From a virus, in the IMG/VR virus record IMGVR_UViG_3300028821_000038, positions 98,315 through 162,314 of that record: a stretch of 64,000 nucleotides of DNA, one strand, 5' to 3'. Below, piece after piece: positions 1 through 64,000 of this stretch; position 1 is the stretch's first letter, and each line of letters opens with the position of its first letter. The translations under genes were made by a program, and so were the position numbers. The notes under the pieces are model-generated. The model searched no databases. It was not told the origin of the DNA and saw nothing but the letters and a program-made list of their open reading frames with translations.

Positions 1-2
1 AG

Positions 3-167
3 CTTGCAATAGAAGAAGAATGCGAGGAAATTGTATTTGAGTTGGAGGAAGGTGATTTATCCCTTAATAAAGCAGGGACAGATAGGTTTGAGTATAGAAT
101 CTACGAAAGGTTTAAAAAAAGAGTAGATGAGTACACAAAAAAACTTCAAGAAAAGGAAATAAAATGA
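3..167 (+). CDS. C-terminal end of an unidentified protein (partial)
   Basis: The frame is open from the first bases of the window to a TGA at 165-167, giving 54 residues. They are strongly acidic at first and end in a Lys/Glu-rich helix (…EYTKKLQEKEIK). The start lies outside the window. The stop overlaps the ATG of the next, decayed frame (ATGA), as is usual in this genome. I do not recognise the family; it could be a small early protein. Confidence 0.6.
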   Translation, partial: LAIEEECEEIVFELEEGDLSLNKAGTDRFEYRIYERFKKRVDEYTKKLQEKEIK

Positions 168-358
168 AAGAGTAAATTAGAAAAATAGTAGAAGAAATCC
201 CCGAAGATGCTGCATTCTTTATAGTCTACAAACACGAAGACGGTCACAATGGGATGAGCAGCACAGGGGATATGAATCCTATAGTATATCGTTGAGGTAT
301 CTTCTGGGGTAGTTGTCCGTGGCAGTTGTCTTCAAAAAAAAGACTAAGAAGCCGGTAG
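164..358 (+). pseudogene. Decayed small gene with in-frame TAA and TGA
   Basis: An ATG at 164, coupled to the previous stop, reads MKE, then TAA (173-175). It then reads a convincing protein stretch in the same frame (IRKIVEEIPEDAAFF…MNPIVYR), a TGA (293-295), and GIFWGSCPWQLSS, before ending at TAG 356-358 inside the terminator. The composition after the stops is protein-like. TAA could come from CAA and TGA from CGA by single C-to-T changes. It is either a dead gene or a read-through gene. I do not recognise the family. Confidence 0.45.
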
Positions 359-430
359 GCAAGCTACCTGCTGCTTCTTAGCCAGTTTTTTTTGAAACCA
401 GTCTTCCAAGACCGAGGTTTCTTTTTTTTA
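331..430. terminator. Tandem (bidirectional) intrinsic terminators
   Basis: A long hairpin is flanked by A8 on the left and T8 on the right, so it can act on both strands. Its stem CTAAGAAGC (344-352) pairs with GCTTCTTAG (373-381), with an inner stem GGTAG/CTACC. A second hairpin follows: AAACC/GGTTT (395-399/416-420) around GTCTT/AAGAC, ending in CTTTTTTTT. It separates the first genes from the structured non-coding region. Confidence 0.85.
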
Positions 431-539
431 TTTATTTTTTTTTATTTTTTTTTGCCAAGAATTTTTTATGCGAGGATAAAAAGAAAGGCAGATAAGATTA
501 AGAGAAAATAAAGCTTTGCTAAGAGAACCTTTTGATTGG

Positions 540-900
540 AGATTTAGGAAATTAAGCATAGTGAGCCCCTGTCGAGTGTCTTTTTACAGACCAGAGAACA
601 CTATACTCAAAAGAACCTCCGTCATGTCGAAATGAGGTTTCTTCGCAGCTGCCGTCGCAGCGATAGCATTTCCGTGGGGTTGCCCGGTCACGGTGACTTC
701 CATATGCAGTGCACTTAGGAAGACGCTACCAAGTGAGTGGCCCGTATACCCCACTAAAACCAACCAAAATAGGCCAGGACAACGGCTTTGCTATCCCCCG
801 TCGGGGAAAATCGCATATCCTTTTCAGCTTTAGGCTTTCGCCCCGTGCTGCCCCCCGCAGGGTTGTGGACTTCTACTATTTAGGAGGGATTTGCAAGATT
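540..900 (+). ncRNA. Candidate large structured non-coding RNA
   Basis: This segment is clearly GC-richer than its AT-rich flanks and holds no credible gene. It is dense in possible stems: AACCTC/GAGGTT (614-619/634-639), GCTGC/GCAGC (648-652/657-661), CTTCC/GGAAG (697-701/718-722) nested inside GTGGGG/CCCCAC (674-679/749-754), CCCC/GGGG (796-799/803-806), and CTGC/GCAG (848-851/857-860). Phages are known to carry large ornate RNAs (GOLLD and ROOL classes), and GC islands in AT-rich genomes often mark structured RNA. I cannot assign it to a known class. The strand is inferred from the neighbouring transcription direction. A possible promoter is TTGCCA (452-457), 17 bp before GATAAA (475-480). 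Confidence 0.4.
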
Positions 901-919
901 TGATTTTTTTTGTTATAAT
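891..919 (+). promoter_or_regulatory. Sigma70-type promoter for a small RNA candidate
   Basis: TTGCAA (891-896) is followed after 17 bp by TATAAT (914-919), with a T-run and a TG just before the -10. The expected start, near 926, falls exactly on the first copy of the 12-base repeat that flanks a long hairpin, and no gene starts nearby. Confidence 0.55.
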
Positions 920-925
920 TCAAAC

Positions 926-1116
926 CTCACAAAACGCTTGGCCCAGCTTCAGTTGGTTGGCTCTCTTGAGCCGTGGGGAAGCTGGGTCAAAACTCCCTAG
1001 GACGCTCACAAAACGCCCCGAAACTTCGAAAGTATAACCAATCATCCTTAATCAATCTTTAGCGGATATCTTTGTGCCATATTCAATATGGTTTAAGGTT
1101 AAAGAGGTGTTTTTTT
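926..1116 (+). ncRNA. Candidate small structured RNA
   Basis: Downstream of the promoter at 891-919 lies a 9-bp perfect stem, CCCAGCTTC (942-950) with GAAGCTGGG (978-986), extendable by a wobble pair and a G-C pair. It encloses GGCTC-TCTT-GAGCC (959-972). The stem is flanked by a 12-base direct repeat, CTCACAAAACGC, at 926-937 and 1005-1016. Further on, CCTTAA/TTAAGG (1046-1051/1093-1098) encloses CCATATT/AATATGG, and a T7 run (1110-1116) follows, which could end transcription. No reading frame of note is present. It may be an independent regulatory RNA or part of one larger RNA with 540-900. Confidence 0.45.
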
Positions 1117-1188
1117 AATATTTTTACATATTGAAAAGTGTATATTTCAAAATATTAATCAATAAAATCCGACACAAATTTTCTCCAT

Positions 1189-1470
1189 AAGTACGTCTAG
1201 GCGTAGTAATGTAAAGCTCCCTATTATCGGGCTTTGAAGGCCACAAGTACCTCTAGGTGTAGTAATACAACTACCTCTAGGCGTAGTAATGAAGAAAGCC
1301 CTATATTTGGGGATTTGGCGAAATCTTAAACGAAAATACACTAAAAAATACACCAAAAATACTCCATAAGTACGTCTAGGCGTAGCAATGAAGAGGCCCC
1401 GTAAAAAGGGAGTTTGCAGTCCACAACTACCTCTAGGCGTAGTAATACAAGTACGCCTAGGCGAAGTAAT
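1189..1470. repeat. Duplicated array of six 22-bp repeats with palindromic CTAG core
   Basis: Copies lie at 1189-1210, 1245-1266, 1269-1290, 1368-1389, 1425-1446 and 1449-1470. The consensus is AASTACSYCTAGGYGWAGYAAT. The core approaches the perfect palindrome TACGCCTAGGCGTA. Start-to-start steps are 56, 24, 99, 57 and 24, so a three-copy module is present twice with nearly identical internal spacing (the 34/35-base spacers also resemble each other). Such arrays usually bind a protein: iterons of a replication origin, a partition site, or operators for the promoter just downstream. No CRISPR-like regular spacing is present. Confidence 0.8.
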
Positions 1471-1540
1471 GGAAAATTGCTAAATTTCTTTATATTTTTA
1501 GATTATTTTCGATGCTTAAGCGAAATGTTGTATATCGCAG

Positions 1541-1553
1541 TTTTTGATATAAT
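1541..1553 (+). promoter_or_regulatory. Extended -10 promoter before the first rightward gene
   Basis: TTTTTGATATAAT contains a TATAAT (1548-1553) with an upstream TG in a T-rich context, 20 bp before the ATG at 1573. The six-copy repeat array lies immediately upstream and could regulate it. Confidence 0.5.
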
Positions 1554-1572
1554 AAACAAAAAAGGATTCCAT

Positions 1573-2043
1573 ATGAAGAAAAAAGAAAGCGTTTCGAAAC
1601 AACTAAGAGAGAAAATAAAAAGGCTCAAAAAAGAAGAGCTTGCTTATGCCGCCCTCCCTGGTGCTCTTCCTCTTGGGGCTGCTCCTGTAGCTGGAATGGC
1701 AATGGGTAACAGAAGTGGGCATAAAACAGCAGGATTCTTCCTGGGGCCATCTGGTGTTCTTGGTGCTGAGGATAAGAATACAGGCAAAAATCACGCTGCT
1801 GAGGCTATTATTGGTCCCGCGCTTGGAGCAGGGATTGTGGGCGGACTTGCTGGTGTTAAAAATTCTGCAGGTTCACCTCTTAGTAGAGCACGCCTAGCAT
1901 CTATTATGGCGACTGGTGGTCTTCTTGGTGGGGCTGCTGGAGGTACATTTTCTTATTATATGGGAAAAGGTCTAGGTAAAAAATATAGCAAAAATGAGGC
2001 GGCTTTGGAGGATATCAATCCAAAATATATTTCTAAAAAATAA
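1573..2043 (+). CDS. Gly/Ala-rich protein with membrane-like segments, possible internal virion protein
   Basis: 156 residues. The ATG at 1573 is chosen because an AAAGGA ribosome site precedes it; the frame is open upstream only through the repeat array. The N-terminus is basic (about 1-25, Lys-rich helix), followed by hydrophobic Gly/Ala segments with glycine-zipper spacing (about 27-45, 80-97, 115-135) and a charged tail ending in Lys. Similar basic-plus-GxxxG architecture recurs in the small proteins at 13481-14715 and at the end of the 3471 gene. That suggests a family of virion or membrane-active proteins. No enzymatic motif is visible. Confidence 0.7.
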   Translation: MKKKESVSKQLREKIKRLKKEELAYAALPGALPLGAAPVAGMAMGNRSGHKTAGFFLGPSGVLGAEDKNTGKNHAAEAIIGPALGAGIVGGLAGVKNSAGSPLSRARLASIMATGGLLGGAAGGTFSYYMGKGLGKKYSKNEAALEDINPKYISKK

Positions 2044-2050
2044 ATACAAT

Positions 2051-2087
2051 GGGGCCGCATTGCGCCCCTTCTTCTCTTCTCGTTTTT
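2051..2087 (+). terminator. Probable intrinsic terminator
   Basis: GGGGC (2051-2055) pairs with GCCCC (2064-2068), just after the stop of the 1573 gene. A pyrimidine-rich tract ending in TTTTT follows. Confidence 0.6.
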
Positions 2088-2136
2088 AATCTTCTTTTTA
2101 CTACTTATTAGTCGTTTGGTTTTGTGATGATTTAGA

Positions 2137-2151
2137 TGGTATATATCATTG
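2137..2151 (+). promoter_or_regulatory. Phage-type GGTATATAT promoter motif
   Basis: TGGTATATATCATTG lies about 60 bp before the ATG at 2202 in an otherwise empty gap. The same core, read on the minus strand, occurs 17 bases identical at 61114-61130 and 63543-63559 and as GGTATATATCTTA near 53163-53175, each upstream of a gene. Confidence 0.45.
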
Positions 2152-2201
2152 GATAGGAATGTTTGCTAGAAATAGCCAATATTATTTATAAAGGAGAAGA
2201 A

Positions 2202-2465
2202 ATGAATTATAAAGATGTGTATGAGACGCAAGGGAAAATAGGGCAGTTCTGCAATGCCCTTAAAGAATATGCGGATCCGGTCGATCTTATGACCGGTATC
2301 GTAACATCAATGACTTATGAGGTTGCTGTAGAGGTTTACTGCCCCAAGAAAAACAGCAACCTCGTAGTTATTGCCCTTGGGGGCAAGAAGCAGGTTATAG
2401 AGGCGCGCCTGTTTCTAGAAGGTGTTAGAGATATAGATATCGTCTACACGCTTGAGTTAAAGTAG
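2202..2465 (+). CDS. Hypothetical protein, 87 aa
   Basis: The start is set by AAGGAG eight bases before ATG 2202; codons upstream in the same frame precede that site. The protein looks soluble and mixed alpha/beta. It has an N-terminal acidic/helical part and a beta-like C-terminal half with strands such as NLVVIALG and DIDIVYTLELK. No cysteine motif or membrane segment. I do not recognise the family. It is followed 80 bp on by another small gene with its own ribosome site. Confidence 0.65.
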   Translation: MNYKDVYETQGKIGQFCNALKEYADPVDLMTGIVTSMTYEVAVEVYCPKKNSNLVVIALGGKKQVIEARLFLEGVRDIDIVYTLELK

Positions 2466-2545
2466 GCTATCTATATCTTGCCTGAGATGGCTAGGGTGTT
2501 TCGAAATGAAGAGCACGCCAAAAATTCAAATAAAAGGAGAATACC

Positions 2546-2719
2546 ATGTATGACGAGTTAAACCAAAGGGCCGCAGAAGCGACAGATAAATTCGATGATG
2601 TGGAAAGCATCATCAAAAACTTCCTCGACGAAATAGAGGATGAAGAAGAGGACATTGAGATGGAATTTATTCCCGAAGGAATAGAGTGGTTTGATCTCAT
2701 GGGATACTGGGAAATATAA
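2546..2719 (+). CDS. Small very acidic protein, 57 aa
   Basis: ATG 2546 is preceded by AAAGGAG. The product (MYDELNQRAAEATDKF…) is helical and extremely acidic in the middle (EIEDEEEDIE), ending IEWFDLMGYWEI. Small acidic phage proteins are often inhibitors or DNA mimics, but no specific match is recognised here. A strong terminator follows the stop at once, so it closes this transcription unit. Confidence 0.65.
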   Translation: MYDELNQRAAEATDKFDDVESIIKNFLDEIEDEEEDIEMEFIPEGIEWFDLMGYWEI

Positions 2720-2728
2720 CCACTCTAT

Positions 2729-2756
2729 GGGGGTTTCCCCCTCCCAGTTCTTTTTT
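2729..2756 (+). terminator. Intrinsic terminator
   Basis: GGGGG-TTT-CCCCC (2729-2741) is followed by TCCCAGTTC and T6, ten bases after the stop of the acidic protein gene. Confidence 0.75.
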
Positions 2757-2776
2757 AGCATACATTAGGTATTATC
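2752..2776 (+). promoter_or_regulatory. Promoter-like motif shared with 5353-5379
   Basis: TTTTAGC, TACATT and GGTATTATC occur in this order here and again at 5353-5379, both directly after a terminator and before a gene. That placement argues for a phage-specific promoter or activator site. Confidence 0.45.
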
Positions 2777-2800
2777 GCTCAAAAAATATAAAGGACGAAT

Positions 2801-3403
2801 ATGAGTAAAAGCACAGAATATCTATATGGGTGTATACCCTCCGATTTTATATATATGAATTACTTGGAAGCTTTACGGTATAAGAGAGACAAAGCGAAGG
2901 CGTTGTACTTCAAGCTAAAGAAGAGCATAGAGGAAGGCGGTGGGACATTCGAGAAGAGAAAAAGAGAGTTTCATGTTTACAATGCATGGAAATTTAATGA
3001 GAAATTAATTGATGAAGTGGAGCAGGATATGGACAATAATGATTATGATACGGAATTGGATATGGAAATATATAAAAAGACGAAGAGTTGTCTATTGAAT
3101 AAGATAAATGATATTCTTGATAGTTCATGGAATCTTGATAGGCTCCTGAAAAACAAGTATTGGAATATTGGATGTCCGGTTGTGAAGATATTGACCGAAA
3201 TACCTGTAGGCAAGAATCAAACCAGAAGAGATATATACCTTAGACTCATCAATATAATATGGAAAGATAAAGATAGTGTTTTGATGGGAGGAGAGTATGG
3301 TTCGTTTCTTAGTTTCACAGATAAGAAGCTAAAAGAAATGATTAAAAATGTGAAAAATGGGCAAGATATAAACTTTTGGCCACATATTAATTCCGAAAAA
3401 TGA
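2801..3403 (+). CDS. Hypothetical protein, 200 aa
   Basis: ATG 2801 follows AAGGACGA. The protein looks soluble, Lys/Glu-rich and mostly helical, with a helical charged region at about 25-110 and a C-terminal part containing TRRDIYLRLINIIWKD. No known catalytic motif is visible. It is a single gene with its own upstream promoter-like motif, and the next gene has a separate promoter, so it may be expressed independently of the virion genes. Confidence 0.65.
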   Translation: MSKSTEYLYGCIPSDFIYMNYLEALRYKRDKAKALYFKLKKSIEEGGGTFEKRKREFHVYNAWKFNEKLIDEVEQDMDNNDYDTELDMEIYKKTKSCLLNKINDILDSSWNLDRLLKNKYWNIGCPVVKILTEIPVGKNQTRRDIYLRLINIIWKDKDSVLMGGEYGSFLSFTDKKLKEMIKNVKNGQDINFWPHINSEK

Positions 3404-3420
3404 TTTTTTTGTAGTATAAT
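3404..3420 (+). promoter_or_regulatory. Extended -10 promoter
   Basis: A T7 run followed by GTAGTATAAT (TATAAT 3415-3420) lies 50 bp before the 3471 gene. It resembles the elements at 904-919 and 1541-1553. No good -35 box is visible. Confidence 0.55.
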
Positions 3421-3470
3421 TTTCTCAAGGGATTTGTCCCTATTCACAAAAAAGACGAAAAGGACTTAAT

Positions 3471-4373
3471 ATGGATCTTATAAAAATTGCTCATTCTCCC
3501 GAGTTTTCCTACCTTGAAAAGGTGGCTACTATAGTTGATGAGTTTGCAGCTGGAAATATCGATGGTTCTACTGCGGATGCGATAGCTATGGATGTGGGAA
3601 TAGACCCAGAGGATCTTCTATCTGTATATAATCTGGCCTATGGTGAGGATGGATACGAAGACTACGATATGGAGAAGACTGCCGCTGATGAATCTCTCAA
3701 AATTCTTGAAAAAGTAGCAGCAGATCCTGAAGCGACATATCTCGACAAGGTTGCTTCTGTCGCCTATTCTTATGCAGCAGGAGCCCTTACAGGTAATGAG
3801 GCTGATGCGATAGCTATGAATATCGGTGTAGACCCCGAAGATGTTGGTGATTATTTCATCTCTACTTATATGGACGGCGATATGGAGAAGACTGCCGCTG
3901 ATGAATCTCTCGAGTTTCTGGAGAAAATAGCTTACAGTCCCGATTCTACATATCTTGAAAAGGCTGCCGCTGTTGTAGATGCTTTTGCAGCAGGAGCCCT
4001 TACAGGTAATGAGGCTGATGATATAGCCATGAATATGGGTGTGGATCCTAGTGACCTTGTAGATGTGTTTAGAATTGCATATGGTGATGAACTTGACAAA
4101 GAAGCCGGTGTTATAGATGCCGTGAAGAATTTTGGTGGTCATTTGTCCGGTAGAAATGTAAAAAACGCTGAAGAAGCACTCGCGAATGCAGGCCCAAAAA
4201 ATAAATTTTACACGCCTAGTGGTTACAAAAAGGCTCTTCAAGAGATAGATGATGCTAAGCAGGCACTTGAACACGCAAAGAAAATGCAACGCATAAGTAG
4301 GATAGGTGCTGGTGTAGGTGCTGGTGCCCTTGCTGGAGCCGGTATTTACGCTGCTACAAGAAAAAGGCGATAA
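3471..4373 (+). CDS. Virion-type protein with three tandem ~70-aa repeats
   Basis: 300 residues. Residues 1-210 are three copies of a unit with the pattern LEKVA…TYLEKVAxVVxxFAAGxLTGxEADxIAMxxGVDPEDL, joined by MEKTAADES. The linker repeats almost exactly (second and third copies share AAGALTGNEAD). The remaining part is a charged helical segment ending in a Gly/Ala membrane-like stretch and TRKRR. The K-x-A motif (LEKVA, MEKTA, LDKEAG) recurs across other genes here (36216, 4377, 4611, 44931) and may mark prohead-protease processing sites, which is inference. A scaffold or internal head protein is plausible. Confidence 0.75.
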   Translation: MDLIKIAHSPEFSYLEKVATIVDEFAAGNIDGSTADAIAMDVGIDPEDLLSVYNLAYGEDGYEDYDMEKTAADESLKILEKVAADPEATYLDKVASVAYSYAAGALTGNEADAIAMNIGVDPEDVGDYFISTYMDGDMEKTAADESLEFLEKIAYSPDSTYLEKAAAVVDAFAAGALTGNEADDIAMNMGVDPSDLVDVFRIAYGDELDKEAGVIDAVKNFGGHLSGRNVKNAEEALANAGPKNKFYTPSGYKKALQEIDDAKQALEHAKKMQRISRIGAGVGAGALAGAGIYAATRKRR

Positions 4374-4376
4374 TTA

Positions 4377-4562
4377 ATGTCTCTTGGAGATTTGCAAAAA
4401 AGAGCGGGTATTGCCCGCCAGCTTGGAAACAATATGCTGGCGGGAGCGAAAAGAGGAATTGGAAATTTTAGAAAAAATATAAAATCTCCTATCGAAACCC
4501 TTAAGAGGGGTTTTGGGTCTCCAAGAAAAAGCGCCCATGGCGAATCGCAGAGAGTAGTATGA
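4377..4562 (+). CDS. Small basic virion-type protein, 61 aa
   Basis: It starts four bases after the preceding stop. The sequence is basic, with Arg/Lys throughout, and begins MSLGDLQKRAGIARQLGNN. This matches the beginning of the next large gene (MTLGQLEKNSGFIKDAW), so both may carry a short removable leader ending near (A/S)G. No domain is recognised. Confidence 0.6.
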   Translation: MSLGDLQKRAGIARQLGNNMLAGAKRGIGNFRKNIKSPIETLKRGFGSPRKSAHGESQRVV

Positions 4563-4614
4563 GATAGCCAGAAGATTAGGATCAAGATTTAAACAGAGGA
4601 GATATGGAAAATGA
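4537..4614 (+). pseudogene. Small basic frame interrupted by amber codon
   Basis: ATG 4537 reads MANRRE, then TAG (4555-4557), then YEIARRLGSRFKQRRYGK. It ends in a TGA that overlaps the ATG of the 4611 gene. The second half is a strongly basic, protein-like stretch that otherwise fills the gap between two genes. It overlaps the end of the 4377 gene in another frame. Glutamine in place of TAG would give a normal small basic peptide like those at 16615 and 19618. Confidence 0.3.
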
Positions 4615-5267
4615 CACTAGGACAATTAGAGAAAAATTCAGGATTCATTAAAGATGCTTGGAATGCTAGACCCAAGAAGACTATACTTGAGACAATAGTG
4701 CCGGAAATACATGGTGACATGAAGAAGTACCGAAAAGCTGCCAAACAATATAACAAGGCACAAACAGGTTATATGAAGGCTGAAGTAAAATATGCACAAG
4801 GTAAAGCCAACAAGAAAATCGTAGGTAAACATGAGTTAGCACGCCGAAAAGCAATATTAAAACAACGCAAAAAAGAACTCAAACAGCTTAAAAAAATGAA
4901 AGGTGAAAGAGCAAAAGCTATCTTCTCGGGCGACTGGAAGCGAACAAAAGAGGATATTGGAAAGGTGACCAGTGCTGGTTCCAAGGTGCTAAGAAGAGCA
5001 GGAGAAGGTATAGGAAAAGGCGTTAAGGATTTCGGAGAAAGCATAGGAAGGGGTTATGCAGGTGCTAAAGGTATGCTTAAGAGACAAGAAGTTGCCCCAC
5101 CGCCACCGCCAACTCTCGGCCAGAAGGTGAAGGATTTCTATACAAGAGACTTCAGGGAAGGCGGAGCTAAAGGTTACGCCAAAGGTGCAGCCAAGGTTCT
5201 TGGAACTGGTGCTGGAATGGGCGGTGCAGGATATGGAGCTTACCAGGCAACCCAGCGTCACAGATAA
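4611..5267 (+). CDS. Lys-rich coiled-coil virion-type protein, 218 aa
   Basis: AGAGGAG precedes ATG 4611. Layout: leader MTLGQLEKNSG; a long Lys-rich helical region (about 30-110, likely coiled coil and DNA-binding by charge); Gly-rich amphipathic helices (about 120-160); a proline run PPPPPP (about 164-170); and a C-terminal Gly/Ala hydrophobic segment ending in QRHR. Such composition is common in internal head or ejected proteins of tailed phages. No enzymatic motif is visible. It closes the operon that starts at 3471 and is followed by a terminator. Confidence 0.65.
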   Translation: MTLGQLEKNSGFIKDAWNARPKKTILETIVPEIHGDMKKYRKAAKQYNKAQTGYMKAEVKYAQGKANKKIVGKHELARRKAILKQRKKELKQLKKMKGERAKAIFSGDWKRTKEDIGKVTSAGSKVLRRAGEGIGKGVKDFGESIGRGYAGAKGMLKRQEVAPPPPPTLGQKVKDFYTRDFREGGAKGYAKGAAKVLGTGAGMGGAGYGAYQATQRHR

Positions 5268-5279
5268 GCAAAACAACTC

Positions 5280-5307
5280 AGCGGGGGCCTCCCGCTAAAC
5301 TTTTATT
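5280..5307 (+). terminator. Intrinsic terminator
   Basis: AGCGGG (5280-5285) pairs with CCCGCT (5291-5296) and is followed by AAACTTTTATT, thirteen bases after the stop of the 4611 gene. Confidence 0.6.
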
Positions 5308-5352
5308 CCCCTAATATGGTATCTATTTATGGTGTCCAGCCGGCGCACCAAG

Positions 5353-5379
5353 TTTTAGCCTACATTTTTTGGTATTATC
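5353..5379 (+). promoter_or_regulatory. Promoter-like motif shared with 2752-2776
   Basis: TTTTAGC, TACATT and GGTATTATC appear in order, 33 bp before the start at 5412. The arrangement matches the element upstream of the 2801 gene, with three more bases between the second and third blocks. Confidence 0.45.
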
Positions 5380-5411
5380 TGTATAGTATTTTTTTAGCTT
5401 AGGATTTTAAT

Positions 5412-7346
5412 GTGGCTGATGTAAAAAGAAAAAGAGCATTCCCTATAGATGTAGATATGGCGTATTCCAAGTACAGAGAGTTTTGGGATAAGGACTATAG
5501 TGAGATATTTCTGACGATGGCTGGTATTGGTGATGTGTGGGAGTCGCCAAGTGGTAATTTCGAGAATAGTTTCGTGGGTATTTCTACAATAGGCGGCATT
5601 GAAATTTACAAAGACAAAATCTATATAGTGCAAGGCTATGGTATGCAAACCATAGTGAAGGTCATAAGCCCACAGGGTATTGAAATATACGGTATTGGAC
5701 CTACAGGAATATTGATGAAGTCCTGTAATAGAGGGCTGCAGGGCAACCTGACTGTGCTAAACGATGATGAATTAATCGTTGGCTATATGTATGTAAATCT
5801 AAAGAGGTTGTTTTCAGCGCCATATGGAATAGACCTGGGCAGCCTATATGGCAATAAGTATTGGAAGATAAGCAATTCAAGAGTAAGCTCTGTCGCCTGG
5901 GTTAGTGGTGTTCAGGATTTGGGAGGTTGGTCTATCGCTCTATTCAAGAGGGCTGCTATGGAGGACTGTTTTGATTGCGATATAAAGAAGAAATTGGCGG
6001 CAGAAAACAAAGCTTTTGAATGTGAGCAGATAGACAACTCATTCAATCTTCATGGATTCTCTTTTGCGAAGAAGGCAACTCGTTCCATGATAGCCACAGG
6101 CGTAAGTATGTCTATATCAAGAATGGGGGGCTTGGAGTTAATGGATGATATCAAGCCACCCAGTGGAGATGGCGTAACCTGTCTGCAGGCCATAGCTAAG
6201 TATCAGAAGGTGTTCAAAAAACAGAAGCCATCTGCCTCCGAAATAGGAAATGTTGGAAACTTGATATCAGAGAAGTGCAGCTCATATATGATGCGGTATG
6301 TCGTGGAGATATCCAGCTATAGAGAAAGCGTTGACCAGATGTATGAGAATTATGTGGAAAAAAGCATCAGGGGTGATGCTGACGCCAATGAATGGCTTAT
6401 ACAAAACAGCAGGGATGTAGTGTCGTTGATTGCTCCTGCTCTTAGTGACATAACCGCCACCGCGATAGACAATAACACAATAGACCTTCTTTTTGAGGAT
6501 ATTGTGTGGTGGGCGCCAATATGGTTTATTGCAAACCCAGACAAGGTGCTGGAAGGCCAGATTGGGGCGGCATACAACACAGCTAGGCTTATAGATAGAG
6601 ACAACTTTATAAAGGCACTGAAAAATGCCGCGATGAGTGCTCCTCCGCTCCCTAGTGATTCACCATTCAAGGTGAAGTGGGTACTTGCGTCTCCTGCTGG
6701 TACCAAGCCTGCCAAATTTGTAAAAAACACGGCGACTTTCTATAGTTTTCCAATGGGTATATGCTATTCAGCAGATATTATTGCCCGAGCAGATAGAGAT
6801 GCGTTCGATTGGATATGTGAAGTGGAGACCAGGGCTGACGGAATGCTTATATGGGCGTGGAAGAATGTATCGCCACTCAATGAGAAATTCGATATGGTTC
6901 TAAAGTGTTTCAAGGTTACAAATGATGGCCAATTTACAGAAATTGCCTCTACTCATGTAGGGAGATGGGGAACTCCGCTGTCTGGTTCCGCAAAGGCTGT
7001 AGCTGTATCTCCGGATAACACTTTTTTTGTGGTTAGGGATTACTACCTGAAGAATAGCAAAACCGGGCCGATAGCATTTACCGAGGTGAAGGTCAATATA
7101 AATGCGGATATGACCGAAATACTAAATCTCCCCATAGTGAACCACTACGCCAATATAGATGAGGTCACATTGGACTACATGCAAACCAACATACATCACT
7201 GGAATGATGGCTTGTTCGAGTCTGACTGGTCTGATTTTGATCTTGACGACAATACGGTTAGAATGATGACTGGGCAGAGTATAGATTACCTATCGTTCGT
7301 GAAGGGGTACTCTGCTTATAAAGTTGGGGAATTAGGAAGTTGGTGA
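5412..7346 (+). CDS. Large virion-type protein, 644 aa
   Basis: Start GTG 5412 has AGGA eight bases upstream. The protein is mixed: a beta-rich N-terminal third, a helical middle (about 190-400), and a C-terminal beta part. The N-terminus contains YSKYREFWDKDYSEIFL, reminiscent of the FFxDxxL motif that opens many proteins in this cluster. No catalytic signature is recognised. Its stop overlaps the start of the fibrinogen-like protein gene (TGATG), which indicates translational coupling. A baseplate or tail-fibre connector role is inferred from context only. Confidence 0.65.
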   Translation: MADVKRKRAFPIDVDMAYSKYREFWDKDYSEIFLTMAGIGDVWESPSGNFENSFVGISTIGGIEIYKDKIYIVQGYGMQTIVKVISPQGIEIYGIGPTGILMKSCNRGLQGNLTVLNDDELIVGYMYVNLKRLFSAPYGIDLGSLYGNKYWKISNSRVSSVAWVSGVQDLGGWSIALFKRAAMEDCFDCDIKKKLAAENKAFECEQIDNSFNLHGFSFAKKATRSMIATGVSMSISRMGGLELMDDIKPPSGDGVTCLQAIAKYQKVFKKQKPSASEIGNVGNLISEKCSSYMMRYVVEISSYRESVDQMYENYVEKSIRGDADANEWLIQNSRDVVSLIAPALSDITATAIDNNTIDLLFEDIVWWAPIWFIANPDKVLEGQIGAAYNTARLIDRDNFIKALKNAAMSAPPLPSDSPFKVKWVLASPAGTKPAKFVKNTATFYSFPMGICYSADIIARADRDAFDWICEVETRADGMLIWAWKNVSPLNEKFDMVLKCFKVTNDGQFTEIASTHVGRWGTPLSGSAKAVAVSPDNTFFVVRDYYLKNSKTGPIAFTEVKVNINADMTEILNLPIVNHYANIDEVTLDYMQTNIHHWNDGLFESDWSDFDLDDNTVRMMTGQSIDYLSFVKGYSAYKVGELGSW

Positions 7347-9268
7347 TGACTAGAAAAGATGCTTTCGCTGTAGGACATTTCGGTTTCTTTAGGGATGCTG
7401 ATTTGACAATGAAATTGTCCGATGAAAACCTGTATGACCAGATAGGTGCAAATGGGTGGATAGAGTTATGGTTTGGCGGCAGTGATTTATGGCTCCCGGA
7501 TTCTGGAACATATGCGGTGCATGTAACCACTCCAACTACATTTTTTTGGGATATAGTGGACGAGAATGGCAAAAGGACCAAGACTGGCTTTAGTGCCATA
7601 CAGGTGCCATACAATATCAATATGGAGTCTCACTATGGCGATATCATTCCAGAGAATCCCGATGAAGTGTTCGACTATACCATAAGTAATCCTGCTCAAG
7701 ATGTCGTTCCTCTTATATGCTCTAACTTATGGTTCTACACGAACTATTTTTCAGACCAATACTATAGATATAACCTGCTTGTGCTTAATGTGAATCAGCC
7801 GCCGTGGCCGAATGAGATAGATGTAGATATTCGTCCTATGAATGACAACCTAAAGCTCTATCCTGGAGAGTATATTGTTGGATATAGGCCTAAGATAGAG
7901 TATATGAACCAGTTAGCGGTGGTAAAGACAATAAAATCTGGGGATGATGGGAAAATATTGTTCCGACTGAAGGTTGATTTGAATTTTTTATCAGAAAACC
8001 CGACTGCAAAGAGATATTTGCGTGTTTTTACCCCTTCATGGGATAAAGTTGAGGTACTTTTGTTCCCTAGAAGCCCCAATGATATCCTGTGGCACAAAAA
8101 CAGGAGGTTTGTGAATGAGTATTTCAGGTATATTTTATATAACGGAATCATGCAGTATTTGCCGCCAAATAACCTCCTAGATAGGGCAGAAGAGGTATAT
8201 CGAGAGTTTATGGAGGCCAGTAATTATATTTTGAAGCTGGATTCATCGAATATGAGGCTCGTTGCCAGAGATATAGACCGGATTTTAGTAGGAGAGAAGA
8301 TAAAATTGGTCGGATATAGTGCCCTAATAGCTCCATACTTCTTAAAATGGGTGAATCAGCACTTGGTTGACAAAGTATATTACGACCAGTGGGATATTTT
8401 ATACCACATTGTGCTCACTACGCAATACTACAAGGGTTTTGATAGGTTAGATGACTATATGGGCAATATGGTGGGCAATATAGATAAAAATACCGGTCTT
8501 CCTGCTGTGTGGGATGGCGACATAGAGATTGTTGATGGCCAATATGTAATCGCCAATGGCGGGGAGATACAGAAGATTCCAGAATGGGCTATAGAAGAGC
8601 CCATCAAGATAGTCACTAAAGATGGGGTGAAGCAGTATGAGGATGGATATGTTCCGACTAGCGCCAAAGAATATCTCAATCCGAAGCCTGGATACCTATA
8701 TGAAGGTGATACTGGCAGTGGCATATACAAGATAATGGTCGCTGAAAGACCTGTAGATGTTTTTTGCGATATGGAGAGTGATGGCGGGGGCTGGATGTAT
8801 CTTATTGTCAGCCATGCGACAGAAATCGACTATATCAAGCAGCTTGGTGATACATATTCGATAGAGCAAACTCTGTATAGAAGCGAGGATTATGGTGTAG
8901 GGTGGGGCGATAATACCGGTAATTGGTATGGGATTCAGTTCTACAATATGCCTTTTACCGAGATATCGGTCTATCTTAGCGGTGAATATGACAATCCCGA
9001 GGAGGGCACAGGGTATCTGGAGATGATTACCGGTGCATCCGGTGTGGTTGTATCTTTCAAGGATGAAAATACCGATGCCGAGTCGGGACAGACCCTTATA
9101 GTGGATGGTACTGAGATTTTTCGCAACCAAAAAGAAAATCTAGTAAAATACAAGGTAGTTTCACACCAGAACAATACTGGGGGAGTGAACAATCTGGTGG
9201 TTAGGATGAGGGGCGATGAGGATGTCCCATATACAAAAAGATATATCTATATGTTGGCAGTGAGATAA
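7346..9268 (+). CDS. Tail-fibre-type adhesin with fibrinogen-like domain
   Basis: 640 residues. ATG 7346 overlaps the previous TGA; TTG 7340 and GTG 7343 are alternative starts. The N-terminus carries the shared motif GFFRDADLT with a following WFGG strand. The middle is helical (about 240-390). Residues about 450-490 show the hallmark of fibrinogen-related domains: a GSGIYKI stretch, then VFCDMESDGGGW. Such domains bind sugars or acetylated ligands. The usual C-terminal calcium and ligand parts are not clearly visible, so the domain may be divergent. A receptor-binding role on the tail is likely. Confidence 0.7.
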   Translation: MTRKDAFAVGHFGFFRDADLTMKLSDENLYDQIGANGWIELWFGGSDLWLPDSGTYAVHVTTPTTFFWDIVDENGKRTKTGFSAIQVPYNINMESHYGDIIPENPDEVFDYTISNPAQDVVPLICSNLWFYTNYFSDQYYRYNLLVLNVNQPPWPNEIDVDIRPMNDNLKLYPGEYIVGYRPKIEYMNQLAVVKTIKSGDDGKILFRLKVDLNFLSENPTAKRYLRVFTPSWDKVEVLLFPRSPNDILWHKNRRFVNEYFRYILYNGIMQYLPPNNLLDRAEEVYREFMEASNYILKLDSSNMRLVARDIDRILVGEKIKLVGYSALIAPYFLKWVNQHLVDKVYYDQWDILYHIVLTTQYYKGFDRLDDYMGNMVGNIDKNTGLPAVWDGDIEIVDGQYVIANGGEIQKIPEWAIEEPIKIVTKDGVKQYEDGYVPTSAKEYLNPKPGYLYEGDTGSGIYKIMVAERPVDVFCDMESDGGGWMYLIVSHATEIDYIKQLGDTYSIEQTLYRSEDYGVGWGDNTGNWYGIQFYNMPFTEISVYLSGEYDNPEEGTGYLEMITGASGVVVSFKDENTDAESGQTLIVDGTEIFRNQKENLVKYKVVSHQNNTGGVNNLVVRMRGDEDVPYTKRYIYMLAVR

Positions 9269-9278
9269 AGGAGAAACA

Positions 9279-9875
9279 ATGGCAAGCAAACCTGGAATCT
9301 ACTTGAGAGGCGGCGCAAAAGATGATTTTAACGATCCGGGGCATGAAATTGGGGATAGAGAACTGGTGATTGCGACGGATACTATGGAGCTTGGCACCAG
9401 TAATGGCTTTTTTATTCCTGGTGGCAAAGTGAGGAATGTCTATTTCGCACAAACTCCCGCAGAGAGACAAGAGATCACATCGTCTGAGCCGGTGGTAATA
9501 GACGGTCTTAGTCTAAATATAACTCCAGAGTTTCAGAATAGCAGCTTTATTGTGACCGCGACAGTGCTGGGAACTTTTACATATACGTCATCTTTGCTTG
9601 TGTATCTAAATGGCGCCAATATAGCATCCCACGATTCAAACAATGTGTATCAGGGGAGTCTTGTAACCACATATCACGGCAACAACACCACCAACAATAT
9701 GTATTCATACAATTTGCAAGCTATGATATCCCCTCAAACTACACAACCAATCACAATCGATATAAGAGCACTAAGTCATTGGGGTACTTCAACATATACG
9801 ACATATATAAACGATAGGGCCGGAAACGATATGAGGTGTGTGTCTTCTATGGTTGTTTACGAGGTGCTGTCATGA
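9279..9875 (+). CDS. Tail fibre/spike protein, 198 aa
   Basis: AAGGAG precedes ATG 9279. The N-terminal segment (YLRGG…EIGDRELVIATDTMELG) has the shape of the short trimerising N-terminal repeat found in many phage fibres and tropism determinants, where Gly-Glu-x-Gly precedes a TDT strand. The C-terminal half is beta-rich and Ser/Thr/Asn-rich, typical of a receptor-binding tip. Its end overlaps the next start (ATGA). No cysteine. Confidence 0.65.
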   Translation: MASKPGIYLRGGAKDDFNDPGHEIGDRELVIATDTMELGTSNGFFIPGGKVRNVYFAQTPAERQEITSSEPVVIDGLSLNITPEFQNSSFIVTATVLGTFTYTSSLLVYLNGANIASHDSNNVYQGSLVTTYHGNNTTNNMYSYNLQAMISPQTTQPITIDIRALSHWGTSTYTTYINDRAGNDMRCVSSMVVYEVLS

Positions 9876-12808
9876 AGCTGACCGAAATACTGAAGGATAT
9901 GTTTAAATCAGATGGAGGAGAAGTCTGGGTTGGTGGTGTGCGAATAGATGGTTTAGTGCTGGACAATACAAAAGACCCTGTTGTTATTGCGCCTGTTTCT
10001 TCTTATGTTAATCAGATGGGACTTACAATAAAACCGTCCATTAGCTCTGGATATCCAGGTGATATAATCAAGCTATATGCCTCCAGTGATGTTGATTTCG
10101 ATACTTATGAGTGGTCTATAGAGTCCGGGGATGCAAGATTTGTAGATGACATCAATATTGGCGAGGTTGTTGGGATAATTTCAGATGTTGTAAACAGTGT
10201 ATCTGTGTCTCTGCGCGCTCAAAAAGATGATGTGGTAGACGAGGTTAATTGTATTGTGGATTATGTTACCGGTTTTTTTAGCGAAAACACAGCAATTGTC
10301 GGGCCGTCCTTGATAGACTATACAGATCCGGTAAGGTATGAAATATCAAGCACAGTGGAGCCAGACAGTGTGTCTTGGGAAATTATAGGAGGTGGTACAA
10401 TAGATGTCGATACCGATCCAAAGATTGCTTTTGTGACCGCAGATGACTCTGGAGATGATATTCTCCTAAAAGCCACTCTATCTAAAGCATATTACAACGA
10501 TATTGCCGTAAGTAAGGGTGTGAGTGTGGATAAATGTGGGCTTGCATCTGGGACTGTAGAGCGTCCTGCTATCTTGTATCCAGAAGACTGGTCGTATGAA
10601 AAACAGTCTAAAATACGGATAAGTCCGTTTCATGGAGTCAGTGCACCGGGCGGCACCAACTTTCAAATTACCCCAGTAGAAGTAAATGACTGGCTTAATC
10701 CAATATATGATGAAACGCTAGATTTTACTAAAGAAATACCAATCTCTATGGAATGGTTCGTTGAGGATTACTCGAATTACTATGTAAGAGTTCAATATAT
10801 TGATGACCAGGGGAAAAGATCTGAATGGAGTGATCCTGTAGTTATTTTTGTAAATACTTGGAGTTGTACTGCTACGGTTCATATACCAGATATATTCAAC
10901 GATGGAAGTTGTATCTTATCATACACCTTAATGCATGATGCACATGACACCGGAAATAAATATCATGGATATTGGTATGGTGGTGAGAAGTATGAAAACT
11001 CTCCTCTTATTTATGGCGCCAGATTCGATACCGGAAACTATATTTTATCAGACTATGATTTTTCGGGGAACTATACTGTGTCTTTTTATGTGAAGTTATA
11101 CAGTTTCAACGATCAATGGGTGACATTATTTAGAAACGATAATCATCAAGCTGCACTAAAGAATGGTAATTGGGCGCTATGGTGTCATGATGGAAGCCCT
11201 TCTGATACTGTTGATTCCGGAGTGTCTGCCGAATTAAATAGGTGGTATCATGTTGTCTATTCTGTTTGGGGTAATGTAGTCAAAATATATATTGACGGAG
11301 AGTTGGTTTTGGATGAGACAACTAATAATTTCTCCGATAAAGCCACTGGAGATCTAATTTTAGGATATTGGGATAATGGCTCTCCAACTCAAAATCTTAA
11401 TGGTGTAATGAATAATTTCAGGGTATTCAGGAAGCAATTATCCGATGATGAGATAGTTAAATTGTCAAATGAAACATTTCCCCTAGTTGCGGACAGGGCG
11501 GATTTGTTTTTGGATGATTCCGCCGTAGTATTGCTGGGATTTGATGGGAACTTGAATGATGCAACCGGTATCTATAATGGGGTGTGGAATGGAACCGGAA
11601 GTTATGATTATGGGAAGATTGTATCTGGCGCTAATTTCGACGGAAGTAATTCTATAGATATAAGTGTAAATATGGATATTACTGCTAAGACGATTACTTT
11701 TTTTATGAAAAAGACCTCATCTGGAGATGCCATAATATTATGTTCCGATTCCAGTGAGGAGTATATTATAGTTACTGGTGATAGCAATAATTACGGCAGT
11801 GTTCCCAAGTCATCTATTGCATATGTTACAGAAAACTCATCCTCAAAAGCCTTCTACTGTTCATACACAAGGGATTCTGGCAAATTTATATTTGTAGCAT
11901 TTGTGATATCTGATAACACAGATGAATGCGAATTGTATTTTGATGGGATTAAGCAGAGCGCCACAAATAATATAGCCAATCTGCAACAGGTAGAGTTTGT
12001 AAAAATAGGGGCCAACCAAGACAATTCATATAAATTTCAAGGTGTTTTAGATCAGCTAAGAATTTTTAACAGGGCACTTACAAATGAGGAAATTCAGTGT
12101 TTGTATTACGAGAAACCAGGACTTGAATTTGCACAAAACCCTGATCCGTTCTATGATAATTCAGGGGTTGTGCTATATATGTTTGAGGATAATGCCAATG
12201 ATGAGTTTGGGCTACATGATGGGGTGTGGTCAGGAACTGAGCAGTATGAAGATGGGGTGGTAGCAGATGGGAGAGCGGCGTATTTTGATGGTGGTAGTGC
12301 TATCGGTATAGGAAATTCAGAGGAGCTGATACCTGGAGGCACATCATTTACTATATCTTTTTGGGTAAAAATAAATAGTCTCAATGGTAACGATGATAGG
12401 ATAATTGGTACAGAGTATTATAACGGCGGTTTTACGGTTAGTAGTGGATACGATGGTGATAATTTTACATTTTCCATTGATTCGGATGGGACCTGGGTGC
12501 ACACTACATTCGGAACAGATTTTATCTCTAGCAATTTTGTAAATGCCGTTGCAATATATGATTCAACTACTGAAACTCTAAAAACATATGTAAATGGGGT
12601 AGAGATAGCATCAAATTCTGTTTCTAATGCATGGCACTATTCCAGAAGCGATGGTTGTTTTTATATTGGGGGAGATGCAAAAAATAACTCTTCATGTACA
12701 GATCCTGAGAATACTATTAGCGGCTATGTGGATAATTTCAGGATACTGAATAGAGCCTTGAGCGATGAAGAAGTTCTTGAGATATACAACAATGAAAAAC
12801 CTCAGTAA
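9872..12808 (+). CDS. Multidomain tail adhesin with Ig-like and three LamG-like domains
   Basis: 978 residues. Start ATG 9872 overlaps the previous stop, with GAGG upstream. Ig-like beta sandwiches lie at about 30-230 (SSGYPGDIIKLYASS…YEWSI), with an FN3-like segment after. Three concanavalin/LamG-like folds follow, at roughly 345-520, 525-705 and 715-975. Each begins with a VVLxxFDGNLND-type strand and ends with a NFRxxxRxLSDEEI signature. LamG-3 domains bind glycans, so this is a strong candidate for host receptor recognition. The three tandem copies point to duplication. Confidence 0.75.
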   Translation: MKLTEILKDMFKSDGGEVWVGGVRIDGLVLDNTKDPVVIAPVSSYVNQMGLTIKPSISSGYPGDIIKLYASSDVDFDTYEWSIESGDARFVDDINIGEVVGIISDVVNSVSVSLRAQKDDVVDEVNCIVDYVTGFFSENTAIVGPSLIDYTDPVRYEISSTVEPDSVSWEIIGGGTIDVDTDPKIAFVTADDSGDDILLKATLSKAYYNDIAVSKGVSVDKCGLASGTVERPAILYPEDWSYEKQSKIRISPFHGVSAPGGTNFQITPVEVNDWLNPIYDETLDFTKEIPISMEWFVEDYSNYYVRVQYIDDQGKRSEWSDPVVIFVNTWSCTATVHIPDIFNDGSCILSYTLMHDAHDTGNKYHGYWYGGEKYENSPLIYGARFDTGNYILSDYDFSGNYTVSFYVKLYSFNDQWVTLFRNDNHQAALKNGNWALWCHDGSPSDTVDSGVSAELNRWYHVVYSVWGNVVKIYIDGELVLDETTNNFSDKATGDLILGYWDNGSPTQNLNGVMNNFRVFRKQLSDDEIVKLSNETFPLVADRADLFLDDSAVVLLGFDGNLNDATGIYNGVWNGTGSYDYGKIVSGANFDGSNSIDISVNMDITAKTITFFMKKTSSGDAIILCSDSSEEYIIVTGDSNNYGSVPKSSIAYVTENSSSKAFYCSYTRDSGKFIFVAFVISDNTDECELYFDGIKQSATNNIANLQQVEFVKIGANQDNSYKFQGVLDQLRIFNRALTNEEIQCLYYEKPGLEFAQNPDPFYDNSGVVLYMFEDNANDEFGLHDGVWSGTEQYEDGVVADGRAAYFDGGSAIGIGNSEELIPGGTSFTISFWVKINSLNGNDDRIIGTEYYNGGFTVSSGYDGDNFTFSIDSDGTWVHTTFGTDFISSNFVNAVAIYDSTTETLKTYVNGVEIASNSVSNAWHYSRSDGCFYIGGDAKNNSSCTDPENTISGYVDNFRILNRALSDEEVLEIYNNEKPQ

Positions 12809-12821
12809 GGTTCAGTATTTC

Positions 12822-12829
12822 GATACAAT
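12822..12829 (+). promoter_or_regulatory. TACAAT-type -10 element
   Basis: GATACAAT, followed by ATGGTATTAA, lies 29 bp before the 12858 gene. The 10-mer GATACAATAT recurs before the 36216 gene (36179-36188), and TACAAT recurs before the 43259 and 45300 genes. Confidence 0.4.
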
Positions 12830-12857
12830 ATGGTATTAATTTTCTGAAAGGCTGCTT

Positions 12858-13133
12858 ATGGATTATGAGAAGTTGTATATGGCGATATTGGCGCTTGTAA
12901 TCATTATTGCCACTTTTTATCTTGGAGATAGGCTTTTGACTAGTACTATCCCCCTGGAAAACAGAGATATTCTAAATGTTGCTCTGGGTATGATTCTTGG
13001 TTTAAGTGGAACTGTTGTTGGATACTACTTTGGAAGTTCTAAAAGCAGTAGCGACAAACAGAAGATAATCAAATATAAAGAAGAGATAAAAAAACCTAAA
13101 AAGATGGAAAAAACAGATGCCAGCGAAACTTGA
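12858..13133 (+). CDS. Holin candidate: small two-helix membrane protein
   Basis: 91 residues. Two hydrophobic helices (about 7-25 and 40-62) are separated by a short polar turn. The second ends in VVGYYFGSSKSSSDK, a signature often seen in phage membrane proteins near lysis genes, and a Lys-rich cytoplasmic tail follows. That topology suits a class II holin. It opens a group of small genes that includes spanin candidates. No endolysin is recognised nearby, so the holin call rests on topology and context. Confidence 0.5.
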   Translation: MDYEKLYMAILALVIIIATFYLGDRLLTSTIPLENRDILNVALGMILGLSGTVVGYYFGSSKSSSDKQKIIKYKEEIKKPKKMEKTDASET

Positions 13134-13476
13134 AAGGAAGAGTGAATCTTCAGCATGGGCTATATGTAGGTCTTCACTGGGGCTTACAAAGACAGCTTTG
13201 GCGCCCGGTGGTCCTATATACAACAACCTTCAAAGGAAGGCTGCAGCAATAGAATGGCAGCACTGGCCATCCCCAAGGGATACTTTTATTAATGATGATA
13301 ATGTGCATAGCATGTTTCAGGCCGAGAAGGTGTTTAGTGCAAGGGAAGCAAAGCTAAAAAGAATAAGGGCTGATTTGGCCAGACTGAATCTTAGAACCCA
13401 TCCTGGTGCAAAAAAGAAGGTTGCATCAGGGTTGGGCAGTATGTTCACAAAAGCAATGAAGATGTTTACAAGGTAG
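13117..13476 (+). CDS. Hypothetical basic protein, 119 aa
   Basis: It overlaps the end of the holin candidate by 17 bases. Basic and soluble: the N-terminus MPAKLERKSESSAWAICRS is followed by a helix with many Arg/Lys (about 70-95) and a Gly-containing C-terminus. I do not recognise the fold. The position inside the small-gene cluster suggests a virion or lysis-related function. Confidence 0.55.
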   Translation: MPAKLERKSESSAWAICRSSLGLTKTALAPGGPIYNNLQRKAAAIEWQHWPSPRDTFINDDNVHSMFQAEKVFSAREAKLKRIRADLARLNLRTHPGAKKKVASGLGSMFTKAMKMFTR

Positions 13477-13480
13477 GGTT

Positions 13481-14047
13481 ATGTGGAAAGAAGTTAGTGG
13501 TTTCCAGGAATATGAAGTCCACCCAAAACATGGAGTTAGGCGAAAGGGTAAAGATAAAACACTGAAGCCTAGAACATGGCTTGGATACCCAAAAGTCACT
13601 CTTATGAGAGATGGCAGAAAGCATGAAGTTAGGGTTCATAGGCTAATTGCAGAACATTTTATTGAGAACCCCAACAATCTTCCTATAGTTAACCATAAAG
13701 ACTCCAATAGGTCAAATTACAATGTGGATAACCTTGAATGGGTTGACAATAGCGGAAATCAATTACATAGATGGCATACTAAAAAGCAAGGATTAAAGAA
13801 GATAAAATACAGACCAGAGTATGGACTTGCTAAGGTTGCTTATCGAGCTCAAGATGCAGGATACGGACCAAATAAAGAGTCTGAAAAAAAGTGTAAAGGA
13901 TTATCCAGAGTAGAGAAAATTGGTCTTGGTGCGGCCATTGGAGGTGGATTGTCATACTTGGCATCAAAAAAATTCAAACTTGTGTCATCTCCTATGGAGC
14001 ATGTGGCTGCTGGCGGTATTGGTGCATTACTTGGCGCTCAGGCTTAG
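13481..14047 (+). CDS. HNH endonuclease (NUMOD4 type) fused to a Gly-rich virion-like tail
   Basis: 188 residues. Residues 1-45 match the NUMOD4 pattern (W-K-E-V-x-GFxxYEV…G-V-R-R-K). Residues about 50-110 carry the HNH motif: VHRLIAEHFIENP, then IVNHKDSNRSNYNVDNLEWV and a final H near NQLHRWH. These are typical phage homing-type nucleases. Unusually, the C-terminal 75 residues (GLAKVAYRAQ…GLGAAIGGGLSYL…GGIGALLGAQ) resemble the next gene's glycine-zipper module and contain the KxA motif. The nuclease may therefore be attached to, or packaged in, the virion. Confidence 0.85.
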   Translation: MWKEVSGFQEYEVHPKHGVRRKGKDKTLKPRTWLGYPKVTLMRDGRKHEVRVHRLIAEHFIENPNNLPIVNHKDSNRSNYNVDNLEWVDNSGNQLHRWHTKKQGLKKIKYRPEYGLAKVAYRAQDAGYGPNKESEKKCKGLSRVEKIGLGAAIGGGLSYLASKKFKLVSSPMEHVAAGGIGALLGAQA

Positions 14048-14151
14048 GTATAGTTGATACCTTGGCTTGTAATATTATGTATTTTTTTATATTCCTAAAA
14101 AAAGGATAAAATATATTTAGAATATGACTATCAAAAATGCAAGGAGCAAAA

Positions 14152-14409
14152 ATGAGATATGGATTAGGCAAATTAGCTGAGGAAATGGAAAATGAGGGGC
14201 TTGGACTTGGACAACCCGGGCGAGCCGATATAAAACATTCTGCAGGTGCGGCTATTGGCGGTATTTCCAGTTATGGGCTAATGAGGAAACTTAACTTTGG
14301 AAGGCTCCCCAGTGCATTGGCCGGTATTGCTGGTGGTGTAGGTGGCGCCATAGGTGTTGACAAACTTCAACAGTACAAAAACAGAAAATTATCAAATAGA
14401 TTTCAATAG
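14152..14409 (+). CDS. Small Gly/Ala-rich protein, 85 aa
   Basis: AAGGAG places the start at ATG 14152. It begins MRYGLGKLAEEMENEG, then has glycine-zipper hydrophobic stretches (GAAIGGISSYGLM, ALAGIAGGVGGAIG) and a basic C-terminus. It closely resembles the C-terminal module of the preceding HNH protein, suggesting that module was captured by, or shed from, the nuclease. A membrane-interacting or internal virion protein is plausible. Confidence 0.6.
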   Translation: MRYGLGKLAEEMENEGLGLGQPGRADIKHSAGAAIGGISSYGLMRKLNFGRLPSALAGIAGGVGGAIGVDKLQQYKNRKLSNRFQ

Positions 14410-14421
14410 GAAGGATTTGTA

Positions 14422-14715
14422 ATGGTATCCAGCCGTAAACTTACAAAAAAAGAGCTGATGATAAAAAATAGAGTTAGAGATATAGCAAGCAGAAAGGGGC
14501 TCCTGTACAAGGAAACCCTGATGAAAAAAGCTGCTCCTTTTACATATCTCGGAGGTGCTGCGAAGGGTGCAGTCAGAAACACCACTAAAAAAGGTGGCGT
14601 GCATCTTGGTAATGCATATGCAAAGTCTTCAAAACCTGATAGAATATCATGGGGAAGAGTCGCGACAGGTGTTGGTCTCGGTGGACTTGGAGTCGGTATG
14701 TATACACTTAGATAA
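14422..14715 (+). CDS. Small basic protein with Gly-rich end, 97 aa
   Basis: AGGAAG precedes ATG 14422. It has a Lys/Arg-rich N-terminal helix (about 1-38), a LMKKAAPFTYLGGAAKG segment with the recurring KxA motif, and a C-terminal hydrophobic Gly stretch (VATGVGLGGLGVGMYTLR). The architecture is shared with neighbouring small genes. No known domain is recognised. Confidence 0.55.
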   Translation: MVSSRKLTKKELMIKNRVRDIASRKGLLYKETLMKKAAPFTYLGGAAKGAVRNTTKKGGVHLGNAYAKSSKPDRISWGRVATGVGLGGLGVGMYTLR

Positions 14716-14722
14716 GGATGAG

Positions 14723-14968
14723 ATGATGAATAAAATGAAAAAATATATGCTGGAAAAGATTGTTGCATGGTTGGTGGGAGGATCGTTGTTTGAAGATATA
14801 AAACAAGTTGTTGTCACCTTAATGAATAGCGAGATGCCTGGAGAGAGAAAGAGAGAGATTGCTCTTAGAAGAATCAAGGCTATGGCGGCGGATTCTGCTA
14901 CTTTTATGCTTAATTTGGCTATAGAGGCAGCGGTTGTGGTACTGAAGCAGGAGAGCAATAAGTCATGA
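14723..14968 (+). CDS. Small helical, possibly membrane-associated protein, 81 aa
   Basis: AAGGATGAG precedes an ATGATG pair (14723/14726). It has an N-terminal amphipathic helix (MLEKIVAWLVGGSLFEDIKQ), a polar centre and a C-terminal hydrophobic helix (ATFMLNLAIEAAVVVL). The size and two hydrophobic segments would also suit a holin or antiholin. Its stop overlaps the start of the next gene, within what looks like a lysis cluster. Confidence 0.5.
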   Translation: MMNKMKKYMLEKIVAWLVGGSLFEDIKQVVVTLMNSEMPGERKREIALRRIKAMAADSATFMLNLAIEAAVVVLKQESNKS

Positions 14969-15234
14969 ATATAGCTTCATTGATATACGCGGCAATAAAC
15001 TTTGCATCTAAATTGTTCACATCGAACAAGGCAGCCAGAATAATCAAGCAGCAACAAGAGATAGCTGAGCTCACTGCAATGCTTGCGGATTGCAAAAGTG
15101 CCCTCCGTAAACAAAAAGAAGAGATGGAGAGGGATATGAAGCTTGCCGAGATTCGGTGTAAAAGCAAAATATCAGAGCTGAAAGACAATGCCGATAATGA
15201 AGTTGTAGTTGGTGGAAGGAGTATAAGCGGATGA
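14965..15234 (+). CDS. Inner-membrane spanin candidate (Rz-like), 89 aa
   Basis: It overlaps the previous gene (ATGA). An N-terminal hydrophobic helix (about 3-18) is followed by a long charged coiled coil (about 25-75, KQQQEIAELTAMLADCKSAL…). Its stop overlaps the start of a lipoprotein gene. The i-spanin/o-spanin gene order is known from Gram-negative phages. The next-but-one gene (15503) has a better-defined membrane anchor and is a competing i-spanin candidate. Confidence 0.5.
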   Translation: MNIASLIYAAINFASKLFTSNKAARIIKQQQEIAELTAMLADCKSALRKQKEEMERDMKLAEIRCKSKISELKDNADNEVVVGGRSISG

Positions 15235-15494
15235 AGAGCATTCTTATTACAGGTGTGGTTCTTCTTTTTCTGGGTGGCTGCGCTAGCACTCAGCCTCGGA
15301 ATATAGTTGTAGATTGCCCTAAGAAAGTATGCAATTGCAAGTGCCCTACATTTGACAGAAAGCTTCATATTCAAATAGCTGATTATGACGAGAAATATGG
15401 GCTTATATCATGGGAGGATGTAGGCAAGATTGAAAAATTCCTTAAAGCCAAGCACGAATTTAATGTGGGAGTGATGAGGCTTAACGGAAAATAA
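15231..15494 (+). CDS. Outer-membrane lipoprotein spanin candidate (Rz1-like)
   Basis: 87 residues. A lipoprotein signal (KSILITGVVLLFLGGC) has its lipobox LGGC at residues 14-17, so Cys17 would be acylated. After it come four further cysteines (DCPKKVCNCKCP). It overlaps the coiled-coil gene before it and precedes another membrane-anchored coiled-coil gene. This fits an o-spanin that joins inner and outer membranes at lysis and implies a Gram-negative host. The extra Cys cluster is unusual for Rz1. Confidence 0.65.
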   Translation: MKSILITGVVLLFLGGCASTQPRNIVVDCPKKVCNCKCPTFDRKLHIQIADYDEKYGLISWEDVGKIEKFLKAKHEFNVGVMRLNGK

Positions 15495-15502
15495 GGACTA
15501 AT

Positions 15503-15916
15503 ATGGTTGACCTAAACGATATTCATATTGTTGAAAGGATTCTCGATGCTACAGGCATTACCCAGAGAGAGCTTATAGTAATTATTCTACTGCTTATACT
15601 GGGCGCTATCGGATATGTCTCTATGCTTATGTATAGGTTCAAGCATGATTGCAAAAGTGTGTCGTGTGGAGACATTAAAAAAATACGAGAATTGTCCACA
15701 GAGATGCAGAATGTAATAGATGAGATTTCCGAAGATGTTAGAATTGGCAGAGTTGAGAATAGAGAGTATATGGGAAATTTATCTAAAAACATAGAGAAGC
15801 TCGAGGATGATATAGAGGATTTGAAAAAGAAGTCGTATGAATTGAGCGGCGTAATCTTTACTACAACAGCATATGCTGGTGTTGATAGAAAAAGGATACA
15901 GCATCATGAAACTTGA
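15503..15916 (+). CDS. Single-pass membrane coiled-coil protein, possible i-spanin
   Basis: 137 residues. A transmembrane helix at about 23-44 (LIVIILLLILGAIGYVSMLM) is followed by two cysteines and a long coiled coil (about 60-120). N-in/C-out topology with a periplasmic coiled coil is what an inner-membrane spanin needs. It competes with the 14965 product for that role. Its last codons overlap the next gene by 11 bases. Confidence 0.55.
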   Translation: MVDLNDIHIVERILDATGITQRELIVIILLLILGAIGYVSMLMYRFKHDCKSVSCGDIKKIRELSTEMQNVIDEISEDVRIGRVENREYMGNLSKNIEKLEDDIEDLKKKSYELSGVIFTTTAYAGVDRKRIQHHET

Positions 15917-16628
15917 ATACAGACCATACTCTGAGAATAATATATTATTTAGGATTAGTTCTACTAAGGCGCTGGAAAGGTTTAAGGCACAACAGTTTTT
16001 TGTTTTATCCGAAATAAACAGTGGTTCATATAAATTTTCAAAAACCTCAAGAGAACTTGCGATACTTTTTACGGATGTTATGTTTGGGTGGCTATTATCA
16101 GTTGAGCACTACTTAATAAGAAGTGATTCGAGTGTGTTTATTGAAGAACATAAGAATACTATACTAGATAAGCTTAAGGAGTCTATCTTGTATATAAATA
16201 ATATAGTATCAGAGAATAAGGATATATTTGATAATCGTGAATCGCGCATTGTTATAGATAATGTTTCTTTGAGGCATGAGTATGTGGAGAGATTCTTTAA
16301 AGAATTGGTTGGTGAATATATTGCAGATGCTTTTTCTGCAATAGCTGCAATACTTACCGAGAGTATAGATAGCTTCCGATTTGAGCTTTATGAGGTTGAC
16401 TATTTGATAAATTGTAAAAAAAATCCATTTATCTGCATTACTGATTTTATGCTGAATATATATACTCAATATAGGTACTGCATAGCAGTAGATAGAGCAT
16501 CCCTATATAAAAAAGTATTCAAAGTTGATTCTTTTAAGGTAAAAAATTACTCATCGGCATCTGTGATATCATCTCAGGTTAATTGCTTGAGAGATAACGG
16601 AATCAAGGTGACAAATGTTATGGCATAA
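15906..16628 (+). CDS. Hypothetical protein, 240 aa
   Basis: Start ATG 15906 lies within the end of the 15503 gene and begins MKLEYRPYSENN. It looks soluble and largely helical with mixed charges and several aromatic residues. No metal or nucleotide motif is visible. It may be a virion or chaperone protein for the adhesin cluster, judged only by position. Confidence 0.6.
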   Translation: MKLEYRPYSENNILFRISSTKALERFKAQQFFVLSEINSGSYKFSKTSRELAILFTDVMFGWLLSVEHYLIRSDSSVFIEEHKNTILDKLKESILYINNIVSENKDIFDNRESRIVIDNVSLRHEYVERFFKELVGEYIADAFSAIAAILTESIDSFRFELYEVDYLINCKKNPFICITDFMLNIYTQYRYCIAVDRASLYKKVFKVDSFKVKNYSSASVISSQVNCLRDNGIKVTNVMA

Positions 16629-16821
16629 AGCAGGATTGGCGCTTATAAAACTATCCAATGCAAAACATAGGGGCCCATTTTATTATATAAATAGAAACAA
16701 AAGGCTTGGCCGTAGGCCAAAAATGATGAGTGCCAAAGATTATGCAAAATTTAAGGTTACGCTCAGGATAGCTAGACAGCGTGCAAAAACAAGGTCAAGA
16801 GGAAGAAGGCAAATGAGATGA
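16615..16821 (+). CDS. Small very basic protein, 68 aa
   Basis: It overlaps both neighbours (14 bases with the gene before, ATGA with the gene after). Almost a third of its residues are Arg/Lys, ending KTRSRGRRQMR. Similar tiny basic peptides lie at 19618 and (interrupted) 4537. Possibly nucleic-acid binding or a structural spacer; no domain recognised. Confidence 0.55.
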   Translation: MLWHKAGLALIKLSNAKHRGPFYYINRNKRLGRRPKMMSAKDYAKFKVTLRIARQRAKTRSRGRRQMR

Positions 16822-18470
16822 ACCTTGACTGGGGTTTTTACTATGATTCATGGCTAATAGATAAAATACCGGATGTTGTAAATATTAAAGTAGAAGAGCA
16901 TCCAGAGGGAATAGTGTTCAATCCTCCAGAGTTGGAGTTCTACTTTGGGGCAAATCCCATATACCTATACGGTGAAGGTAAATTATTTCACGAGGTATTA
17001 TTTTGCCCTGATGGGATAGTGTTCTACCCCAGTTTTCTGGGGAGACCCGGATTTGAGTTCGTTGATGAGATCTCATTTAGCATCGATTTCAAAGAAGATG
17101 AGCATTTTGATGGTACCCCGACTGTTTCTCACCATATAGGCTATATAGATGCTACGAGATATATTCAATTAATAATGAATAAGCTATATGGGGTTGGTAA
17201 CAATGAATATGTCAAGGTTAAAACTCCCTCTACCAGATTGAGATATGTCACCAACACTGATATTACTCTACAAGATGCCAGTTGGCGAAGCGAAGCCGTG
17301 TTTTACGATGCATCTGATATGGCTCAGAATGGTTGTAAGTTTTATACCACGATGTCTGTTGACGAGGGCGATATTGGGATACGAAACGAGATAAATGGAG
17401 CTATGCACGAGGTGGTTTCGCCTGGGGCTATAGTCTTAAAAAAAGGCTTGTTCTACTCAGATGTGCTTTTGAAATACTCGTATATCGAGGCGCCCAGTGA
17501 AATAGTAGGGCTGGTTGGGTCAGATAGATTCTATATGATGTTTACTACTCTTCCTGAGTTTAGATTTGGAACTCTCTTTGATTTTGGCTCTACAAACAAT
17601 GCTACTGGGCCAAATTATGGATTTAGACTTGATATCAATGGTAGCTATGCAACGCTGTATCTAAATGATGGGAATTTACATATATTTGATATTCCGTACG
17701 ATGATGTGGATTTTAATTTCTCCCACAGGTGGCTTATTGGGCGAGGAGACGGAGGGCTCGTTGTGTCTATAGATGGAAGGACATATCTGAGTGCTGACAT
17801 CTCGGATGTGGGTAATGTTTTATATAACCCATCTTTTAAGAATTATATTTCACTAATACATTCCGCGCCTGATGCGTCTGTACAGACTGGGGATATTGAA
17901 GAGCTTGCTATATTTAACAATATGCCTGATGAAGAACAATATGATCTATCATCGTTCTATAACGGAACTTTGCCGATGTTGAAGAAGGGTGGAGTTGATG
18001 AGGCTATTTTAGATAATACACCGGTAATGCTCTCGTACAGTCTTACATATGACAAGCCTACCTATTTCTTCATCCCCAACTTCTTTGGAGGGGAGTTTGA
18101 TAAGTTTTTCATAGTGAACGAGGCCGGAGAAGTGAAGGTTATCACCGATGGCAAGGCGCTTGGTGACTACTATATAACGGATATGATTCCAATAAAAGAT
18201 AAAAGCCTGAAGGTGCCGATTGGATACCAGGTGTATCAGGTTACAACTAAAAATCAGGAGCCGTTGTTTTTTGAGGATATACCCACCAAAATACCAGCAA
18301 TAACCAAGCTGACTTCCGATACACATATTCCTATTAGAGGAAAAATAAAATTCAAGTTACCGTTCTTCTATAATATTCCCACCACATATAATATGTCGCT
18401 AAATATGAAGGCGTTGTCCAAATTTATTGTGTATTCGTTTAAAAAATATAAAACGGAAGAGCACATTTGA
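16818..18470 (+). CDS. Tail protein with LamG-like domain, 550 aa
   Basis: Begins MNLDWGFYYDSWL, a variant of the shared GFxFFxDxxL opening, followed by a strand ending FYFGA, as in its paralogues. A LamG/concanavalin-like region lies at about 220-395 (MFTTLPEFRFGTLFDFG…GLVVSIDGRTY…IEELAIFNNM). The C-terminal part is beta-rich. LamG folds bind glycans, so a receptor-facing or fibre-decorating role is likely. Coupled to the preceding basic peptide gene. Confidence 0.65.
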   Translation: MNLDWGFYYDSWLIDKIPDVVNIKVEEHPEGIVFNPPELEFYFGANPIYLYGEGKLFHEVLFCPDGIVFYPSFLGRPGFEFVDEISFSIDFKEDEHFDGTPTVSHHIGYIDATRYIQLIMNKLYGVGNNEYVKVKTPSTRLRYVTNTDITLQDASWRSEAVFYDASDMAQNGCKFYTTMSVDEGDIGIRNEINGAMHEVVSPGAIVLKKGLFYSDVLLKYSYIEAPSEIVGLVGSDRFYMMFTTLPEFRFGTLFDFGSTNNATGPNYGFRLDINGSYATLYLNDGNLHIFDIPYDDVDFNFSHRWLIGRGDGGLVVSIDGRTYLSADISDVGNVLYNPSFKNYISLIHSAPDASVQTGDIEELAIFNNMPDEEQYDLSSFYNGTLPMLKKGGVDEAILDNTPVMLSYSLTYDKPTYFFIPNFFGGEFDKFFIVNEAGEVKVITDGKALGDYYITDMIPIKDKSLKVPIGYQVYQVTTKNQEPLFFEDIPTKIPAITKLTSDTHIPIRGKIKFKLPFFYNIPTTYNMSLNMKALSKFIVYSFKKYKTEEHI

Positions 18471-18507
18471 TATACTTCTAGTATAACTTTACCGAAAAAG
18501 GATTATC

Positions 18508-18756
18508 ATGAAGAATCTTGTACTTTTAGGACTTATAGCCTTTAGTGCCCTATATGCAAGGCAATATGCGGTTGGAAAAGCAAATATATGCAAGCCCGCA
18601 AGGGGATATTTTGATTTCAATCTATCAGATAACACAATACCGAAGAATTTTTTATGTGTAAATAATCAATGGTTCTTGTATCGTCCTAATGGAGGATTTG
18701 TACCAACTGGAGCGGGGTGTGCGTGTGTAGACAAGAGGCCAAATAACAGAAAATAA
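18508..18756 (+). CDS. Small secreted Cys-containing protein with signal peptide
   Basis: 82 residues. A Sec signal (MKNLVLLGLIAFSALYA) has a likely cut after ALYA. The mature part has four cysteines (two as CAC near the end) and is otherwise Asn/Pro/Gly-rich. A TATAAC-type -10 (18482-18487) and AAGG give it its own expression inside a run of fibre genes. Exported single-gene inserts of this kind are often morons that alter the host envelope or block superinfection, which is inference. No family recognised. Confidence 0.65.
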   Translation: MKNLVLLGLIAFSALYARQYAVGKANICKPARGYFDFNLSDNTIPKNFLCVNNQWFLYRPNGGFVPTGAGCACVDKRPNNRK

Positions 18757-18773
18757 CAATTAAAAGGAATAAG

Positions 18774-19616
18774 ATGGAATCATTAGGTTTTAAGTTGTTT
18801 AAAGACCCTGATCTAATATTCCCGTTGGTTGCGGGTGATTTAAAGATTGCACTAAATGCCATCTCCCAGAGAGAGCAGATGGTTACGGTATATTTTGGAG
18901 CATGGGATTCATATGACGCAAGTACTAAATCATACAAAAGAACCAAAGTGACTCTTGGGGAGAATGACACCCTACTTTGGACACTTGTGCGACTTGTGGA
19001 CGATGGTACTGGAAACACAGTAGAAGAGCAGGCTGTGGAATTTGTAGGAAGTGTTGCCGTTACCGCACCTGATGAGGATAATATAATAGAACTAAACCCC
19101 AATAATCCAGTGGCTAACTTTTATTACAAAGACAGCTCTGATTACAAGGTTACAACTGTAGATGAGCATACCTTGTGGTGCAACTTCAATATTGGTGAAT
19201 ATAAATTTGGATGGTCAACATCCACCAATGAAGCGGCTGGTGGTTTTAGATTGGCAAAAAGAGATCCAAACGACCCAGCCAATGAAATCATTATGACTAG
19301 AGAAATGAGATATGGAAATGGCATTGACCATCCTGATAGGTATACTACTTTCAGCCATGGTGATGACTTGCCTACAGACGGATGGTATGTTAAAGATTTC
19401 TGGGCATATACATATCCCAATGGAGATAATGATGATGTGCAGGAAAACGATATTATTCCTCGCCTCAGAACCCTGCAATCCGGCGTGGCAAATGCGATAA
19501 GAATAGATATCCTGTTTAGGATTCCAGATGGATATACTGGTACCGGCCAAGATTTCAGTTTTAGACTGAAAGTATTTGGCTTGAAAAATGTACTTGTAGA
19601 GACAGTGGAGCTGTAA
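18774..19616 (+). CDS. Virion protein with shared N-terminal FFxDxxL module, 280 aa
   Basis: AAAGGA precedes ATG 18774. Begins MESLGFKLFKDPDLIFPL and continues to a MVTVYFGAWD strand, the second half of the module seen in the 7346, 19774, 20468 and 22278 products. The rest is beta-rich with no catalytic motif. Probably a tail-fibre or baseplate decoration protein that docks through the common N-terminus. Confidence 0.65.
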   Translation: MESLGFKLFKDPDLIFPLVAGDLKIALNAISQREQMVTVYFGAWDSYDASTKSYKRTKVTLGENDTLLWTLVRLVDDGTGNTVEEQAVEFVGSVAVTAPDEDNIIELNPNNPVANFYYKDSSDYKVTTVDEHTLWCNFNIGEYKFGWSTSTNEAAGGFRLAKRDPNDPANEIIMTREMRYGNGIDHPDRYTTFSHGDDLPTDGWYVKDFWAYTYPNGDNDDVQENDIIPRLRTLQSGVANAIRIDILFRIPDGYTGTGQDFSFRLKVFGLKNVLVETVEL

Positions 19617-19617
19617 G

Positions 19618-19758
19618 ATGGGTATCTATCAAGAGTTCGGAAGAAGATGGAATAAGGCGCAGATGCTTAAGCGCAGAATGATGCAAGCCGAGCGGCTCGG
19701 CAACACCAAGAGAGTCAGAGGGTTGGCCTCTCAAGGATTGCCCTCAATAAAAGATTAA
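19618..19758 (+). CDS. Tiny basic protein, 46 aa
   Basis: ATG 19618 begins two bases after the stop of the previous gene. MGIYQEFGRRWNKAQMLKRR continues with many Arg/Lys to SIKD. It is helical by composition and one of several small basic peptides placed between large structural genes here. The short gap and even spacing support a real gene. Confidence 0.55.
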   Translation: MGIYQEFGRRWNKAQMLKRRMMQAERLGNTKRVRGLASQGLPSIKD

Positions 19759-19773
19759 CCAAGGAGTTAGGAC

Positions 19774-20457
19774 GTGCAGACCGTTAGTTTATATGATGAG
19801 GGAGTTCGGTTTTTTCATGACCCGGACCTACACTATGAGATAACCGCCGATAATTCGGTCAGAGTTGACCCCGCGACTGGGGAATGCGTTATGTATCTTG
19901 GTATCAGAGATTATATCGTTGATGGCGAAAGGATGCGTAAAAGAATAGAAATGATGGCGGGTGCCCCAATGCTATTCCTGGAGCCTATAGACATAAATGG
20001 AAATAGAAAGTGGGATGGTGTTGTAAATATCACATGGGAGCCCAATGGGGAGTATAAAAATTACCAAGAGCATTGTGTTAGCGATCCGGAAAAGATTTCA
20101 GAGCATTATGATCCTGATACCGCCATGACAAATGACAACACGGTGGTTAGGGCAGCTTTTGTATTTGCATATGATGATTATGTGAAGTATGTAATTAAAA
20201 AAGAGGGCGCTGCCGATAGATATGTTTCTGCCTACAATGTAACATCTGTAGTCCTGAATCAGAATGAGTATATATGCTCTGTGATATCTACAAATGGAGA
20301 TAGATTCTTGTCGGTTCTGGAGTCGGGACGCGAAAATGCTATTAAGGTAACGATTACTTTCGATTTGGCTTATGACTTTACCGATGACCAGCGCGGTGTG
20401 AATCTGTTTACCATGAGTGATACTATTGCGCAGATAACAGAGACCAAGCTGACATAG
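19774..20457 (+). CDS. Virion protein with shared N-terminal FFxDxxL module, 227 aa
   Basis: Start GTG 19774, with AAGGAG upstream. The opening EGVRFFHDPDLHYEI and later MYLGIRDY strand match the shared module. The remainder is a beta-sandwich-like domain with no cysteine pairs or catalytic motif, similar in plan to the 18774 product. Probably a paralogue from gene duplication in the fibre cluster. Confidence 0.65.
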   Translation: MQTVSLYDEGVRFFHDPDLHYEITADNSVRVDPATGECVMYLGIRDYIVDGERMRKRIEMMAGAPMLFLEPIDINGNRKWDGVVNITWEPNGEYKNYQEHCVSDPEKISEHYDPDTAMTNDNTVVRAAFVFAYDDYVKYVIKKEGAADRYVSAYNVTSVVLNQNEYICSVISTNGDRFLSVLESGRENAIKVTITFDLAYDFTDDQRGVNLFTMSDTIAQITETKLT

Positions 20458-20467
20458 GAGGTGTTTC

Positions 20468-22264
20468 GTGATTGTTGGTAAAACCCTTAAAGACCTTGGC
20501 TTCGACCTGTATTATGACAAGTATGGCACCTGTAAGGTGCTTGATACTGACAAAATTAGCATCCAACCAGGGGAGACTTTGGATTTGTGGCTTATTGGAA
20601 GACCTACACAGAAAGAGGATGGAAGGTGGTACCATAAAACCTGCCGGTTTGTAGGTGATGCTCCATTCTTTATCGCAGGGATGTATCAGGTAGAAGACAG
20701 GTTCAATGATATATATATAGGGGCAGATACCAGCGCCACCTCAAAGACTATGAGTGGTAAAATAGAAGAGGTCGCGGTATGGCATCGAGCGCTAAGTGGC
20801 GCCGAAATTACCAACTATCACACCAATTTAGTCGGGATGATAGGGAGTGGTACCGGTTATAAATATCAAGATGCCGAGGAGGCATTTGCAGATGGCCTAA
20901 ATGACTACTATATTCCCGCAGATTTTCAGCTGTTTGGGCTCCCCTATAGGGATATGAGGTACGATACCAACTTTATAAAGAGTCGATTATTCGATATTGG
21001 GAGTGGAAAACACGGTAATGCTGTGATAATGGATAGATACAATGATGAAATGCACATTCAATCAACAAAGCTTTCCTATGACATCACTTTGAATGTTAGG
21101 TTTTTATTAAACGAGAGGAAGGATTTTACGGTTTTTTCCTCCGATGGAATAGGTAAGCTTTATTACGATGAAGAATCAGGAGTGTTTACCCTTGAGATTA
21201 ACCCACTGTATGCCCCAAAAGAAACATATAGTTTTTCATATTTCGGTATTGCTGTTCACACTTGGTATGATTTGGCGATGACCATAGAAAATGGCGCAAT
21301 CAATATATACATAAATGGCGAAAATGTATTCAGTAGGTCATACTCTTCCCCAATAAGGGGTGCAAAAAAACTAAAGTGCAATATGTCGAACATTGAAAGC
21401 ATAAGCGTGTATGGCCTGACAAGTGTCGTATCAAAGGAGGTCAGGGATAGCAGATTTGTAGAGAGTGAAACTATGAATAGCTATCTTGGAGATGGAATAG
21501 AGGTTGAGCTGGCTGAAATCGAAGATGCTATGGAGTTACTGTTTGACAAGGATAACGATAATAGTGCTTGGGTTGGATTGGGAAATACAGATTTGCAAAA
21601 ATCATACAAATATGAGTTTAGTATGGATGATAGCGATGAAGCTGCCGAGCATTTCGTATTCAAGAGCAATAGAGGGATTATAACAGTAGATATTCCATCA
21701 AATAAAATCAAGTATCAACATCAAAATATTGATAGTATACCTGGAGATTATAATTATGATATTCCGTTCCATGGATTTGCAAATATAATCACTACCGCAT
21801 GCCCGGTCAAAATATCAGTCAAATATAAAGATCAATTTGACATTTTCGAGGAATTATCCCCATATATATTTGTTATGAGTGGCTCCAGAATTATAGAGCA
21901 CGAGTATGCCGTAGAGCCATCTGAATACCCTGGAGATTTAAAGGACGCAGGAAAAAAATTCGATAGAGATTTAAGGTTGGGATGGTTTAATTATCGGAGA
22001 TATGTGAGAGTACTATTCTCTAATAGTGGTGGCATATTTGATTTTCAGTCGGTAGAATTAAATGATGGTATATTTGTGCCGATATCGTATGAGGTAGCAG
22101 CCCAAGCATATTATATTAACGATTACAGCACTCTATATTTTGCTAAATATTCTGTTTTTAGAACTGACTATGTGAATTTTGATTCAGAGTGGCCAAAGGG
22201 AGAAGCTAAGCAATACATAGACTCATTTGTAGAAAGATACAATTCCAGAAAAAAAGTATTGTAA
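20468..22264 (+). CDS. LamG-containing tail protein, 598 aa
   Basis: Start GTG 20468 follows AGGAGG. The N-terminal module is LGFDLYYDKYG…LDLWLIG. A truncated LamG end is seen at about 70-115 (IYIGADTS…IEEVAVWHRALSGAEI), then a fuller LamG-like region at about 195-320 (LNVRFLL…AINIYINGENVF). The C-terminal half is beta-rich. It has both the docking module and glycan-binding-type folds, so a fibre or receptor-binding role is likely. Confidence 0.65.
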   Translation: MIVGKTLKDLGFDLYYDKYGTCKVLDTDKISIQPGETLDLWLIGRPTQKEDGRWYHKTCRFVGDAPFFIAGMYQVEDRFNDIYIGADTSATSKTMSGKIEEVAVWHRALSGAEITNYHTNLVGMIGSGTGYKYQDAEEAFADGLNDYYIPADFQLFGLPYRDMRYDTNFIKSRLFDIGSGKHGNAVIMDRYNDEMHIQSTKLSYDITLNVRFLLNERKDFTVFSSDGIGKLYYDEESGVFTLEINPLYAPKETYSFSYFGIAVHTWYDLAMTIENGAINIYINGENVFSRSYSSPIRGAKKLKCNMSNIESISVYGLTSVVSKEVRDSRFVESETMNSYLGDGIEVELAEIEDAMELLFDKDNDNSAWVGLGNTDLQKSYKYEFSMDDSDEAAEHFVFKSNRGIITVDIPSNKIKYQHQNIDSIPGDYNYDIPFHGFANIITTACPVKISVKYKDQFDIFEELSPYIFVMSGSRIIEHEYAVEPSEYPGDLKDAGKKFDRDLRLGWFNYRRYVRVLFSNSGGIFDFQSVELNDGIFVPISYEVAAQAYYINDYSTLYFAKYSVFRTDYVNFDSEWPKGEAKQYIDSFVERYNSRKKVL

Positions 22265-22277
22265 CCTTAGGAGAAAT

Positions 22278-24014
22278 ATGGCAGAGCTTATCGGAGATCT
22301 TCAGGATAAAGGGTTTGGTTTCTTCTTGGATGAGAACCTTACAGTTGAACTGATAGACCAAAGCATTATAGATATTGGAAATGATGGAGAGCTAAGTGTC
22401 TATTTTGGAGCGAAATCATATATATCGTCCAACCTTAGAAAAGGTAAGGTTTTCAGCTTTGTAGAGGGGTACCGATATTTAATGTTGGACCTAGTGGAGG
22501 ATAATTCCGGCGAATACTTCAGAAACTTCGATAACATAGAAAGTATGTCTCTGGAGGTTATTCTCGATTCGAGACGACTCTTGATGAATATACTCCACAA
22601 GTACATAGACAGCGAAACCTGGATTACCTTGGAACTGTTAAACAAATACGGCATGGTGGGCAATAGTAAAGATAATGCAAAAGCCATGAGGACATGTCTA
22701 TGTGAACCTGATAGAATACAGGAAGTATCGTGTGATGGTGCCGCGATATGTCAAACCTGGGAATGGAAACCTACAGGATACTGGGGTACTGGGTGGCCCG
22801 AACAATACAGTTTTTACCTTGACTTCTTTCAAGATGAGAATAGTGTTTATAAATCGATATGGGAACAATATATCGAGAATGACTATATCAAAGGAGCTAA
22901 GACTAGATCATACTTGACATATGGAAGTCGAACTCCATACGGAAGTGGGGTTTGGAACTATAACTATCAGCATGATGTATACCCGCAGCACGATGCAGTA
23001 TTGGCATATCGATGGCATTATGGTGGTTTTGATATTACGCCATACGAGATGAGGGTTTTGAAACCTGAAATATACAATAGGTTCTCCCAATGGTACAGTC
23101 AATATAGGCCCGGTAGCAGTACTTTTAGGTTTGTGGCCGATGAATATACTGTTATGGGATATACCGATATTGCCAAGACAGACACTAACACGATATACGA
23201 TAGGCAAAAGCATATAATAGAAGACTTGTTGGGGCCGCTTAGATACACCGAGGACCAGTATGGGAATAGGACATACTACTATGGAGATTTGAGCGGAATA
23301 CAATTTTCGATATTGTATAACGATGATTTTATGAACTACAGCGAGGCATATATCAATAGCCCAGACTTTAGGGAGATATGCGAAGACAATAAGCTATATG
23401 TAGAAGATGCATTCTTTTCTATAGAGAAATCATATGGGAAATTGGGCGGAAGAACAATATTCAATGGTGGCGTAGGCAACGAGTCTGACTACTTTATGCC
23501 ACTTAGAGATTTTCTGCGGTCTCGCGGTTGGACATTCGAGTATTTCGTGGAAGAGCTTCATAATATCGAATTTGATAGGTGGAGTAGCGCTTTGAAGGAT
23601 GCGCTGGTAATAGGCCTAGAAGATGTATTGGTTAGAGATTTTACTGAGTTCTACGATAAAGACCACCGCGCTCCATTTGATGGGATAGAGTTTTATTGTC
23701 CTATCGTCATCACAGATAGACCGGTTGAGATATATAAAAAGAAGGCAATAATCGATTCCGATGGAAACGAGAGCATCGTCGATTCTGGTATCGTGCTGCT
23801 GAATCCTGGTGAATTTAAGTGTCCGATAGACAAAGATGAATTTATATGGAGTATTAAGGCATACACCTACAACACCTTCATCACTGAATATATGAAGGTG
23901 AAGATATCTATGTCTATAAAAAGCTCGTTTCCTACTGAGGACTTTTTGAATTTTAGGGCCATAAATAGCGATTACACCTTTATCGAGGAGTACCATTTTG
24001 AGTACTCAATCTGA
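22278..24014 (+). CDS. Virion protein with shared N-terminal module, 578 aa
   Basis: TAGGAG precedes ATG 22278. The opening KGFGFFLDENLTVELI and LSVYFGAKSY are the clearest version of the shared module. The rest is rich in Tyr, Asp and Gly (about 170-330 has many aromatic residues) and not recognisable by motif. The last 17 bases overlap the next gene. Confidence 0.6.
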   Translation: MAELIGDLQDKGFGFFLDENLTVELIDQSIIDIGNDGELSVYFGAKSYISSNLRKGKVFSFVEGYRYLMLDLVEDNSGEYFRNFDNIESMSLEVILDSRRLLMNILHKYIDSETWITLELLNKYGMVGNSKDNAKAMRTCLCEPDRIQEVSCDGAAICQTWEWKPTGYWGTGWPEQYSFYLDFFQDENSVYKSIWEQYIENDYIKGAKTRSYLTYGSRTPYGSGVWNYNYQHDVYPQHDAVLAYRWHYGGFDITPYEMRVLKPEIYNRFSQWYSQYRPGSSTFRFVADEYTVMGYTDIAKTDTNTIYDRQKHIIEDLLGPLRYTEDQYGNRTYYYGDLSGIQFSILYNDDFMNYSEAYINSPDFREICEDNKLYVEDAFFSIEKSYGKLGGRTIFNGGVGNESDYFMPLRDFLRSRGWTFEYFVEELHNIEFDRWSSALKDALVIGLEDVLVRDFTEFYDKDHRAPFDGIEFYCPIVITDRPVEIYKKKAIIDSDGNESIVDSGIVLLNPGEFKCPIDKDEFIWSIKAYTYNTFITEYMKVKISMSIKSSFPTEDFLNFRAINSDYTFIEEYHFEYSI

Positions 24015-25317
24015 TAGCTGTATCCAGCTCGAGTTGCCACAGCCCCAACCATTTATCGCGCAAAAGAAAGACCCTGAACCGCCAACAGTATTTGTAGACA
24101 CCAGTATGGGGTATATCGCTAAAACAGGAAGCATTACTCCAGGGTATATGAACACAACAAATAGGTTCTTCTCTATCGCGGAGAATGGCGGATTCAATGC
24201 ATTTGTTACAGATGAGACGGTTGGTATAGGGTTCTTTGTGGAAAAGGTGCTGTATGCCGTCCTGAATGTTGATACTGAGGATTTCTTCGGTATTGAGTTG
24301 GAGGAGCATGTAGAGCGCTCTATAGTTACCTTCGCAAGGGTATCCAGAGATACTTTTCTTCTTGTTGTATGCGCCAATATAGACCCTGCTACAGGCAAAA
24401 TACTATATATCTCCAAGACAATTACAATAGACTCTTTGTATTGCTCTATGCAGACCAGGGTTATTCCAAATATGGCGCCACAAAACATCAAGGATGAGTA
24501 TTCCAATATAATCGATGATGATTTGAATGTTGTGAAGCATACCAGTGAGCTTGGGAGAGTGGTGGATCCAGCTGAATACAATGGTAGTTATGGCTTTGCA
24601 GATTTGAGAGAGGTTGAGATCACCACCGATAGCGATACTAGACCGATATATGAAGCTGTTTTGGAGGATTTGAAATCGACAATTCCGGGCTTATCTGATT
24701 CTGTGCAGAGCGATATAGCCTTGTATTCTATATGGAGTGACTATATCAGGGGTGGCTTGTTTTTGGTGTTGTTATGTCAGGATAAATTGATCACAATCAA
24801 GGATACCGATACGGGGATAGAGAAAGAAACCTTCATGTTCGATAGCGCTCTATCTATGTATGAGTTTGACAATATATATTTTCCATATGTAATGCCCGCG
24901 ACAAGAGATACTCTAAAGACTGATTATGTGTTTTGTCCATATGGTGTATTGAAGGAGAACTACTACTATAAGCACCTGTTTGTAAACAGGATAGAAGATA
25001 GCGATGGGGGGCAATTTATAAAACTGTATGTATTGGAATTGCCCAGCGGAGGGGATAAATATGTCCCTATTGTGTCAAACGGCAAGATGGTATCATTATA
25101 CTCTCTGGATGTCAGTGAGGTGTCGGATTCTGGCGCAGAGAGAAGTATATTTTTTGGAAATGCTATCGGCATAAATACTGACATTGTGGTGGATACTACC
25201 GTGTGCGCATACAACTACGCAACCTATATAGATAAATCAGTGACCGAAAGAAACCAGACAACTGATATAATAAGCGTTAGAACTATGTGTGAGTTTGTAG
25301 ATTATTTATATTTTTAG
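23998..25317 (+). CDS. Hypothetical virion protein, 439 aa
   Basis: Start TTG 23998, with GAGGAG upstream, inside the end of the previous gene. It is beta-rich with regular hydrophobic strands and lacks the FFxDxxL opening; residues 1-40 are Pro/Gln-rich. No catalytic motif. The tight coupling to neighbours supports a structural role in the same assembly. Confidence 0.6.
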   Translation: MSTQSDSCIQLELPQPQPFIAQKKDPEPPTVFVDTSMGYIAKTGSITPGYMNTTNRFFSIAENGGFNAFVTDETVGIGFFVEKVLYAVLNVDTEDFFGIELEEHVERSIVTFARVSRDTFLLVVCANIDPATGKILYISKTITIDSLYCSMQTRVIPNMAPQNIKDEYSNIIDDDLNVVKHTSELGRVVDPAEYNGSYGFADLREVEITTDSDTRPIYEAVLEDLKSTIPGLSDSVQSDIALYSIWSDYIRGGLFLVLLCQDKLITIKDTDTGIEKETFMFDSALSMYEFDNIYFPYVMPATRDTLKTDYVFCPYGVLKENYYYKHLFVNRIEDSDGGQFIKLYVLELPSGGDKYVPIVSNGKMVSLYSLDVSEVSDSGAERSIFFGNAIGINTDIVVDTTVCAYNYATYIDKSVTERNQTTDIISVRTMCEFVDYLYF

Positions 25318-25325
25318 GATGTAAT

Positions 25326-26951
25326 ATGAGCGGAGTTCCAATAAATGCCTATCTTGATGCCAATCTTACCAAGAAGCTGGAGAGTTTTGTTATAAATGCT
25401 ATACCGCAGCAGACTTACCGGTCTGACTTCAATTTGATTTATATCGCAAATATCGATACAAGCGTAGATGAGAATGGAAATCTTATCCAGACCTATATCA
25501 CATCCGATGACTCTATATTTTTGGCCATAACCAATGACTTTGGGCATATAGACTATACAAACATCAAGACAATTCATGTTGCCGGTGCGTATGAGACCGA
25601 TTTTGAGACGACATCTTTCTATCCAGATCCAGTAGATTTACCAAGATTTGCCAATTATTACGAGGGCAATGAGGTTCCCGTAGGAGGGGGCATACTAAAT
25701 GTCGCCTTCTGTCCTTTTGGGGTTAATAAAGTAGAGCTTTTGAACGGCGATATTGTGCATGTGTATGGCAATGGAAAGATAAAAATTACCACTGAGCAGC
25801 GCGGTTTCAAAGGGTATCAGCAGATTCCAAAGGTAGACAGGATCTTGTCGAATGGATACTATAAAATAATCAAGCTTGCGATATACAGTAGATACTCTGA
25901 GTTTCAGAGACGAAAATACAGCTTGAACCTCTTTAGCCCCACCATGAAGTTTCATTCCGAGAGTATAGAGGGGCAGCTCCCAATAACAGAAGAGAGATTG
26001 CTTGGGTATTTTACCAACGATGTGACTCATGATGATAATACCGGATACAAATTCATAAAAAACCATAAAGATAGCTCTCTGTTTTTGTGTGATGTGACAT
26101 CAGGCAGGCAAAGCTTGCTTACAGGAATAGGCGATATGGTCAAGGTGACAAAGACCGGCTTTATAGATTTATCGAATCTGGGCGCCAACATTGGAGATGA
26201 ATTTAGTATCCATATGAATGTGCTGTTGGAGTCATATGCACCGAGGGGTACGATTCTATTTGAAGCAGGATATGGTGTAACCGATAGTGGATATCAGACT
26301 CATAAAATAACACTCTGGGTGAACAACGCAGGAGAGCTGTGTTTCAACACTCAATACAACGATGAGTTTCAAAACACGAAGCATAAAATAGACCTTCAAA
26401 AAGAGCACATCATAACTTTTACAATAGAAAACCAGAAGTTCGACGAAGAAGATGATGATGAATATGTTGTGTTTATCCACCTGAATGGCTCTCAGATATG
26501 GCCATCATCGGAGATGCTTACCAAGACCCAAAAAACATATTTGTGGCGCGCCAAGGAGGCGTGGAGGGTGTACAACGATGTATGTATGAAGTTGCCGGCC
26601 CCGCATCCAGTGCAAGGGGGCGTGGATGCTAAACAGGTTTGCGTTAAAAAGCTTCTTGCGGAGACCGGATTTGTAACATATGAGAATGTAATGAAGGTTT
26701 ACGAGCTATACCTTAAAAGGCCAGTTGCCAGCAATGTCGATTTGGATGAGATAAAAATAGGCTCTTCCGATGAGACAACAATAGAGAAGATGTTCTTTGG
26801 GCAGGATTCTGAGAAAGATTTGCTTGATGATGAGTATTATATGGAGGGGCAGTTTTCAGAAATAGCGGTATTCTCTCCTGGATTATCCAAGGATGAAATA
26901 GAGCAGATACATCTTCTGAATATAATCAGAATACCAACGATTATGCTATAG
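25326..26951 (+). CDS. LamG-like tail protein, 541 aa
   Basis: ATG 25326, seven bases after the previous gene and preceded by AGGATG. The N-terminus PINAYLDANLTKKL is a weaker copy of the shared module. A LamG-like fold is seen at about 275-535 (FIDLSNLGANIGDEFSIHM…SEIAVFSPGLSKDEIEQIH), with a helical insertion at about 400-470. The final SEIAVF…LSKDEIE signature is shared with the 9872 and 20468 proteins. Confidence 0.65.
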   Translation: MSGVPINAYLDANLTKKLESFVINAIPQQTYRSDFNLIYIANIDTSVDENGNLIQTYITSDDSIFLAITNDFGHIDYTNIKTIHVAGAYETDFETTSFYPDPVDLPRFANYYEGNEVPVGGGILNVAFCPFGVNKVELLNGDIVHVYGNGKIKITTEQRGFKGYQQIPKVDRILSNGYYKIIKLAIYSRYSEFQRRKYSLNLFSPTMKFHSESIEGQLPITEERLLGYFTNDVTHDDNTGYKFIKNHKDSSLFLCDVTSGRQSLLTGIGDMVKVTKTGFIDLSNLGANIGDEFSIHMNVLLESYAPRGTILFEAGYGVTDSGYQTHKITLWVNNAGELCFNTQYNDEFQNTKHKIDLQKEHIITFTIENQKFDEEDDDEYVVFIHLNGSQIWPSSEMLTKTQKTYLWRAKEAWRVYNDVCMKLPAPHPVQGGVDAKQVCVKKLLAETGFVTYENVMKVYELYLKRPVASNVDLDEIKIGSSDETTIEKMFFGQDSEKDLLDDEYYMEGQFSEIAVFSPGLSKDEIEQIHLLNIIRIPTIML

Positions 26952-26958
26952 GATTGAT

Positions 26959-27813
26959 ATGCAGGCAACCATCTTTAGATTCACCATACACCTGAAGGAT
27001 AGTTCAAAATATATCTACCCTGGTGATTACAAGATGATAGGGATTGATATACCTTGGCGTGTCGAGAGGCTTCGCCCTATCCTGCATGATTATTCGCTGA
27101 CATCCAGCGTTAGGTTTAACGACAATGAGCCGGGCTATATCTATGATAGCATAGATGATTTTTGCGATGCCAATGACCTGTCTAGATTTAGAGCGTATAT
27201 TAATGGGGTCTATGGTTTCATGTCTTTGTTTGGTGTAGATAGTGAGGAGTATTCCGGTGCGATTACTCCAAACTACCTGATACGGGATTCGAATTATATA
27301 GACCTTATCGCGGTGGCGTGGTTTGATGGTGGGGTTCCTGGGAATATACACAATCTGTATCTGTGTAGAGGTTTTAGATATAAGAACCTAATAGGATTCA
27401 ATACTGAAAAAACGTCAAGCGCGATGGGTTATTCGTTTTATACCTTTGAGCCATATGAGTATGACAAATCCCTGATAGGAGAGCCCTACTCAAGAGTAAG
27501 TGTGGTTAGCGGTAGAGTTGTAGATTTTAGAGTCTCTGCATTTAAGAAGATTATCGAGAGTGGGCATATTTCCCAGTATGAGGATTTCGGTGTAGAAAAG
27601 TGTAATCTTATGGATTCTTACGGCGATATGGTGCTATCGTATATAGAATTAGCCAGGTTTGATGATTTTAGTTTGAGGTTTGGAATGATACAGATGCACT
27701 CTTTAGTGGAAGTGGAATTTGAGCTCAATAGATTTGGTATAATTGTTGCAAATATGCTTGTTGATATGGATGAAATGAAGTATGAGATAGGCAGATTGCA
27801 AGTGGATATATAA
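26959..27813 (+). CDS. Hypothetical virion protein, 284 aa
   Basis: ATG 26959, seven bases after the previous stop. A mixed, beta-rich protein with many Tyr and Asp; no shared N-terminal module and no enzymatic motif. The C-terminus is helical (LVDMDEMKYEIGRLQ). Its place in a continuous operon of tail genes suggests a baseplate or fibre component. Confidence 0.6.
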   Translation: MQATIFRFTIHLKDSSKYIYPGDYKMIGIDIPWRVERLRPILHDYSLTSSVRFNDNEPGYIYDSIDDFCDANDLSRFRAYINGVYGFMSLFGVDSEEYSGAITPNYLIRDSNYIDLIAVAWFDGGVPGNIHNLYLCRGFRYKNLIGFNTEKTSSAMGYSFYTFEPYEYDKSLIGEPYSRVSVVSGRVVDFRVSAFKKIIESGHISQYEDFGVEKCNLMDSYGDMVLSYIELARFDDFSLRFGMIQMHSLVEVEFELNRFGIIVANMLVDMDEMKYEIGRLQVDI

Positions 27814-27828
27814 AAAAATCAAGGATAT

Positions 27829-28800
27829 ATGATGGCGATTTTATTTGATGAGGTAAAGTACTATAAGTCTCAGAGGGTTGATTTTGACGATCCAACCAAC
27901 AATGGTATGGGCCCCGGAGACCAGATAGTGAATGACGCTATGAATAGTATTTTTCCGGAAGTATCTGCTACAGATAGGGAAAATGGACTTGAACGAATAG
28001 CCAAGATATTTGTTTCCAACGAGTCACAGGACCGTCTGATGTCTGAGACGATTTTCTATTTGAAGCAGGATGTTTTTGCACCAGACATTATGACAATATT
28101 TGAGGCAACCGAAAAAGAGTATATCTCTTTCAAGAATAGAGACGATCTGGATGGCGACTCCTCGCCTATTACCGCCGGAACCGAGATTTTTATAACCGAT
28201 ATAGCGCCAGATACCAATGATGCAAATGACCTGGTTGGTAGAAGAATCCTGATAGGGAGTCTCGAAACTGTCGTAGATACCGCGCCAACAGCATCCAGTA
28301 TTACACTCGAGGATGATATTAACTTCTTTGTGGCTGCCGATACCCCGATAAATACAGTGGATATGTACGACTTCCTTGAGAGCGATGAAGATTTCCAGAA
28401 TATGAAAGAGTATGCAAATGCCATATCAATGGGAAGTATTTCTAGCGGTACCACTGTTGTGAATGTGTCTGACAGTGATGTAGATTTCTTTGAGGTTGGC
28501 GACAATATAGTATTGATAGACCAATATTTTAGGGTTATACACAGGGCGGCTATAACCGATATACAGCAAAATAGTGGCGACCCCAGCTTGTATGATATTA
28601 CAATGGACAAAGAGTACACAAGCGCATATACGGTTCCCGCTACACAGGGGTATATCGCCAATGGCTTCAAGCAGGATTTGCTTCCGGGCAGAAAAAAGTC
28701 GCTGTGGATAAAGCTTAAGGTGCAAGCCAGCAGCGCAATAGACACTGAAGTTATAAATCAATTCCAGCTTGGTGTGCATTTTGACGACCTAGAAGCATAG
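27829..28800 (+). CDS. Hypothetical virion protein, 323 aa
   Basis: AAGGATAT precedes an ATGATG pair (27829/27832). Acidic and beta-rich. It contains two similar stretches, TAGTEIFITDIAPD and SSGTTVVNVSDSDVDFFEVGD, consistent with repeated small beta domains that bind or cap a fibre. No catalytic motif. It closes a group of closely packed genes. Confidence 0.6.
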   Translation: MMAILFDEVKYYKSQRVDFDDPTNNGMGPGDQIVNDAMNSIFPEVSATDRENGLERIAKIFVSNESQDRLMSETIFYLKQDVFAPDIMTIFEATEKEYISFKNRDDLDGDSSPITAGTEIFITDIAPDTNDANDLVGRRILIGSLETVVDTAPTASSITLEDDINFFVAADTPINTVDMYDFLESDEDFQNMKEYANAISMGSISSGTTVVNVSDSDVDFFEVGDNIVLIDQYFRVIHRAAITDIQQNSGDPSLYDITMDKEYTSAYTVPATQGYIANGFKQDLLPGRKKSLWIKLKVQASSAIDTEVINQFQLGVHFDDLEA

Positions 28801-28818
28801 TGAAAGAAGGAGACCTCG

Positions 28819-30648
28819 ATGAGGAGTTTCTTTCTTTCGTCTTCGTTTAGAGTTGGAGCCTATGCAGATTTTTCCATATCATCCAGTTTCAAGATTCATA
28901 AATATGTAGATTATGGTCTAGTATCCAGCTTTAATAATGGTTCCTATTCTGATTTTAGCCTAAAATCAGAATATATGGACCTCAGCGGAGACTGGTCTCT
29001 TGCGTCTAGTATCACATATTGTATGAGGCCTGATTTTTACCTGAAATCAAGCTATAGCAATACGAAAGAGCAAAGAGATTTTTACCTATCATCATCTTTA
29101 CTGTTTTTGCCATTTAGTGATTTTTCCTATGTTGATACGGTTGTCTTTGCCGGTGTGGGGAGTATGGGGCTGAAGTCGTCATACAGAAAAAGCGCAAGAG
29201 TGGAGAATGGGATTCGTTCATACATTCAGAAGAGAGGATATGACGATTTCTCATTGAAGAGCGCTGTTGTATTCAAAGAGAAGCCAAGCACGATGGATTT
29301 TGCTCTTGAATCTCTGTATGCAGAATATCCCGCAGAAAGCCCCCCAAATATAGAGGATTTGGAGAGTTATATTTCCACCACACTTCATATTTCCTTAGAG
29401 ACTGGGGCTTATGAATTTGAGCTGATGCCATTCGTTGTTCTTGGTGTCAATACTGGAATTTATGACCTTAATCCAGTGTATGTCCCAGAGGCATTCTGTA
29501 AGGTGGTTTCATTCGGGATTCTTGCCAGCATATACAGCACAGATATAAATGTCTCTGTCGCCACATCAGCCTCTTTTAACGATGGAAGATGGGATTTGTG
29601 TGAACTTGAGGTGTCTCCTGCTGAAATGCAAGATTTCAGCTCACCAATAATGAGTTTTTCATACTCCTCAAATCTGGTTGATATTGTAGAGTATGAAGGG
29701 GATCATTTTGAGCTTCCTATCAAGATATTCTCGATTGATTCTATGGTGTGGAATGATACCTTCATCAATCCTGGTTTGCTTACAAAAAATGTGAAGTTCG
29801 TCGATGAACCATTCCCCAGGATGTTTGATTTCGTACTGGTTATCCCCGATAAGAACTATGTAGAAATATCTGGTTTTAAAGCAATGTTTAAAGTTGGGGA
29901 TATAGACAACATGTTCCTATTGGAGTCGGGCGTATCTGCATATAGTTATCCGCATGACCCATACCTAAACAAAGCCTATATAGAGGATTCTTTCTTCCCT
30001 GATGTCGCCAAGATTCCTGTACAGAATAGTGTAAAATGGCTCATTGATTCCGTGTATACCGATATCATTGATTGCGATATAACGGTGCAGTTGGCGAAGC
30101 ACACATCAGATGCTGGAAGTTTTCAAGTGGAAGATATTGTGCGTGATAAGGTAAATTTTACACCGGAGGATGCGCTATCTGTTGGTAATGATGCATATAA
30201 GCTGAAAGATAGCAAGATGACACCCATAATGGGGGATTTTGACCTTCTTTTTGTGGATGATGCATCTGGTATATCTTTGTATTCTATTCAGGTTATCACA
30301 ACTGTAGCATTAGCCCCATCGAAGGCACCAGAGGTGGTGGAGCTTTCGGATGGGATATATGGGCTTGTTACTGTTTCACTTCCTGCGGATTTTGACGATT
30401 CTATATATAGATGTGCCGAGGTGATATTGCTGGAGGCGTGTTGTATAGATTTAAATGACGCCGTATTTAGATTTGCATCGATTTCGTTTGGTATGTTGCT
30501 GGAAAATTTATATGCCGATGGAACCTTTACTCTAAAAGTAAAAAGTGATCTCAATGGGCTATATAGTGACTGGTGTCTCCTGTCGTATCTTAGCTACAAT
30601 ACAGGAGATTTTGTATCTGAAAAAATAGAATTGGAAGTTGCGGTATGA
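28819..30648 (+). CDS. Fibre-like protein with N-terminal DFSLxSS beta repeats
   Basis: 609 residues. AAGGAG precedes ATG 28819. Residues 1-175 contain about nine imperfect 15-20-residue repeats with the core DF(S/Y)LxSS(Y/F) (YADFSISSSF, YSDFSLKSEY, RPDFYLKSSY, RDFYLSSSL, YDDFSLKSAV). Alternating strands and turns of this type suggest a beta-solenoid or beta-prism shaft. The rest is beta-rich. The stop overlaps the next start. A structural shaft of a tail appendage is likely. Confidence 0.65.
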   Translation: MRSFFLSSSFRVGAYADFSISSSFKIHKYVDYGLVSSFNNGSYSDFSLKSEYMDLSGDWSLASSITYCMRPDFYLKSSYSNTKEQRDFYLSSSLLFLPFSDFSYVDTVVFAGVGSMGLKSSYRKSARVENGIRSYIQKRGYDDFSLKSAVVFKEKPSTMDFALESLYAEYPAESPPNIEDLESYISTTLHISLETGAYEFELMPFVVLGVNTGIYDLNPVYVPEAFCKVVSFGILASIYSTDINVSVATSASFNDGRWDLCELEVSPAEMQDFSSPIMSFSYSSNLVDIVEYEGDHFELPIKIFSIDSMVWNDTFINPGLLTKNVKFVDEPFPRMFDFVLVIPDKNYVEISGFKAMFKVGDIDNMFLLESGVSAYSYPHDPYLNKAYIEDSFFPDVAKIPVQNSVKWLIDSVYTDIIDCDITVQLAKHTSDAGSFQVEDIVRDKVNFTPEDALSVGNDAYKLKDSKMTPIMGDFDLLFVDDASGISLYSIQVITTVALAPSKAPEVVELSDGIYGLVTVSLPADFDDSIYRCAEVILLEACCIDLNDAVFRFASISFGMLLENLYADGTFTLKVKSDLNGLYSDWCLLSYLSYNTGDFVSEKIELEVAV

Positions 30649-33600
30649 CTTTTACAGATCTACAGCCCATATATTCGACCGGCCAGGAATTTACGCTAAA
30701 AGTATATAGTGTATATGGCTTGTTGTCTGTTTTTTCCGAGGTGTCTGTAAATAAGTTCAATAATGTGCAGGGTATATCTAGTGGAGATATCTTTTTCTCT
30801 ATAGAGGCATTTGAGACAACCCGAGGTCGATTAATGAGTCTCAATGATTCCTCTTATGATTTTATAGAGATAGAGACTGTCAGTTATGCTGAAAATATGA
30901 CGCTTAGTGATTATGTATCCCCGGTATACCTTGTAAATTACAAAGAGAGCACAAGATACACTATATTTAATACCGATTCAAAGACCATCTTCTCTTTAGA
31001 TAGGGTGCTTTTTTATAGTAAAAAGGTGAAGATATCGCCCACAGGCTATACTATAGCTACTATTTTCAGGTTCTCGAAAAAGAAGCTAATCGATACAGTA
31101 TTCCCCCATATCTTACATAAGGCTGTAAAAGCTAAAAAGGTATTTCTTAGTCAGTTGTTTTATGTCGGAGTTCCATATGTTAGGAAAGTGTATTTAGAGC
31201 CATCATATACCCATATAAACCCATACATTAAGAAGCAACAGACATCCCATAATTTCATAGATGTGATTTCTCTTCCATTGATTGAGATGTCCAGTACCGC
31301 ATGGCTGTCAAAGTGTGTTGTTACCGATGAGGAGTCCTTGTTTATTAGGGAGCCTGTGGGGTGTACCAGTTGTGACTTGGATTCTGTCATATTTCCATTG
31401 GTGTCGTTTGATTATGAGTTGTCTGGCGACAGCTTATATGAATTTGCAGAGTTTAAGGTTGGGGGCGAGAACCTGTCGGATGCACTATATTATTTTACAT
31501 TCAAGACAGACCCTATATCCTTGGATGACTATATATCGGAAGAGGTAGTTGTTGTACCGATTGTATACGGAAATCCATACTACACCATAGTGGAATTACG
31601 GGATTATTATGGCCCAGAAGGAATATATGATTTTGGGTATATCAATGGAGGCGAGCACTCCTCTCTCTTGGATTCCATATATGAGCTCGCTACTTTTATA
31701 GACCATAAAGATATTGGGCCGGTATACAGTATAAACGTCTCGATGTATGTTTCGGAGGCTAAATATAGCGAGTTAAAAGGAATGACAGTTCCATTATTAG
31801 AGCTTCATGGCGATTTTGAGGGGATTAAACCTATATCTCTGAAGACTCTATACTCACCAAATGCTATTTTTGATTATAGGCAATATCCATACAAAAGAAC
31901 AGACGGTTTGTATCGCGATATTTTCGTTGATAAACCGGATTTTGTGGTACACCCTGCTACCCCATGGATAAACAATGAAACCGGACTCAGGAAAATAGGC
32001 GATACCAAATATGAGGGATATATCTCTTTCGATTCTGGTATTAGAGTAGTGCAGGTAGAACCCACAAAATATACAGTAATTCTGATGGATTGGGAGCCGG
32101 CGTTCATTATGCCTACCCCGTATTCACTAGACAGGAAGCATTATCCTATACTATGGCTTAAAAATTTATTGACTGACGATTTTATGATTATAGCGCTGGG
32201 AACATATGATGCAAACTTCGTACATGTCCATTTTGGCGACTATATGGATGGATATTCCGAGAAATACAGATTCAATGTAGAAGGCGAGGAATTGATAGAG
32301 GCGGCCAAATATAGTGGAGTCCATGCCATTATAGATAGCCGCAAATTAGAGCGCGCAATAAACTACACAACATCCAATAGATACCTCAAAGCCGCCAAGA
32401 TAATGTATGATGTTCGAAACGGCCTTATCTATAGCGATAGTGTTATTAAAGATGCGATGAGATATCTGCGCTCCATGGGGGAATACCTAACGGCCTTTTA
32501 TTATATTGATGAAAATGGAAACCGGATATATGCTAACGCCAATCCGTTGATTCTAAGGAGAATTATAGATAACAAAACCGCGGCACTCGATGGAAGAGAT
32601 GTGTTTTCGCCACCAACATTATACACAGCAACAGCTTTTGGCGAGACGGTGGAATTTTACTATCAGGAGCTAAGTGATATTCCGTATGGCGGAGTAAGAG
32701 AAGACTATGTGACCGATATTTCTTTCTGCAAGTTAGCTCCATCAATGTACCTAATGTCTAATGTCGTTCATGGTGTATCTGTTTCAGACTCTAAATATAC
32801 TAAGGTGTTGACTTTGTGCAATATGCACAATATGTGTGGCGCAAAACACCTTATAGGGAATCAGTACGATGGTATATTGAGTGTTGCCACAATGAGCATT
32901 TCCCGCCCACTTGAAATATCAGAGAGAAGTCCTGTGGTATGCCATGATTGCACTGGTGTATATCGCCCCACGGAGCCATATACTCTTGAATATATTGAGG
33001 AGTATATTTCGACAGCAGGATTTGAAGTAGAGATACAAAACTACGACTTGAATAGCGTGTATCTCGATGGAACTATCACGGTAAGCACTGGAGCTTATCT
33101 CTCAGATGTATATGTTAACGGAATGATGTATATAGGGCTCAAGAATCTGGAGGATTCCATATATAACCTTGCGCCGATAGTTGTAGCTATGCCAGATAAA
33201 ATTCTGAGTGACACATACAGCTCTTTCAATATACACCTCCATTTGAATCTAAAGAGAGATATGGTTGGCGGATATTATTCTGTTATGTTGCCTGCTGGAG
33301 TAGATATCGGCTTTATGAATATGGCCGACATAAAGACTGAGTATGAAGTTATATGGATGAAGATGTTCTTCCCTGCCATCTACGATAAAGCCGACATAAC
33401 CGAGCCTATCTACAGTGTTCATATTACAGAACAAGACTTCTCTGTCCAAATGGTGATGCCATATAGCTATGTGGATGAACATATTACGACGGAGGCGATG
33501 CCAGCGAAGAGTTCTACGCCAATGATAAAAGAAAAGAAAGCAGGAAAAGATGGTGCTGGTGGCGGAGATAGGGTAGTTAAGAAGCCAGAAGACAAGGTAT

Positions 33601-34112
33601 GCGGACCAGAAAGGACGATGACATACCTTGATTATGTTGGTTTTGATTATATGTTCGCGGATAATCTAAATAGACTATATGGAATGTATCCAAAATCAGC
33701 AAAGGAGATATTATTCTCTGGGGTGGCTCAAGTTGCAACAAACACTTCTTTCTCGAAAGGAAGATTGCTGTCAGAATCAGATCTCCTGAAGAGAAGCATT
33801 GTGGATTCGACGATATACTATATAGACAACCTTGGAGACGCTGTGGATTGGAAAATAGAAGAGTTTTCTCTTGATATATCTGATTTTGAGGGGATGGCTC
33901 TATCGGCAGAAGATTATGATGCAATAGATTCTGTTTTCCGAGACTCGATGAAGTTTGTCTTGAATACGATGGGAGAAGAAGGACTACAAAAAGAGATAAC
34001 CGAAGAGGTCAATATGTTCCCTCAGTATCCAGATCGTCCAATCCCAGACAATTCACTATCCACTACAGTTAAGGTACACCAATTCTTCATAGTGGAGGAA
34101 GAAAATGTATAA
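30645..34112 (+). CDS. Very large virion protein, 1155 aa
   Basis: It overlaps the preceding gene (ATGA). Mostly beta-rich with no recognisable enzymatic motif. A Lys/Gly-rich linker (EKKAGKDGAGGGDRVVKK, about 963-980) separates the long N-terminal part from a more helical C-terminal domain. Two clustered CxxC pairs near 750-790 (LCNMHNMCG, VCHDC) might bind metal. It is the largest protein in the window; a baseplate or fibre scaffold is possible. Confidence 0.6.
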   Translation: MTFTDLQPIYSTGQEFTLKVYSVYGLLSVFSEVSVNKFNNVQGISSGDIFFSIEAFETTRGRLMSLNDSSYDFIEIETVSYAENMTLSDYVSPVYLVNYKESTRYTIFNTDSKTIFSLDRVLFYSKKVKISPTGYTIATIFRFSKKKLIDTVFPHILHKAVKAKKVFLSQLFYVGVPYVRKVYLEPSYTHINPYIKKQQTSHNFIDVISLPLIEMSSTAWLSKCVVTDEESLFIREPVGCTSCDLDSVIFPLVSFDYELSGDSLYEFAEFKVGGENLSDALYYFTFKTDPISLDDYISEEVVVVPIVYGNPYYTIVELRDYYGPEGIYDFGYINGGEHSSLLDSIYELATFIDHKDIGPVYSINVSMYVSEAKYSELKGMTVPLLELHGDFEGIKPISLKTLYSPNAIFDYRQYPYKRTDGLYRDIFVDKPDFVVHPATPWINNETGLRKIGDTKYEGYISFDSGIRVVQVEPTKYTVILMDWEPAFIMPTPYSLDRKHYPILWLKNLLTDDFMIIALGTYDANFVHVHFGDYMDGYSEKYRFNVEGEELIEAAKYSGVHAIIDSRKLERAINYTTSNRYLKAAKIMYDVRNGLIYSDSVIKDAMRYLRSMGEYLTAFYYIDENGNRIYANANPLILRRIIDNKTAALDGRDVFSPPTLYTATAFGETVEFYYQELSDIPYGGVREDYVTDISFCKLAPSMYLMSNVVHGVSVSDSKYTKVLTLCNMHNMCGAKHLIGNQYDGILSVATMSISRPLEISERSPVVCHDCTGVYRPTEPYTLEYIEEYISTAGFEVEIQNYDLNSVYLDGTITVSTGAYLSDVYVNGMMYIGLKNLEDSIYNLAPIVVAMPDKILSDTYSSFNIHLHLNLKRDMVGGYYSVMLPAGVDIGFMNMADIKTEYEVIWMKMFFPAIYDKADITEPIYSVHITEQDFSVQMVMPYSYVDEHITTEAMPAKSSTPMIKEKKAGKDGAGGGDRVVKKPEDKVCGPERTMTYLDYVGFDYMFADNLNRLYGMYPKSAKEILFSGVAQVATNTSFSKGRLLSESDLLKRSIVDSTIYYIDNLGDAVDWKIEEFSLDISDFEGMALSAEDYDAIDSVFRDSMKFVLNTMGEEGLQKEITEEVNMFPQYPDRPIPDNSLSTTVKVHQFFIVEEENV

Positions 34113-34902
34113 GATAAAGGGTGGTAAGCTCAAGATATTTTCGAAGTATATCGAGATACAGCCGGGGCAACATACTGTATATGTCGATATGGACAGTGGT
34201 AGTGTTTCGTATACAGGCGAAGATGGATATGTTCCTGTGGTCGAATATCGTCTCGATGAGTTCGATGGCACTTTTGAAATAGTTAATGACTATGTAGGAG
34301 AACTTGGGGAGCAGGGCGTCCGCCCTCCTACAGAGGGGCTTACCTGGATGGATGGCAGGTTGATATCTAAGGGACCACTTAGTGATGGAAATACAAATAT
34401 CGCAGATGTAAATGTCGCGCTGGATGGGTTTGCTTTTGCTTTCAATTACACCTCTATTGCTCACACTGCACAAGCATTAAAGCCGTACAGGTGGACGGGA
34501 GGGCGAGTATGCTCTTCTCATGGGATGTTTGACCCAGGCGCATCGAATACATCGTACACCGCGATGCCCGGCGCTGGCTCTTGCGGTAGGGGGTTTGCTG
34601 ATACTTATGGAAGCGGAGTTGGTCAAATGGCAGATACAGCTGCTCTGCTTGGAGCGCCTATTTCTGGTGCTAATTCTGCCGCGAGGGCGTCGGACTGGGA
34701 ATATGTAGGGAATAACTTTAGTATAGTGTTCTCTTATAGGACTTTTAGAAAATATGTGAGCTTCGCTAAGGGAATGGCTGGTGTCTTTGAATGCTCATTG
34801 GGGCCTTTTGGCGGGAAAGAGTCTGATGCCGAGCCAGATGGAGATGTTGGTAATATTAGATTAAAATCGTTTCAAATGTCTATGTACAATTTGTCGCAAT
34901 AA
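34105..34902 (+). CDS. Hypothetical virion protein, 265 aa
   Basis: It overlaps the previous gene by eight bases. The N-terminal 75 residues are beta-rich and acidic. The centre (about 115-225) is rich in Gly, Ala and Ser (PGASNTSYTAMPGAGSCGRG) and resembles a glycine-rich fibre tip. The C-terminus has no special motif. Function unknown; structural by context. Confidence 0.6.
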   Translation: MYKIKGGKLKIFSKYIEIQPGQHTVYVDMDSGSVSYTGEDGYVPVVEYRLDEFDGTFEIVNDYVGELGEQGVRPPTEGLTWMDGRLISKGPLSDGNTNIADVNVALDGFAFAFNYTSIAHTAQALKPYRWTGGRVCSSHGMFDPGASNTSYTAMPGAGSCGRGFADTYGSGVGQMADTAALLGAPISGANSAARASDWEYVGNNFSIVFSYRTFRKYVSFAKGMAGVFECSLGPFGGKESDAEPDGDVGNIRLKSFQMSMYNLSQ

Positions 34903-34913
34903 CGGGAGTTGGT

Positions 34914-36173
34914 ATGTCGATTTCAGATAGAGTCAATCATGATGTTAGGTTTTTTCATGACATTTGGGAGGCAGAGGAATACGATACGGCTAGTGTTAAA
35001 ATACCACATGAATATAACCCAAGGGATAACTATGTAGTGGTAGAGTTCAAGATGCCGTCCATAAAAAGGCAGATACCACAAAGATCCTTTGATGCTATTG
35101 TAGATCAGATGTTTAATATTGGAATGCATCAGTTGAATTATAAAAAAGTAGACAATTCTGAATTTCACACCATGCTAAAGAAGGAGGGGTGGGGTAACAT
35201 TACTAAAATCAGGCGTAGATTTGGAGATGATGTCTATACTTTCTATATCTCTGAAAAGAGGAAGATGAGGGGTTTTGTCGAGGATTATTATATGGCTATA
35301 ATGGTATTTCTTGGGTATCCCCAAAGAGATTATATGCGTCGGGCACCATGCTACAACATTGATCCAAAATGTATTAAGTGTTACGATTTTCTCGCAAGCC
35401 CCGTACTTGATTGGCTGGATGACCCAGAGCCCTATAAAACCACCCTGTATAAATACTTCTTTACACTGCCCGGGGAATTACAGCGTCTATGTATTGCGTA
35501 CTCTAGGGAGATAGCCCGAACACCGGGGACATGCTTTTTGCCGGAGGAACCAGATTACTATATCGTAGATGAGAGTATGAAGTATTTTAATGGTGGCACA
35601 GACAATATTGAAAAGTGGAAAAATATGGTTTTATCAGAAAGGCGGCTTGAAGATAGGATAATGTACCACCTTGAGGTGGGGCCTCCAGATAGGGTTGATT
35701 ATGGAGATGGACCTTCTTTGCCGCCAGATGGAGAGGAGGGTACCGTCAGGAAGCAGTCATTTAGGGGATATGGTTCTCCAGTGATGCTAACTAGATATAA
35801 TTATCGTACTAGTGATACGGTTCCAGATGTGCTTTTGGATGCAATAAGTAGAAATGACTTTGACGCACTTTGGTATGCAGATATGAGGTCATTCAATGCA
35901 AGAAACTCGATAAGTAAGTATTTGTTTAACCATTGGCAGGATGTATGTATGGTCGCAGACGATGGGTGGGTGTGTGGTTGGAATATGGACCAAACTATCG
36001 GCGTTGCATCGGATTTGAGCGGGTATTCAGAGGAGCAGGCTATTCAACTTGCTACTGCATACGGATACGAGACAAGCAGTGGTAGCACCGACAGGATATA
36101 CACTTTGCAGCAAGACAAAATTCAGGGCTATGAATATGAGGAATATGTTGAAAAATATATTAAGCCCGCGTAA
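34914..36173 (+). CDS. Virion protein with FFHD opening, 419 aa
   Basis: CGGGAG precedes ATG 34914. The opening DRVNHDVRFFHDIWEAEEYD shares FFHD with the 19774 product and is followed by a VVVEFKM strand, so it may be a divergent copy of the common docking module. Residues 80-215 are helical and basic and may be an insertion. Last gene of the transcription unit, before a small gap with a TACAAT promoter element. Confidence 0.6.
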   Translation: MSISDRVNHDVRFFHDIWEAEEYDTASVKIPHEYNPRDNYVVVEFKMPSIKRQIPQRSFDAIVDQMFNIGMHQLNYKKVDNSEFHTMLKKEGWGNITKIRRRFGDDVYTFYISEKRKMRGFVEDYYMAIMVFLGYPQRDYMRRAPCYNIDPKCIKCYDFLASPVLDWLDDPEPYKTTLYKYFFTLPGELQRLCIAYSREIARTPGTCFLPEEPDYYIVDESMKYFNGGTDNIEKWKNMVLSERRLEDRIMYHLEVGPPDRVDYGDGPSLPPDGEEGTVRKQSFRGYGSPVMLTRYNYRTSDTVPDVLLDAISRNDFDALWYADMRSFNARNSISKYLFNHWQDVCMVADDGWVCGWNMDQTIGVASDLSGYSEEQAIQLATAYGYETSSGSTDRIYTLQQDKIQGYEYEEYVEKYIKPA

Positions 36174-36178
36174 AAATA

Positions 36179-36186
36179 GATACAAT
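36179..36186 (+). promoter_or_regulatory. TACAAT-type -10 element
   Basis: GATACAAT in the 42-bp gap before the 36216 gene. It shares the 10-mer GATACAATAT with the element at 12822. Confidence 0.4.
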
Positions 36187-36215
36187 ATACTATAAAAACC
36201 CAATAGGAGACTGGT

Positions 36216-37256
36216 ATGATTGATATACAAAACGATTCAAATTTTGCATTCCTGAATATGGCATATGGAGGCGAGATGCCAATAGAGCTGGAGAAGGTTG
36301 CAATGGAAGCCTCTCAAGGCTATGATTTAGATAGATATGTTGATGGTGCATTTGCAGACCAGGAAAATAGAAAATTCCCTATATTCACTCCTGAAATGGC
36401 GGTGCTTAGCGCAGCATATATGCAGCATCAGGATATAGATCCTCTTGTGAAAGAGGCTTGCGAGAGAGCTTTACAGGATTGGGGTATAGAAGGTATATCT
36501 TTGGATAAACAGGAGAGAGAAGAACAATACCTGGAACTTCCCAAGGAGGCCTTTCTATTGAAAGAGGCTCAAAAATTCCCGGTGATAGACAGAGACACTC
36601 TTGAAAAATCAGCATATGCAGTCAAGTCTTCACTGGGACAAATGGACATTCCGCAAAGAGTAGAAGCTTGTACGAATCTTTACAAGAAAGCTGTTTATGA
36701 ATACGATGTTGATCCAACCGAGCTGGGAGAGGATATCGTTAGCTATGCACAGGAGGCTCCATGTAGCCTAGTGAAGCTTGCTATGTCCATCAATGAGAGA
36801 TACGCAGAAACAGGCGAGCAGGGGTATCAAGATTACCTCGAAAAATTAAGTGCTTATGCTACGCAACACAAGGATGAATCATATATCTTTGATAAGTCGC
36901 TAATGTCTGGTATGGCCGTCGAACTATATTACCTAGACAAAGAGGCTGGCATACAGGGTGAGTTTGATGCAATTAGAGATGTATTTAACTCACCATTCTA
37001 TGTGAATGAAAACGGGGAGCTTGAAAAGGCCGCCACAGTAAGTAGTGTGGTGATTGGGGATTATTATATCCCAGAGCAAGCTCTTGAGAAAGTGGCACGA
37101 GAAGAGTTTGCGGAAGCATTCCCAGGGCTTGATGAAGAAGTGTATGTAGGAGACGATCTTGACCCAGATAAGCTGGTACAGGTAGTGGACGAAGTTTTGA
37201 TTATCCCGGAGTCTAAAAATCAAGTAGGGGAGTTTTTGAATCAGTATGTTAACTAA
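36216..37256 (+). CDS. Helical virion-type protein with repeated (E/D)KxA motifs, 346 aa
   Basis: ATAGGAG precedes ATG 36216. Largely helical and acidic. At least seven K-x-A-type sites are spaced along the chain: ELEKVAMEA, LLKEAQK, LEKSAYAV, LYKKAVYE, LVKLAMSI, YLDKEAG, LEKAATV and LEKVAREE. The same motif dominates the 3471 product. Candidate roles are scaffold, internal head protein or protease substrate. It ends overlapping the 37246 gene. Confidence 0.65.
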   Translation: MIDIQNDSNFAFLNMAYGGEMPIELEKVAMEASQGYDLDRYVDGAFADQENRKFPIFTPEMAVLSAAYMQHQDIDPLVKEACERALQDWGIEGISLDKQEREEQYLELPKEAFLLKEAQKFPVIDRDTLEKSAYAVKSSLGQMDIPQRVEACTNLYKKAVYEYDVDPTELGEDIVSYAQEAPCSLVKLAMSINERYAETGEQGYQDYLEKLSAYATQHKDESYIFDKSLMSGMAVELYYLDKEAGIQGEFDAIRDVFNSPFYVNENGELEKAATVSSVVIGDYYIPEQALEKVAREEFAEAFPGLDEEVYVGDDLDPDKLVQVVDEVLIIPESKNQVGEFLNQYVN

Positions 37257-38202
37257 GGCGACATATAGTTCTCCCGATATAGAGGTTTCTCAAGCAGGAA
37301 ACCTCTCATGCATTATAAATGTTGATTTTGGGGAGGCTTTACAAAAATACGGCTCTATGGCAATGTTTTTTGTATCGGTAGATGACCATATTATTGATAC
37401 AGAATACCGTGAGTTGGCTGCAGAGTTTTCTTTAGATGCCGAATATGTGTTCAATAATGAGGATGTGCAAAATGTGCACTATCTGAAATATGTAAATTTT
37501 GTACCGTGCATAGAGGAGTTTGGATGTCGAAATATAGAGCATGAGCCTGATCCTTTTGGGGATGAGAGTGGCTTATTGCTGATTACCGGCAACAATACAT
37601 GCGAAGATGCCTGCAAAAATTATACTGTACATGAATACATAGAAGGGTATGCCGACGGTATATATAATCAGGCGATAGATTTAGGAAGTGTCAAGAATAC
37701 AAATCGATACCTCAAGATATACAATCTTGAATTGTTTGAGGGGATGACTTTTTCTATGTGGTTCAATTTGCCTGATGGGGCATCTAGTGATGTTGAGTAT
37801 TTTACATTCTTTTCACTAGCTGATTACTTTAAGGTGAAACATCTTGCGCTTCAGTATATTCCGTCTAGTGAAATGATTCGTATTTTTGTAAACGGGACAG
37901 CATATAGCGGAAAGGTAGGGAGTATTCCAGAGGGGGAGTGGCATTTTATCTCCCTTGTTATAGATAACACAGTGGCAACAGTATTCATAAATAACTCCAG
38001 GTTCGAGATTCCCATAAAGCAGATGTCATTGAATTACTCCAAAAACAATGTATTTATTGTGGCACAGGAACAGGATAGGGTTGGTGGATATTTCGATGAA
38101 AACCAATGTTTGTTTGGCAAAATAGACCAGATTAGAATATTTAAAAAGCCCTTAAGTTGTGATAGAATTGCAATGATTAGGGAAGAGAAAATAAAATATT
38201 AG
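37246..38202 (+). CDS. LamG-like tail protein, 318 aa
   Basis: It overlaps the end of the 36216 gene by 11 bases. The N-terminal 60 residues are a beta module with MAMFFVSVDD. A LamG-like fold occupies about 145-315 (FSMWFNLPDGAS…MIRIFVNGT…EWHFISLVIDN…KIDQIRIFKKPLS). A glycan-binding role is plausible. Last phage gene before the insertion element. Confidence 0.65.
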   Translation: MLTKATYSSPDIEVSQAGNLSCIINVDFGEALQKYGSMAMFFVSVDDHIIDTEYRELAAEFSLDAEYVFNNEDVQNVHYLKYVNFVPCIEEFGCRNIEHEPDPFGDESGLLLITGNNTCEDACKNYTVHEYIEGYADGIYNQAIDLGSVKNTNRYLKIYNLELFEGMTFSMWFNLPDGASSDVEYFTFFSLADYFKVKHLALQYIPSSEMIRIFVNGTAYSGKVGSIPEGEWHFISLVIDNTVATVFINNSRFEIPIKQMSLNYSKNNVFIVAQEQDRVGGYFDENQCLFGKIDQIRIFKKPLSCDRIAMIREEKIKY

Positions 38203-38205
38203 AGG

Positions 38206-38247
38206 TTGACAACAAGTAGCAAATTTGTTATACTTCTTTAACAAATG
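38206..38247 (+). promoter_or_regulatory. tnpA promoter with overlapping inverted repeat
   Basis: TTGACA (38206-38211) and TATACT (38229-38234) are spaced by 17 bp, close to the ideal sigma70 promoter. The inverted repeat ATTTGTTA/TAACAAAT spans the -10 region and could be an operator. The MerR-type N-terminus of TnpA makes self-repression possible, but that is inference. Confidence 0.65.
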
Positions 38248-38263
38248 TTAATAGGAGTAACAA

Positions 38264-38851
38264 ATGTACGTACCTTCCAGGGTGGCGGCCCGTCGCCTGG
38301 GAGTGCATCCAAATACTTTAAGGAGGTGGGCAGATGAAGGCAAGATCGAAGCAATCAGAACAGAATCCGGCCAGCGTCGCTATGATGTGGACGCCTACCT
38401 CGGGAAGCACTCCCGCCTCCGCACTGTCTGCTATTGCCGCGTCAGTAGTTATAAGCAAAAAGACGACCTCGAACGGCAGGTCGAGTTCATGCGAAAGCGA
38501 TACCCCGAAGCGGAAATTGTCAAGGACGTCGCCTCGGGGCTCAACTTCCGCCGCAAAGGGCTTAAAGCCATATTGGAATCCGCGCTTGGGGGAGATCGCA
38601 TCGAGCTTGTGGTTGCCCACCGAGACCGACTTGCACGCTTCGGCTTCGACCTTATTGAATGGATTATCGAACGCAGCGGTGGCCGGGTCGTGGTTCTGGA
38701 CAAGACTGAGCTTTCCCCGGAACAGGAACTCACAAAAGACCTGCTCAGTATCCTACACGTCTTCTCTGCCCGGCTACACGGACTTAGAAGTTACAAAGAC
38801 CAGGTTAAACAGGCTCTATCCGACAAAGGAGCAACGAAAGATTCTGCTTGA
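38264..38851 (+). CDS. tnpA: IS607-family serine recombinase TnpA
   Basis: 195 residues, normal for the family. Residues 1-45 are a MerR-like helix-turn-helix (PSRVAARRLGVHPNTLRRWADEGKI). The catalytic domain follows, with the nucleophile in CYCRVSSYKQK (Ser61) and the family arginines in RDRLARFGFDLIEWI. It cuts and rejoins DNA through a covalent serine intermediate. GGAGTAA lies upstream. The TnpB homology region begins within its last 60 bases in another frame. The protein looks intact. Confidence 0.9.
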   Translation: MYVPSRVAARRLGVHPNTLRRWADEGKIEAIRTESGQRRYDVDAYLGKHSRLRTVCYCRVSSYKQKDDLERQVEFMRKRYPEAEIVKDVASGLNFRRKGLKAILESALGGDRIELVVAHRDRLARFGFDLIEWIIERSGGRVVVLDKTELSPEQELTKDLLSILHVFSARLHGLRSYKDQVKQALSDKGATKDSA

Positions 38852-39920
38852 ATGGATCGGGGCGTCCCGCTTCGTTTATAATCTTACTGTCGAAAAGCTG
38901 CAAGCCCATAGCGGGCCTACTCCCAATTGGATGGCGTTCTGGAAAAACGAGGTCGCCCCGGAGCTTCCGGAGTGGTGCGATCCGATTTCATTCCAGGTCA
39001 AAAAGATCGCCGTCCGGGATGCCATCAATGCGTTGAAAGAGGGGAAAAAGCGAGTCAAAAAAGGCATTATTCCGTACTTCAAGCTCCACTTCCGCAGCAG
39101 AAAGAGCCCCGTGCAATCCTGCTTTATTCCTTCAAGCGCCATCAAAGAATCGGGAATCTATCCCAGGGTTTCCGGCAAGGGCCTTCGGTACGCCGAGCCT
39201 TTGCCGGAGTCCCCTATGGACTCCCGCCTGATCTTCCGTGGTGGAAAATTCTACCTTGCCTTACCGAGAAAAGAAGTATGCGCCGTAGCCGAGAACCAAG
39301 GGCGGCGTATCGTCTCTATCGACCCGGGCATCCGTAGTTTTCACACCTTCTACTCCCCAATCGGAGTGGCCGGAAGCATCGGGCGTGACGACTTTTCCCG
39401 TATCGTGCGCCTTGCTCAGCATCTTGACGATCTGCTCTCCAGGACTTCCAAAGCAGGCAAGCAGCGTCGCCGGAGAATGTACCGGGCTGCGGATCGTATG
39501 CGCGAAAAGATTCGTAACCTGATCGACGAGCTACACCACAAGACCGCCCGGTTTTACGTCGATAATTTTGATGTGATTCTGCTGCCGGCCTTCGAGACCT
39601 CGGAGATGGCGCGAAAAGCCACTCGGAAGATTCGCAGCAAGTCGGTCCGGTCTATGATGACCTTCGCGCATTACCGCTTCGCCCAGTTTTTGAAGCATAA
39701 AGCGTTCGAGACCGGAAAAGTCGTTCTAACCGTTACCGAAGAGTACACCTCCAAAACGAATCCATATACTGGAGAGCTGATGACTATCGGTTCCCGCCGC
39801 AGGGTTCGGATCGGTGACGATTGGGTTGATAGAGACCACTTAGGCGCATTCGGGATTTTCCTGAAAGCTTTGGGAGATTTCCCCGACCACTTTCGGGTGG
39901 TCGCAGTTAACGAAAGTTAA
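38679..39920 (+). CDS. tnpB: TnpB RNA-guided nuclease, zinc-ribbon residues lost
   Basis: TnpB homology starts near 38790 (TKTRLNRLYPTKEQRKILLEW). The only in-frame standard initiator upstream is GTG 38679, inside tnpA, so the true start is uncertain. RuvC residues are visible: Asp in SIDPGIRSF, Glu in LLPAFETSEMA, Asp in WVDRDHLGAFG. TnpB normally has a CPxCG…CxxC zinc ribbon between the last two. Here the first half reads EYTSKTNPYTGEL and the second lacks cysteines. Known TnpB proteins are guided by an omega RNA to cut DNA. Activity without the ribbon is an open question. Confidence 0.85.
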   Translation: MAGSWFWTRLSFPRNRNSQKTCSVSYTSSLPGYTDLEVTKTRLNRLYPTKEQRKILLEWIGASRFVYNLTVEKLQAHSGPTPNWMAFWKNEVAPELPEWCDPISFQVKKIAVRDAINALKEGKKRVKKGIIPYFKLHFRSRKSPVQSCFIPSSAIKESGIYPRVSGKGLRYAEPLPESPMDSRLIFRGGKFYLALPRKEVCAVAENQGRRIVSIDPGIRSFHTFYSPIGVAGSIGRDDFSRIVRLAQHLDDLLSRTSKAGKQRRRRMYRAADRMREKIRNLIDELHHKTARFYVDNFDVILLPAFETSEMARKATRKIRSKSVRSMMTFAHYRFAQFLKHKAFETGKVVLTVTEEYTSKTNPYTGELMTIGSRRRVRIGDDWVDRDHLGAFGIFLKALGDFPDHFRVVAVNES

Positions 39921-39925
39921 GAAAA
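39770..39925 (+). ncRNA. Candidate omega RNA region of TnpB
   Basis: In TnpB elements the guide RNA overlaps the 3' end of tnpB and ends at the element boundary. Here two clean hairpins sit at the end: CGACCAC/GTGGTCG (39884-39890/39897-39903), and TTAAC-GAAA-GTTAA (39907-39920), which contains the stop codon. The following AAGAAAAAAGGATCGGACTG would then be flank or guide. Boundaries are inferred. Confidence 0.4.
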
Positions 39926-39940
39926 AAGGATCGGACTGAT

Positions 39941-40675
39941 ATGACGGGAGCTGCAAAAGATATAATTAGAATTTCATACAGGCTTGATACACTAAAGCAA
40001 TTCATAGGAAACATCAAGAAAGAGTCATATTTGGCCGCTTTTAGTGATGAGAATTTTTCCGGATTTGTGTTGTACTATGTTGCAGATAAATATTTCGGTG
40101 ATATATATGAGCTTGAGATAGAAACGATAAACATCACAATGGAAAAATACCCCAAAAACAGAGACAAGCTAAAAGCTCTTGTGTCTACTATGCAAAGCGA
40201 TGCTGTATGGACTAATGCTTTTGCTTTTTCTACTGCGGTATCTGCCTTTAATAATCTGGATATAGATCCAACCCTGATCCCTTCGAGAAAACCCGATGAG
40301 TTAGCGTGGGGAATGGCTAATATAGCAGGTCTTGAAGGTGCCATAGGTATGCCATTCAAAACAAAGGTACTTGGTACAATCGCGGCATCCTTAATGGATG
40401 ATGGATGGACTGCACCTCCGCTATTCTTGATGTTCAAAAATGTGAGTGATTACTTTGACAATGATGAGTATATTGAAAATATAAAGCAGACCATAGGCCA
40501 TCTAACCCTAAAGGATATAGTATCCATGAATGATTTTTCAGGACTAGGGATAGATGGAAGGCCAGATCTTAAAAATTATTTAGCCAGAACACAGGAGTAC
40601 GCACATGGGATATTGAAGAAATATAACAAGTTGCAATTTGATTGGGAAACTGCAATTAGTGGCGGCGTTGCATAA
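39941..40675 (+). CDS. Terminase-adjacent virion/packaging protein, 244 aa
   Basis: ATG 39941, with AAAAGGA about 12 bases upstream. A mixed helical protein of moderate charge, no enzymatic motif. It lies directly before TerL, where small terminase subunits often sit. It lacks a clear N-terminal DNA-binding helix-turn-helix, so the small-terminase role is only possible. The upstream flank was changed by the IS607 insertion. Confidence 0.6.
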   Translation: MTGAAKDIIRISYRLDTLKQFIGNIKKESYLAAFSDENFSGFVLYYVADKYFGDIYELEIETINITMEKYPKNRDKLKALVSTMQSDAVWTNAFAFSTAVSAFNNLDIDPTLIPSRKPDELAWGMANIAGLEGAIGMPFKTKVLGTIAASLMDDGWTAPPLFLMFKNVSDYFDNDEYIENIKQTIGHLTLKDIVSMNDFSGLGIDGRPDLKNYLARTQEYAHGILKKYNKLQFDWETAISGGVA

Positions 40676-40686
40676 GGAGAATAGGT

Positions 40687-42255
40687 ATGCCTAAGAGGAT
40701 TACCCAGTCACAGTTTGCTCAGGCTACATTGGAACTTAAAGGGAAGCCTTTTGGGTTTACTCTGCACGCGCCCTTTAGGGAGATATACGATTGGCCCAAG
40801 AGGCGAATATTACTCAAGACTGCACGACAGGTTGGGAAATCTACCTTTTTGTCTGCTCATTCTCTTACAAAATGTGCTACCAAAAGTCATAGGAGAGTAT
40901 TTTATGCTTCCACTTCAGAGAAGCAGGCCCGGGAATTTGCCAGGGTAAAACTAAATGAATTGCTTAGCAGAAGTCCAAGAATAAGAAATATTCTTTTAAA
41001 TAAGAGTGTGGGGGATATAAACGATTCCGTTTTTGAGAAGCAATTTTCAAATGGCTCAGGAATCACTGTTTCATATATGAAAGAAAATGCGGACCGAACC
41101 CGCGGGTACTCAGCTGATGATTTGATGCTCGATGAAGTGCAGGATATGGATCCGTCCGAAATTCCGATTGTAGAAGAGATCCTGTCTGCTTCACTGGATC
41201 CTTCCAGGTTTTATACTGGAACCCCTAAGACACTCGATAACCATATTGAGCACAAATGGCAACTATCTACCAAGCACGAAGTATTTTTTAGATGCAAATC
41301 ATGTCGCAAGCTCAATAGTATTGGCTATAGAAATATAGGCAAAAAGGGGCCAATATGCACTAGTTGTGGTGGTCTATTGGATATAGCTGGAGAACATATA
41401 TGGGTGCCAACATATGATAGGACGGGGCCAGAGCCCTACTATCTTGGTGCTAGGGTTCCACAGCCAGCTCTATTGCTACATGCGGGCTTTCCCGAAAAAT
41501 GGAAAGATTTGCTCTTTAAATATGAAACATATGACGAATCAAAATTCTCAAATGAGGTGCTGGGCTTATCTCATAGTACTGGTACTAGATTTCTCACTCT
41601 CGATGACATTATCAACCATTGTAACGGTGAGGTGTGCCTGGACATGCCTACAGAGCGGACATTCCGACTGTATGATATGCTTGTAATGGGAATAGACTGG
41701 TCTGGGGATGGTGTGAGTGAGGTTTCAAGAAATGCTGTTGTCATTTTAGGGAGGAGAGCAGGTGATCCAAAACAGAGATTGCAAGTGGTTTACAAGAAAA
41801 TATTCCCTAGGGGGGATATGCTGAAGATTGTAAAAGACATAGTGATGATTGCCAATTTGTTCAGGGTAAGGGTTGTGGGCGCAGATGCAGGAGAGGGTGC
41901 ACTAAACAACTCGTATATAGCTGATTCACTGGGTGCCCACAGGGTACAGCCCTTTAGATATGGGGCATATGATCTTCCTATTAGAATGTCCAAGGATATG
42001 CGGACAGTATATCTGGATAAGACTAGCGCAATAGATGATATTTTCAAGAAGATTAAAGAGGGGCAATTTATATTTCCCCCATATGAAACATTCAAACAGG
42101 AGACTAGTGATATCTTGGCTGAATTTGAAATGGTTACCAACAGCGGGAGAAAGGTGTATACTCACAGTCCAAACGATCCGGACGACTGGCTTCACGCTTT
42201 GACATTTGCATACAATGCGTACAAGATTGCGGTAGGAGCGGTCAAGTTCTATTAA
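40687..42255 (+). CDS. terL: Terminase large subunit (TerL)
   Basis: 522 residues. It pumps DNA into the prohead and cuts it. ATPase: Walker A TARQVGKST (about 45-53), Walker B LMLDEVQD (146-153). A Cys4 insert follows (FRCKSCRKLN…ICTSCGG, CxxC at 203-206 and 224-227). The RNase H-like nuclease domain shows GIDWSG (about Asp337), VVGADAGEG (Asp400) and DDWLHAL near the C-terminus. AAGGAG lies upstream. The zinc insert is found in some TerL subgroups. Confidence 0.93.
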   Translation: MPKRITQSQFAQATLELKGKPFGFTLHAPFREIYDWPKRRILLKTARQVGKSTFLSAHSLTKCATKSHRRVFYASTSEKQAREFARVKLNELLSRSPRIRNILLNKSVGDINDSVFEKQFSNGSGITVSYMKENADRTRGYSADDLMLDEVQDMDPSEIPIVEEILSASLDPSRFYTGTPKTLDNHIEHKWQLSTKHEVFFRCKSCRKLNSIGYRNIGKKGPICTSCGGLLDIAGEHIWVPTYDRTGPEPYYLGARVPQPALLLHAGFPEKWKDLLFKYETYDESKFSNEVLGLSHSTGTRFLTLDDIINHCNGEVCLDMPTERTFRLYDMLVMGIDWSGDGVSEVSRNAVVILGRRAGDPKQRLQVVYKKIFPRGDMLKIVKDIVMIANLFRVRVVGADAGEGALNNSYIADSLGAHRVQPFRYGAYDLPIRMSKDMRTVYLDKTSAIDDIFKKIKEGQFIFPPYETFKQETSDILAEFEMVTNSGRKVYTHSPNDPDDWLHALTFAYNAYKIAVGAVKFY

Positions 42256-42302
42256 GTGTTGTTTTGATATGCTGCATATATACTTTGAGTTTGGAGGAAT
42301 AT

Positions 42303-43160
42303 ATGGCCAATAAGTAGTATCAGCCATTTATAAAATGGGTAGGCGGCAAGAGAGGATTGCTTGAGCAGTTGCTTCCGTTTTTTCCTTACGGGTTTAATAG
42401 ATACCATGAGCCGTTTGTTGGGGGTGGTGCCGTTTTTTTTGAGTTGTATTCTTGGGGTCTTCTAAAGAATAAAGATGTTTATCTGTCAGATATCAACAGT
42501 GAGCTTGTGAATGCATATCTGGTAGTAAGAGACAAGCCCGATGATCTACTTGAGAAACTAAAGGCACACAAAGAGCAGCACTCTAAAGAGTTCTATTATA
42601 AAATCAGAGAGTTAGACCGGGCTGATGATTTTAAGAACTTGCCTGATGTAGATAGAGCTGCAAGATTTATCTATCTCAATAAAACATGCTTCAATGGCCT
42701 CTACAGAGTAAATAAGAAGGGATACTTCAATACTCCAGTAGGTTCATATAAAAATCCAAATATCGTGGATACTGATACTATTCTAAATGCAAGCGAGGCA
42801 TTGCAGGGGGTACACATAGAGTGTAGAGGGTTTGAAGAGGTGATAAATAATGCAGATAAAGGTGATCTTGTATATCTGGATCCTCCATATTATCCGCTTA
42901 GCACTACATCCAGCTTTACATCATATGATAGTAATTGTTTTCTCGAGGATGAGCAATATAAGCTTTATGAAGTTTTTGATAAATTGTTCACCAAAGGATG
43001 CTATGTAATAGAAAGCAATTCTTACACAGAGTTTATTAAAAGGTTGTATTTTAAGTTTCATATAGAAACAGTATACGCCAATAGAAGCGTCAACTCGAAG
43101 CCCAACAATAGGGGCCCTATTCCAGAGGTGGTGATTGTTGGAGGTATATCATTGGTATAG
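42303..43160 (+). pseudogene. dam: Dam-type DNA adenine methylase with amber codon 5
   Basis: ATG 42303 has GGAGGA five bases upstream and reads MANK, then TAG (42315-42317), then YQPFIKWVGGKRGLLEQL, the conserved SAM-binding start of Dam enzymes. The rest is complete, with the catalytic DPPYYP (LVYLDPPY) and a normal length of about 280 residues. The only start after the TAG is TTG 42357, which would remove FIKWVGGK and should give an inactive enzyme. MANKQYQPF would be a normal Dam start, so TAG fits a CAG-to-TAG change. It is either a null mutant or read through. Confidence 0.8.
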
Positions 43161-43227
43161 GCTTGAGTTTTATTTGGGAGTGTTTTTTTGGGCGCACAAA
43201 AGTATTTTGTAGATATGCTGCCAACAT

Positions 43228-43235
43228 TGTACAAT
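43228..43235 (+). promoter_or_regulatory. TACAAT-type -10 element
   Basis: TGTACAAT, 24 bp before ATG 43259. The stretch GATATGCTGC just upstream (43212-43221) also occurs before the Dam gene (42266-42275). Confidence 0.35.
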
Positions 43236-43258
43236 ATTAAAAAAATATGGAGTACCAG

Positions 43259-44077
43259 ATGAACACTGTCAATAAGAGAAAAAACAACGATTCAAGTGGC
43301 AGATCTGTTATAGCTGCACTTGGGGGGCTTGCTGCTTCGAAAGCCAGCAAGGAAGTACATCACGGTATTATGAGTAGAGGACTCAAAAAATTGCATTTTG
43401 AGGGAGATACCCCTCTGTCAAAAAAAGAGATAGAGGATATTAGAAAGGCTGTCGGGGCAGACCCAAAACTTCCTGTTCTTACAAATAATACCGAGCTTCT
43501 TAATCACCTTATGGATAGTTGGTATAAACAGTTCAGGAAAATTGGCTATGACGAAAAAAAGGCAGAAGCTCTTGCTGAGAAAAACGCAAAAGAAATGTTT
43601 AAGCGGAGTCATGGAGGTCCTCATTATCATAGGCTTTTCGGTTATATCTATCAAGGGGGGGAGGGAGGAAACAGTCCTACCGCTTTGGCTCATGAGTTTA
43701 CACATAGCACATCTCCTACAATAATGAATATTTCGCATATAGCTTCGAGTGTGCTTAAAACCCCCGCTACTATTTATGCTGGATATAAAGCTATTAATGA
43801 TGACAATGGATTAAGCAAAAAAGAGGCAGCTGGGCTTGCTGCCGTAATGGCACCTATGCTTGCAGAAGAAACCAGGGCCAACCATGGTGCGTATAAAGCA
43901 ATGAAAAAATTACACGGAAAGCTAACTTCCGAGATGAAAAACATGCTTCTATTGTCTGAAGGGTCATATGTGCTAGGCGCTACTGCTCCATTCATTGCGT
44001 ATGGTTTAGCCAGAGGAGGAAAGAAGGCTTATGATAAATTTTTTAAAAACGATAAGAAGGGCAGGGAAAAATCTTGA
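43259..44077 (+). CDS. HExxH zinc-metallopeptidase-like protein (copy 1)
   Basis: 272 residues. GGAG (43250-43253) favours ATG 43259 over the ATG at 43247. Residues 143-151 read LAHEFTHST, the HExxH zinc site. A third ligand may be Glu in LAEETRAN (about 202-208). Flanking helices are Gly/Ala-rich (AGYKAIN…, IAYGLARGG), and the N-terminus is basic. It is about 40% similar by eye to the next gene. Such enzymes in a head-gene cluster could be virion peptidases for entry or maturation; no classic prohead protease fold is recognised. Confidence 0.7.
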   Translation: MNTVNKRKNNDSSGRSVIAALGGLAASKASKEVHHGIMSRGLKKLHFEGDTPLSKKEIEDIRKAVGADPKLPVLTNNTELLNHLMDSWYKQFRKIGYDEKKAEALAEKNAKEMFKRSHGGPHYHRLFGYIYQGGEGGNSPTALAHEFTHSTSPTIMNISHIASSVLKTPATIYAGYKAINDDNGLSKKEAAGLAAVMAPMLAEETRANHGAYKAMKKLHGKLTSEMKNMLLLSEGSYVLGATAPFIAYGLARGGKKAYDKFFKNDKKGREKS

Positions 44078-44898
44078 AAAAAAGAAACAAAAAAGATGAA
44101 GAGTATTTAGATACTGCTGTGACTACAGGTGGGAAGGGGCTTGCTGGATATCTTGCTATGAATGGGGCGAATATGGCTTTTAGTTCCACCAACAAAGGTC
44201 TAGGCCGTATAGGGCAATACGGCACAGGAGTACCAGTTACCGAGTCCGACATACACAAAATAAAAAAGATTGTCGGTGCTAGAGAGGATATGCCTGTATA
44301 TACATCTTCTTCTGAAATATACAACGCCAAAAAAGATGTATTTTATAACAGGGCCAAAAAGATACTTGCAGATGCAGTCAAAAAAGGCAACCCTAAGAGT
44401 ATAATGACCGAGGAAAATTATAAAGGGGTTGCGAAGCAGTTGGCTAAACATGAAGCATCGAATACTCACTATAGCCCATCGTTTGACCATGTGGTGATTT
44501 CCAAGGATTACCATAACGATCCTCTTGCGATAGCGCATGAATTGACTCATTCTACAGCGTCAAAAATCGGAACACGCCTTTACGGTCTGTCTAGGAGGCT
44601 GCATGCTCCGGCAGCACTTTATGCTGGATATAAGGGTGCCAGTGATGATGGTATGGATAAAAAGGATGCGGCAATCGTGGGGGCCGCTGTCTTGCCTATG
44701 CTCGCAGAGGAGACCAGGGCGAATATCAATGGCTACAAAGCAGCAAAAAAGCTATACGGTAAGCTGCCCTCCAAATCATTAGCTACACTTATCGATTCGC
44801 AAGGTAGCTATATGGCATATGGCGCAGTTCCTCTGGCAGCATACGGGCTTGGTAGATTGTTCAATAAAGGTTACCATAAAGCTATGGATGAAAAATGA
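44074..44898 (+). CDS. HExxH zinc-metallopeptidase-like protein (copy 2)
   Basis: 274 residues. Start TTG 44074 overlaps the previous stop (TTGA). IAHELTHST holds HExxH at 155-159; the AEETRAN segment (about 211-217) repeats the candidate third ligand, with nearly the same spacing as copy 1. Shared features: VTESDIHKIKKIVGA / SKKEIEDIRKAVGA, HAPAALYAGYKG / KTPATIYAGYKA. A tandem duplicate with both zinc sites kept, so both are probably active. Confidence 0.7.
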   Translation: MKKRNKKDEEYLDTAVTTGGKGLAGYLAMNGANMAFSSTNKGLGRIGQYGTGVPVTESDIHKIKKIVGAREDMPVYTSSSEIYNAKKDVFYNRAKKILADAVKKGNPKSIMTEENYKGVAKQLAKHEASNTHYSPSFDHVVISKDYHNDPLAIAHELTHSTASKIGTRLYGLSRRLHAPAALYAGYKGASDDGMDKKDAAIVGAAVLPMLAEETRANINGYKAAKKLYGKLPSKSLATLIDSQGSYMAYGAVPLAAYGLGRLFNKGYHKAMDEK

Positions 44899-44904
44899 TA
44901 TAAT
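44896..44904 (+). promoter_or_regulatory. Extended -10 promoter
   Basis: TGATATAAT spans the end of the 44074 gene and lies 26 bp before ATG 44931. It matches the TGnTATAAT elements elsewhere in the window. Confidence 0.5.
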
Positions 44905-44930
44905 CTTAAAAACCATTTAAGGGGTAAATT

Positions 44931-45173
44931 ATGGCAGTTGAACTTGAAAAAATAGCAAAACTTCTTGAGGACGCATACGATAGGATTTCTGCGCTTGAGC
45001 AGGAGAATGAGAGATTGCAAAGCGGAGTTTCTTTACCAAAAGAGGCAAAACAGGACATTTTTGGGGATAATGACGAGCCTGGTGATATATTTACAATGGG
45101 GCATGTCGCCGAAATACACTCTGAAAATGGTGTGTCTGCTGATGCAAGATTGGATGAATTTTTAGCCGGATAG
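44931..45173 (+). CDS. Small coiled-coil protein, possible scaffold, 80 aa
   Basis: AGGGG precedes ATG 44931. The N-terminal half (ELEKIAKLLEDAYDRISALEQENERL) is a heptad coiled coil; the C-terminal half is acidic and unstructured-looking. Contains LEKIA, the recurrent KxA motif. It lies just before the decoration and capsid genes, where scaffolds are common, but 80 residues is short for one. A strong terminator follows. Confidence 0.6.
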   Translation: MAVELEKIAKLLEDAYDRISALEQENERLQSGVSLPKEAKQDIFGDNDEPGDIFTMGHVAEIHSENGVSADARLDEFLAG

Positions 45174-45208
45174 TGTCTTTTTTTTCTTTTGTCTTCCTTG
45201 CCCCATTA

Positions 45209-45234
45209 AAAAAGTACGATTATTCGTACTTTTT
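45209..45234. terminator. Strong bidirectional hairpin terminator
   Basis: AAAAAGTACGA-TTAT-TCGTACTTTTT is an 11-bp perfect stem with a 4-base loop and A/T ends on both sides. It separates the coiled-coil gene from the decoration/capsid unit. Confidence 0.85.
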
Positions 45235-45253
45235 CTATTTATTTAAGTTTTAA

Positions 45254-45261
45254 TATACAAT
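45254..45261 (+). promoter_or_regulatory. TACAAT-type -10 before the capsid unit
   Basis: TATACAAT lies 39 bp before ATG 45300, after a terminator. A perfect 7-bp inverted repeat, TTTGTTT/AAACAAA, lies between it and the ribosome site (AAAGGAAAG). This should drive the two most abundant virion proteins. Confidence 0.45.
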
Positions 45262-45299
45262 TATTTTGTTTATTAAACAAAAAAATAAAAAGGAAAGAC

Positions 45300-45695
45300 A
45301 TGAAGAATATAGAAATTGTTTGCGGGTACCGCTCGTTCGGACACGAAGATGTCTATGCTTCTGATCCTGCTGTGGTTGTTGTAGAGGGTGATATTATAGA
45401 GCCCTCTGGTGCAAAAGTAACACTGTCTGGCTCCACGGTTCACAAAGAGTGCGGCATTGTTATTGAAAGAAACTATATCAATGGCCAACCCAAAGATAGT
45501 GGGAAGATCCCGGTATATGTTTCCAACTTTGTCGTTAGAACATCAAGATATACTCCCGCTACCTATGCTCCAAATGATCCTATAACTGTTACCGATGGAC
45601 TTCCCGCTAAAGGGACTGTTGGCACGGATGCAATATGGGGTTATGTTGTTGCTGTAAATCAAGATGGAACACTCGATATTAGAGTGAATTACTAA
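45300..45695 (+). CDS. Probable head decoration protein, 131 aa
   Basis: AAAGGA precedes ATG 45300. A compact beta-rich protein (IVCGYRSFGHEDVYASDPAVVVVEGD…GTLDIRVNY) without cysteine motif. It lies 14 bp before the major capsid gene, in its own promoter unit, the usual place for a capsid-stabilising or decoration protein. The fold is inferred from size and position. Confidence 0.6.
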   Translation: MKNIEIVCGYRSFGHEDVYASDPAVVVVEGDIIEPSGAKVTLSGSTVHKECGIVIERNYINGQPKDSGKIPVYVSNFVVRTSRYTPATYAPNDPITVTDGLPAKGTVGTDAIWGYVVAVNQDGTLDIRVNY

Positions 45696-45709
45696 GAAGG
45701 AGTTGAGAG

Positions 45710-46645
45710 ATGACTACTGAAACACCAAGTGTAAAACAAACCAATGCGACTTTGGTTAGAAAGATATATCAGTCTCCTGAACTCCTGAAAGAGGCGATGG
45801 AGAACTCTACCTACTTTATTCGTGAGAAAGTCCGTGAACTTGGATTTGCGAGAAAGCTGATAGAGCCTATCTTTGTAACCGCTGCAGACCTCGACAGAAC
45901 TGTTGAAAATGATCAGCCTACCATTATCCTCGAAAAAGATATGGAGGCCAAGGCGTACACTCTCCCGTTCCGTGGACAAGGTGAGAGTAAATACTGGGAA
46001 GGCGATAAATTCCTTATCACATTCCAAAAAGTAGAGTCTGATCACTTCAATAAGTCTAAATTTGAGATGATGAACAGCAAGACCGACTATAAGACGCTTC
46101 TTCAAAAGCGTATAGTTGAAGAGATGTTCAAAACCGAAGATGAGACTATGCTGGCGGCATTTAACAAGGTTATTGCGGATGCAGAAAATACAGCACCCGG
46201 AACACAGTTCCAGCAAGTGACTGGTGGACTCACCAAGACAAACATCAAAATTCTGATTCAGATGCTTTCCAAGCTCAGAATGCTTCCTCCTGCTGGCGGA
46301 CCGAAGCCCAAAATTCTGATGAACCAGACCCTGAAGATGGAACTCATTGAGCTCGGTATGATCGAGATTGGTGATAGCAATGTTGGTAAGTATTGGAATG
46401 AAGGAACAGTGGGTGTAAGCTCTCTGTTTGGAGTACCTGTTGTGGATACCATCAAGAACGATCTTGTAAAAGACGACGAGATGTATATAATTGCACCGCA
46501 GGACTACTTCGGAAGATTCTTTATTCTCCAGGACCACACAATGGTTATCAAGACCGAAGCTGATATGATTAACTTTTGGTCGTATTCTTCCATGGGTCTT
46601 GGACTTGCAAACACAAAAGGCGTTGCAAAGATACAACTGGTATAA
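45710..46645 (+). CDS. Major capsid protein (probable HK97 fold)
   Basis: 311 residues. GAAGGAG precedes ATG 45710. N-terminal helices (LVRKIYQSPELLKEAMENS) are followed by an extended region with FREKVRELGFARKLIEP-like charge alternation. A long spine helix with YKTLLQKRIVEEMFKTEDETML and a C-terminal beta domain (IIAPQDYFGRFFILQDHTM) suit the HK97 type. Codon use looks well adapted, with few rare codons. It is followed by a bidirectional terminator. No long prodomain is obvious. Confidence 0.8.
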   Translation: MTTETPSVKQTNATLVRKIYQSPELLKEAMENSTYFIREKVRELGFARKLIEPIFVTAADLDRTVENDQPTIILEKDMEAKAYTLPFRGQGESKYWEGDKFLITFQKVESDHFNKSKFEMMNSKTDYKTLLQKRIVEEMFKTEDETMLAAFNKVIADAENTAPGTQFQQVTGGLTKTNIKILIQMLSKLRMLPPAGGPKPKILMNQTLKMELIELGMIEIGDSNVGKYWNEGTVGVSSLFGVPVVDTIKNDLVKDDEMYIIAPQDYFGRFFILQDHTMVIKTEADMINFWSYSSMGLGLANTKGVAKIQLV

Positions 46646-46666
46646 AACACCTATAATCTGGGCTAA

Positions 46667-46701
46667 AATAAGGAAGAGAGATTATTTCTCTCTCCCTTAT
46701 T
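46667..46701. terminator. Bidirectional terminator between convergent units
   Basis: AATAAGG-A-AGAGAGA (46667-46681) pairs with TCTCTCT-C-CCTTATT (46687-46701): 14 pairs, one mismatch, 5-base loop. It lies 21 bp after the capsid stop and beyond the end of the leftward unit. The rest of the 46702-46851 gap shows nothing clear. Confidence 0.75.
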
Positions 46702-46851
46702 ATTTGCAAAAGTCCATTATAAATACTGCGTTCCCACAGTCCCATATTGGAATTTTTGCCTGCTATATAGGAATCTACTATGTCTTGTTTTCCCTATTTT
46801 ATAAGGTGAAATTTGAAGAGATTTTGAATTTCTAAAAGAGAAGAAATTCTT

Positions 46852-47163
46852 TTATAGCCACAATCGTCTACACCTAGCCAATATATAAATTAACCATCGA
46901 AAAATTTTTTTTAGAAAAATATCAGCAGAATTTTTCTTCCTCCATATCTCTGGATCGTATGTCGTCGAGTCTGCAAGCGCCCTTGCAGCAGGGACTCTTT
47001 TCTTTTCACATCCATCAAAACCCGTCCTCTCACATTTGGAATAAGCCTCGATATTTCGCCAATATTCGTAGTATTCTTCTCTACGCATTCTCGCGAGAGT
47101 ATCTTCTTTTGATCTTTCTTTTAAAAATTGATGAATCCTTGACTTTTTTTTCTTATTGGGCAT
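46852..47163 (-). CDS. Hypothetical basic protein, 103 aa
   Basis: AAGGAG precedes ATG 47163. Very basic N-terminus (MPNKKKKSRIHQFLKER), with a helical middle and two Cys (KCERTGFDGC). The coding sequence contains strong inverted repeats near 46968-46998 (CTGCAAG/CTTGCAG inside GAGTC/GACTC). After the TAA the same frame stays open for another 42 codons, which may be chance. Last gene of the leftward unit. Function unknown. Confidence 0.55.
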   Translation of the reverse strand: MPNKKKKSRIHQFLKERSKEDTLARMRREEYYEYWRNIEAYSKCERTGFDGCEKKRVPAARALADSTTYDPEIWRKKNSADIFLKKIFRWLIYILARCRRLWL

Positions 47164-47188
47164 TTTATCTCCTTGTAAATTTTTAATT

Positions 47189-47878
47189 TTATCTCTTTTG
47201 AATTTCTTCAAGAGTTATTATAAAATTAATTCGAATGTAAGAGGGCAACCCTTCTAAGCAATGCTCAATATGGTTTAAATCAATATTATATACTAATCCA
47301 TAGAAAGGATAATTTCTATCTGATGCGCACTTTTTCGTTATTGTATCCCAGGTGCTAAGTTTCGGGTCTAGTTTTATGTCTAATCCCGAAACCATTCCAA
47401 TTTTCACCATATCAAACCTATGTAAAATTTTAGTGGCAAGTTCCCTAATTGGTCTTTTTATTCTTATATGAGCCAACCAAAGTGAAACCGCACCAATTCT
47501 TATAAAAGAACCACAATCCTACGCAAAATCCTTCGAATATTTACCGAGTAGAAATAAAAGCCTTTCTTTACTTTTGTCGTCAACTTCATGGGAAAGTATA
47601 AGATTCAATAGAAAGAGTTCATTTTGCTTGAGGAAACTTAAAGCCTCTTTTTTAATCTCTTCACGTGCGTCCCTTACTTCTTTCCAGAAATCAAGATCGG
47701 TTGTGACATAATGAGGTAAATTCTGTTCAACAAGTCCTTCTAAGAGCTCGGTCGTTATATTAATTCGATATTTTAATTTAAGAGATTCTAAAATCGAATT
47801 GAAAACTTGTTGTCTATCTTGAAACAGATAAAATGTTAATTTTTTATACACCTCATCAATTTTATTTTTTGGATCCAT
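47189..47878 (-). pseudogene. Gene split by a single in-frame TAG
   Basis: The first part starts at ATG 47878 with AAGGAG seven bases upstream (MDPKNKIDEVYKK…) and ends SKDFA, then TAG (47519-47521). The same frame continues for 109 codons, DCGSFIRIGAVSLWLAHIR…TLEEIQKR, with clear protein character and no ribosome site of its own. As one gene it would be about 229 residues, helical and soluble. The frame is open further upstream to an ATG at 48025 (MTNKDISQIR…), a possible earlier start coupled to the gene before. Nonsense mutation or read-through. Confidence 0.6.
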
Positions 47879-48024
47879 TTTCTCTCCTTTTTTGTGATCA
47901 ATTTGGTCTTTGGTGTTAGGGGTGCCTTCTTGGATGGGGGATATCTCGTTATTTATTAGAACTTCAGCATGTGAAACGGGGCAGCTAAGCGTGTGTCTTA
48001 TTTGGGATATATCTTTATTCGTCA

Positions 48025-48450
48025 TTATTTCTCTAATTTCTTTACTGCTTCTTTCGCCCACTCTGGGTACTCCCCTTCAAACGGTGCATAATGGTCAAAC
48101 TCGCCAGCGTTCCTTTGTCCGTTGTTTGCGTTATATGTTGCACAATTCACCGCATCATAAAATTTTAATATTCTACCAAACTCTGTATTATCGTCCCAAC
48201 ACCATACGAGCTCTTTATCTTGAGGAATCCACTCTTCCCAAGCAATATCCATTTCAGATATTCCAGAAAGAGTTATCCGCCCATCATGAGTAAATTTTAT
48301 CATAGTCCACTCATTAAGCCTTTTTGTATATAATGCTCCGTGAATTGGGTAGTCTCCTCCCGCAGTTGTATTGTATATCTGAACAGGTCGCCCGTCTCCT
48401 AAATAGTATTTTTTGCCTACTTCAATAGGGAGTCTAACTGGTATCTTCAT
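48025..48450 (-). CDS. Hypothetical protein, tandem paralogue of 48453, 141 aa
   Basis: GGAGGA precedes ATG 48450. Begins MKIPVRLPIEVGKKYYLGDG and contains ELVWCWDD and HYAPFEGEYPEWAKEAVKKLEK. Nearly every block is matched in the neighbouring gene, so the pair arose by tandem duplication. Trp-rich, probably a small beta domain. Common in phage accessory regions as an unknown protein. No motif for catalysis. Confidence 0.65.
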   Translation of the reverse strand: MKIPVRLPIEVGKKYYLGDGRPVQIYNTTAGGDYPIHGALYTKRLNEWTMIKFTHDGRITLSGISEMDIAWEEWIPQDKELVWCWDDNTEFGRILKFYDAVNCATYNANNGQRNAGEFDHYAPFEGEYPEWAKEAVKKLEK

Positions 48451-48452
48451 AA

Positions 48453-48893
48453 TCAATCCTCCAATTTCTTTACAGTTTCTTTCGCCCATTCGGGATGCTC
48501 TCCCTCAAACGGAGCGTAGTGCTCATACTCACCTCCGTCCCTTTCTCCAGTCATTGTGAATATACATTGATTCACTGCATCATAAAATCCTAAAACTCTG
48601 CCAGCAATATAACCTTTGTCCCAACACCACACCAACTCTTTATCAGAAGGAGTCCACTCCTCATACATTATATTTGTTCGTTCCTCCCAACCATTTTGAC
48701 ATTTTCCTTCACAAGAAAAGGCTTTCTCAATCCATAGTTTCTCACATTTTTCAAAGACTGCTCCATGAATTGGAAAGACTCCTCCAGCGTCCGTTGCGTA
48801 GATGCGCACTTCTCTTCCGTCTTCCGTGTAGTATTTCTTCCCTACCTCAATAGGGAATTTAACTGGTATCTTCATTAGTGTATCATAGAACAT
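48453..48893 (-). CDS. Hypothetical protein, tandem paralogue of 48025, 146 aa
   Basis: AAAGGAG precedes ATG 48893; a second ATG (48875) aligns with the start of the paralogue. MKIPVKFPIEVGKKYYTEDG…ELVWCWDKG…HYAPFEGEHPEWAKETVKKLED. The two copies differ mostly in the middle. A perfect 7-bp hairpin (TTCCCTA/TAGGGAA) lies in the first codons. Function unknown. Confidence 0.65.
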   Translation of the reverse strand: MFYDTLMKIPVKFPIEVGKKYYTEDGREVRIYATDAGGVFPIHGAVFEKCEKLWIEKAFSCEGKCQNGWEERTNIMYEEWTPSDKELVWCWDKGYIAGRVLGFYDAVNQCIFTMTGERDGGEYEHYAPFEGEHPEWAKETVKKLED

Positions 48894-48911
48894 CTTTACT
48901 CCTTTTTTAAC

Positions 48912-49220
48912 TCATTCTCCGCTCGACTCTTTAAAGTTTTCACAGTATCCCTCGGGATTTTTTTGAATATTATAGAGTTCACAATGCCAGATTTGTTTGC
49001 CCTCGACCCCCTTTCCTTCTAATATTATTTTTGAGCAATGTCCACAATCTTTACAGACTGCCTTCTTGTTAGACTCCTTGTCAAGATATAGGCGATATTC
49101 TCCTACTTTGAAGGGAGTCTGTTTGTCTTTTTGCTCCAAGAGGCTCAACACATCCTTGGCAAGTTCCATCAGCTCATCTACTTTCAACTTACCAAATAGT
49201 TCAATAAGTTCCATCATCAT
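48912..49220 (-). CDS. Small Cys-ribbon protein, paralogue of 57081, 102 aa
   Basis: AAGGAGG precedes an ATG-ATG-ATG start (49220). A helical N-terminal half (ELAKDVLSLLEQKDK), GEYRLYLDKES, then a zinc ribbon: CKDCGHCSKI…WHCELY…GYCENF. Four conserved cysteines likely bind one zinc. The 57081 copy carries about 35 extra residues between the two halves, so the two differ by an insertion or deletion. Possibly a regulator of transcription or a host inhibitor; unknown. Confidence 0.65.
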   Translation of the reverse strand: MMMELIELFGKLKVDELMELAKDVLSLLEQKDKQTPFKVGEYRLYLDKESNKKAVCKDCGHCSKIILEGKGVEGKQIWHCELYNIQKNPEGYCENFKESSGE

Positions 49221-49317
49221 CCTCCTTTTTGTGTTTCTAATCTTTTTGTCTTATTATATTACTCACATAAGTTGGTGGTTACCATAGTGGTATTTTTACA
49301 CCATTCTACCCACAATC

Positions 49318-49608
49318 TTATCCTAAACTCCACTCGATTTTGTCAAGACTCATTATATAGTTTTGATGAGATTCCACTGTTATTTTCATTGCATCAACAT
49401 CTTCCGAAGAGTGAAATGCTCCCTGTGTGTGTGACTTGACCCATGCTAGATATAGAGCACGGGTATCTTTCCAGTGCCTCTTTTTGTACTCTCCCTTCTT
49501 ATTTTTTTTGTAACTATATAGGCACATTTCTGTTACCCATGTAGGGGTTTGCCACAGGTTTACTTCCTCTCCGGTCTTCTTGACCGTGGCCTCTAAATTC
49601 ATGCTCAT
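49318..49608 (-). CDS. Hypothetical protein, 96 aa
   Basis: It overlaps the end of the upstream gene by four bases (start 49608). Lys/Trp-rich, with TPTWVTEMCLYSYKK and RHWKDTRALYLAWVKSH; mostly helical. In the gap after it (49221-49317) only a doubtful 24-codon GTG frame is seen. Sits between the paralogue pair members 49605 and 48912, in the position taken by 57536 in the other block. Confidence 0.6.
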   Translation of the reverse strand: MSMNLEATVKKTGEEVNLWQTPTWVTEMCLYSYKKNKKGEYKKRHWKDTRALYLAWVKSHTQGAFHSSEDVDAMKITVESHQNYIMSLDKIEWSLG

Positions 49609-50207
49609 ATTGTCTCCTTTCTATAGTGTTCTATTAGCTTTTGTCGAAGCTCCTCTATTGATGATGGGATTGTAGTATCTTTTGTTTTCAACACAAAAGG
49701 TTGGGCTACCCTTGTTAAGGTGAATCCGTTATCCCAAAATTTTGCATCACACCCATCCGAGATATAGTCAAATACTTTGTAGAATATTTGACCTTTCACC
49801 ACTGTATAGCTGTGGAATATCTTTAGGGATATTCCCGTTGCGGTCTCAATAAATACCCAATCAAATTTTTTAAGCGGGAGTTTGTTAAACATCTCCTCTG
49901 CTTTCTGCTCAGAGATTTTCCCCCTTTCTTGCATAATAGGCAGAGTGTAACCCTCTGCAAATTTTAAAGGTACTCTGAGACCTTTGTAGGGTTCTCTCCA
50001 GACAGCCAAAGTGTCAAGGTTGTTAAACTTAAAATTTTCCCAAGATTGGGCGGCCGTCTTGTCAGCCCACACTCTCTTAAACTCCTCTTCGGTCATTAGA
50101 TATGACCACACCTCATCCTCTTCCTTCATTGAAAAAGCAATATAGGTAGTTCCTTCATCATTTATAAAGTAACCCTCAAAATTTTGTATTCTTTCTATCA
50201 TTAGCAT
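49605..50207 (-). CDS. Hypothetical protein, paralogue of 57759, 200 aa
   Basis: GGAG precedes ATG 50207 (a second ATG at 50201). Matches the 57759 product in several blocks: LPPIMERxK/LPIMQERGK, KKFDWVFIETATGISLKIFHSY / RRFDWVVVETSMSFSIQIFNEW, KVFDYISDGCDAKFWDNG / KCFDVISNGVDICFFDDN. A soluble beta/alpha protein without known motif. The coding sequence is dense in perfect inverted repeats (for example GTCAAATA/TATTTGAC and GGAATATC/GATATTCC near 49770-49835). Confidence 0.65.
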   Translation of the reverse strand: MLMIERIQNFEGYFINDEGTTYIAFSMKEEDEVWSYLMTEEEFKRVWADKTAAQSWENFKFNNLDTLAVWREPYKGLRVPLKFAEGYTLPIMQERGKISEQKAEEMFNKLPLKKFDWVFIETATGISLKIFHSYTVVKGQIFYKVFDYISDGCDAKFWDNGFTLTRVAQPFVLKTKDTTIPSSIEELRQKLIEHYRKETI

Positions 50208-50302
50208 TTCTTACTCCTTCAAAAAAATTTATAACAGGGTTGGCGGATTTCTCCGCAACTCTCTTCCGGTTGTTTAGGAGAGTGCAATTCGGAGATATTT
50301 TC

Positions 50303-50617
50303 TTAAATCTCCTCCACTTCTTTCTGTTCTTCATCCTCCTTACATATGGTAAAAGATTGCTTTATTTCTTTTATAACCATTATTAATATATACAGAAGAA
50401 TTATGATTATTCCAATATCCTTATAGTATCCAAAAGACGATGATGCTTGTGTCGCTATTGTTATACCAAACAGGTGCACGGCAATGTACCCTATTCCAGC
50501 GAAAATAATACTTAATGCAAGTATTATTAATATTGTAAATATAGCTATTTTGATAATCTCTTTGATTGTTTCTACAGAACTCTTTAAAAATTTTCTCCAT
50601 TTGAATGAACAGTTCAT
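50303..50617 (-). CDS. Two-pass membrane protein, 104 aa, possible read-through extension
   Basis: Start ATG 50617. Two hydrophobic helices (about 20-48 and 66-86) and an acidic tail ending KEVEEI, then TAA. The same frame then reads 27 further residues (ENISELHSPKQPEESCGEIRQPCYKFF) up to TGA at 50219-50221, filling the gap to the next gene. The extension is hydrophilic and protein-like. Whether it is translated is unknown. Small membrane proteins in this position may act on host envelope or exclusion. Confidence 0.6.
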   Translation of the reverse strand: MNCSFKWRKFLKSSVETIKEIIKIAIFTILIILALSIIFAGIGYIAVHLFGITIATQASSSFGYYKDIGIIIILLYILIMVIKEIKQSFTICKEDEEQKEVEEI

Positions 50618-50655
50618 TTTTTTTCCTTAATGATTTGGTGTATCAGTATGCGCAA

Positions 50656-51321
50656 CTATGTCTCTTGTTGACTCTTCAGTTTCTCCAGTTCGTCCTCTAT
50701 GTACTTTATATATTTTTTAAAAGTCTTATAGTGTATCATCTGCCCGCCCTTGCCACACTGTGGGCTTATCAACTTATTAAGCCTATTCATGACTGTAGAC
50801 AGTTGCTTAATAAGTATAAACTCTGTAGCACTCAGCCCAAATTTATCTAAGAGGCGTTTCAGTAATAGTCCTGCCTCTGGCATGGAGCTCTCGTCGTATA
50901 TGCAGTCCTCTTGTAACAAGGTGTTTAGGGCGGTATGCTTGAACATCATTACCCCAACCTTGAATTCGCCAGCACAAGAAACAAGTTCTCGCTCTACTGC
51001 GCGAGCGATATACTTAATGCCGTCTTCTTTTGTCAGGCCATGGGGCTCTTCCTTCATTATTAAGAGTCGAGTATCTATAAGATTAAAGAATATCTTTTCA
51101 AATTTTGATACCGATTCCGTTGCCTTTATATTCGAGAATGTACCATATCCGTCGTACTCCCCAGTCATGATAGGACTAGCTATGTAAAACATACTCTCTG
51201 GGTAGCAAACTCCCGAAGCATCTATTTCTTTTTTTCGTTGTTCTATGAATATAAAGTCTACCTTTTCCCCCTCTAAGATCGGGAGTTGTGTTATTGCGCA
51301 GGTTCCGTTCCAGCATCCCAT
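50656..51321 (-). CDS. Conserved phage protein with MGCWNGTC start, 221 aa
   Basis: AAGGAGG precedes ATG 51321. MGCWNGTCAITQLPILEGEKV is the opening of a protein family seen in many phages (Cys-Trp-x-x-Thr-Cys, then LPI), of unknown function. The rest is helical. An 11-bp perfect inverted repeat, ACTTATTAAGC/GCTTAATAAGT (50772-50782/50805-50815), lies within the C-terminal coding part. TAG then reads 13 more codons in frame to a stop overlapping the next gene; probably chance. Confidence 0.75.
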   Translation of the reverse strand: MGCWNGTCAITQLPILEGEKVDFIFIEQRKKEIDASGVCYPESMFYIASPIMTGEYDGYGTFSNIKATESVSKFEKIFFNLIDTRLLIMKEEPHGLTKEDGIKYIARAVERELVSCAGEFKVGVMMFKHTALNTLLQEDCIYDESSMPEAGLLLKRLLDKFGLSATEFILIKQLSTVMNRLNKLISPQCGKGGQMIHYKTFKKYIKYIEDELEKLKSQQET

Positions 51322-51331
51322 AGTACCTCCT

Positions 51332-51470
51332 TTATATGATGTCGTATGCGTATGACTTTCTGTATTCGTCAATATTTTTTCTAGCTCGTTTTGCTCTAAT
51401 TTTTTTTAGCCTTTTTTTCTCTTTTGAAATAGAAAAAGTGGCACCACCCCAACAGATAAAGCTCTATCAT
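51332..51470 (-). pseudogene. Small basic gene broken by a one-base frameshift
   Basis: ATG 51470 overlaps the previous TAA (TAATG) and reads MIELYLLG, then runs out of frame. From the G-run TTGGGGTGG, the neighbouring frame reads GGATFSISKEKKRLKKIRAKRARKNIDEYRKSYAYDII to a TAA just before the next ribosome site. Removing one G from GGGG restores a 45-residue basic protein. Either a real frameshift, programmed slippage, or a homopolymer sequencing error. Confidence 0.45.
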
Positions 51471-52123
51471 TATTTATCCTTTACATTATATTTCAGCCCA
51501 TCCTCCTTTGTGTGTTTTTTGGACTTTTGAAATCCCATTATCGCATAATTCAAAATGTCCACAAACATATCTGGATTATTTTCCACCTCCTTGGCTATCT
51601 TTGCTAGGAATTTTGTTTTTTCGCTGTAGTCCATCTTTACTATATTGTCGTTAATATAAATAGAGCCATGCTCATCATCTTGCACATCACTCCATTTTAA
51701 GTGGCCATTTACAATACCATTTCTTGGCGCAATAATCTTGTCTATAAGATACTGCATCCATTCAATATAATGATAAAAACCTCTGGTTGGATCCCTTGTG
51801 ATGTACATCACATTTTCATCTGTGGAATCAACAACCCAATGGAGCCACAGGCTGGGTTGAGTGACAGGTGGTATGTTTGGCTCGACAACACTTGGATCAT
51901 TGAAGTTTTGACCACAACATGCTTGCCAGGGCCATTTGTAGTCGGGGTAGAACAATTCCCCTTGTACCCCATATTCCTCTGAGGGCTTAGGCAAATATTC
52001 TTCAACCTTTGTTAGGTCTCTAGCCATCCTTCTGGTGCGAGCAAGGCCATTGATAAGTTTTGCAGCCTCATCGCAATCACTTTTTGTCTTGAAAGTTGCT
52101 ATTATTTTCCCTGTGATCATCAT
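51470..52123 (-). CDS. Hypothetical protein, paralogue of 52600, 217 aa
   Basis: AAGGAATAAC precedes an ATGATG start (52123). Shares with 52600: AAKLINGLARTRRMARDLTKVEEYLP, EYGVQGELFYPDYKWPW…CGQ, YIEWMQYLIDKIIAPRNGIVNGHLKW. The C-terminal 45 residues (FLAKIAKEVENNPDMF…) are an extra helical tail that resembles the 58360 product (KKIKQEVEQDPSLYKDI). Soluble, unknown function. Confidence 0.65.
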   Translation of the reverse strand: MMITGKIIATFKTKSDCDEAAKLINGLARTRRMARDLTKVEEYLPKPSEEYGVQGELFYPDYKWPWQACCGQNFNDPSVVEPNIPPVTQPSLWLHWVVDSTDENVMYITRDPTRGFYHYIEWMQYLIDKIIAPRNGIVNGHLKWSDVQDDEHGSIYINDNIVKMDYSEKTKFLAKIAKEVENNPDMFVDILNYAIMGFQKSKKHTKEDGLKYNVKDK

Positions 52124-52136
52124 TGCGTTATTCCTT

Positions 52137-52589
52137 TTAGTTTTTATGCACTTCATCACCACAGCACTCGATGAAGCCAAATGAGGCTTCCATCTCCTCG
52201 TGTGGGATGCTATACTCAATAAGTATCTCCTTAAGCTTTATATGATCTTTGCTATTTTCCATATTTTTGTGCTCAAGGATACGCTTACTTCCTTGTTGGA
52301 CCATATCGATGGCGAACAGGGCGCCAATATCTTTGACATACATAAACTGTACATCTTCTCTGGAGCTCTCCGATAGGGCAGACTCTAGTATCTCAGGGAT
52401 AGTAAAGTCTGCTGATAGTTTTTTCTTTTTCAACATACCTCTGCATTTATTGCAATACAAGCCATCTAATTTTTTTTTAAAATTATCGCAGAATTTATTT
52501 ATGCAGGTATTGCGAGTGCATTGTGTTGATATTATCGGGGATTTTATTTTGAATATTTTTCCCGAAACTACAGTAGTATAGATTTCCAT
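52137..52589 (-). CDS. Cys-rich small protein, 150 aa
   Basis: AAGGAAGG precedes ATG 52589. Residues about 22-50 hold several cysteines (CTRNTCINKFCDNF…YCNKC) that could bind zinc. The C-terminal two thirds are helical and acidic, ending ECCGDEVHKN. It lies between the two paralogues 51470 and 52600. Function unknown; nucleic-acid binding is possible. Confidence 0.6.
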   Translation of the reverse strand: MEIYTTVVSGKIFKIKSPIISTQCTRNTCINKFCDNFKKKLDGLYCNKCRGMLKKKKLSADFTIPEILESALSESSREDVQFMYVKDIGALFAIDMVQQGSKRILEHKNMENSKDHIKLKEILIEYSIPHEEMEASFGFIECCGDEVHKN

Positions 52590-52599
52590 TTTTCCTTCC

Positions 52600-53136
52600 T
52601 TAATCATAAGTAATGCATTCATACTCTACTTTAACAGTATTGTCTTCGTGGAGTACTATTGAGCCTATATCGTAACAATCATCTCCACGCCACTTAATAG
52701 TGCCATTGGCTACCCCTCCTCTTGGGGTGATAATTCTATCGATGATGTATTTCATCCATTCTACATAATTGTAGAATTTTTCATTTCCGTCCCACTCTAT
52801 TGCCATTTTAAGGTCGTCATCCTCAGATGGCTTAGCGACCCACTGCAACCAATCCCCTGGCTGACTTCTTGGTGGACGCATTTCGACAACACTAGGATCT
52901 GTGGCGTCCTGCCCGCAATACAACCACCATGGCCATTCTTCGGTCGGATAGAAAAACTCACCATCCTCTCCGTACTCAGTCCACGGCACAGGAAGGTGCT
53001 CTTGTACCTTAGATAGGTCACGCCTCATTCGGCGTGTACCTGCAAGGCCATTGATTACCTCTGCGGCGCTGTCTCTGTTATTTTTGTCTTTAAATATGAC
53101 CTCTACGCGTCCGCTGAATGTTGTATCGTATCCCAT
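52600..53136 (-). CDS. Hypothetical protein, paralogue of 51470, 178 aa
   Basis: AGGAGAAA precedes ATG 53136. Contains AAEVINGLAGTRRMRRDLSKV, EYGEDGEFFYPTEEWPWWLYCGQ and YVEWMKYIIDRIITPRGGVANGTIKW, matching its paralogue. Trp- and Glu-rich. A GGTATATAT promoter-like motif lies about 25-40 bp upstream. Function unknown. Confidence 0.65.
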   Translation of the reverse strand: MGYDTTFSGRVEVIFKDKNNRDSAAEVINGLAGTRRMRRDLSKVQEHLPVPWTEYGEDGEFFYPTEEWPWWLYCGQDATDPSVVEMRPPRSQPGDWLQWVAKPSEDDDLKMAIEWDGNEKFYNYVEWMKYIIDRIITPRGGVANGTIKWRGDDCYDIGSIVLHEDNTVKVEYECITYD

Positions 53137-53153
53137 TTTATTTCTCCTCTATA

Positions 53154-53576
53154 TCAATGTGGCTTAAGATATATACCTTTCACTGGATATATGTATCCAT
53201 TAGTGCTCTTGTTTGTATATTTTAGTCCATTTATTTTGATGGACGCCTCTTCTACTTAACACCCGTTCACGAAAGGAACATAACTAACCACTTTCCCACA
53301 TTTAGAGCATGTATATAGTGAACACCCTGCGTTCCAATTTTCACCCATGTTGCACCGCCCGTCATCCTCGGCCTCGTCTCTTATTATATCCATACCAAGA
53401 TCCTCTGAGGCTTTTTTTCTTAAGTCCTCATCGTAGTATCTGCTGCGCTCCTCGATATTGAGATTTTCTAATTGTTCATCATATATCCGATATCCATTAT
53501 GAACACAATTATCACACGTGTAAGTAATATCGATCAGCATTTTTTCCGATCCACATTCACATTTCAGTCTTGACAT
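53154..53576 (-). pseudogene. Cys-rich protein split by in-frame TAA
   Basis: The start at 53576 (MSRLKCECGSEKMLIDITYTCDNC) reads 106 residues with two zinc-ribbon-like Cys pairs (CECG…CDNC, CSLYTCSKCG) and ends YVPFVNGC, then TAA (53256-53258). The same frame then gives VEEASIKINGLKYTNKSTNGYIYPVKGIYLKPH up to TGA 53154-53156. The extension is protein-like and has no start codon or ribosome site. The first part alone may be a complete functional protein. Confidence 0.5.
53163..53175 (-). promoter_or_regulatory. GGTATATAT promoter motif on the minus strand
   Basis: Read on the minus strand, AAAGGTATATATCTTA lies about 30 bp before the start of the 52600 gene. The core matches the 17-base elements at 61114-61130 and 63543-63559. 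Confidence 0.35.
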
Positions 53577-53611
53577 TTTTGTTATCCTTCGTTTGGTGTT
53601 GTATACTTACA

Positions 53612-53998
53612 TCAATTTTCATTACAGATCTCCTCAACCAAGTCATATTCGTGCTCTTCATATCCTAGATAGTGTCCATTTTCCATCCAAGAAATAGCTC
53701 TTGAGATGCCCTCCATGGAACCTCTAAAACGGTAAGAAGTTATATTTTGTATTTTGGATTCTATGAAAACTTCCTTTCCTCCTCTAGTTTTGTAGTAATG
53801 TCCTACTTTAACCTCTACTCCCGCCACTTTTACATCAATGACTCGGCTCATAGTTATGTTGTAGCGCCCATCATTACTGATTATAGCTGACTCATCAATA
53901 GTCTGCTCTTGCAACTCCTCCATAATTCTCTGGAGTCCCTCTTCGGTATCATATTTAACCTCATACTCAACTACTTGAATTATTTTTCTCTTCTTCAT
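53612..53998 (-). CDS. Hypothetical protein, 128 aa
   Basis: GAGGAGGG precedes ATG 53998 (MKKRKIIQVVEYEVKYD). A basic start, then an acidic helix (TEEGLQRIMEELQEQ) and beta strands (VDVKVAGVEVKVGHYY). No known motif. The spacing to neighbours is typical for this operon. Confidence 0.6.
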   Translation of the reverse strand: MKKRKIIQVVEYEVKYDTEEGLQRIMEELQEQTIDESAIISNDGRYNITMSRVIDVKVAGVEVKVGHYYKTRGGKEVFIESKIQNITSYRFRGSMEGISRAISWMENGHYLGYEEHEYDLVEEICNEN

Positions 53999-54017
53999 TG
54001 GGTTCCCTCCTCTTTCT

Positions 54018-54821
54018 TTATGATATAAAATTTGACGCTTCAATCCACTCTGTGAGTCCGTTGGACAGTTTTTTGACCACAAAGGTCCTCCCTGCTATAT
54101 CTGCATATCGTGAACCGTATATCTTTACGGCATCACGAAACTCTCGTGAATATTCTGCATCAAAATCGTTTTGGCAGGCAATATCCGCCTTGCTGGGGTA
54201 TATAGAGGGAGAGAGATTGTGAAAAATTAGCGCTTTGCTGAGCCATTTGTTTGTTTTTTGCATAATAGTTGACTCGAGCAGGAAATTAGCCTTTGTGTCG
54301 CCACTGATGGCAATCACCACATCATAGCTACACCTTAATATCACGCTATAGCTTTCGCTCTTATAGACGCATTGGATGCTGTCTATTGTTCGTATATCTC
54401 CCATATTTTGTGTGCCAAACGAGTTTATATCATTAGTCGCTATTGAATATAAATTTATAAAATGTTTTTTATGCGTCGAAGATGATATATATTCAGTCTG
54501 TGTGTCCTTGATTAGCTCTTTCATTAATTCTGGATTAGGACACACTATACTGACATGAGAATCCTTATTGATATATTTTTTAAACTTCAATAAAGCTCTC
54601 AGTGAGCCCATATGTTCATCATCTATTCTTGGGATGATAATGATTTTTATGTTATTTATGAACCCATCATAGTAGCGGTTGAGCTCTTTTAGCTTATGGA
54701 ACACATTGTATCCACATCCCACAAGTACCGCACTGTTTCCTGACTTGATATAGAAAGATGGATTTGTTAAATCTGAGTCAAAAACACCTCCATCGCCTAC
54801 CACATGCACCTTTAGATCCAT
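54018..54821 (-). CDS. Metallo-beta-lactamase-fold protein with altered metal motif
   Basis: AAGGAGG precedes ATG 54821; 267 residues. The MBL outline is visible: an N-terminal strand GDGGVFDSD, VLVGCG, a motif region IIPRIDDEHMGSLRAL, and later VVIAISGDTKANFLLES and KALIFHNLS. Normal enzymes have THxHxDHxGG. Here the residues read R-x-D-x-E-H, and the partial paralogue at 56380 keeps the same RxDDEHMGSL, so the change is fixed rather than random. Some MBL proteins are nucleases or bind nucleotides; activity here is uncertain. Confidence 0.7.
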   Translation of the reverse strand: MDLKVHVVGDGGVFDSDLTNPSFYIKSGNSAVLVGCGYNVFHKLKELNRYYDGFINNIKIIIIPRIDDEHMGSLRALLKFKKYINKDSHVSIVCPNPELMKELIKDTQTEYISSSTHKKHFINLYSIATNDINSFGTQNMGDIRTIDSIQCVYKSESYSVILRCSYDVVIAISGDTKANFLLESTIMQKTNKWLSKALIFHNLSPSIYPSKADIACQNDFDAEYSREFRDAVKIYGSRYADIAGRTFVVKKLSNGLTEWIEASNFIS

Positions 54822-54960
54822 ACTTGTTCCTCCTTCTTTTTTTAAGTTTTTCTTCATATTTTTTCTTCTCGAATTCTTTTTGGGCATCTATATACAGAAA
54901 GTAGACGCTAACTGTAATAATTTCCCATATTACAACGAGAAACACACTTAGAAGACTCAT
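54778..54960 (-). CDS. Small single-pass membrane protein, 60 aa
   Basis: AAGGATTACC precedes ATG 54960. A transmembrane helix (LLSVFLVVIWEIITVSVYFLY) is followed by a Lys/Arg-rich cytoplasmic tail ending GACGRRWRCF. Its end overlaps the beginning of the MBL-fold gene in another frame. A membrane-anchored regulator or toxin-like protein would fit, but nothing specific is known. Confidence 0.55.
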   Translation of the reverse strand: MSLLSVFLVVIWEIITVSVYFLYIDAQKEFEKKKYEEKLKKRRRNKYGSKGACGRRWRCF

Positions 54961-54994
54961 TGGTAATCCTTTTTTGTAAATTTGACTACCAATA

Positions 54995-55189
54995 TTATAT
55001 ATCATAAACCGGGACATATTGTGAGTGTTTGTTGGATATACAATCCTTGTAATCCAACATCCATACCATAGTGTCCGGCATCTTGTGATGTCCAAGATAC
55101 CGCAGGCAAATGGTTTTCTTTGTGCAGTCTTCTCCTTTGCAATATGTGAAGTCTAGACTTGGAAATCTTATATTGTTTCTCTTTTCCAT
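54995..55189 (-). CDS. Small Cys-containing protein, 64 aa
   Basis: Start 55189 lies inside the end of the preceding gene. FTYCKGEDCTKKTICLRYLGHHKM has three Cys and two His in a zinc-finger-like order seen in several small phage proteins. The C-terminus is Asp/Tyr-rich. Function unknown. Confidence 0.6.
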   Translation of the reverse strand: MEKRNNIRFPSLDFTYCKGEDCTKKTICLRYLGHHKMPDTMVWMLDYKDCISNKHSQYVPVYDI

Positions 55190-55761
55190 TGGTTATCTTT
55201 TGTTGTCTTCTCTATTATCTCTTTTGGTATGTACCATGGCACATCATTGGTTTCTCTAATGTATGCGTCTCTTAAAGGGTATACCTCGATAATTCTGTCT
55301 TGAGGCATTTCATCTTCCATGCTAGGAGTAAACCCCCCAGTGCATTTGATGTTTCCATCTGCATCAACTCCAAACTCCTCTTTCATTTTTTCCCATTTTT
55401 TTATTTTAACTTTCATTTTTCCTCCTCTATCACTTTTTAAATCATAATCCATAGCCCTGCCTTCGCGAATCAACAGGAGTTTGTCTATGAATGAGAGTAG
55501 TTCATCTCTACCATCGCCACTCATTCCCGTGATCATAAAATCCCTCACTTTGCGTATCTCTTCTTTGTCCGGAATGCCGATCTCATCCATTATAATAGAT
55601 GAGAGCCTTTGTGTCCCTTCTTTTTTAAGCTCCTCCACGATATCAAACCTTGCAGCATCTACTTCTTCTTTGGAGATAGATAGATCTACACTTGCAGAGG
55701 GACGCATCCTATACAAGATGTGCCCACCTTTTTCTACTTTTGTTTCATCAATCTCTAACAT
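55168..55761 (-). CDS. In-frame fusion of two small proteins with an internal ribosome site
   Basis: 197 residues from ATG 55761 (GTG 55764 also possible). Residues 1-115 form an acidic helical protein. After SDRGGK comes MKVKIKKWEKMKEEFG…, a complete match to the separate 57536 protein (MKVKIKTWEEMEKEYG…). That second start has its own AGGAGG site (AGAGGAGGAAAAATG, around 55420). The two halves appear to have been separate genes that lost the stop between them; both a fusion and a stand-alone C-terminal product could be made. Confidence 0.65.
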   Translation of the reverse strand: MLEIDETKVEKGGHILYRMRPSASVDLSISKEEVDAARFDIVEELKKEGTQRLSSIIMDEIGIPDKEEIRKVRDFMITGMSGDGRDELLSFIDKLLLIREGRAMDYDLKSDRGGKMKVKIKKWEKMKEEFGVDADGNIKCTGGFTPSMEDEMPQDRIIEVYPLRDAYIRETNDVPWYIPKEIIEKTTKDNQWKRETI

Positions 55762-55776
55762 CACTCCCCTTTTTCA

Positions 55777-56109
55777 TCAACCAATATCATGTTTCCTAGG
55801 ATTTATCTCTTCTTCATAGTCACTATATTCTGCAAGAGCACTCGTTAATTCTTTCATTTTTGACTTTGCGAGTCCTCTGTAGAACATAAGCGAATCTTTG
55901 TTTATTTTTGATAGCAACCCCATAAGCTCTTCACTTAGCTCTGGAGAGCTTGTTTCAATACAATAATCAGGTTCTCTTGTAGAGTCACCACCTTTGTACA
56001 CCTCTATTGTGAGGCCGGCTCCAGAAAAAAACTTTCTTGTTTTTGTGTCGTTATCTATTTTTTTCTGCATAGCAATACACTCTTTTAGCTTTTGTGCTAT
56101 ATTGTACAT
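55777..56109 (-). CDS. Hypothetical protein, 110 aa
   Basis: GGGAGGA precedes ATG 56109. Helical N-terminus (AQKLKECIAMQKKID), middle with beta strands (GLTIEVYKGGD), then a long acidic helical tail. No known motif. Spaced normally in the operon. Confidence 0.6.
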   Translation of the reverse strand: MYNIAQKLKECIAMQKKIDNDTKTRKFFSGAGLTIEVYKGGDSTREPDYCIETSSPELSEELMGLLSKINKDSLMFYRGLAKSKMKELTSALAEYSDYEEEINPRKHDIG

Positions 56110-56125
56110 TTTTTCCTCCCAATCT

Positions 56126-56344
56126 TTACATTTTAATGTCTAGGAGTATGGAAATCTCCTTATAAGGACAATTGTTCTTGTGTCTCATCTCAACAATGTC
56201 GAGACAAAACCGTGGGGTTGTTTGGCCGCATAACGGACAAATAGATACAGTCTTATACTGAGGATAGGTGCGTATAGGACTGATGCCCTTAGCCATTTTC
56301 ATAAATTTTGTTCCCAGTTCTCCCAGTTCCTTGGATTCTGCCAT
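56126..56344 (-). CDS. Small zinc-finger-like protein, 72 aa
   Basis: AAAGGAG precedes ATG 56344 (MAESKELGELGTKFMKM). ICPLCGQTTPRFCLDIVEMRHKNNCPY holds a CPxCG pair, a further Cys, a His and another Cys, suggesting one zinc site. Function unknown; small zinc proteins in such regions often bind nucleic acid or host proteins. Confidence 0.6.
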   Translation of the reverse strand: MAESKELGELGTKFMKMAKGISPIRTYPQYKTVSICPLCGQTTPRFCLDIVEMRHKNNCPYKEISILLDIKM

Positions 56345-56379
56345 TTTTACTTTTCTCCTTTCTTTTTTATTGTTTGGTT

Positions 56380-56879
56380 TTATACTTCGACCCATATTGG
56401 GCCTCCTCCCGACATTTCTTTTGTTGTAAATGTCTTTAATGCCAGATTTGAGGAATTAGAGCCATATGGCATTATTGCTTCCCGAAACTCTTTTGAATAC
56501 TCTGCTTCAATGTCATTTTGACAAGCAATATCAGACCTGCTCGGATATTTTGAAGAGGACAGGACATGAAAGACAAGCGCGTGACTGAGCCAATTCTTAG
56601 ATTCTGCCCTGACAGCCGACTCAAACAGCAGGTTAGCTTTAGTGTCACCACTGATCGCAATGACTGCTGGCTTGTTACTATAGGTGCTTAGCACCACACC
56701 ATAGCTTTTGCTTTTGTAGACACCCTTAATGGGTGTGTGTCGTCTAACAATTTCAGCATGAGTTCTGAATCAGGGGACATCACAGTTATGTGACAGTCTT
56801 CGTCTATATGCCTCTTGTATTTCAACAAAGCTCTTAGCGAACCCATATGTTCGTCGTCCATCCTGTGATACTTATCCAT
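56380..56879 (-). pseudogene. Remnant of a second MBL-fold gene
   Basis: Two frames together match parts of the 54018 protein. One reads MDDEHMGSLRALLKYKRHI…LLDDTHP (56879 downwards). The other reads VVLSTYSNKPAVIAISGDTKANLLFES…IACQNDIEAEYSKEFREA to a TAA at 56380. The first about 60 residues and a stretch of about 60 residues in the middle are missing, and the join is out of frame near 56740. So it is a truncated, internally deleted paralogue that cannot make a full protein. Confidence 0.75.
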
Positions 56880-56974
56880 TTTCCAAGTGTTGTTTCCGAT
56901 ACGCTACACCCGTCATCGACATATAAACACACTATCTTAAATGTTCTGCCGATTACCTCTATTGTTTCACTCAT
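56834..56974 (-). CDS. Short protein of unknown origin, 46 aa
   Basis: AAGGATGAA precedes ATG 56974, giving MSETIEVIGRTFKIVCLYVDDGCSVSETTLGKW, then a tail that runs into the MBL remnant in a different frame and ends at 56834. The first 33 residues look native; the rest is probably fusion debris from the deletion that created the remnant. Confidence 0.45.
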   Translation of the reverse strand: MSETIEVIGRTFKIVCLYVDDGCSVSETTLGKWISITGWTTNIWVR

Positions 56975-57090
56975 AATTCATCCTTCTTGCTTGTTATGCA
57001 AAAACATTGCTACAGCTTACCAATTTCACCATAAAGCCACAGATTAGAACCTTCTGAGATTATTAGATAGTCCCAACCTATTATTGAAAA
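56971..57090 (-). pseudogene. Gene fragment with internal TAG
   Basis: The gap between two genes holds an open frame reading SIIGWDYLIISEGSNLWLYGEIGKL, then TAG, then QCFCITSKKDEL, ending in TGA overlapping the next ATG. It has no start codon. The composition is clearly protein-like. Probably the degraded end of a former gene; with Gln for TAG it would read GKLQQCF. Confidence 0.35.
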
Positions 57091-57524
57091 TCATTTCGTT
57101 TGTATCTATCATACCGGTTCTTGAAGCTTTCGCAGTAGCCTTCAGCATTTTTTTTGATATTGTACAGGTCACAATACCAAAATTTTCTACCCTCAACCCC
57201 CTTCCCTTGTAGTGTCATCCTTGAGGAATGTCCACAATCTTTGCAGGACACCTTTTCTCTTACTTCGTCAGCAAGATACCGCTTTATAATTTCATCCAGA
57301 CTCACTACATTATCAAGTTCTGCATCGAGAATGTTTTTAGCATTCCTCCTGTTGATTGCTTTGGTGATCCTTTTGGATTCCTTGTCGAGGTATAGGCGAT
57401 ACTCACCTACCTTGAAGGGGGGGTGTTTGTCTTTTTGCTCAAGGAGGCTCAACACTTCCTTGGCATGCTCCATCAACTCGTCCGCTTCCATCCTACCTAG
57501 TAAGTCAATTAGTTTCATCGTCAT
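57081..57524 (-). CDS. Small Cys-ribbon protein, paralogue of 48912, 147 aa
   Basis: AAGGATGACG precedes the start. MTMKLIDLLGRMEADELMEHAKEVLSLLEQ, GEYRLYLDKES, an extra helical segment (KRITKAINRRNAKNILDAELDNVV…EKV), then CKDCGHSSRM…WYCDLYNI…GYCESF. The ribbon cysteines match the 48912 copy. Longer than its paralogue by about 35 residues in the middle. Confidence 0.65.
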   Translation of the reverse strand: MTMKLIDLLGRMEADELMEHAKEVLSLLEQKDKHPPFKVGEYRLYLDKESKRITKAINRRNAKNILDAELDNVVSLDEIIKRYLADEVREKVSCKDCGHSSRMTLQGKGVEGRKFWYCDLYNIKKNAEGYCESFKNRYDRYKRNDFQ

Positions 57525-57535
57525 CCTTTTCCCTC

Positions 57536-57775
57536 CTAATTTTTAATTACTTCTTTGATCATTTCTTTTGTGATGTTCCATTGTCCATATGGGACGACCC
57601 ATACACCAAACTCGGGAGGATTTCCTTTTAAGTCTATAACTCTATCATTCGGAAGTTCTTCCTCTATTAAATCAGAGAAGCAGTATGGTGTTTCGGGAGA
57701 GCAGTCTATAATGCCATCCTCGGCCTTACCGTACTCCTTCTCCATTTCTTCCCAGGTTTTAATCTTTACCTTCAA
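57536..57775 (-). CDS. Small acidic protein, paralogue of the 55168 C-terminal half
   Basis: 79 residues, start 57775 inside the end of the 57759 gene. MKVKIKTWEEMEKEYGKAEDGIIDC…LIEEELPNDRVIDL…GVWVVPYGQWNITKEMIKE. This family is common in phage genomes as a short stand-alone protein of unknown function; here it occurs once alone and once fused. Confidence 0.65.
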   Translation of the reverse strand: MKVKIKTWEEMEKEYGKAEDGIIDCSPETPYCFSDLIEEELPNDRVIDLKGNPPEFGVWVVPYGQWNITKEMIKEVIKN

Positions 57776-58376
57776 TTTCCATAACCCCCTTTTTTAATAA
57801 TTCTCTTTCCAAACTCATATTTTCTGGAAATATACAGTTGGACATACGCGATATCATTTTTTTTGCATGACTGCTTAGTGTGTAGTGATTGTCATCAAAA
57901 AAGCATATATCTACTCCATTACTTATCACATCAAAGCATTTGGCGTATATAGCTCCTTTATGGGACCACCACTCGTTGAATATCTGTATAGAAAAAGACA
58001 TGGATGTTTCTACTACAACCCAATCAAATCTCCTTGGAGTCATAATTGTGAACATATCCCTGGCGTTCTCGTGAGATAAGCCCTTGGGTGAAAAATCAAA
58101 CTGGGATACTTCACCCACAGGGTATATATATTTATCTCTTTCCATAATAGGGGGAAGCTTCTTGGGATTTGTCCATATCTTTCTCACCTCTCTTTTGCCT
58201 TCATGTAGTCTATCATTTTCTTCCTTAGTAAGAAGATAGAATCTGGATATTTTATCAAGGTGTTTTTTGATAAGGAAGTACACCTTGCCACTATCTTCTA
58301 TTTTTATGATATTTTCATTTTCTGTAAAGCTTGTGCACACAATGCCGTCTGCTTCTGTCCTAATTTTGGGAGTCAT
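57759..58376 (-). CDS. Hypothetical protein, paralogue of 49605, 205 aa
   Basis: AAAGGACGA precedes ATG 58376. Blocks FYLLTKEENDRLHEGKREVRKIW, RRFDWVVVETSMSFSIQIF and KCFDVISNGVDICFFDDN match the 49605 product. Soluble alpha/beta. The order 57759 - 57536 - 57081 parallels 49605 - 49318 - 48912 and points to a block duplication. Confidence 0.65.
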   Translation of the reverse strand: MTPKIRTEADGIVCTSFTENENIIKIEDSGKVYFLIKKHLDKISRFYLLTKEENDRLHEGKREVRKIWTNPKKLPPIMERDKYIYPVGEVSQFDFSPKGLSHENARDMFTIMTPRRFDWVVVETSMSFSIQIFNEWWSHKGAIYAKCFDVISNGVDICFFDDNHYTLSSHAKKMISRMSNCIFPENMSLERELLKKGVMEIEGKD

Positions 58377-58686
58377 TTTCGTCCTTTCCTTTTATAGTAT
58401 CTATAGAGGATTCCCAGTCAAAAAAGCCTCGATGCTTCCATCTTTCTGCTTTTGATATGATTAGATTTTTAATCCATTCTGCACTGCTTTTTTTGTACCT
58501 TTCGTTGGATAGTGAAATGGCAGCAATTGCTATAGTTTCCATATCAGAAGCTCTCTGGGTTTCCTCTTTTATTGCAGACAATATCCCGTGACTACATGCC
58601 TCATTGATATCCTTGTAGAGAGATGGGTCTTGCTCTACTTCTTGTTTTATCTTTTTTAAGAATCTATATCTTTCTTCATGGTTCAT
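58360..58686 (-). CDS. Small helical protein, 108 aa
   Basis: Start ATG 58686. MNHEERYRFLKKIKQEVEQDPSLYKDINEACSHG… is helical and charged; NERYKKSSAEWIKNLII is basic. The beginning resembles the tail of the 51470 product. It overlaps the next gene by 17 bases. Confidence 0.6.
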   Translation of the reverse strand: MNHEERYRFLKKIKQEVEQDPSLYKDINEACSHGILSAIKEETQRASDMETIAIAAISLSNERYKKSSAEWIKNLIISKAERWKHRGFFDWESSIDTIKGKDENDSQN

Positions 58687-58804
58687 TTTTACCCCTATAG
58701 CCTATTCTTTTTATTTCATTGACAATCTCATCAAACAGAACCTCCTCTTTCCTTGAAATAATGAGGCCAATTTGATCCCTTGAGAACAGTGACTATTTAT
58801 CCAT
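58676..58804 (-). pseudogene. Small gene with amber codon 4
   Basis: ATG 58804 reads MDK, then TAG (58793-58795), then SLFSRDQIGLIISRKEEVLFDEIVNEIKRIGYRGKNEP to TGA 58676-58678, which overlaps the start of the 58360 gene. The 38 residues after the stop are protein-like and fill an otherwise empty gap. No strong ribosome site is visible. MDKQSLFSRDQ would be a normal start. Confidence 0.45.
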
Positions 58805-58830
58805 TTGTAGTCGACTCTGTTGTACAAAAC

Positions 58831-60471
58831 TTATAGAATATTTCTAGTTCGTCTAGGCTTATGTTGAATATCTGCTTCTTCTCCTTTTTGGTTTTGTTTT
58901 TTAAGTCTTGATATAGCCTGCAATACGACCCTTTTTGTGAAGTTGTTGTAATCGTATAACAACACATCGCCACGTATGCCACCAATTCTCTTGGTGTTAA
59001 TCCCATATTTTCTGCAAAACTCCTTTGTTCCTGCCATGCAATTTCCACTTTGAATACTATCCTCTATACCAACAAATACATTGTGGGCCATTCTCATAAG
59101 GTATGTATTATCCATTTTAGTTTTTTTTCGTTTATTTATGGCCTCTATCGCTTTACGGTATAGCTTTTTGGGGGTTGTGTTTAGCAACTCTCTTAGTTCA
59201 AAGTGGTATTCTTCACCTTGGTATAAAATTGCATACAGCTCCATCGCAGCCCATGGATATGGTATGCTTTTTATGATATCTCCACTATTATCCCGCGCGA
59301 TTTTTTTTAGTTGGTTAAGGTGTTTATATTTTCCAAATATTCTCCCCTTTTTATCCATATTTTCACGCAAGAACTTTTCATATGCGGCGGCTACTGCCCC
59401 TTTTACAGTGCACGGAGAATCTGGGAGCATTTCTTGTATTTGATTTTTGGTAATCCATAGGGATTCATATTCCTTTTTTAATATTGTAATATTAAACCTA
59501 TCGTCTTTATCGTACTCTGAAAAATATGTATCTCCAATCATCAAGAGGTTGTTTATTCTGCCATCAATCTCGACAGCGCGGTGGGTTTCTGCTATAAATG
59601 AGATCATTTTCTCCATTATCTCATCTATATTGGAATTGGTTATCCATATCCAATATTCCTGCTCTTCTATCTCGTCCTTGTTTTTATAAGAGAGGCAAAT
59701 GTAGACCTGTTCACATTTCCTTGAGATATACCAATCCTTTCCTTTTCTGTGATATGTAACCACCTTATCATATGGATCTATTTCGTCGAAATATTCTTTC
59801 ATGCATTCAAATTCCATCTCCCAAAATGATTCTATTGCATCATTATTGTAATTTTCAACCCTCCCATTGATGTGATGCGTATATGCATCTGACCATTTGA
59901 AGGTTATGTCTGACCCATGAAATAAATCATAATTATTGCAACATGTGTCATTGTTGAAAACTATACAATTTTCCGGTTTGTCATATTCAGTTTCCATAAA
60001 ATCTTCTACCAGCTCATACCCCATCTTGCTGATTGCGGCCTTTATTGCGGCTTTTTGATCATCGAGGGTGGCACTATACTGGAAGATATCGAGCTCTCCC
60101 TTGTATGTTGGCCTTTTCGATACGGCGATATATTCTATCCCTTTAAAATTGCTTTCTATAATTTGGTTGATATCAAATTTTCTAAGTGACTCTTCGAAGG
60201 TCTCGTCTGTGTATGTGTATGTCTCCAATCTTAGTTCTTTATTCCTAATACTTATTGACTCTACAAACACATTGTCTGAGCCAACATTATTAACAAATCT
60301 TTTAACTCGGTTTCTTTTTTCTTCAGCATAATCACTGTCTTCAGGGTGATTGATTCCGTACCCGTAGACAGTTAGTGTAGAACCTTCGTATAGCCTAACG
60401 ACTCCATCCGAAGATGGAATCACAATAGCGAGATTGGCAATATTTTTTTTTGTTATTTCAAGGTTAGTCAT
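58831..60471 (-). CDS. Conserved large phage protein, 546 aa
   Basis: GGAGGACAAT precedes the start at 60471. The C-terminal part has SGNCMAGTKEFCRKYG…IGGIRGDVLLYD…RVVLQAISRL, a pattern I associate with a group of phage proteins of unknown function (Gly-Asn-Cys…Gly-Thr). The middle is basic and acidic by turns with many Tyr. No enzymatic motif. The largest gene of the leftward block. Confidence 0.65.
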   Translation of the reverse strand: MTNLEITKKNIANLAIVIPSSDGVVRLYEGSTLTVYGYGINHPEDSDYAEEKRNRVKRFVNNVGSDNVFVESISIRNKELRLETYTYTDETFEESLRKFDINQIIESNFKGIEYIAVSKRPTYKGELDIFQYSATLDDQKAAIKAAISKMGYELVEDFMETEYDKPENCIVFNNDTCCNNYDLFHGSDITFKWSDAYTHHINGRVENYNNDAIESFWEMEFECMKEYFDEIDPYDKVVTYHRKGKDWYISRKCEQVYICLSYKNKDEIEEQEYWIWITNSNIDEIMEKMISFIAETHRAVEIDGRINNLLMIGDTYFSEYDKDDRFNITILKKEYESLWITKNQIQEMLPDSPCTVKGAVAAAYEKFLRENMDKKGRIFGKYKHLNQLKKIARDNSGDIIKSIPYPWAAMELYAILYQGEEYHFELRELLNTTPKKLYRKAIEAINKRKKTKMDNTYLMRMAHNVFVGIEDSIQSGNCMAGTKEFCRKYGINTKRIGGIRGDVLLYDYNNFTKRVVLQAISRLKKQNQKGEEADIQHKPRRTRNIL

Positions 60472-61093
60472 ATTGTCCTCCTTTTTTATTTATAACAAAT
60501 AGACCATCGTGTATATACGGCCAATGTGGGATACTGTAGTACTTGATGGGGTATGGCACCAAGGCGTTAAAAAAGGCGTCATTGGCGCAGCATCCGCCCA
60601 GCCATTCCCCAATGTATAGCATTTGAGCCCCAGGTTTCATAGCCATCCATATATCCCTTGCGAGATCGTTGTAGTATGGAGGCCATGATAGTATGATTGT
60701 GTCATATTCCTTGGCGATTTTCACAGGATCTTCTCTAAAGTCAATCCCGTAGTCAAAATCGTCACAGTCAAATACATGCTCTTTGGGGCCATTGGCATAT
60801 ACTGTCATGCCTGCATCCCTGAGTTTCTTTGACAAAAAGCCGGAGCCGGCTATGATGTCAACGGTCTTGCCCATAGATAGGGCAACTATATTGCTAATCA
60901 ACTCATCACTTACGATACACCATGAGAGTTGAGAAATATATTCTTTCCTAAGCATCACATTGTCTGCCTGTAAAAGAATGTATTGCGCGTCTGTTATTTC
61001 GTCCTCTTTAATTTTCTTGAAGACTCTAGCAACTCGCTCCTCGTTAAAGCAAACATCATCATGCGCAAAAATCTTGTTTATAGTGCTTTTCAA
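60464..61093 (-). CDS. SAM-dependent methyltransferase-like protein, 209 aa
   Basis: Start TTG 61093, with GGAGG upstream; an ATG three codons before it in another frame stops at once. Motif I is IIAGSGFLSKKLRDAGM, the acidic loop ANGP…DCDDFDYG, and motif IV-like SWPPYYNDLARDIWMAMKPGAQMLYIGE. A class I Rossmann methyltransferase; the WPPY core is near the (D/N)PPY of amino-methyltransferases. DNA, RNA or protein could be the target. The overlap with the previous gene suggests coupling. Confidence 0.7.
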   Translation of the reverse strand: MKSTINKIFAHDDVCFNEERVARVFKKIKEDEITDAQYILLQADNVMLRKEYISQLSWCIVSDELISNIVALSMGKTVDIIAGSGFLSKKLRDAGMTVYANGPKEHVFDCDDFDYGIDFREDPVKIAKEYDTIILSWPPYYNDLARDIWMAMKPGAQMLYIGEWLGGCCANDAFFNALVPYPIKYYSIPHWPYIHDGLFVINKKGGQYD

Positions 61094-61113
61094 AGCATCC
61101 TCCTTTATTTGAT

Positions 61114-61130
61114 ATCATATATATATACCA
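61114..61130 (-). promoter_or_regulatory. 17-base GGTATATATATATGAT promoter element
   Basis: Minus-strand TGGTATATATATATGAT, identical to 63543-63559, lies 21 bases before the TTG start of the methyltransferase. It is probably a phage-specific promoter or its -10 region. Confidence 0.45.
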
Positions 61131-61188
61131 TTTAAAAAGACCTTCTGTTGTGCAAGCTAAAAAAAATACTTCCTAAAAAAGAAGGCTA

Positions 61189-61335
61189 AAAAAACAGGGG
61201 TTGGATGCTCTGCCGTGGCTCGTGCAGGCCTCCTGTTTTTTTATCTCGCGGGATATGTGAGCCAAAGCATATCCCGCCCGCTTTTCTTGTCCTTCAATGT
61301 GTCATCAGGGAGCGGAAACCCATTGACACACGCCT
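61189..61335 (-). other. Hairpin-rich 3' region of the 61336 gene
   Basis: No credible gene. Minus strand after the stop: TGTGTCA/TGACACA (61298-61304/61324-61330), GCGGGATATG/CATATCCCGC (61248-61257/61268-61277), then a hairpin with CAGG/CCTG and T7 (about 61189-61240), which may terminate transcription. A partly open frame without start crosses it and is ignored. Confidence 0.5.
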
Positions 61336-61551
61336 TTATTGCGCAGGTGGTTCTGCGGGTTTTAGCGCCTTTTTCTTGGCGCAGTACCTCTTTGCCCACT
61401 CCTCCATATGGACACCGTTGATGTGGCCCATTAGGCCACCTACTGTTTTTTTCTCTGCTAGTCTACCATCTTGGTAGACTAGTAGTGTTGCTATAAAGTG
61501 GCCCGATGGGCCACCAGTTATATTTGTCCATTCATACGTCAGGCTTGCCAT
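61336..61551 (-). CDS. Hypothetical protein, 71 aa, hairpin-rich coding sequence
   Basis: AAGGAGG precedes ATG 61551 (MASLTYEWTNITGGPSGHFIATLLVY…). Beta-rich N-terminal half, Lys/Ala-rich C-terminus. Inside the gene lie three perfect hairpins: GTGGCCC/GGGCCAC (61498/61508), CTAGTCTACC/GGTAGACTAG (61458/61473) and GTGGCC/GGCCAC (61423/61434). The 5' leader is the conserved structured element at 61571-61660. Function unknown. Confidence 0.6.
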   Translation of the reverse strand: MASLTYEWTNITGGPSGHFIATLLVYQDGRLAEKKTVGGLMGHINGVHMEEWAKRYCAKKKALKPAEPPAQ

Positions 61552-61570
61552 TTTTTCCTCCTTTTTATTG

Positions 61571-61660
61571 GAAGCCCCGGCATGGGGCACCCATAATTAA
61601 GCGGGTGTTAGCTGACATTTTAGTCAGCACATATCTTTCTTGTCATGTTTATCTACCAGC
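61571..61660 (-). promoter_or_regulatory. Conserved three-hairpin 5' leader, copy A
   Basis: Minus-strand order: TGGTAGATAAACATGA (weak form of the promoter element), GCTGAC-TAAAAT-GTCAGC, CACCC-GCTTAATTAT-GGGTG, GCCCC-ATGCC-GGGGC, then the AAGGAGG of the 61336 gene. Copy B (63475-63559) has the same three stems with different bases that keep pairing. A cis-acting RNA element is likely. Confidence 0.6.
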
Positions 61661-61856
61661 TTTTTTTTAAAAAGTTCACCCTTTTCGTCCTTGAGAAAAA
61701 TGGGGGCTAGAGAAAAGAAAAAGCTTTTTTGAGGCCCCTGATTGAGGCACTCTTATTAAGTGGGGCCGACATTTCAGCCGGCGCATAAAGAGCAGCATGT
61801 TGCACTCCAAAAAAGAGGCATTTGTATTGCGCCCCTCTTTTGGCGCTTTGGTGGGG
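61661..61856 (-). other. Non-coding stretch with terminator and leader copy C
   Basis: No gene seen. It holds terminator-like pairs for the 61857 gene (GGGGC/GCCCC around 61706-61738, followed by ATTTTT on the minus strand; CCAAAAAAGAGG/CCTCTTTTGG near 61807-61841), and a partial third copy of the leader at 61744-61790 (GCCGGC-TGAAAT-GTCGGC and CACT-TAATAAG-AGTG). Confidence 0.5.
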
Positions 61857-62234
61857 TTATTTTTTAAACCGAACAGCAGTCCCCACCTTTACTCCTTCGG
61901 CATATAGCACTTTGCCGTCGGAGCCAAACACCTTCCTGCCGGGGGACACGACATCATCCCTGTCTTTTAGGTGCTCGGGGCACTCTGGATGTCCTTGAAA
62001 TCTATGGAGAGCATCCAGAATGAATAGGGGAACTATGTATTTGATCCCCTTTTTTTTGGGTGGGAGATGGAGTATGTCTTGGTAAATCTGAACATACTCC
62101 ACAACTTCGCCTTGTCCTCCCACCGCCATATTTTCTGATACAAGCAGTGGCTTCTGCTTGTTGGCGGGGAAGGTAACCACCCCACTTTTCCCTTTTATCT
62201 TTATGGGGTGGTCGGTGAGGTTGATGTATTTCAC
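61857..62234 (-). CDS. Conserved phage protein with NLTDHPI opening, 125 aa
   Basis: AGGAGG lies about 11 bases before ATG 62234. MKYINLTDHPIKIK is a variant of the INLTPH opening found in many small phage proteins of unknown function, usually followed by a short beta domain. The stretch GGTGAG (62214-62219) within the first codons can pair with CTCACC (62237-62242) at the ribosome site and could limit translation. Several 8-9-bp perfect hairpins lie in the coding part. Confidence 0.7.
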   Translation of the reverse strand: MKYINLTDHPIKIKGKSGVVTFPANKQKPLLVSENMAVGGQGEVVEYVQIYQDILHLPPKKKGIKYIVPLFILDALHRFQGHPECPEHLKDRDDVVSPGRKVFGSDGKVLYAEGVKVGTAVRFKK

Positions 62235-62286
62235 TTCTCACCTCCTTTTTGTTTTTTTATTTTTTTTGAAATTACGCATAGCATGC

Positions 62287-62745
62287 TTACATTCTTATTT
62301 TGACGCCGATTAATTCCTCTATCTTGTTATAGAGGACCTCCCAGAAATGTTTTTTATCTGGATGTTGAGCACGACGTAATACAACAAGCTCCGCATATTC
62401 AAGCGGAAGCTTGTCAATTATCCATATTTCATGTGTCTCCGTATATTTGCGACCGTAATTGTCGGTCGCTTCCTCTTCTGTTTCCGTTTTTACCCTAGGA
62501 AGGGCTGCTAAATATTTGGCAGCCTCCTTTCGCTGCTTCAGAAGTCTTTCAGCAGCACCACTTTGCTCCATCAGAGACTTATATAGTGTTTCATTTATTT
62601 CTCCGCCAGCGCCAGTGGTAAGGTCGTCGATATTGATGTTCTGGGGAATTGGCCTCAGTTCCATTCCCCAAGCATTCTCTTTAATCTTCCTTATCATTTC
62701 CGCATAAGCTGCCGCTTTATACGGATTGTATCCAGAGCCAAACAT
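62287..62745 (-). CDS. Hypothetical protein, 152 aa
   Basis: AAAAGGAG precedes ATG 62745 (MFGSGYNPYKAAAYAEMIRK). Helical and charged; LRRAQHPDKKHFWEVLYNKI near the end. No known motif. Perfect inverted repeats occur in the coding sequence (TCCTCTAT/ATAGAGGA at 62315/62329; GCGACCG/CGGTCGC at 62449/62463). Confidence 0.6.
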   Translation of the reverse strand: MFGSGYNPYKAAAYAEMIRKIKENAWGMELRPIPQNINIDDLTTGAGGEINETLYKSLMEQSGAAERLLKQRKEAAKYLAALPRVKTETEEEATDNYGRKYTETHEIWIIDKLPLEYAELVVLRRAQHPDKKHFWEVLYNKIEELIGVKIRM

Positions 62746-62756
62746 TTTTTCTCCTT

Positions 62757-63452
62757 TTAATCAGGCTTTATTTCAAATAAATTGAACTCATTTGCCATTT
62801 TGAATTGCTGCAGAAGTCGTTTAAATTTCTTTTCGCTTCTTACTACAGCTGCTTCAATTTTTTGAATTCCTTCTTCGAACTTAGTCCCGTTCTCTAGGCA
62901 CTCGCGAATAATTTCGTCAGCGCCATAGTAGTGCATATACACTTTCTCGCTACGGTTAGCTAATTCCGTAGCTTTTCCTAGTGCTTCTTTGTATGCTTTC
63001 AATTCATCACCATTAAGCGTCTCTTCTTTTATTTTCTTTGTCAACAATATTTCATCGTTGACCATGAATAGCACTTCATCCCACCCTTGTCTTTTGAAGT
63101 GCTCTTTGATTATATCTTTATGCTCCCACACGGAGCTTTTATGCTCCTGTGGGATAATTATATACTTTTTTCTAATAACGCTTTTTATTGGCGCTCCCTC
63201 AAGTGGGAAGCGCCATTGTTCAATATTTTTTTCTTCGTCCCTAAATTGCTCCAACAAAACAATATCTATTGGAGCTACTTTTGCCCATTTATGGACATAT
63301 AGTCCCTTTGGGCCCTCCCTGATGTCATCTTCATAAACGAAGACGACATCAAGGCCCTCATTCCAGTAGTGTTTTATAAACACTACATTTTTCCCTCTCT
63401 TCCCTAGGGCTCCACCCCTAGGGAACTCTTTAAAAATTTTTAGTTTTATCAT
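62757..63452 (-). CDS. Hypothetical protein, 231 aa, very hairpin-rich coding sequence
   Basis: AAAGGAGG precedes ATG 63452. Begins MIKLKIFKEFPRGGALGKRGKNV; the C-terminal 100 residues are helical and charged. The coding strand has at least ten strong inverted repeats, for example TTCCCTAGGG/CCCTAGGGAA (63400/63416), GTAGTGTTT/AAACACTAC (63366/63378), a 16-bp tiered stem (63310-63357), and AGCACTTCA/TGAAGTGCT (63070/63095). Leader copy B precedes it. Function unknown. Confidence 0.6.
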   Translation of the reverse strand: MIKLKIFKEFPRGGALGKRGKNVVFIKHYWNEGLDVVFVYEDDIREGPKGLYVHKWAKVAPIDIVLLEQFRDEEKNIEQWRFPLEGAPIKSVIRKKYIIIPQEHKSSVWEHKDIIKEHFKRQGWDEVLFMVNDEILLTKKIKEETLNGDELKAYKEALGKATELANRSEKVYMHYYGADEIIRECLENGTKFEEGIQKIEAAVVRSEKKFKRLLQQFKMANEFNLFEIKPD

Positions 63453-63474
63453 TTTTTCCTCCTTTCATATAGAA

Positions 63475-63559
63475 GAGTCCATGACGTGGGCACCCGTAAT
63501 TAATCGGGTGTTGGCCAACATTTCAGTTAGCGCATTCTTACAATCATATATATATACCA
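63475..63559 (-). promoter_or_regulatory. Conserved three-hairpin 5' leader, copy B, with promoter element
   Basis: Minus-strand order: TGGTATATATATATGAT (63543-63559), GCTAAC-TGAAAT-GTTGGC, CACCCG-ATTAATTA-CGGGTG, CCA-CGTCA-TGG, then AAAGGAGG of the 62757 gene. Stems match copy A position by position with compensating or wobble changes, while loops stay nearly the same. Confidence 0.6.
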
Positions 63560-63712
63560 GCTTTTTAAATTAAGAAAATTTACTTTTTTCGTCCTTATAA
63601 AAATAAGGGGGGGAGCTATTATGAATTTAAAAAATAATAGATATGTAAAAAAGACTTCCCTAAAATCCATTCGGCCTTGGCGAGGCCGTTGGCAGAATGT
63701 AGCCTAAAAAAA

Positions 63713-63738
63713 AATAGGGGCCTCCTACCCCCCCTATT
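63713..63738 (-). terminator. Intrinsic terminator of the 63740 gene
   Basis: On the minus strand AATAGGGG and CCCCTATT (8-bp perfect stem, loop 10) are followed by TTTTTTT, directly after the stop. The stretch on to leader B (63560-63712) has no gene; it holds CGGCCT/AGGCCG (63672/63683). Confidence 0.75.
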
Positions 63739-63739
63739 C

Positions 63740-63994
63740 CTAGAGAGATATGTCAAAGATCTCTTTGACGTATCTCTCCATTGAAGCCCGTTCAGGGGCG
63801 ACAGCAAAAAACTTGCCCGCATGAACGAACTTCATGTAGTCGCGGGGCTCTAGACCGCGACCAACTCTCTCGAAAGATCCAGGCTCTGCTGGAGCCACCT
63901 GGATCTTCCAGTCTCCCGCCTTATCATCTTCCCAGACGACCGCCTCTACGTCTGGGTTGATGACACCGTTGAATACTTTCTGCCAGTGCCTCAT
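63740..63994 (-). CDS. Hypothetical protein, 84 aa
   Basis: Start ATG 63994, near the window edge, so an earlier start cannot be excluded. MRHWQKVFNGVINPDVEAVVWEDDKAGDWKI… then GRGLEPRDYMKFVHAGKFF, ending YVKEIFDISL. Beta-rich, no known motif. The coding part carries a 16-bp stem (63743-63758/63763-63778), AAGATCCAGG/CCTGGATCTT (63874/63898), CCCAGACG/CGTCTGGG (63931/63949) and GTCGCGG/CCGCGAC (63839/63855). Confidence 0.6.
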   Translation of the reverse strand: MRHWQKVFNGVINPDVEAVVWEDDKAGDWKIQVAPAEPGSFERVGRGLEPRDYMKFVHAGKFFAVAPERASMERYVKEIFDISL

Positions 63995-64000
63995 GTGCCC

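Follow-up and report, generated by a model that had tools for sequence, protein, structure and literature searches.

The dam gene of this large environmental phage is a broken member of the D12/Dam-family N6-adenine methyltransferases (PF02086, TIGR00571), in which an in-frame amber codon separates a short leader from an otherwise complete enzyme, and we think it probable that this is a real and recent null (nonsense) allele of a methylase that the phage had acquired as cargo. The gene lies in an IMG/VR virus record of 162,314 bases, of which bases 98315-162314 form the window (the whole stretch of 64,000 nucleotides analysed here). The features on which the argument turns are the following, in positions of the window:

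42256-44930, plus strand: cargo segment, consisting of dam and two paralogous genes, between the terminase and the next conserved gene
42293-42298, plus strand: Shine-Dalgarno sequence GGAGGA, 4 bases 5' of the ATG (from the sequence)
42303-42314, plus strand: leader ATG GCC AAT AAG (MANK), start at 42303 (from sequence and translation)
42315-42317, plus strand: in-frame amber TAG, inside the tandem AGTAGT (42313-42318)
42318-43160, plus strand: rest of the Dam frame (D12 class, DpnM-like), 280 codons plus a TAG terminator at 43158-43160
42327-42350, plus strand: motif X, FIKWVGGK (placed by aligning the frame with 2dpm and E. coli Dam)
42357-42359, plus strand: TTG, the first start codon 3' of the amber; a restart here would give a product without motif X
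42879-42890, plus strand: catalytic motif IV, DPPY (from sequence and translation)

Sequence and translation agree exactly, coordinates included, with what an earlier note on this DNA had described: GGAGGA, an ATG and MANK-TAG-YQPFIKWVGGK stand in one frame, the codons TAT CAG CCA TTT ATA AAA TGG GTA GGC GGC AAG following the amber TAG directly. The same note had claimed a complete enzyme after the amber, DPPY included, and the absence of a start between the TAG and the FxKWxGGK motif, and both claims were upheld by the 280 open codons with near full-length matches to PF02086 and TIGR00571 and by the lack of any in-frame ATG, GTG or TTG between the amber and FIKWVGGK, the first start being the TTG at 42357, past the motif. 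Among the 150 called genes of the contig, dam is the only one in which a ribosome site and an ATG lead to a nearby in-frame stop with a homologous continuation reaching that stop, and because it is the sole such case we do not attribute the frame to chance; an upstream mini-frame precedes three more genes, whose own starts are each provided with a good ribosome site. Given the AGTAGT context, the stop could have come about either through a base substitution or through the duplication of a triplet. An antisense frame at 41926-42327 (133 aa) had no family match and was set aside.

The frame after the amber matches PF02086 (MethyltransfD12) over profile positions 1-252 of 253 (E 5e-63, 213.6 bits, cut-off 22) and the NCBIfam model TIGR00571 'dam' over positions 2-266 of 267 (E 3e-82, 276 bits, cut-off 114.85). 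Among solved structures it comes closest to DpnM of Streptococcus pneumoniae (PDB 2dpm, D12 class; E 7e-70), with E. coli Dam next. The likeness to DpnM extends over residues 12-280 of 284 and takes in motif X, motif I (EPFVGGGA, 3' of motif X), DPPY and the C-terminal part, whereas the phage frame has a TAG after codon 4 and the phage contig carries no restriction gene. Judging from this homology to DpnM and Dam, the enzyme would be specific for GATC. Motif X, motif I and DPPY are thus all present, and the sole start 5' of motif X is cut off from them by the TAG; no other D12, N6_N4 or C5 methylase was found elsewhere in the contig.

The label of SAM-binding motif that the earlier note had given to FIKWVGGK is slightly inexact, the element being motif X and the SAM loop being motif I, but the need for the element does stand, as in T4 Dam the lysine of motif X (K11) serves to position the catalytic aspartate (PMC3814359). 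By homology the last lysine of FIKWVGGK would be expected to play a similar role. This bears on the suggestion that translation restarts at TTG 42357 or at TTG 42369, the second of which is preceded by AGGA, to give a truncated product that has activity or binds GATC. Ribosomes could reinitiate some 40 bases after terminating; the product, though, would lack motif X and its lysine, and the homologues keep motif X. Because motif X holds the lysine needed for catalysis, activity is not expected to be restored by a restart 3' of it, the shortened product being predicted to be inactive, and we consider an active or GATC-binding restart product extremely improbable.

The nearest relatives of the phage protein are encoded in Campylobacterota MAGs and are mostly 60-69% identical to it, and in the tree the phage protein falls inside the Campylobacterota clade (support 100/99), its exact position there being unresolved and its end branch 0.44 long. 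All 50 homologues of at least 54% identity have an in-frame start within an open leader 5' of the motif, a distance of 12 codons being the commonest; since some leaders have as few as 3-6 codons, one of 4 or 5 codons in the phage is nothing unusual in itself. The earlier note had envisaged relatives whose Dam starts 3' of the motif as a case that would speak against its reading, and none was encountered, all 50 starting 5' of the motif and keeping it. The comparison with relatives at the amber site that it had proposed showed sense codons there: none of the 50 has a stop at this position, and the motif-adjacent codon, always sense, specifies Lys, Gln or Glu in 36 of them. Of the 52 columns that 95% or more of the homologues conserve, 51 are unchanged in the phage protein, the exception being V for I, which points to constraint until recently and hence to a recent inactivation; with the rest of the enzyme intact, 'fresh' was an apt word for the null mutation that the note had proposed. 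The orphan Dam methylases of phages (PHROG 56, with more than 1000 phage records matched) belong to the same family and share the stand-alone arrangement, yet they are at most 47% identical to this protein among the matches listed, and the present gene differs in its in-frame amber.

No phage nearly identical to this one, whether its copy was intact or broken in the same way, came up in exact-pattern and protein scans of viral contigs, from which very near records may have been left out; among phage records, a search with the DNA gave nothing beyond a distant 116-base match. Since there is one copy only in the collections searched, the main rival to a recent null allele is a consensus error, that is, a wrong base call or a misassembly in a metagenome contig whose true dam gene is intact and active. 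An error would suit a gene that is intact and conserved apart from exactly one lesion, in a record that is a single metagenome-derived contig with no second copy found in those collections. Against it, the contig has no general excess of broken genes, with frames of up to 1440 codons and none interrupted in the roughly 15 kb compared, and a substitution to a stop or an in-frame triplet insertion is an uncommon assembly error. We regard such an error as possible, with a likelihood well short of even, and we infer that the allele is present in the phage population. Two observations do count against a null allele: the otherwise fully intact dam frame with its phage-like base composition would fit a functional, suppressed gene or a sequence error too, and the phage species is represented by a single copy among the collections searched, in which neither fixation nor polymorphism is seen. 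A literature search returned no relevant paper on amber alleles of phage Dam genes.

The earlier note had left two branches standing, a fresh null mutation on the one hand and read-through, suppression or recoding on the other. According to the latter, a host suppressor tRNA or leaky termination would let low-level active Dam be made, perhaps as a control of dose. In its favour, neither the ribosome site nor the start nor any part of the downstream enzyme has been lost, a little Dam might be enough, and the Lys, Gln or Glu found next to the motif in most homologues can be delivered by known amber suppressors or by near-cognate tRNAs. Yet the 150 called genes end in TAA (77), TGA (41) or TAG (32, dam's own terminator included), so that TAG, closing 21% of genes, is an ordinary terminator in this contig, and no suppressor tRNA with a CUA anticodon was found in the 162 kb by ARAGORN or Rfam, tRNA-Leu(UAA) being the only tRNA. 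Second stops shortly downstream are not more marked after TAG (14 of 32) than after TGA (20 of 41), and no homologue has a stop at the amber site, which is therefore not a conserved recoding site. Programmed read-through through a stimulatory RNA structure was rejected, the local fold being no better than that of shuffled sequences (z 0.5).

Reassignment of TAG (code 15) was likewise ruled out by stop-codon use and tRNA content. Code-15 phages in which TAG is read as Gln, crAss-like ones for example (PMC9523058), are similar in being large and in having an in-frame TAG within a gene, but here TAG is a frequent terminator, reading it as Gln joins no frames and gives no systematically longer ones around dam, and the suppressor tRNA is lacking. 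No gene broken by a stop was seen in the approximately 15 kb that could be aligned to related-phage proteins; the 17 alignments containing stops, considered as candidate interrupted genes, were discarded as antisense or off-frame shadows, with one case lying 5' of the terminase start, as judged from reading the list. Because TAG stops are ordinary, no suppressor tRNA is present and no gene is interrupted in this region, recoding or efficient suppression at the dam amber is unlikely, and suppression specific to this gene is unsupported. We accordingly leave read-through yielding some active Dam, for instance by means of a host suppressor tRNA, a small probability, and a smaller one still to the amber being a functional low-dose or host-dependent switch, by which Dam would be made only in hosts or stages with partial UAG reading and would tune the methylation of phage DNA. 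Of the two branches it is the null that stands, on a normally terminating TAG, the missing suppressor tRNA and homologues with sense codons; read-through or recoding gained no positive support.

Six related phage contigs, with terminases 55-74% identical to that of this phage, do not have the cargo segment, and the gap between the terminase and the next conserved gene is at most a few hundred bases in these relatives as against 2.7 kb here, from which we conclude that dam is cargo. Its GC content, 37.9%, is close to the phage mean of 40.2% (sd 2.9), so dam is not glaringly foreign. The other two genes of the segment (43247-44077 and 44074-44898) encode adjacent paralogous proteins, 39% identical, with the HExxH-like motifs LAHEFTHS and LAHELTHS, and neither protein matches Pfam, PHROG or NCBIfam. 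Further along, the protein of 45710-46645, 61-87% identical in related phages, is probably the major capsid protein, as it weakly resembles a family of HK97-fold major capsid proteins (NF042927, E 2e-5, short of the cut-off).

The phage dam was probably taken from a bacterial restriction-modification system of Campylobacterota origin. Dam genes of that phylum, their products mostly 60-69% identical to the phage protein, are found in DpnII-type loci (for example L021, L023 and L050), where, unlike the phage gene, they have an open leader. The bacterial loci combine, in varying ways, dam, a gene of about 190-200 codons, a DpnII endonuclease and a DpnA-like methylase. The endonuclease (PF04556) is present in 14 of the 30 genomes holding the closest relatives and has no match in the phage contig. 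Among the Campylobacterota GATC restriction-modification loci L021, L022, L023, L035 and L050, a 'GIGGxNTQTGxxFE' protein is encoded 3' of dam in L022, L035 and L050. In L022 and L035, neither of which has a DpnII gene in the locus sequence, this protein, like the gene of about 190-200 codons, is assigned to the nuclease-like PF20472 of PD-(D/E)XK type, and it is perhaps an alternative endonuclease. Two further loci with Campylobacterota-type dam and DpnII genes, L032 and L068, are binned as Flavobacteriaceae and Parcubacteria, placements that are probably binning errors. Campylobacterota would also be the host phylum, as suggested by these relationships; the terminase had no match in 397 Campylobacterota genomes, in a search that had no positive control.

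The ratio of observed to expected GATC is 0.44 for this phage and 0.46 for its six relatives; the Campylobacterota loci have 0.38, and more distant phages 0.99. That phages avoid GATC when their hosts carry the matching endonuclease has been described before, for all 46 such phages (PMC6286503). Because GATC is already avoided here, the loss of methylation may be tolerable for the phage. The most avoided palindromic tetramer of this phage is ACGT, at 0.21 of expectation compared with 0.63 in related phage contigs, which suggests a second restriction specificity.

Placing these results into a model of a recent nonsense allele, exposure of the phage lineage to GATC restriction would have led to GATC avoidance, and one member of the lineage would have acquired a DpnM-like GATC adenine methyltransferase as cargo, whose job when intact would presumably have been to methylate the GATC sites of the phage against DpnII-type restriction. 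In the sequenced genome ribosomes would load at 42303, make MANK and halt at the TAG at 42315, and any restart at TTG 42357 or later would give a protein devoid of motif X and, for that reason, without activity.

In phage genomics a broken methylase is in itself nothing out of the ordinary. Read-through, only if it were shown, would bear on phage recoding, and the present evidence speaks against it. If the nonsense allele is real, it would show a phage in the course of losing an anti-restriction methylase that it had acquired, with the older avoidance of GATC kept up by its lineage, and would be a small but testable example of the coming and going of cargo genes.

Follow-up and report, generated by a model that had tools for sequence, protein, structure and literature searches.

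A repeated three-hairpin RNA element in the 5' leaders of accessory genes of a phage

The phage genome analyzed here carries a new family of RNA leaders, so far confined to this one genome, in which an element of about 62 nt folds into three adjoining hairpins. The window, that is the whole stretch of DNA that was analyzed, comprises 64,000 nucleotides and corresponds to bases 98315-162314 of an IMG/VR virus record of 162314 bases; coordinates below are those of the window unless given as record positions. Three copies lie within it, all on the minus strand, and the three hairpins can be folded in each of them. Copy A (61571-61632; hairpins 1, 2 and 3 at 61611-61628, 61588-61607 and 61575-61587) reads AUGUGCUGACUAAAAUGUCAGCUAACACCCGCUUAAUUAUGGGUGCCCCAUGCCGGGGC, copy B (63474-63535; hairpins at 63514-63531, 63491-63510 and 63478-63490) reads AUGCGCUAACUGAAAUGUUGGCCAACACCCGAUUAAUUACGGGUGCCCACGUCAUGGAC, and copy C (61731-61786) reads AUGCGCCGGCUGAAAUGUCGGCCCCACUUAAUAAGAGUGCCUCAAUCAGGGGC, with hairpin 1 at 61765-61782, a shortened hairpin 2 at 61748-61762 and hairpin 3 at 61735-61747. 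The shortening of hairpin 2 in C is symmetrical, from six pairs to four. The initial annotation had described these three copies, and every stem, loop and spacing that it quoted was found in the sequence; its count, however, was too low, as two further copies (D and E) exist outside the window. It was also right about a third hairpin in A and B but not in treating this as a trait of those two copies, since C forms hairpin 3 as well, as GCCUC-AAUCA-GGGGC (hairpin 3 of B contains one C.A mismatch).

The same three hairpins were recovered by RNAalifold from a MAFFT alignment of A, B and C that was based on sequence only, so that the structure was not imposed. In single-sequence folding the hairpins are stable, with z of about -3; when C is folded singly, its minimum-energy fold retains hairpin 1 and a form of hairpin 3 and loses the short hairpin 2. 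A covariance model built from A and B only and run against the whole 162-kb record returned these two copies together with C (E 1.3e-7) and D (E 6.6e-7), with no further match up to an E of 10. Folding of these leaders is unusual for this phage: among 143 gene starts ranked by the z-score of the upstream fold, D is 2nd, A 4th and B 12th. Outside this family, a z of about -5 was also obtained for the upstream 90 nt at record 143614 (+), before a 131-aa gene (window 45300-45695), and, similar to the leaders studied here, for those of the gene start at record 5448 (-).

Over four copies, 94.7% of cells are paired and four pairs are changed on both sides. Shuffling the columns produced at least as many doubly changed pairs in 4 of 500 trials, and when the structure was slid by 1-3 columns, pairing was 17.9-41.5% with 0-1 such pairs; all of these numbers lean towards the predicted structure, as the model served to fit the four-copy alignment and A and B supplied the structure. 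We also applied a placement test, in which the same substitutions are re-placed at random within the stems. With all three hairpins included, the change from A to B yielded p = 0.010; with hairpins 1 and 3 the p values were 0.04 (A to B), 0.008 (B to A), 0.02 (C to B) and 0.19 (B to C). The value of 1.0 for A to C reflects the kinds of substitution that separate these two copies in hairpins 1 and 3, which preserve pairing at whatever position they are placed. Since the copies all come from one genome, shared ancestry accounts for much of their similarity and the covariation is thin. The RNA fold itself is well supported, while the support that it draws from the covariation statistic alone appears modest. 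Selected RNA structure in 5' leaders, as originally proposed, agrees with what we observed: changed stem bases still pair, the loops are near-invariant, and the element is preceded by a promoter and followed by a ribosome site.

In A, B and C the loops stay nearly the same while the stem bases differ, and within hairpin 1 variation affects 1 of 6 loop columns versus 5 of 12 stem columns. This pattern speaks for the loops being what is recognized, in the simplest case by a protein. A coding explanation would be a short leader peptide initiated at an AUG in the hairpin-1 loop (MSANTRLIMGAPCRGFQ in A, MLANTRLITGAHVMDSSI in B), whose frame, read by hand, is open for 17-21 codons in all four copies and whose stop falls directly before the main Shine-Dalgarno sequence in A and B. 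This AUG is not preceded by a Shine-Dalgarno sequence, however, the peptides diverge after about 11 residues (in C after three), and pairing accounts for the nucleotide changes, so that we consider translation of such a peptide very improbable.

In A and B the element is part of a longer minus-strand arrangement. An intrinsic terminator found by terminator scan, GGGGGTAGGAGGCCCCT with a T run (63707-63732), stands after the upstream gene and before cassette B, which then consists of the upstream box AAGGACGAAA (63587-63596), an exact copy of the promoter motif GGTATATATATATG (63545-63558), the hairpins and, judged from sequence, the Shine-Dalgarno sequence AAAGGAGG (63458-63465) of gene 62757-63452. 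Cassette A repeats the box AAGGACGAAA (61683-61692), followed by the promoter-like stretch GCTGGTAGATAAACATGAC (61642-61660) and by the Shine-Dalgarno sequence AAGGAGG (61557-61563) of gene 61336-61551. In both, the Shine-Dalgarno sequence and start codon follow directly downstream of the leader; the position of A and B between promoter and ribosome site is as the initial annotation had it, with A the weaker fit to the promoter (three mismatches in the 14-base motif). Common to A, B and E are, in this order, the upstream box AAGGACGAAAA, AAAAAGCTGGTA with a promoter-like stretch, and the hairpins. AAGGACGAAAA was considered as a component of the RNA and ruled out, as in A and B it precedes the promoter. 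Copy C sits in the gap before cassette A and has no recognizable promoter or ribosome site of its own. The terminator sequence GGGGTAGGAGGCCCC occurs at only two sites in the record, before B and at record 101-115 (-) before E.

The motif GGTATATATATATG has six exact copies in the record, versus 0.02 expected, and none with one mismatch. The copies are at record 65865, 79260, 85082, 91858, 159430 and 161859, mostly directly upstream of genes, the last two corresponding to window 61114-61129 and 63543-63558. A reversed-pattern control was uninformative because several of the sites also hold the reversed motif, and neither exact nor one-mismatch copies were found in the available fragments of six relatives. 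The phage encodes a multisubunit RNA polymerase, in which beta domains and the N-terminal half of beta' are joined in a single protein of 1440 aa (record 70349-74668, +) and the C part of beta' is separate, with 583 aa (record 32653-34401, +); homologues occur in IMG/VR relatives at 50-61% identity. We infer that GGTATATATATATG is read by this enzyme.

Hairpin 1 starts 13-15 nt past the promoter motif, which together with the stability of the hairpins (z about -3) would suit a passive mRNA stabilizer, in which 5'-proximal hairpins block 5'-end-dependent decay and have no specific partner. Some other messages of the GGTATATATATATG class may also begin with a hairpin, the one at record 91858 in particular (p 0.035). 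However, the other leaders of this class, taken together, show no significant structure, and a general rule of 5'-terminal hairpins for all GGTATATATATATG messages, suggestive by eye, was dropped as the test was not significant. Known 5' stabilizers tolerate few unpaired nucleotides before the hairpin, and here there would be several, their number depending on the start site; moreover, a passive block has no need for loops that are more conserved than stems. Stabilization without a partner is thus a secondary possibility in our assessment, and an improbable one.

Control through access to the ribosome site was examined in A and B. The Shine-Dalgarno sequence has a probability of pairing with upstream bases of 0.07 in A (rank 68 of 143) and 0.61 in B (rank 13 of 143), and because this differs so between the two copies, sequestration is not a conserved feature; as a general feature it is unsupported, as the Shine-Dalgarno sequence of A is not stably sequestered. 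Attenuation is unlikely because no U-run follows hairpin 3. The riboswitch-like role that had been offered as one option, and likewise an attenuator, found no support, considering also that the downstream genes have no common recognized function and that Rfam gave no match, either for the window at gathering threshold or, in a permissive search up to an E of 10, overlapping hairpins 1-3. A hammerhead ribozyme, hinted at by GGACGAAA, was ruled out by eye, as the CUGANGA core is absent.

The two copies outside the window differ in how they are placed. Copy D (record 742-790, +), matched by the covariance model, is partial, retaining hairpin 1 and the 5' half of hairpin 2, and is inverted relative to its gene, lying in the leader of a 193-aa minus-strand gene (record 124-705). 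Read on the strand of that gene it folds better still (z -5.9), into a long hairpin at record 706-785, and is complementary to the leaders of A and B, with computed duplexes of -68 and -57 kcal/mol. Copy E (record 1-93, -) is cut off: the first 93 bases of the record are an exact repeat of cassette A (window 61622-61714) and end inside hairpin 1. The assembly seems to have been broken at this 93-bp repeat, which suggests a circular or permuted genome. In that case E would probably lead an 84-aa orphan gene (63740-63994, -) that lies at the other end of the record.

The inversion of D and the inverted repeat CCTTAT/ATAAGG at its flanks are of the kind expected if the element acted as DNA, as palindromic operators or as a recombination or replication site, and its folding as RNA were incidental. 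Hairpins 1 and 2 are also palindromic as DNA, and the copies sit in an accessory region that varies. Binding of DNA by a dimeric protein would nevertheless be expected to conserve the arms and leave the spacer free to change, whereas here it is the spacers (the loops) that are conserved and the arms that differ, partly via G-U pairs; A and B also hold a fixed position between promoter and ribosome site. We therefore regard a DNA-level element as unlikely.

The size and position of the element resemble those of the put RNA of phage HK022, which is about 70 nt long and made of stem-loops, putL lying just downstream of an early promoter, and which targets the zinc-binding domain of the host polymerase beta' subunit (PMC9378689). 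In both phages compact stem-loops are found near the starts of phage messages, in more than one copy per genome. The HK022 RNA needs no protein factor to suppress termination and pausing. A put-like nascent RNA would make the transcribing polymerase read through downstream terminators, and the cassettes here are indeed separated by terminators. Yet three hairpins (in A, B and C) stand against two stems in put, and since every cassette is supplied with a promoter behind the terminator, read-through is unneeded; the polymerase context also differs, as these messages may come from the phage enzyme, and the likeness here is one of size and position. Taken together, put-like read-through has a low probability. 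A composite version, in which the leader is a nascent signal for the phage RNA polymerase (antitermination or processivity) and D acts as an antisense RNA in trans, seems to us less probable still.

The genes behind the leaders are unrelated. Copy B leads an orphan gene of 231 aa (62757-63452, -), followed in its operon by genes of 152 aa (62287-62745, -) and 125 aa (61857-62234, -), and A leads an orphan gene of 71 aa (61336-61551, -). Genes behind A, B and probably E had no match in PHROG at E 0.001, and a Pfam scan of the three genes of the B operon gave sub-threshold matches only. As the same leader stands before unrelated orphan genes, what these sites have in common appears to be the leader. 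For the accessory region around these genes no counterpart was seen in the related records compared, and no relatives of the 231-aa protein, a 546-aa protein and a helicase-like 724-aa protein were found in viral contigs. The phage also encodes a large terminase, with phrog_675 as its best PHROG match and only a marginal match to the T4-type Terminase_6N; its identity is 55-74% to the closest IMG/VR relatives, 33-34% to more distant ones and below 30% to known phages. Separately, G+C content rises to 0.50 in window 38001-40000, over an open frame at 38334-39920, versus about 0.40 elsewhere.

The covariance-model search, of the kind suggested by the initial annotation, recovered C and D in the phage record but nothing in 13 related virus records. 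These records are fragments, so that other parts of those phages may carry the element and its absence there weighs little. A three-mismatch pattern match in one related record received no support from the covariance model. Comparison with known phages by blastn gave no match in near mode and only chance-level pieces in distant mode, and exact-pattern searches of viral contigs and bacterial genomes gave either none or chance matches inside coding sequence.

Among known systems, the arrangement recalls the PeSL (promoter early stem-loop) cassettes of T4-like phages (Arbiol 2010; Comeau 2014), which are reportedly composite promoter-terminator motifs, repeated as promoter/stem-loop units before unrelated accessory genes and assumed to have a role in gene shuffling. 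Similarly, the units of A, B and E, set between unrelated genes, have the box, the promoter region and the leader in common, those of E and B also the terminator. The differences are that here a structured leader follows the promoter, that GGTATATATATATG, judged from sequence, is not of the T4 early (host sigma-70) type, and that this phage is not T4-like by its terminase and has its own polymerase. Translational operators of T4 (genes 43 and 32) are likewise structured RNAs upstream of a start codon, that of gene 43 being a hairpin with a conserved loop recognized by a protein (PMC3014915). Each of these operators extends to or into the ribosome site of a single gene under autoregulation, whereas here several unrelated genes are led and the Shine-Dalgarno sequence lies outside the hairpins; the loop conservation is compatible with a protein-bound operator, the binder being putative. 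Early promoters of the jumbo phages AR9 and phiKZ, read by their own RNA polymerase, have a high AT content, are strongly conserved and do not tolerate deviation (PMC5312081, PMC7598289). GGTATATATATATG, known here from its sequence, is also AT-rich, strongly conserved and upstream of genes, but its sequence differs, and the likeness concerns the promoter and not the RNA element.

A regulator-binding leader fits these observations best, because the loops are conserved while the stems vary. Our preferred reading, held tentatively and at somewhat under even chances, is a leader RNA that acts in cis and co-regulates accessory genes through recognition of its conserved loops. The cassette of box, promoter, leader and Shine-Dalgarno sequence (with a terminator common to E and B) would have been duplicated before unrelated accessory genes, and the leader RNA would be transcribed from the putative cassette promoters. 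A putative phage or host RNA-binding factor would then bind the conserved loops of hairpins 1 and 2 (URAAAU and UUAAUUA) and set the translation or decay of these messages jointly. The evidence against this reading is that every copy stems from a single genome, that no relative turned up in the 13 related records or in the pattern searches, that C lacks a promoter and gene of its own, that D is inverted and that the promoter of A is off the motif at three positions. If the element were a stabilizer only, the leader would still be a usable module, but an ordinary one. If it acts as a regulator-binding leader, a post-transcriptional control element is copied along with promoters, and genes that the phage has newly acquired could be brought under shared control in a single step, the phage apparently transcribing with its own polymerase.
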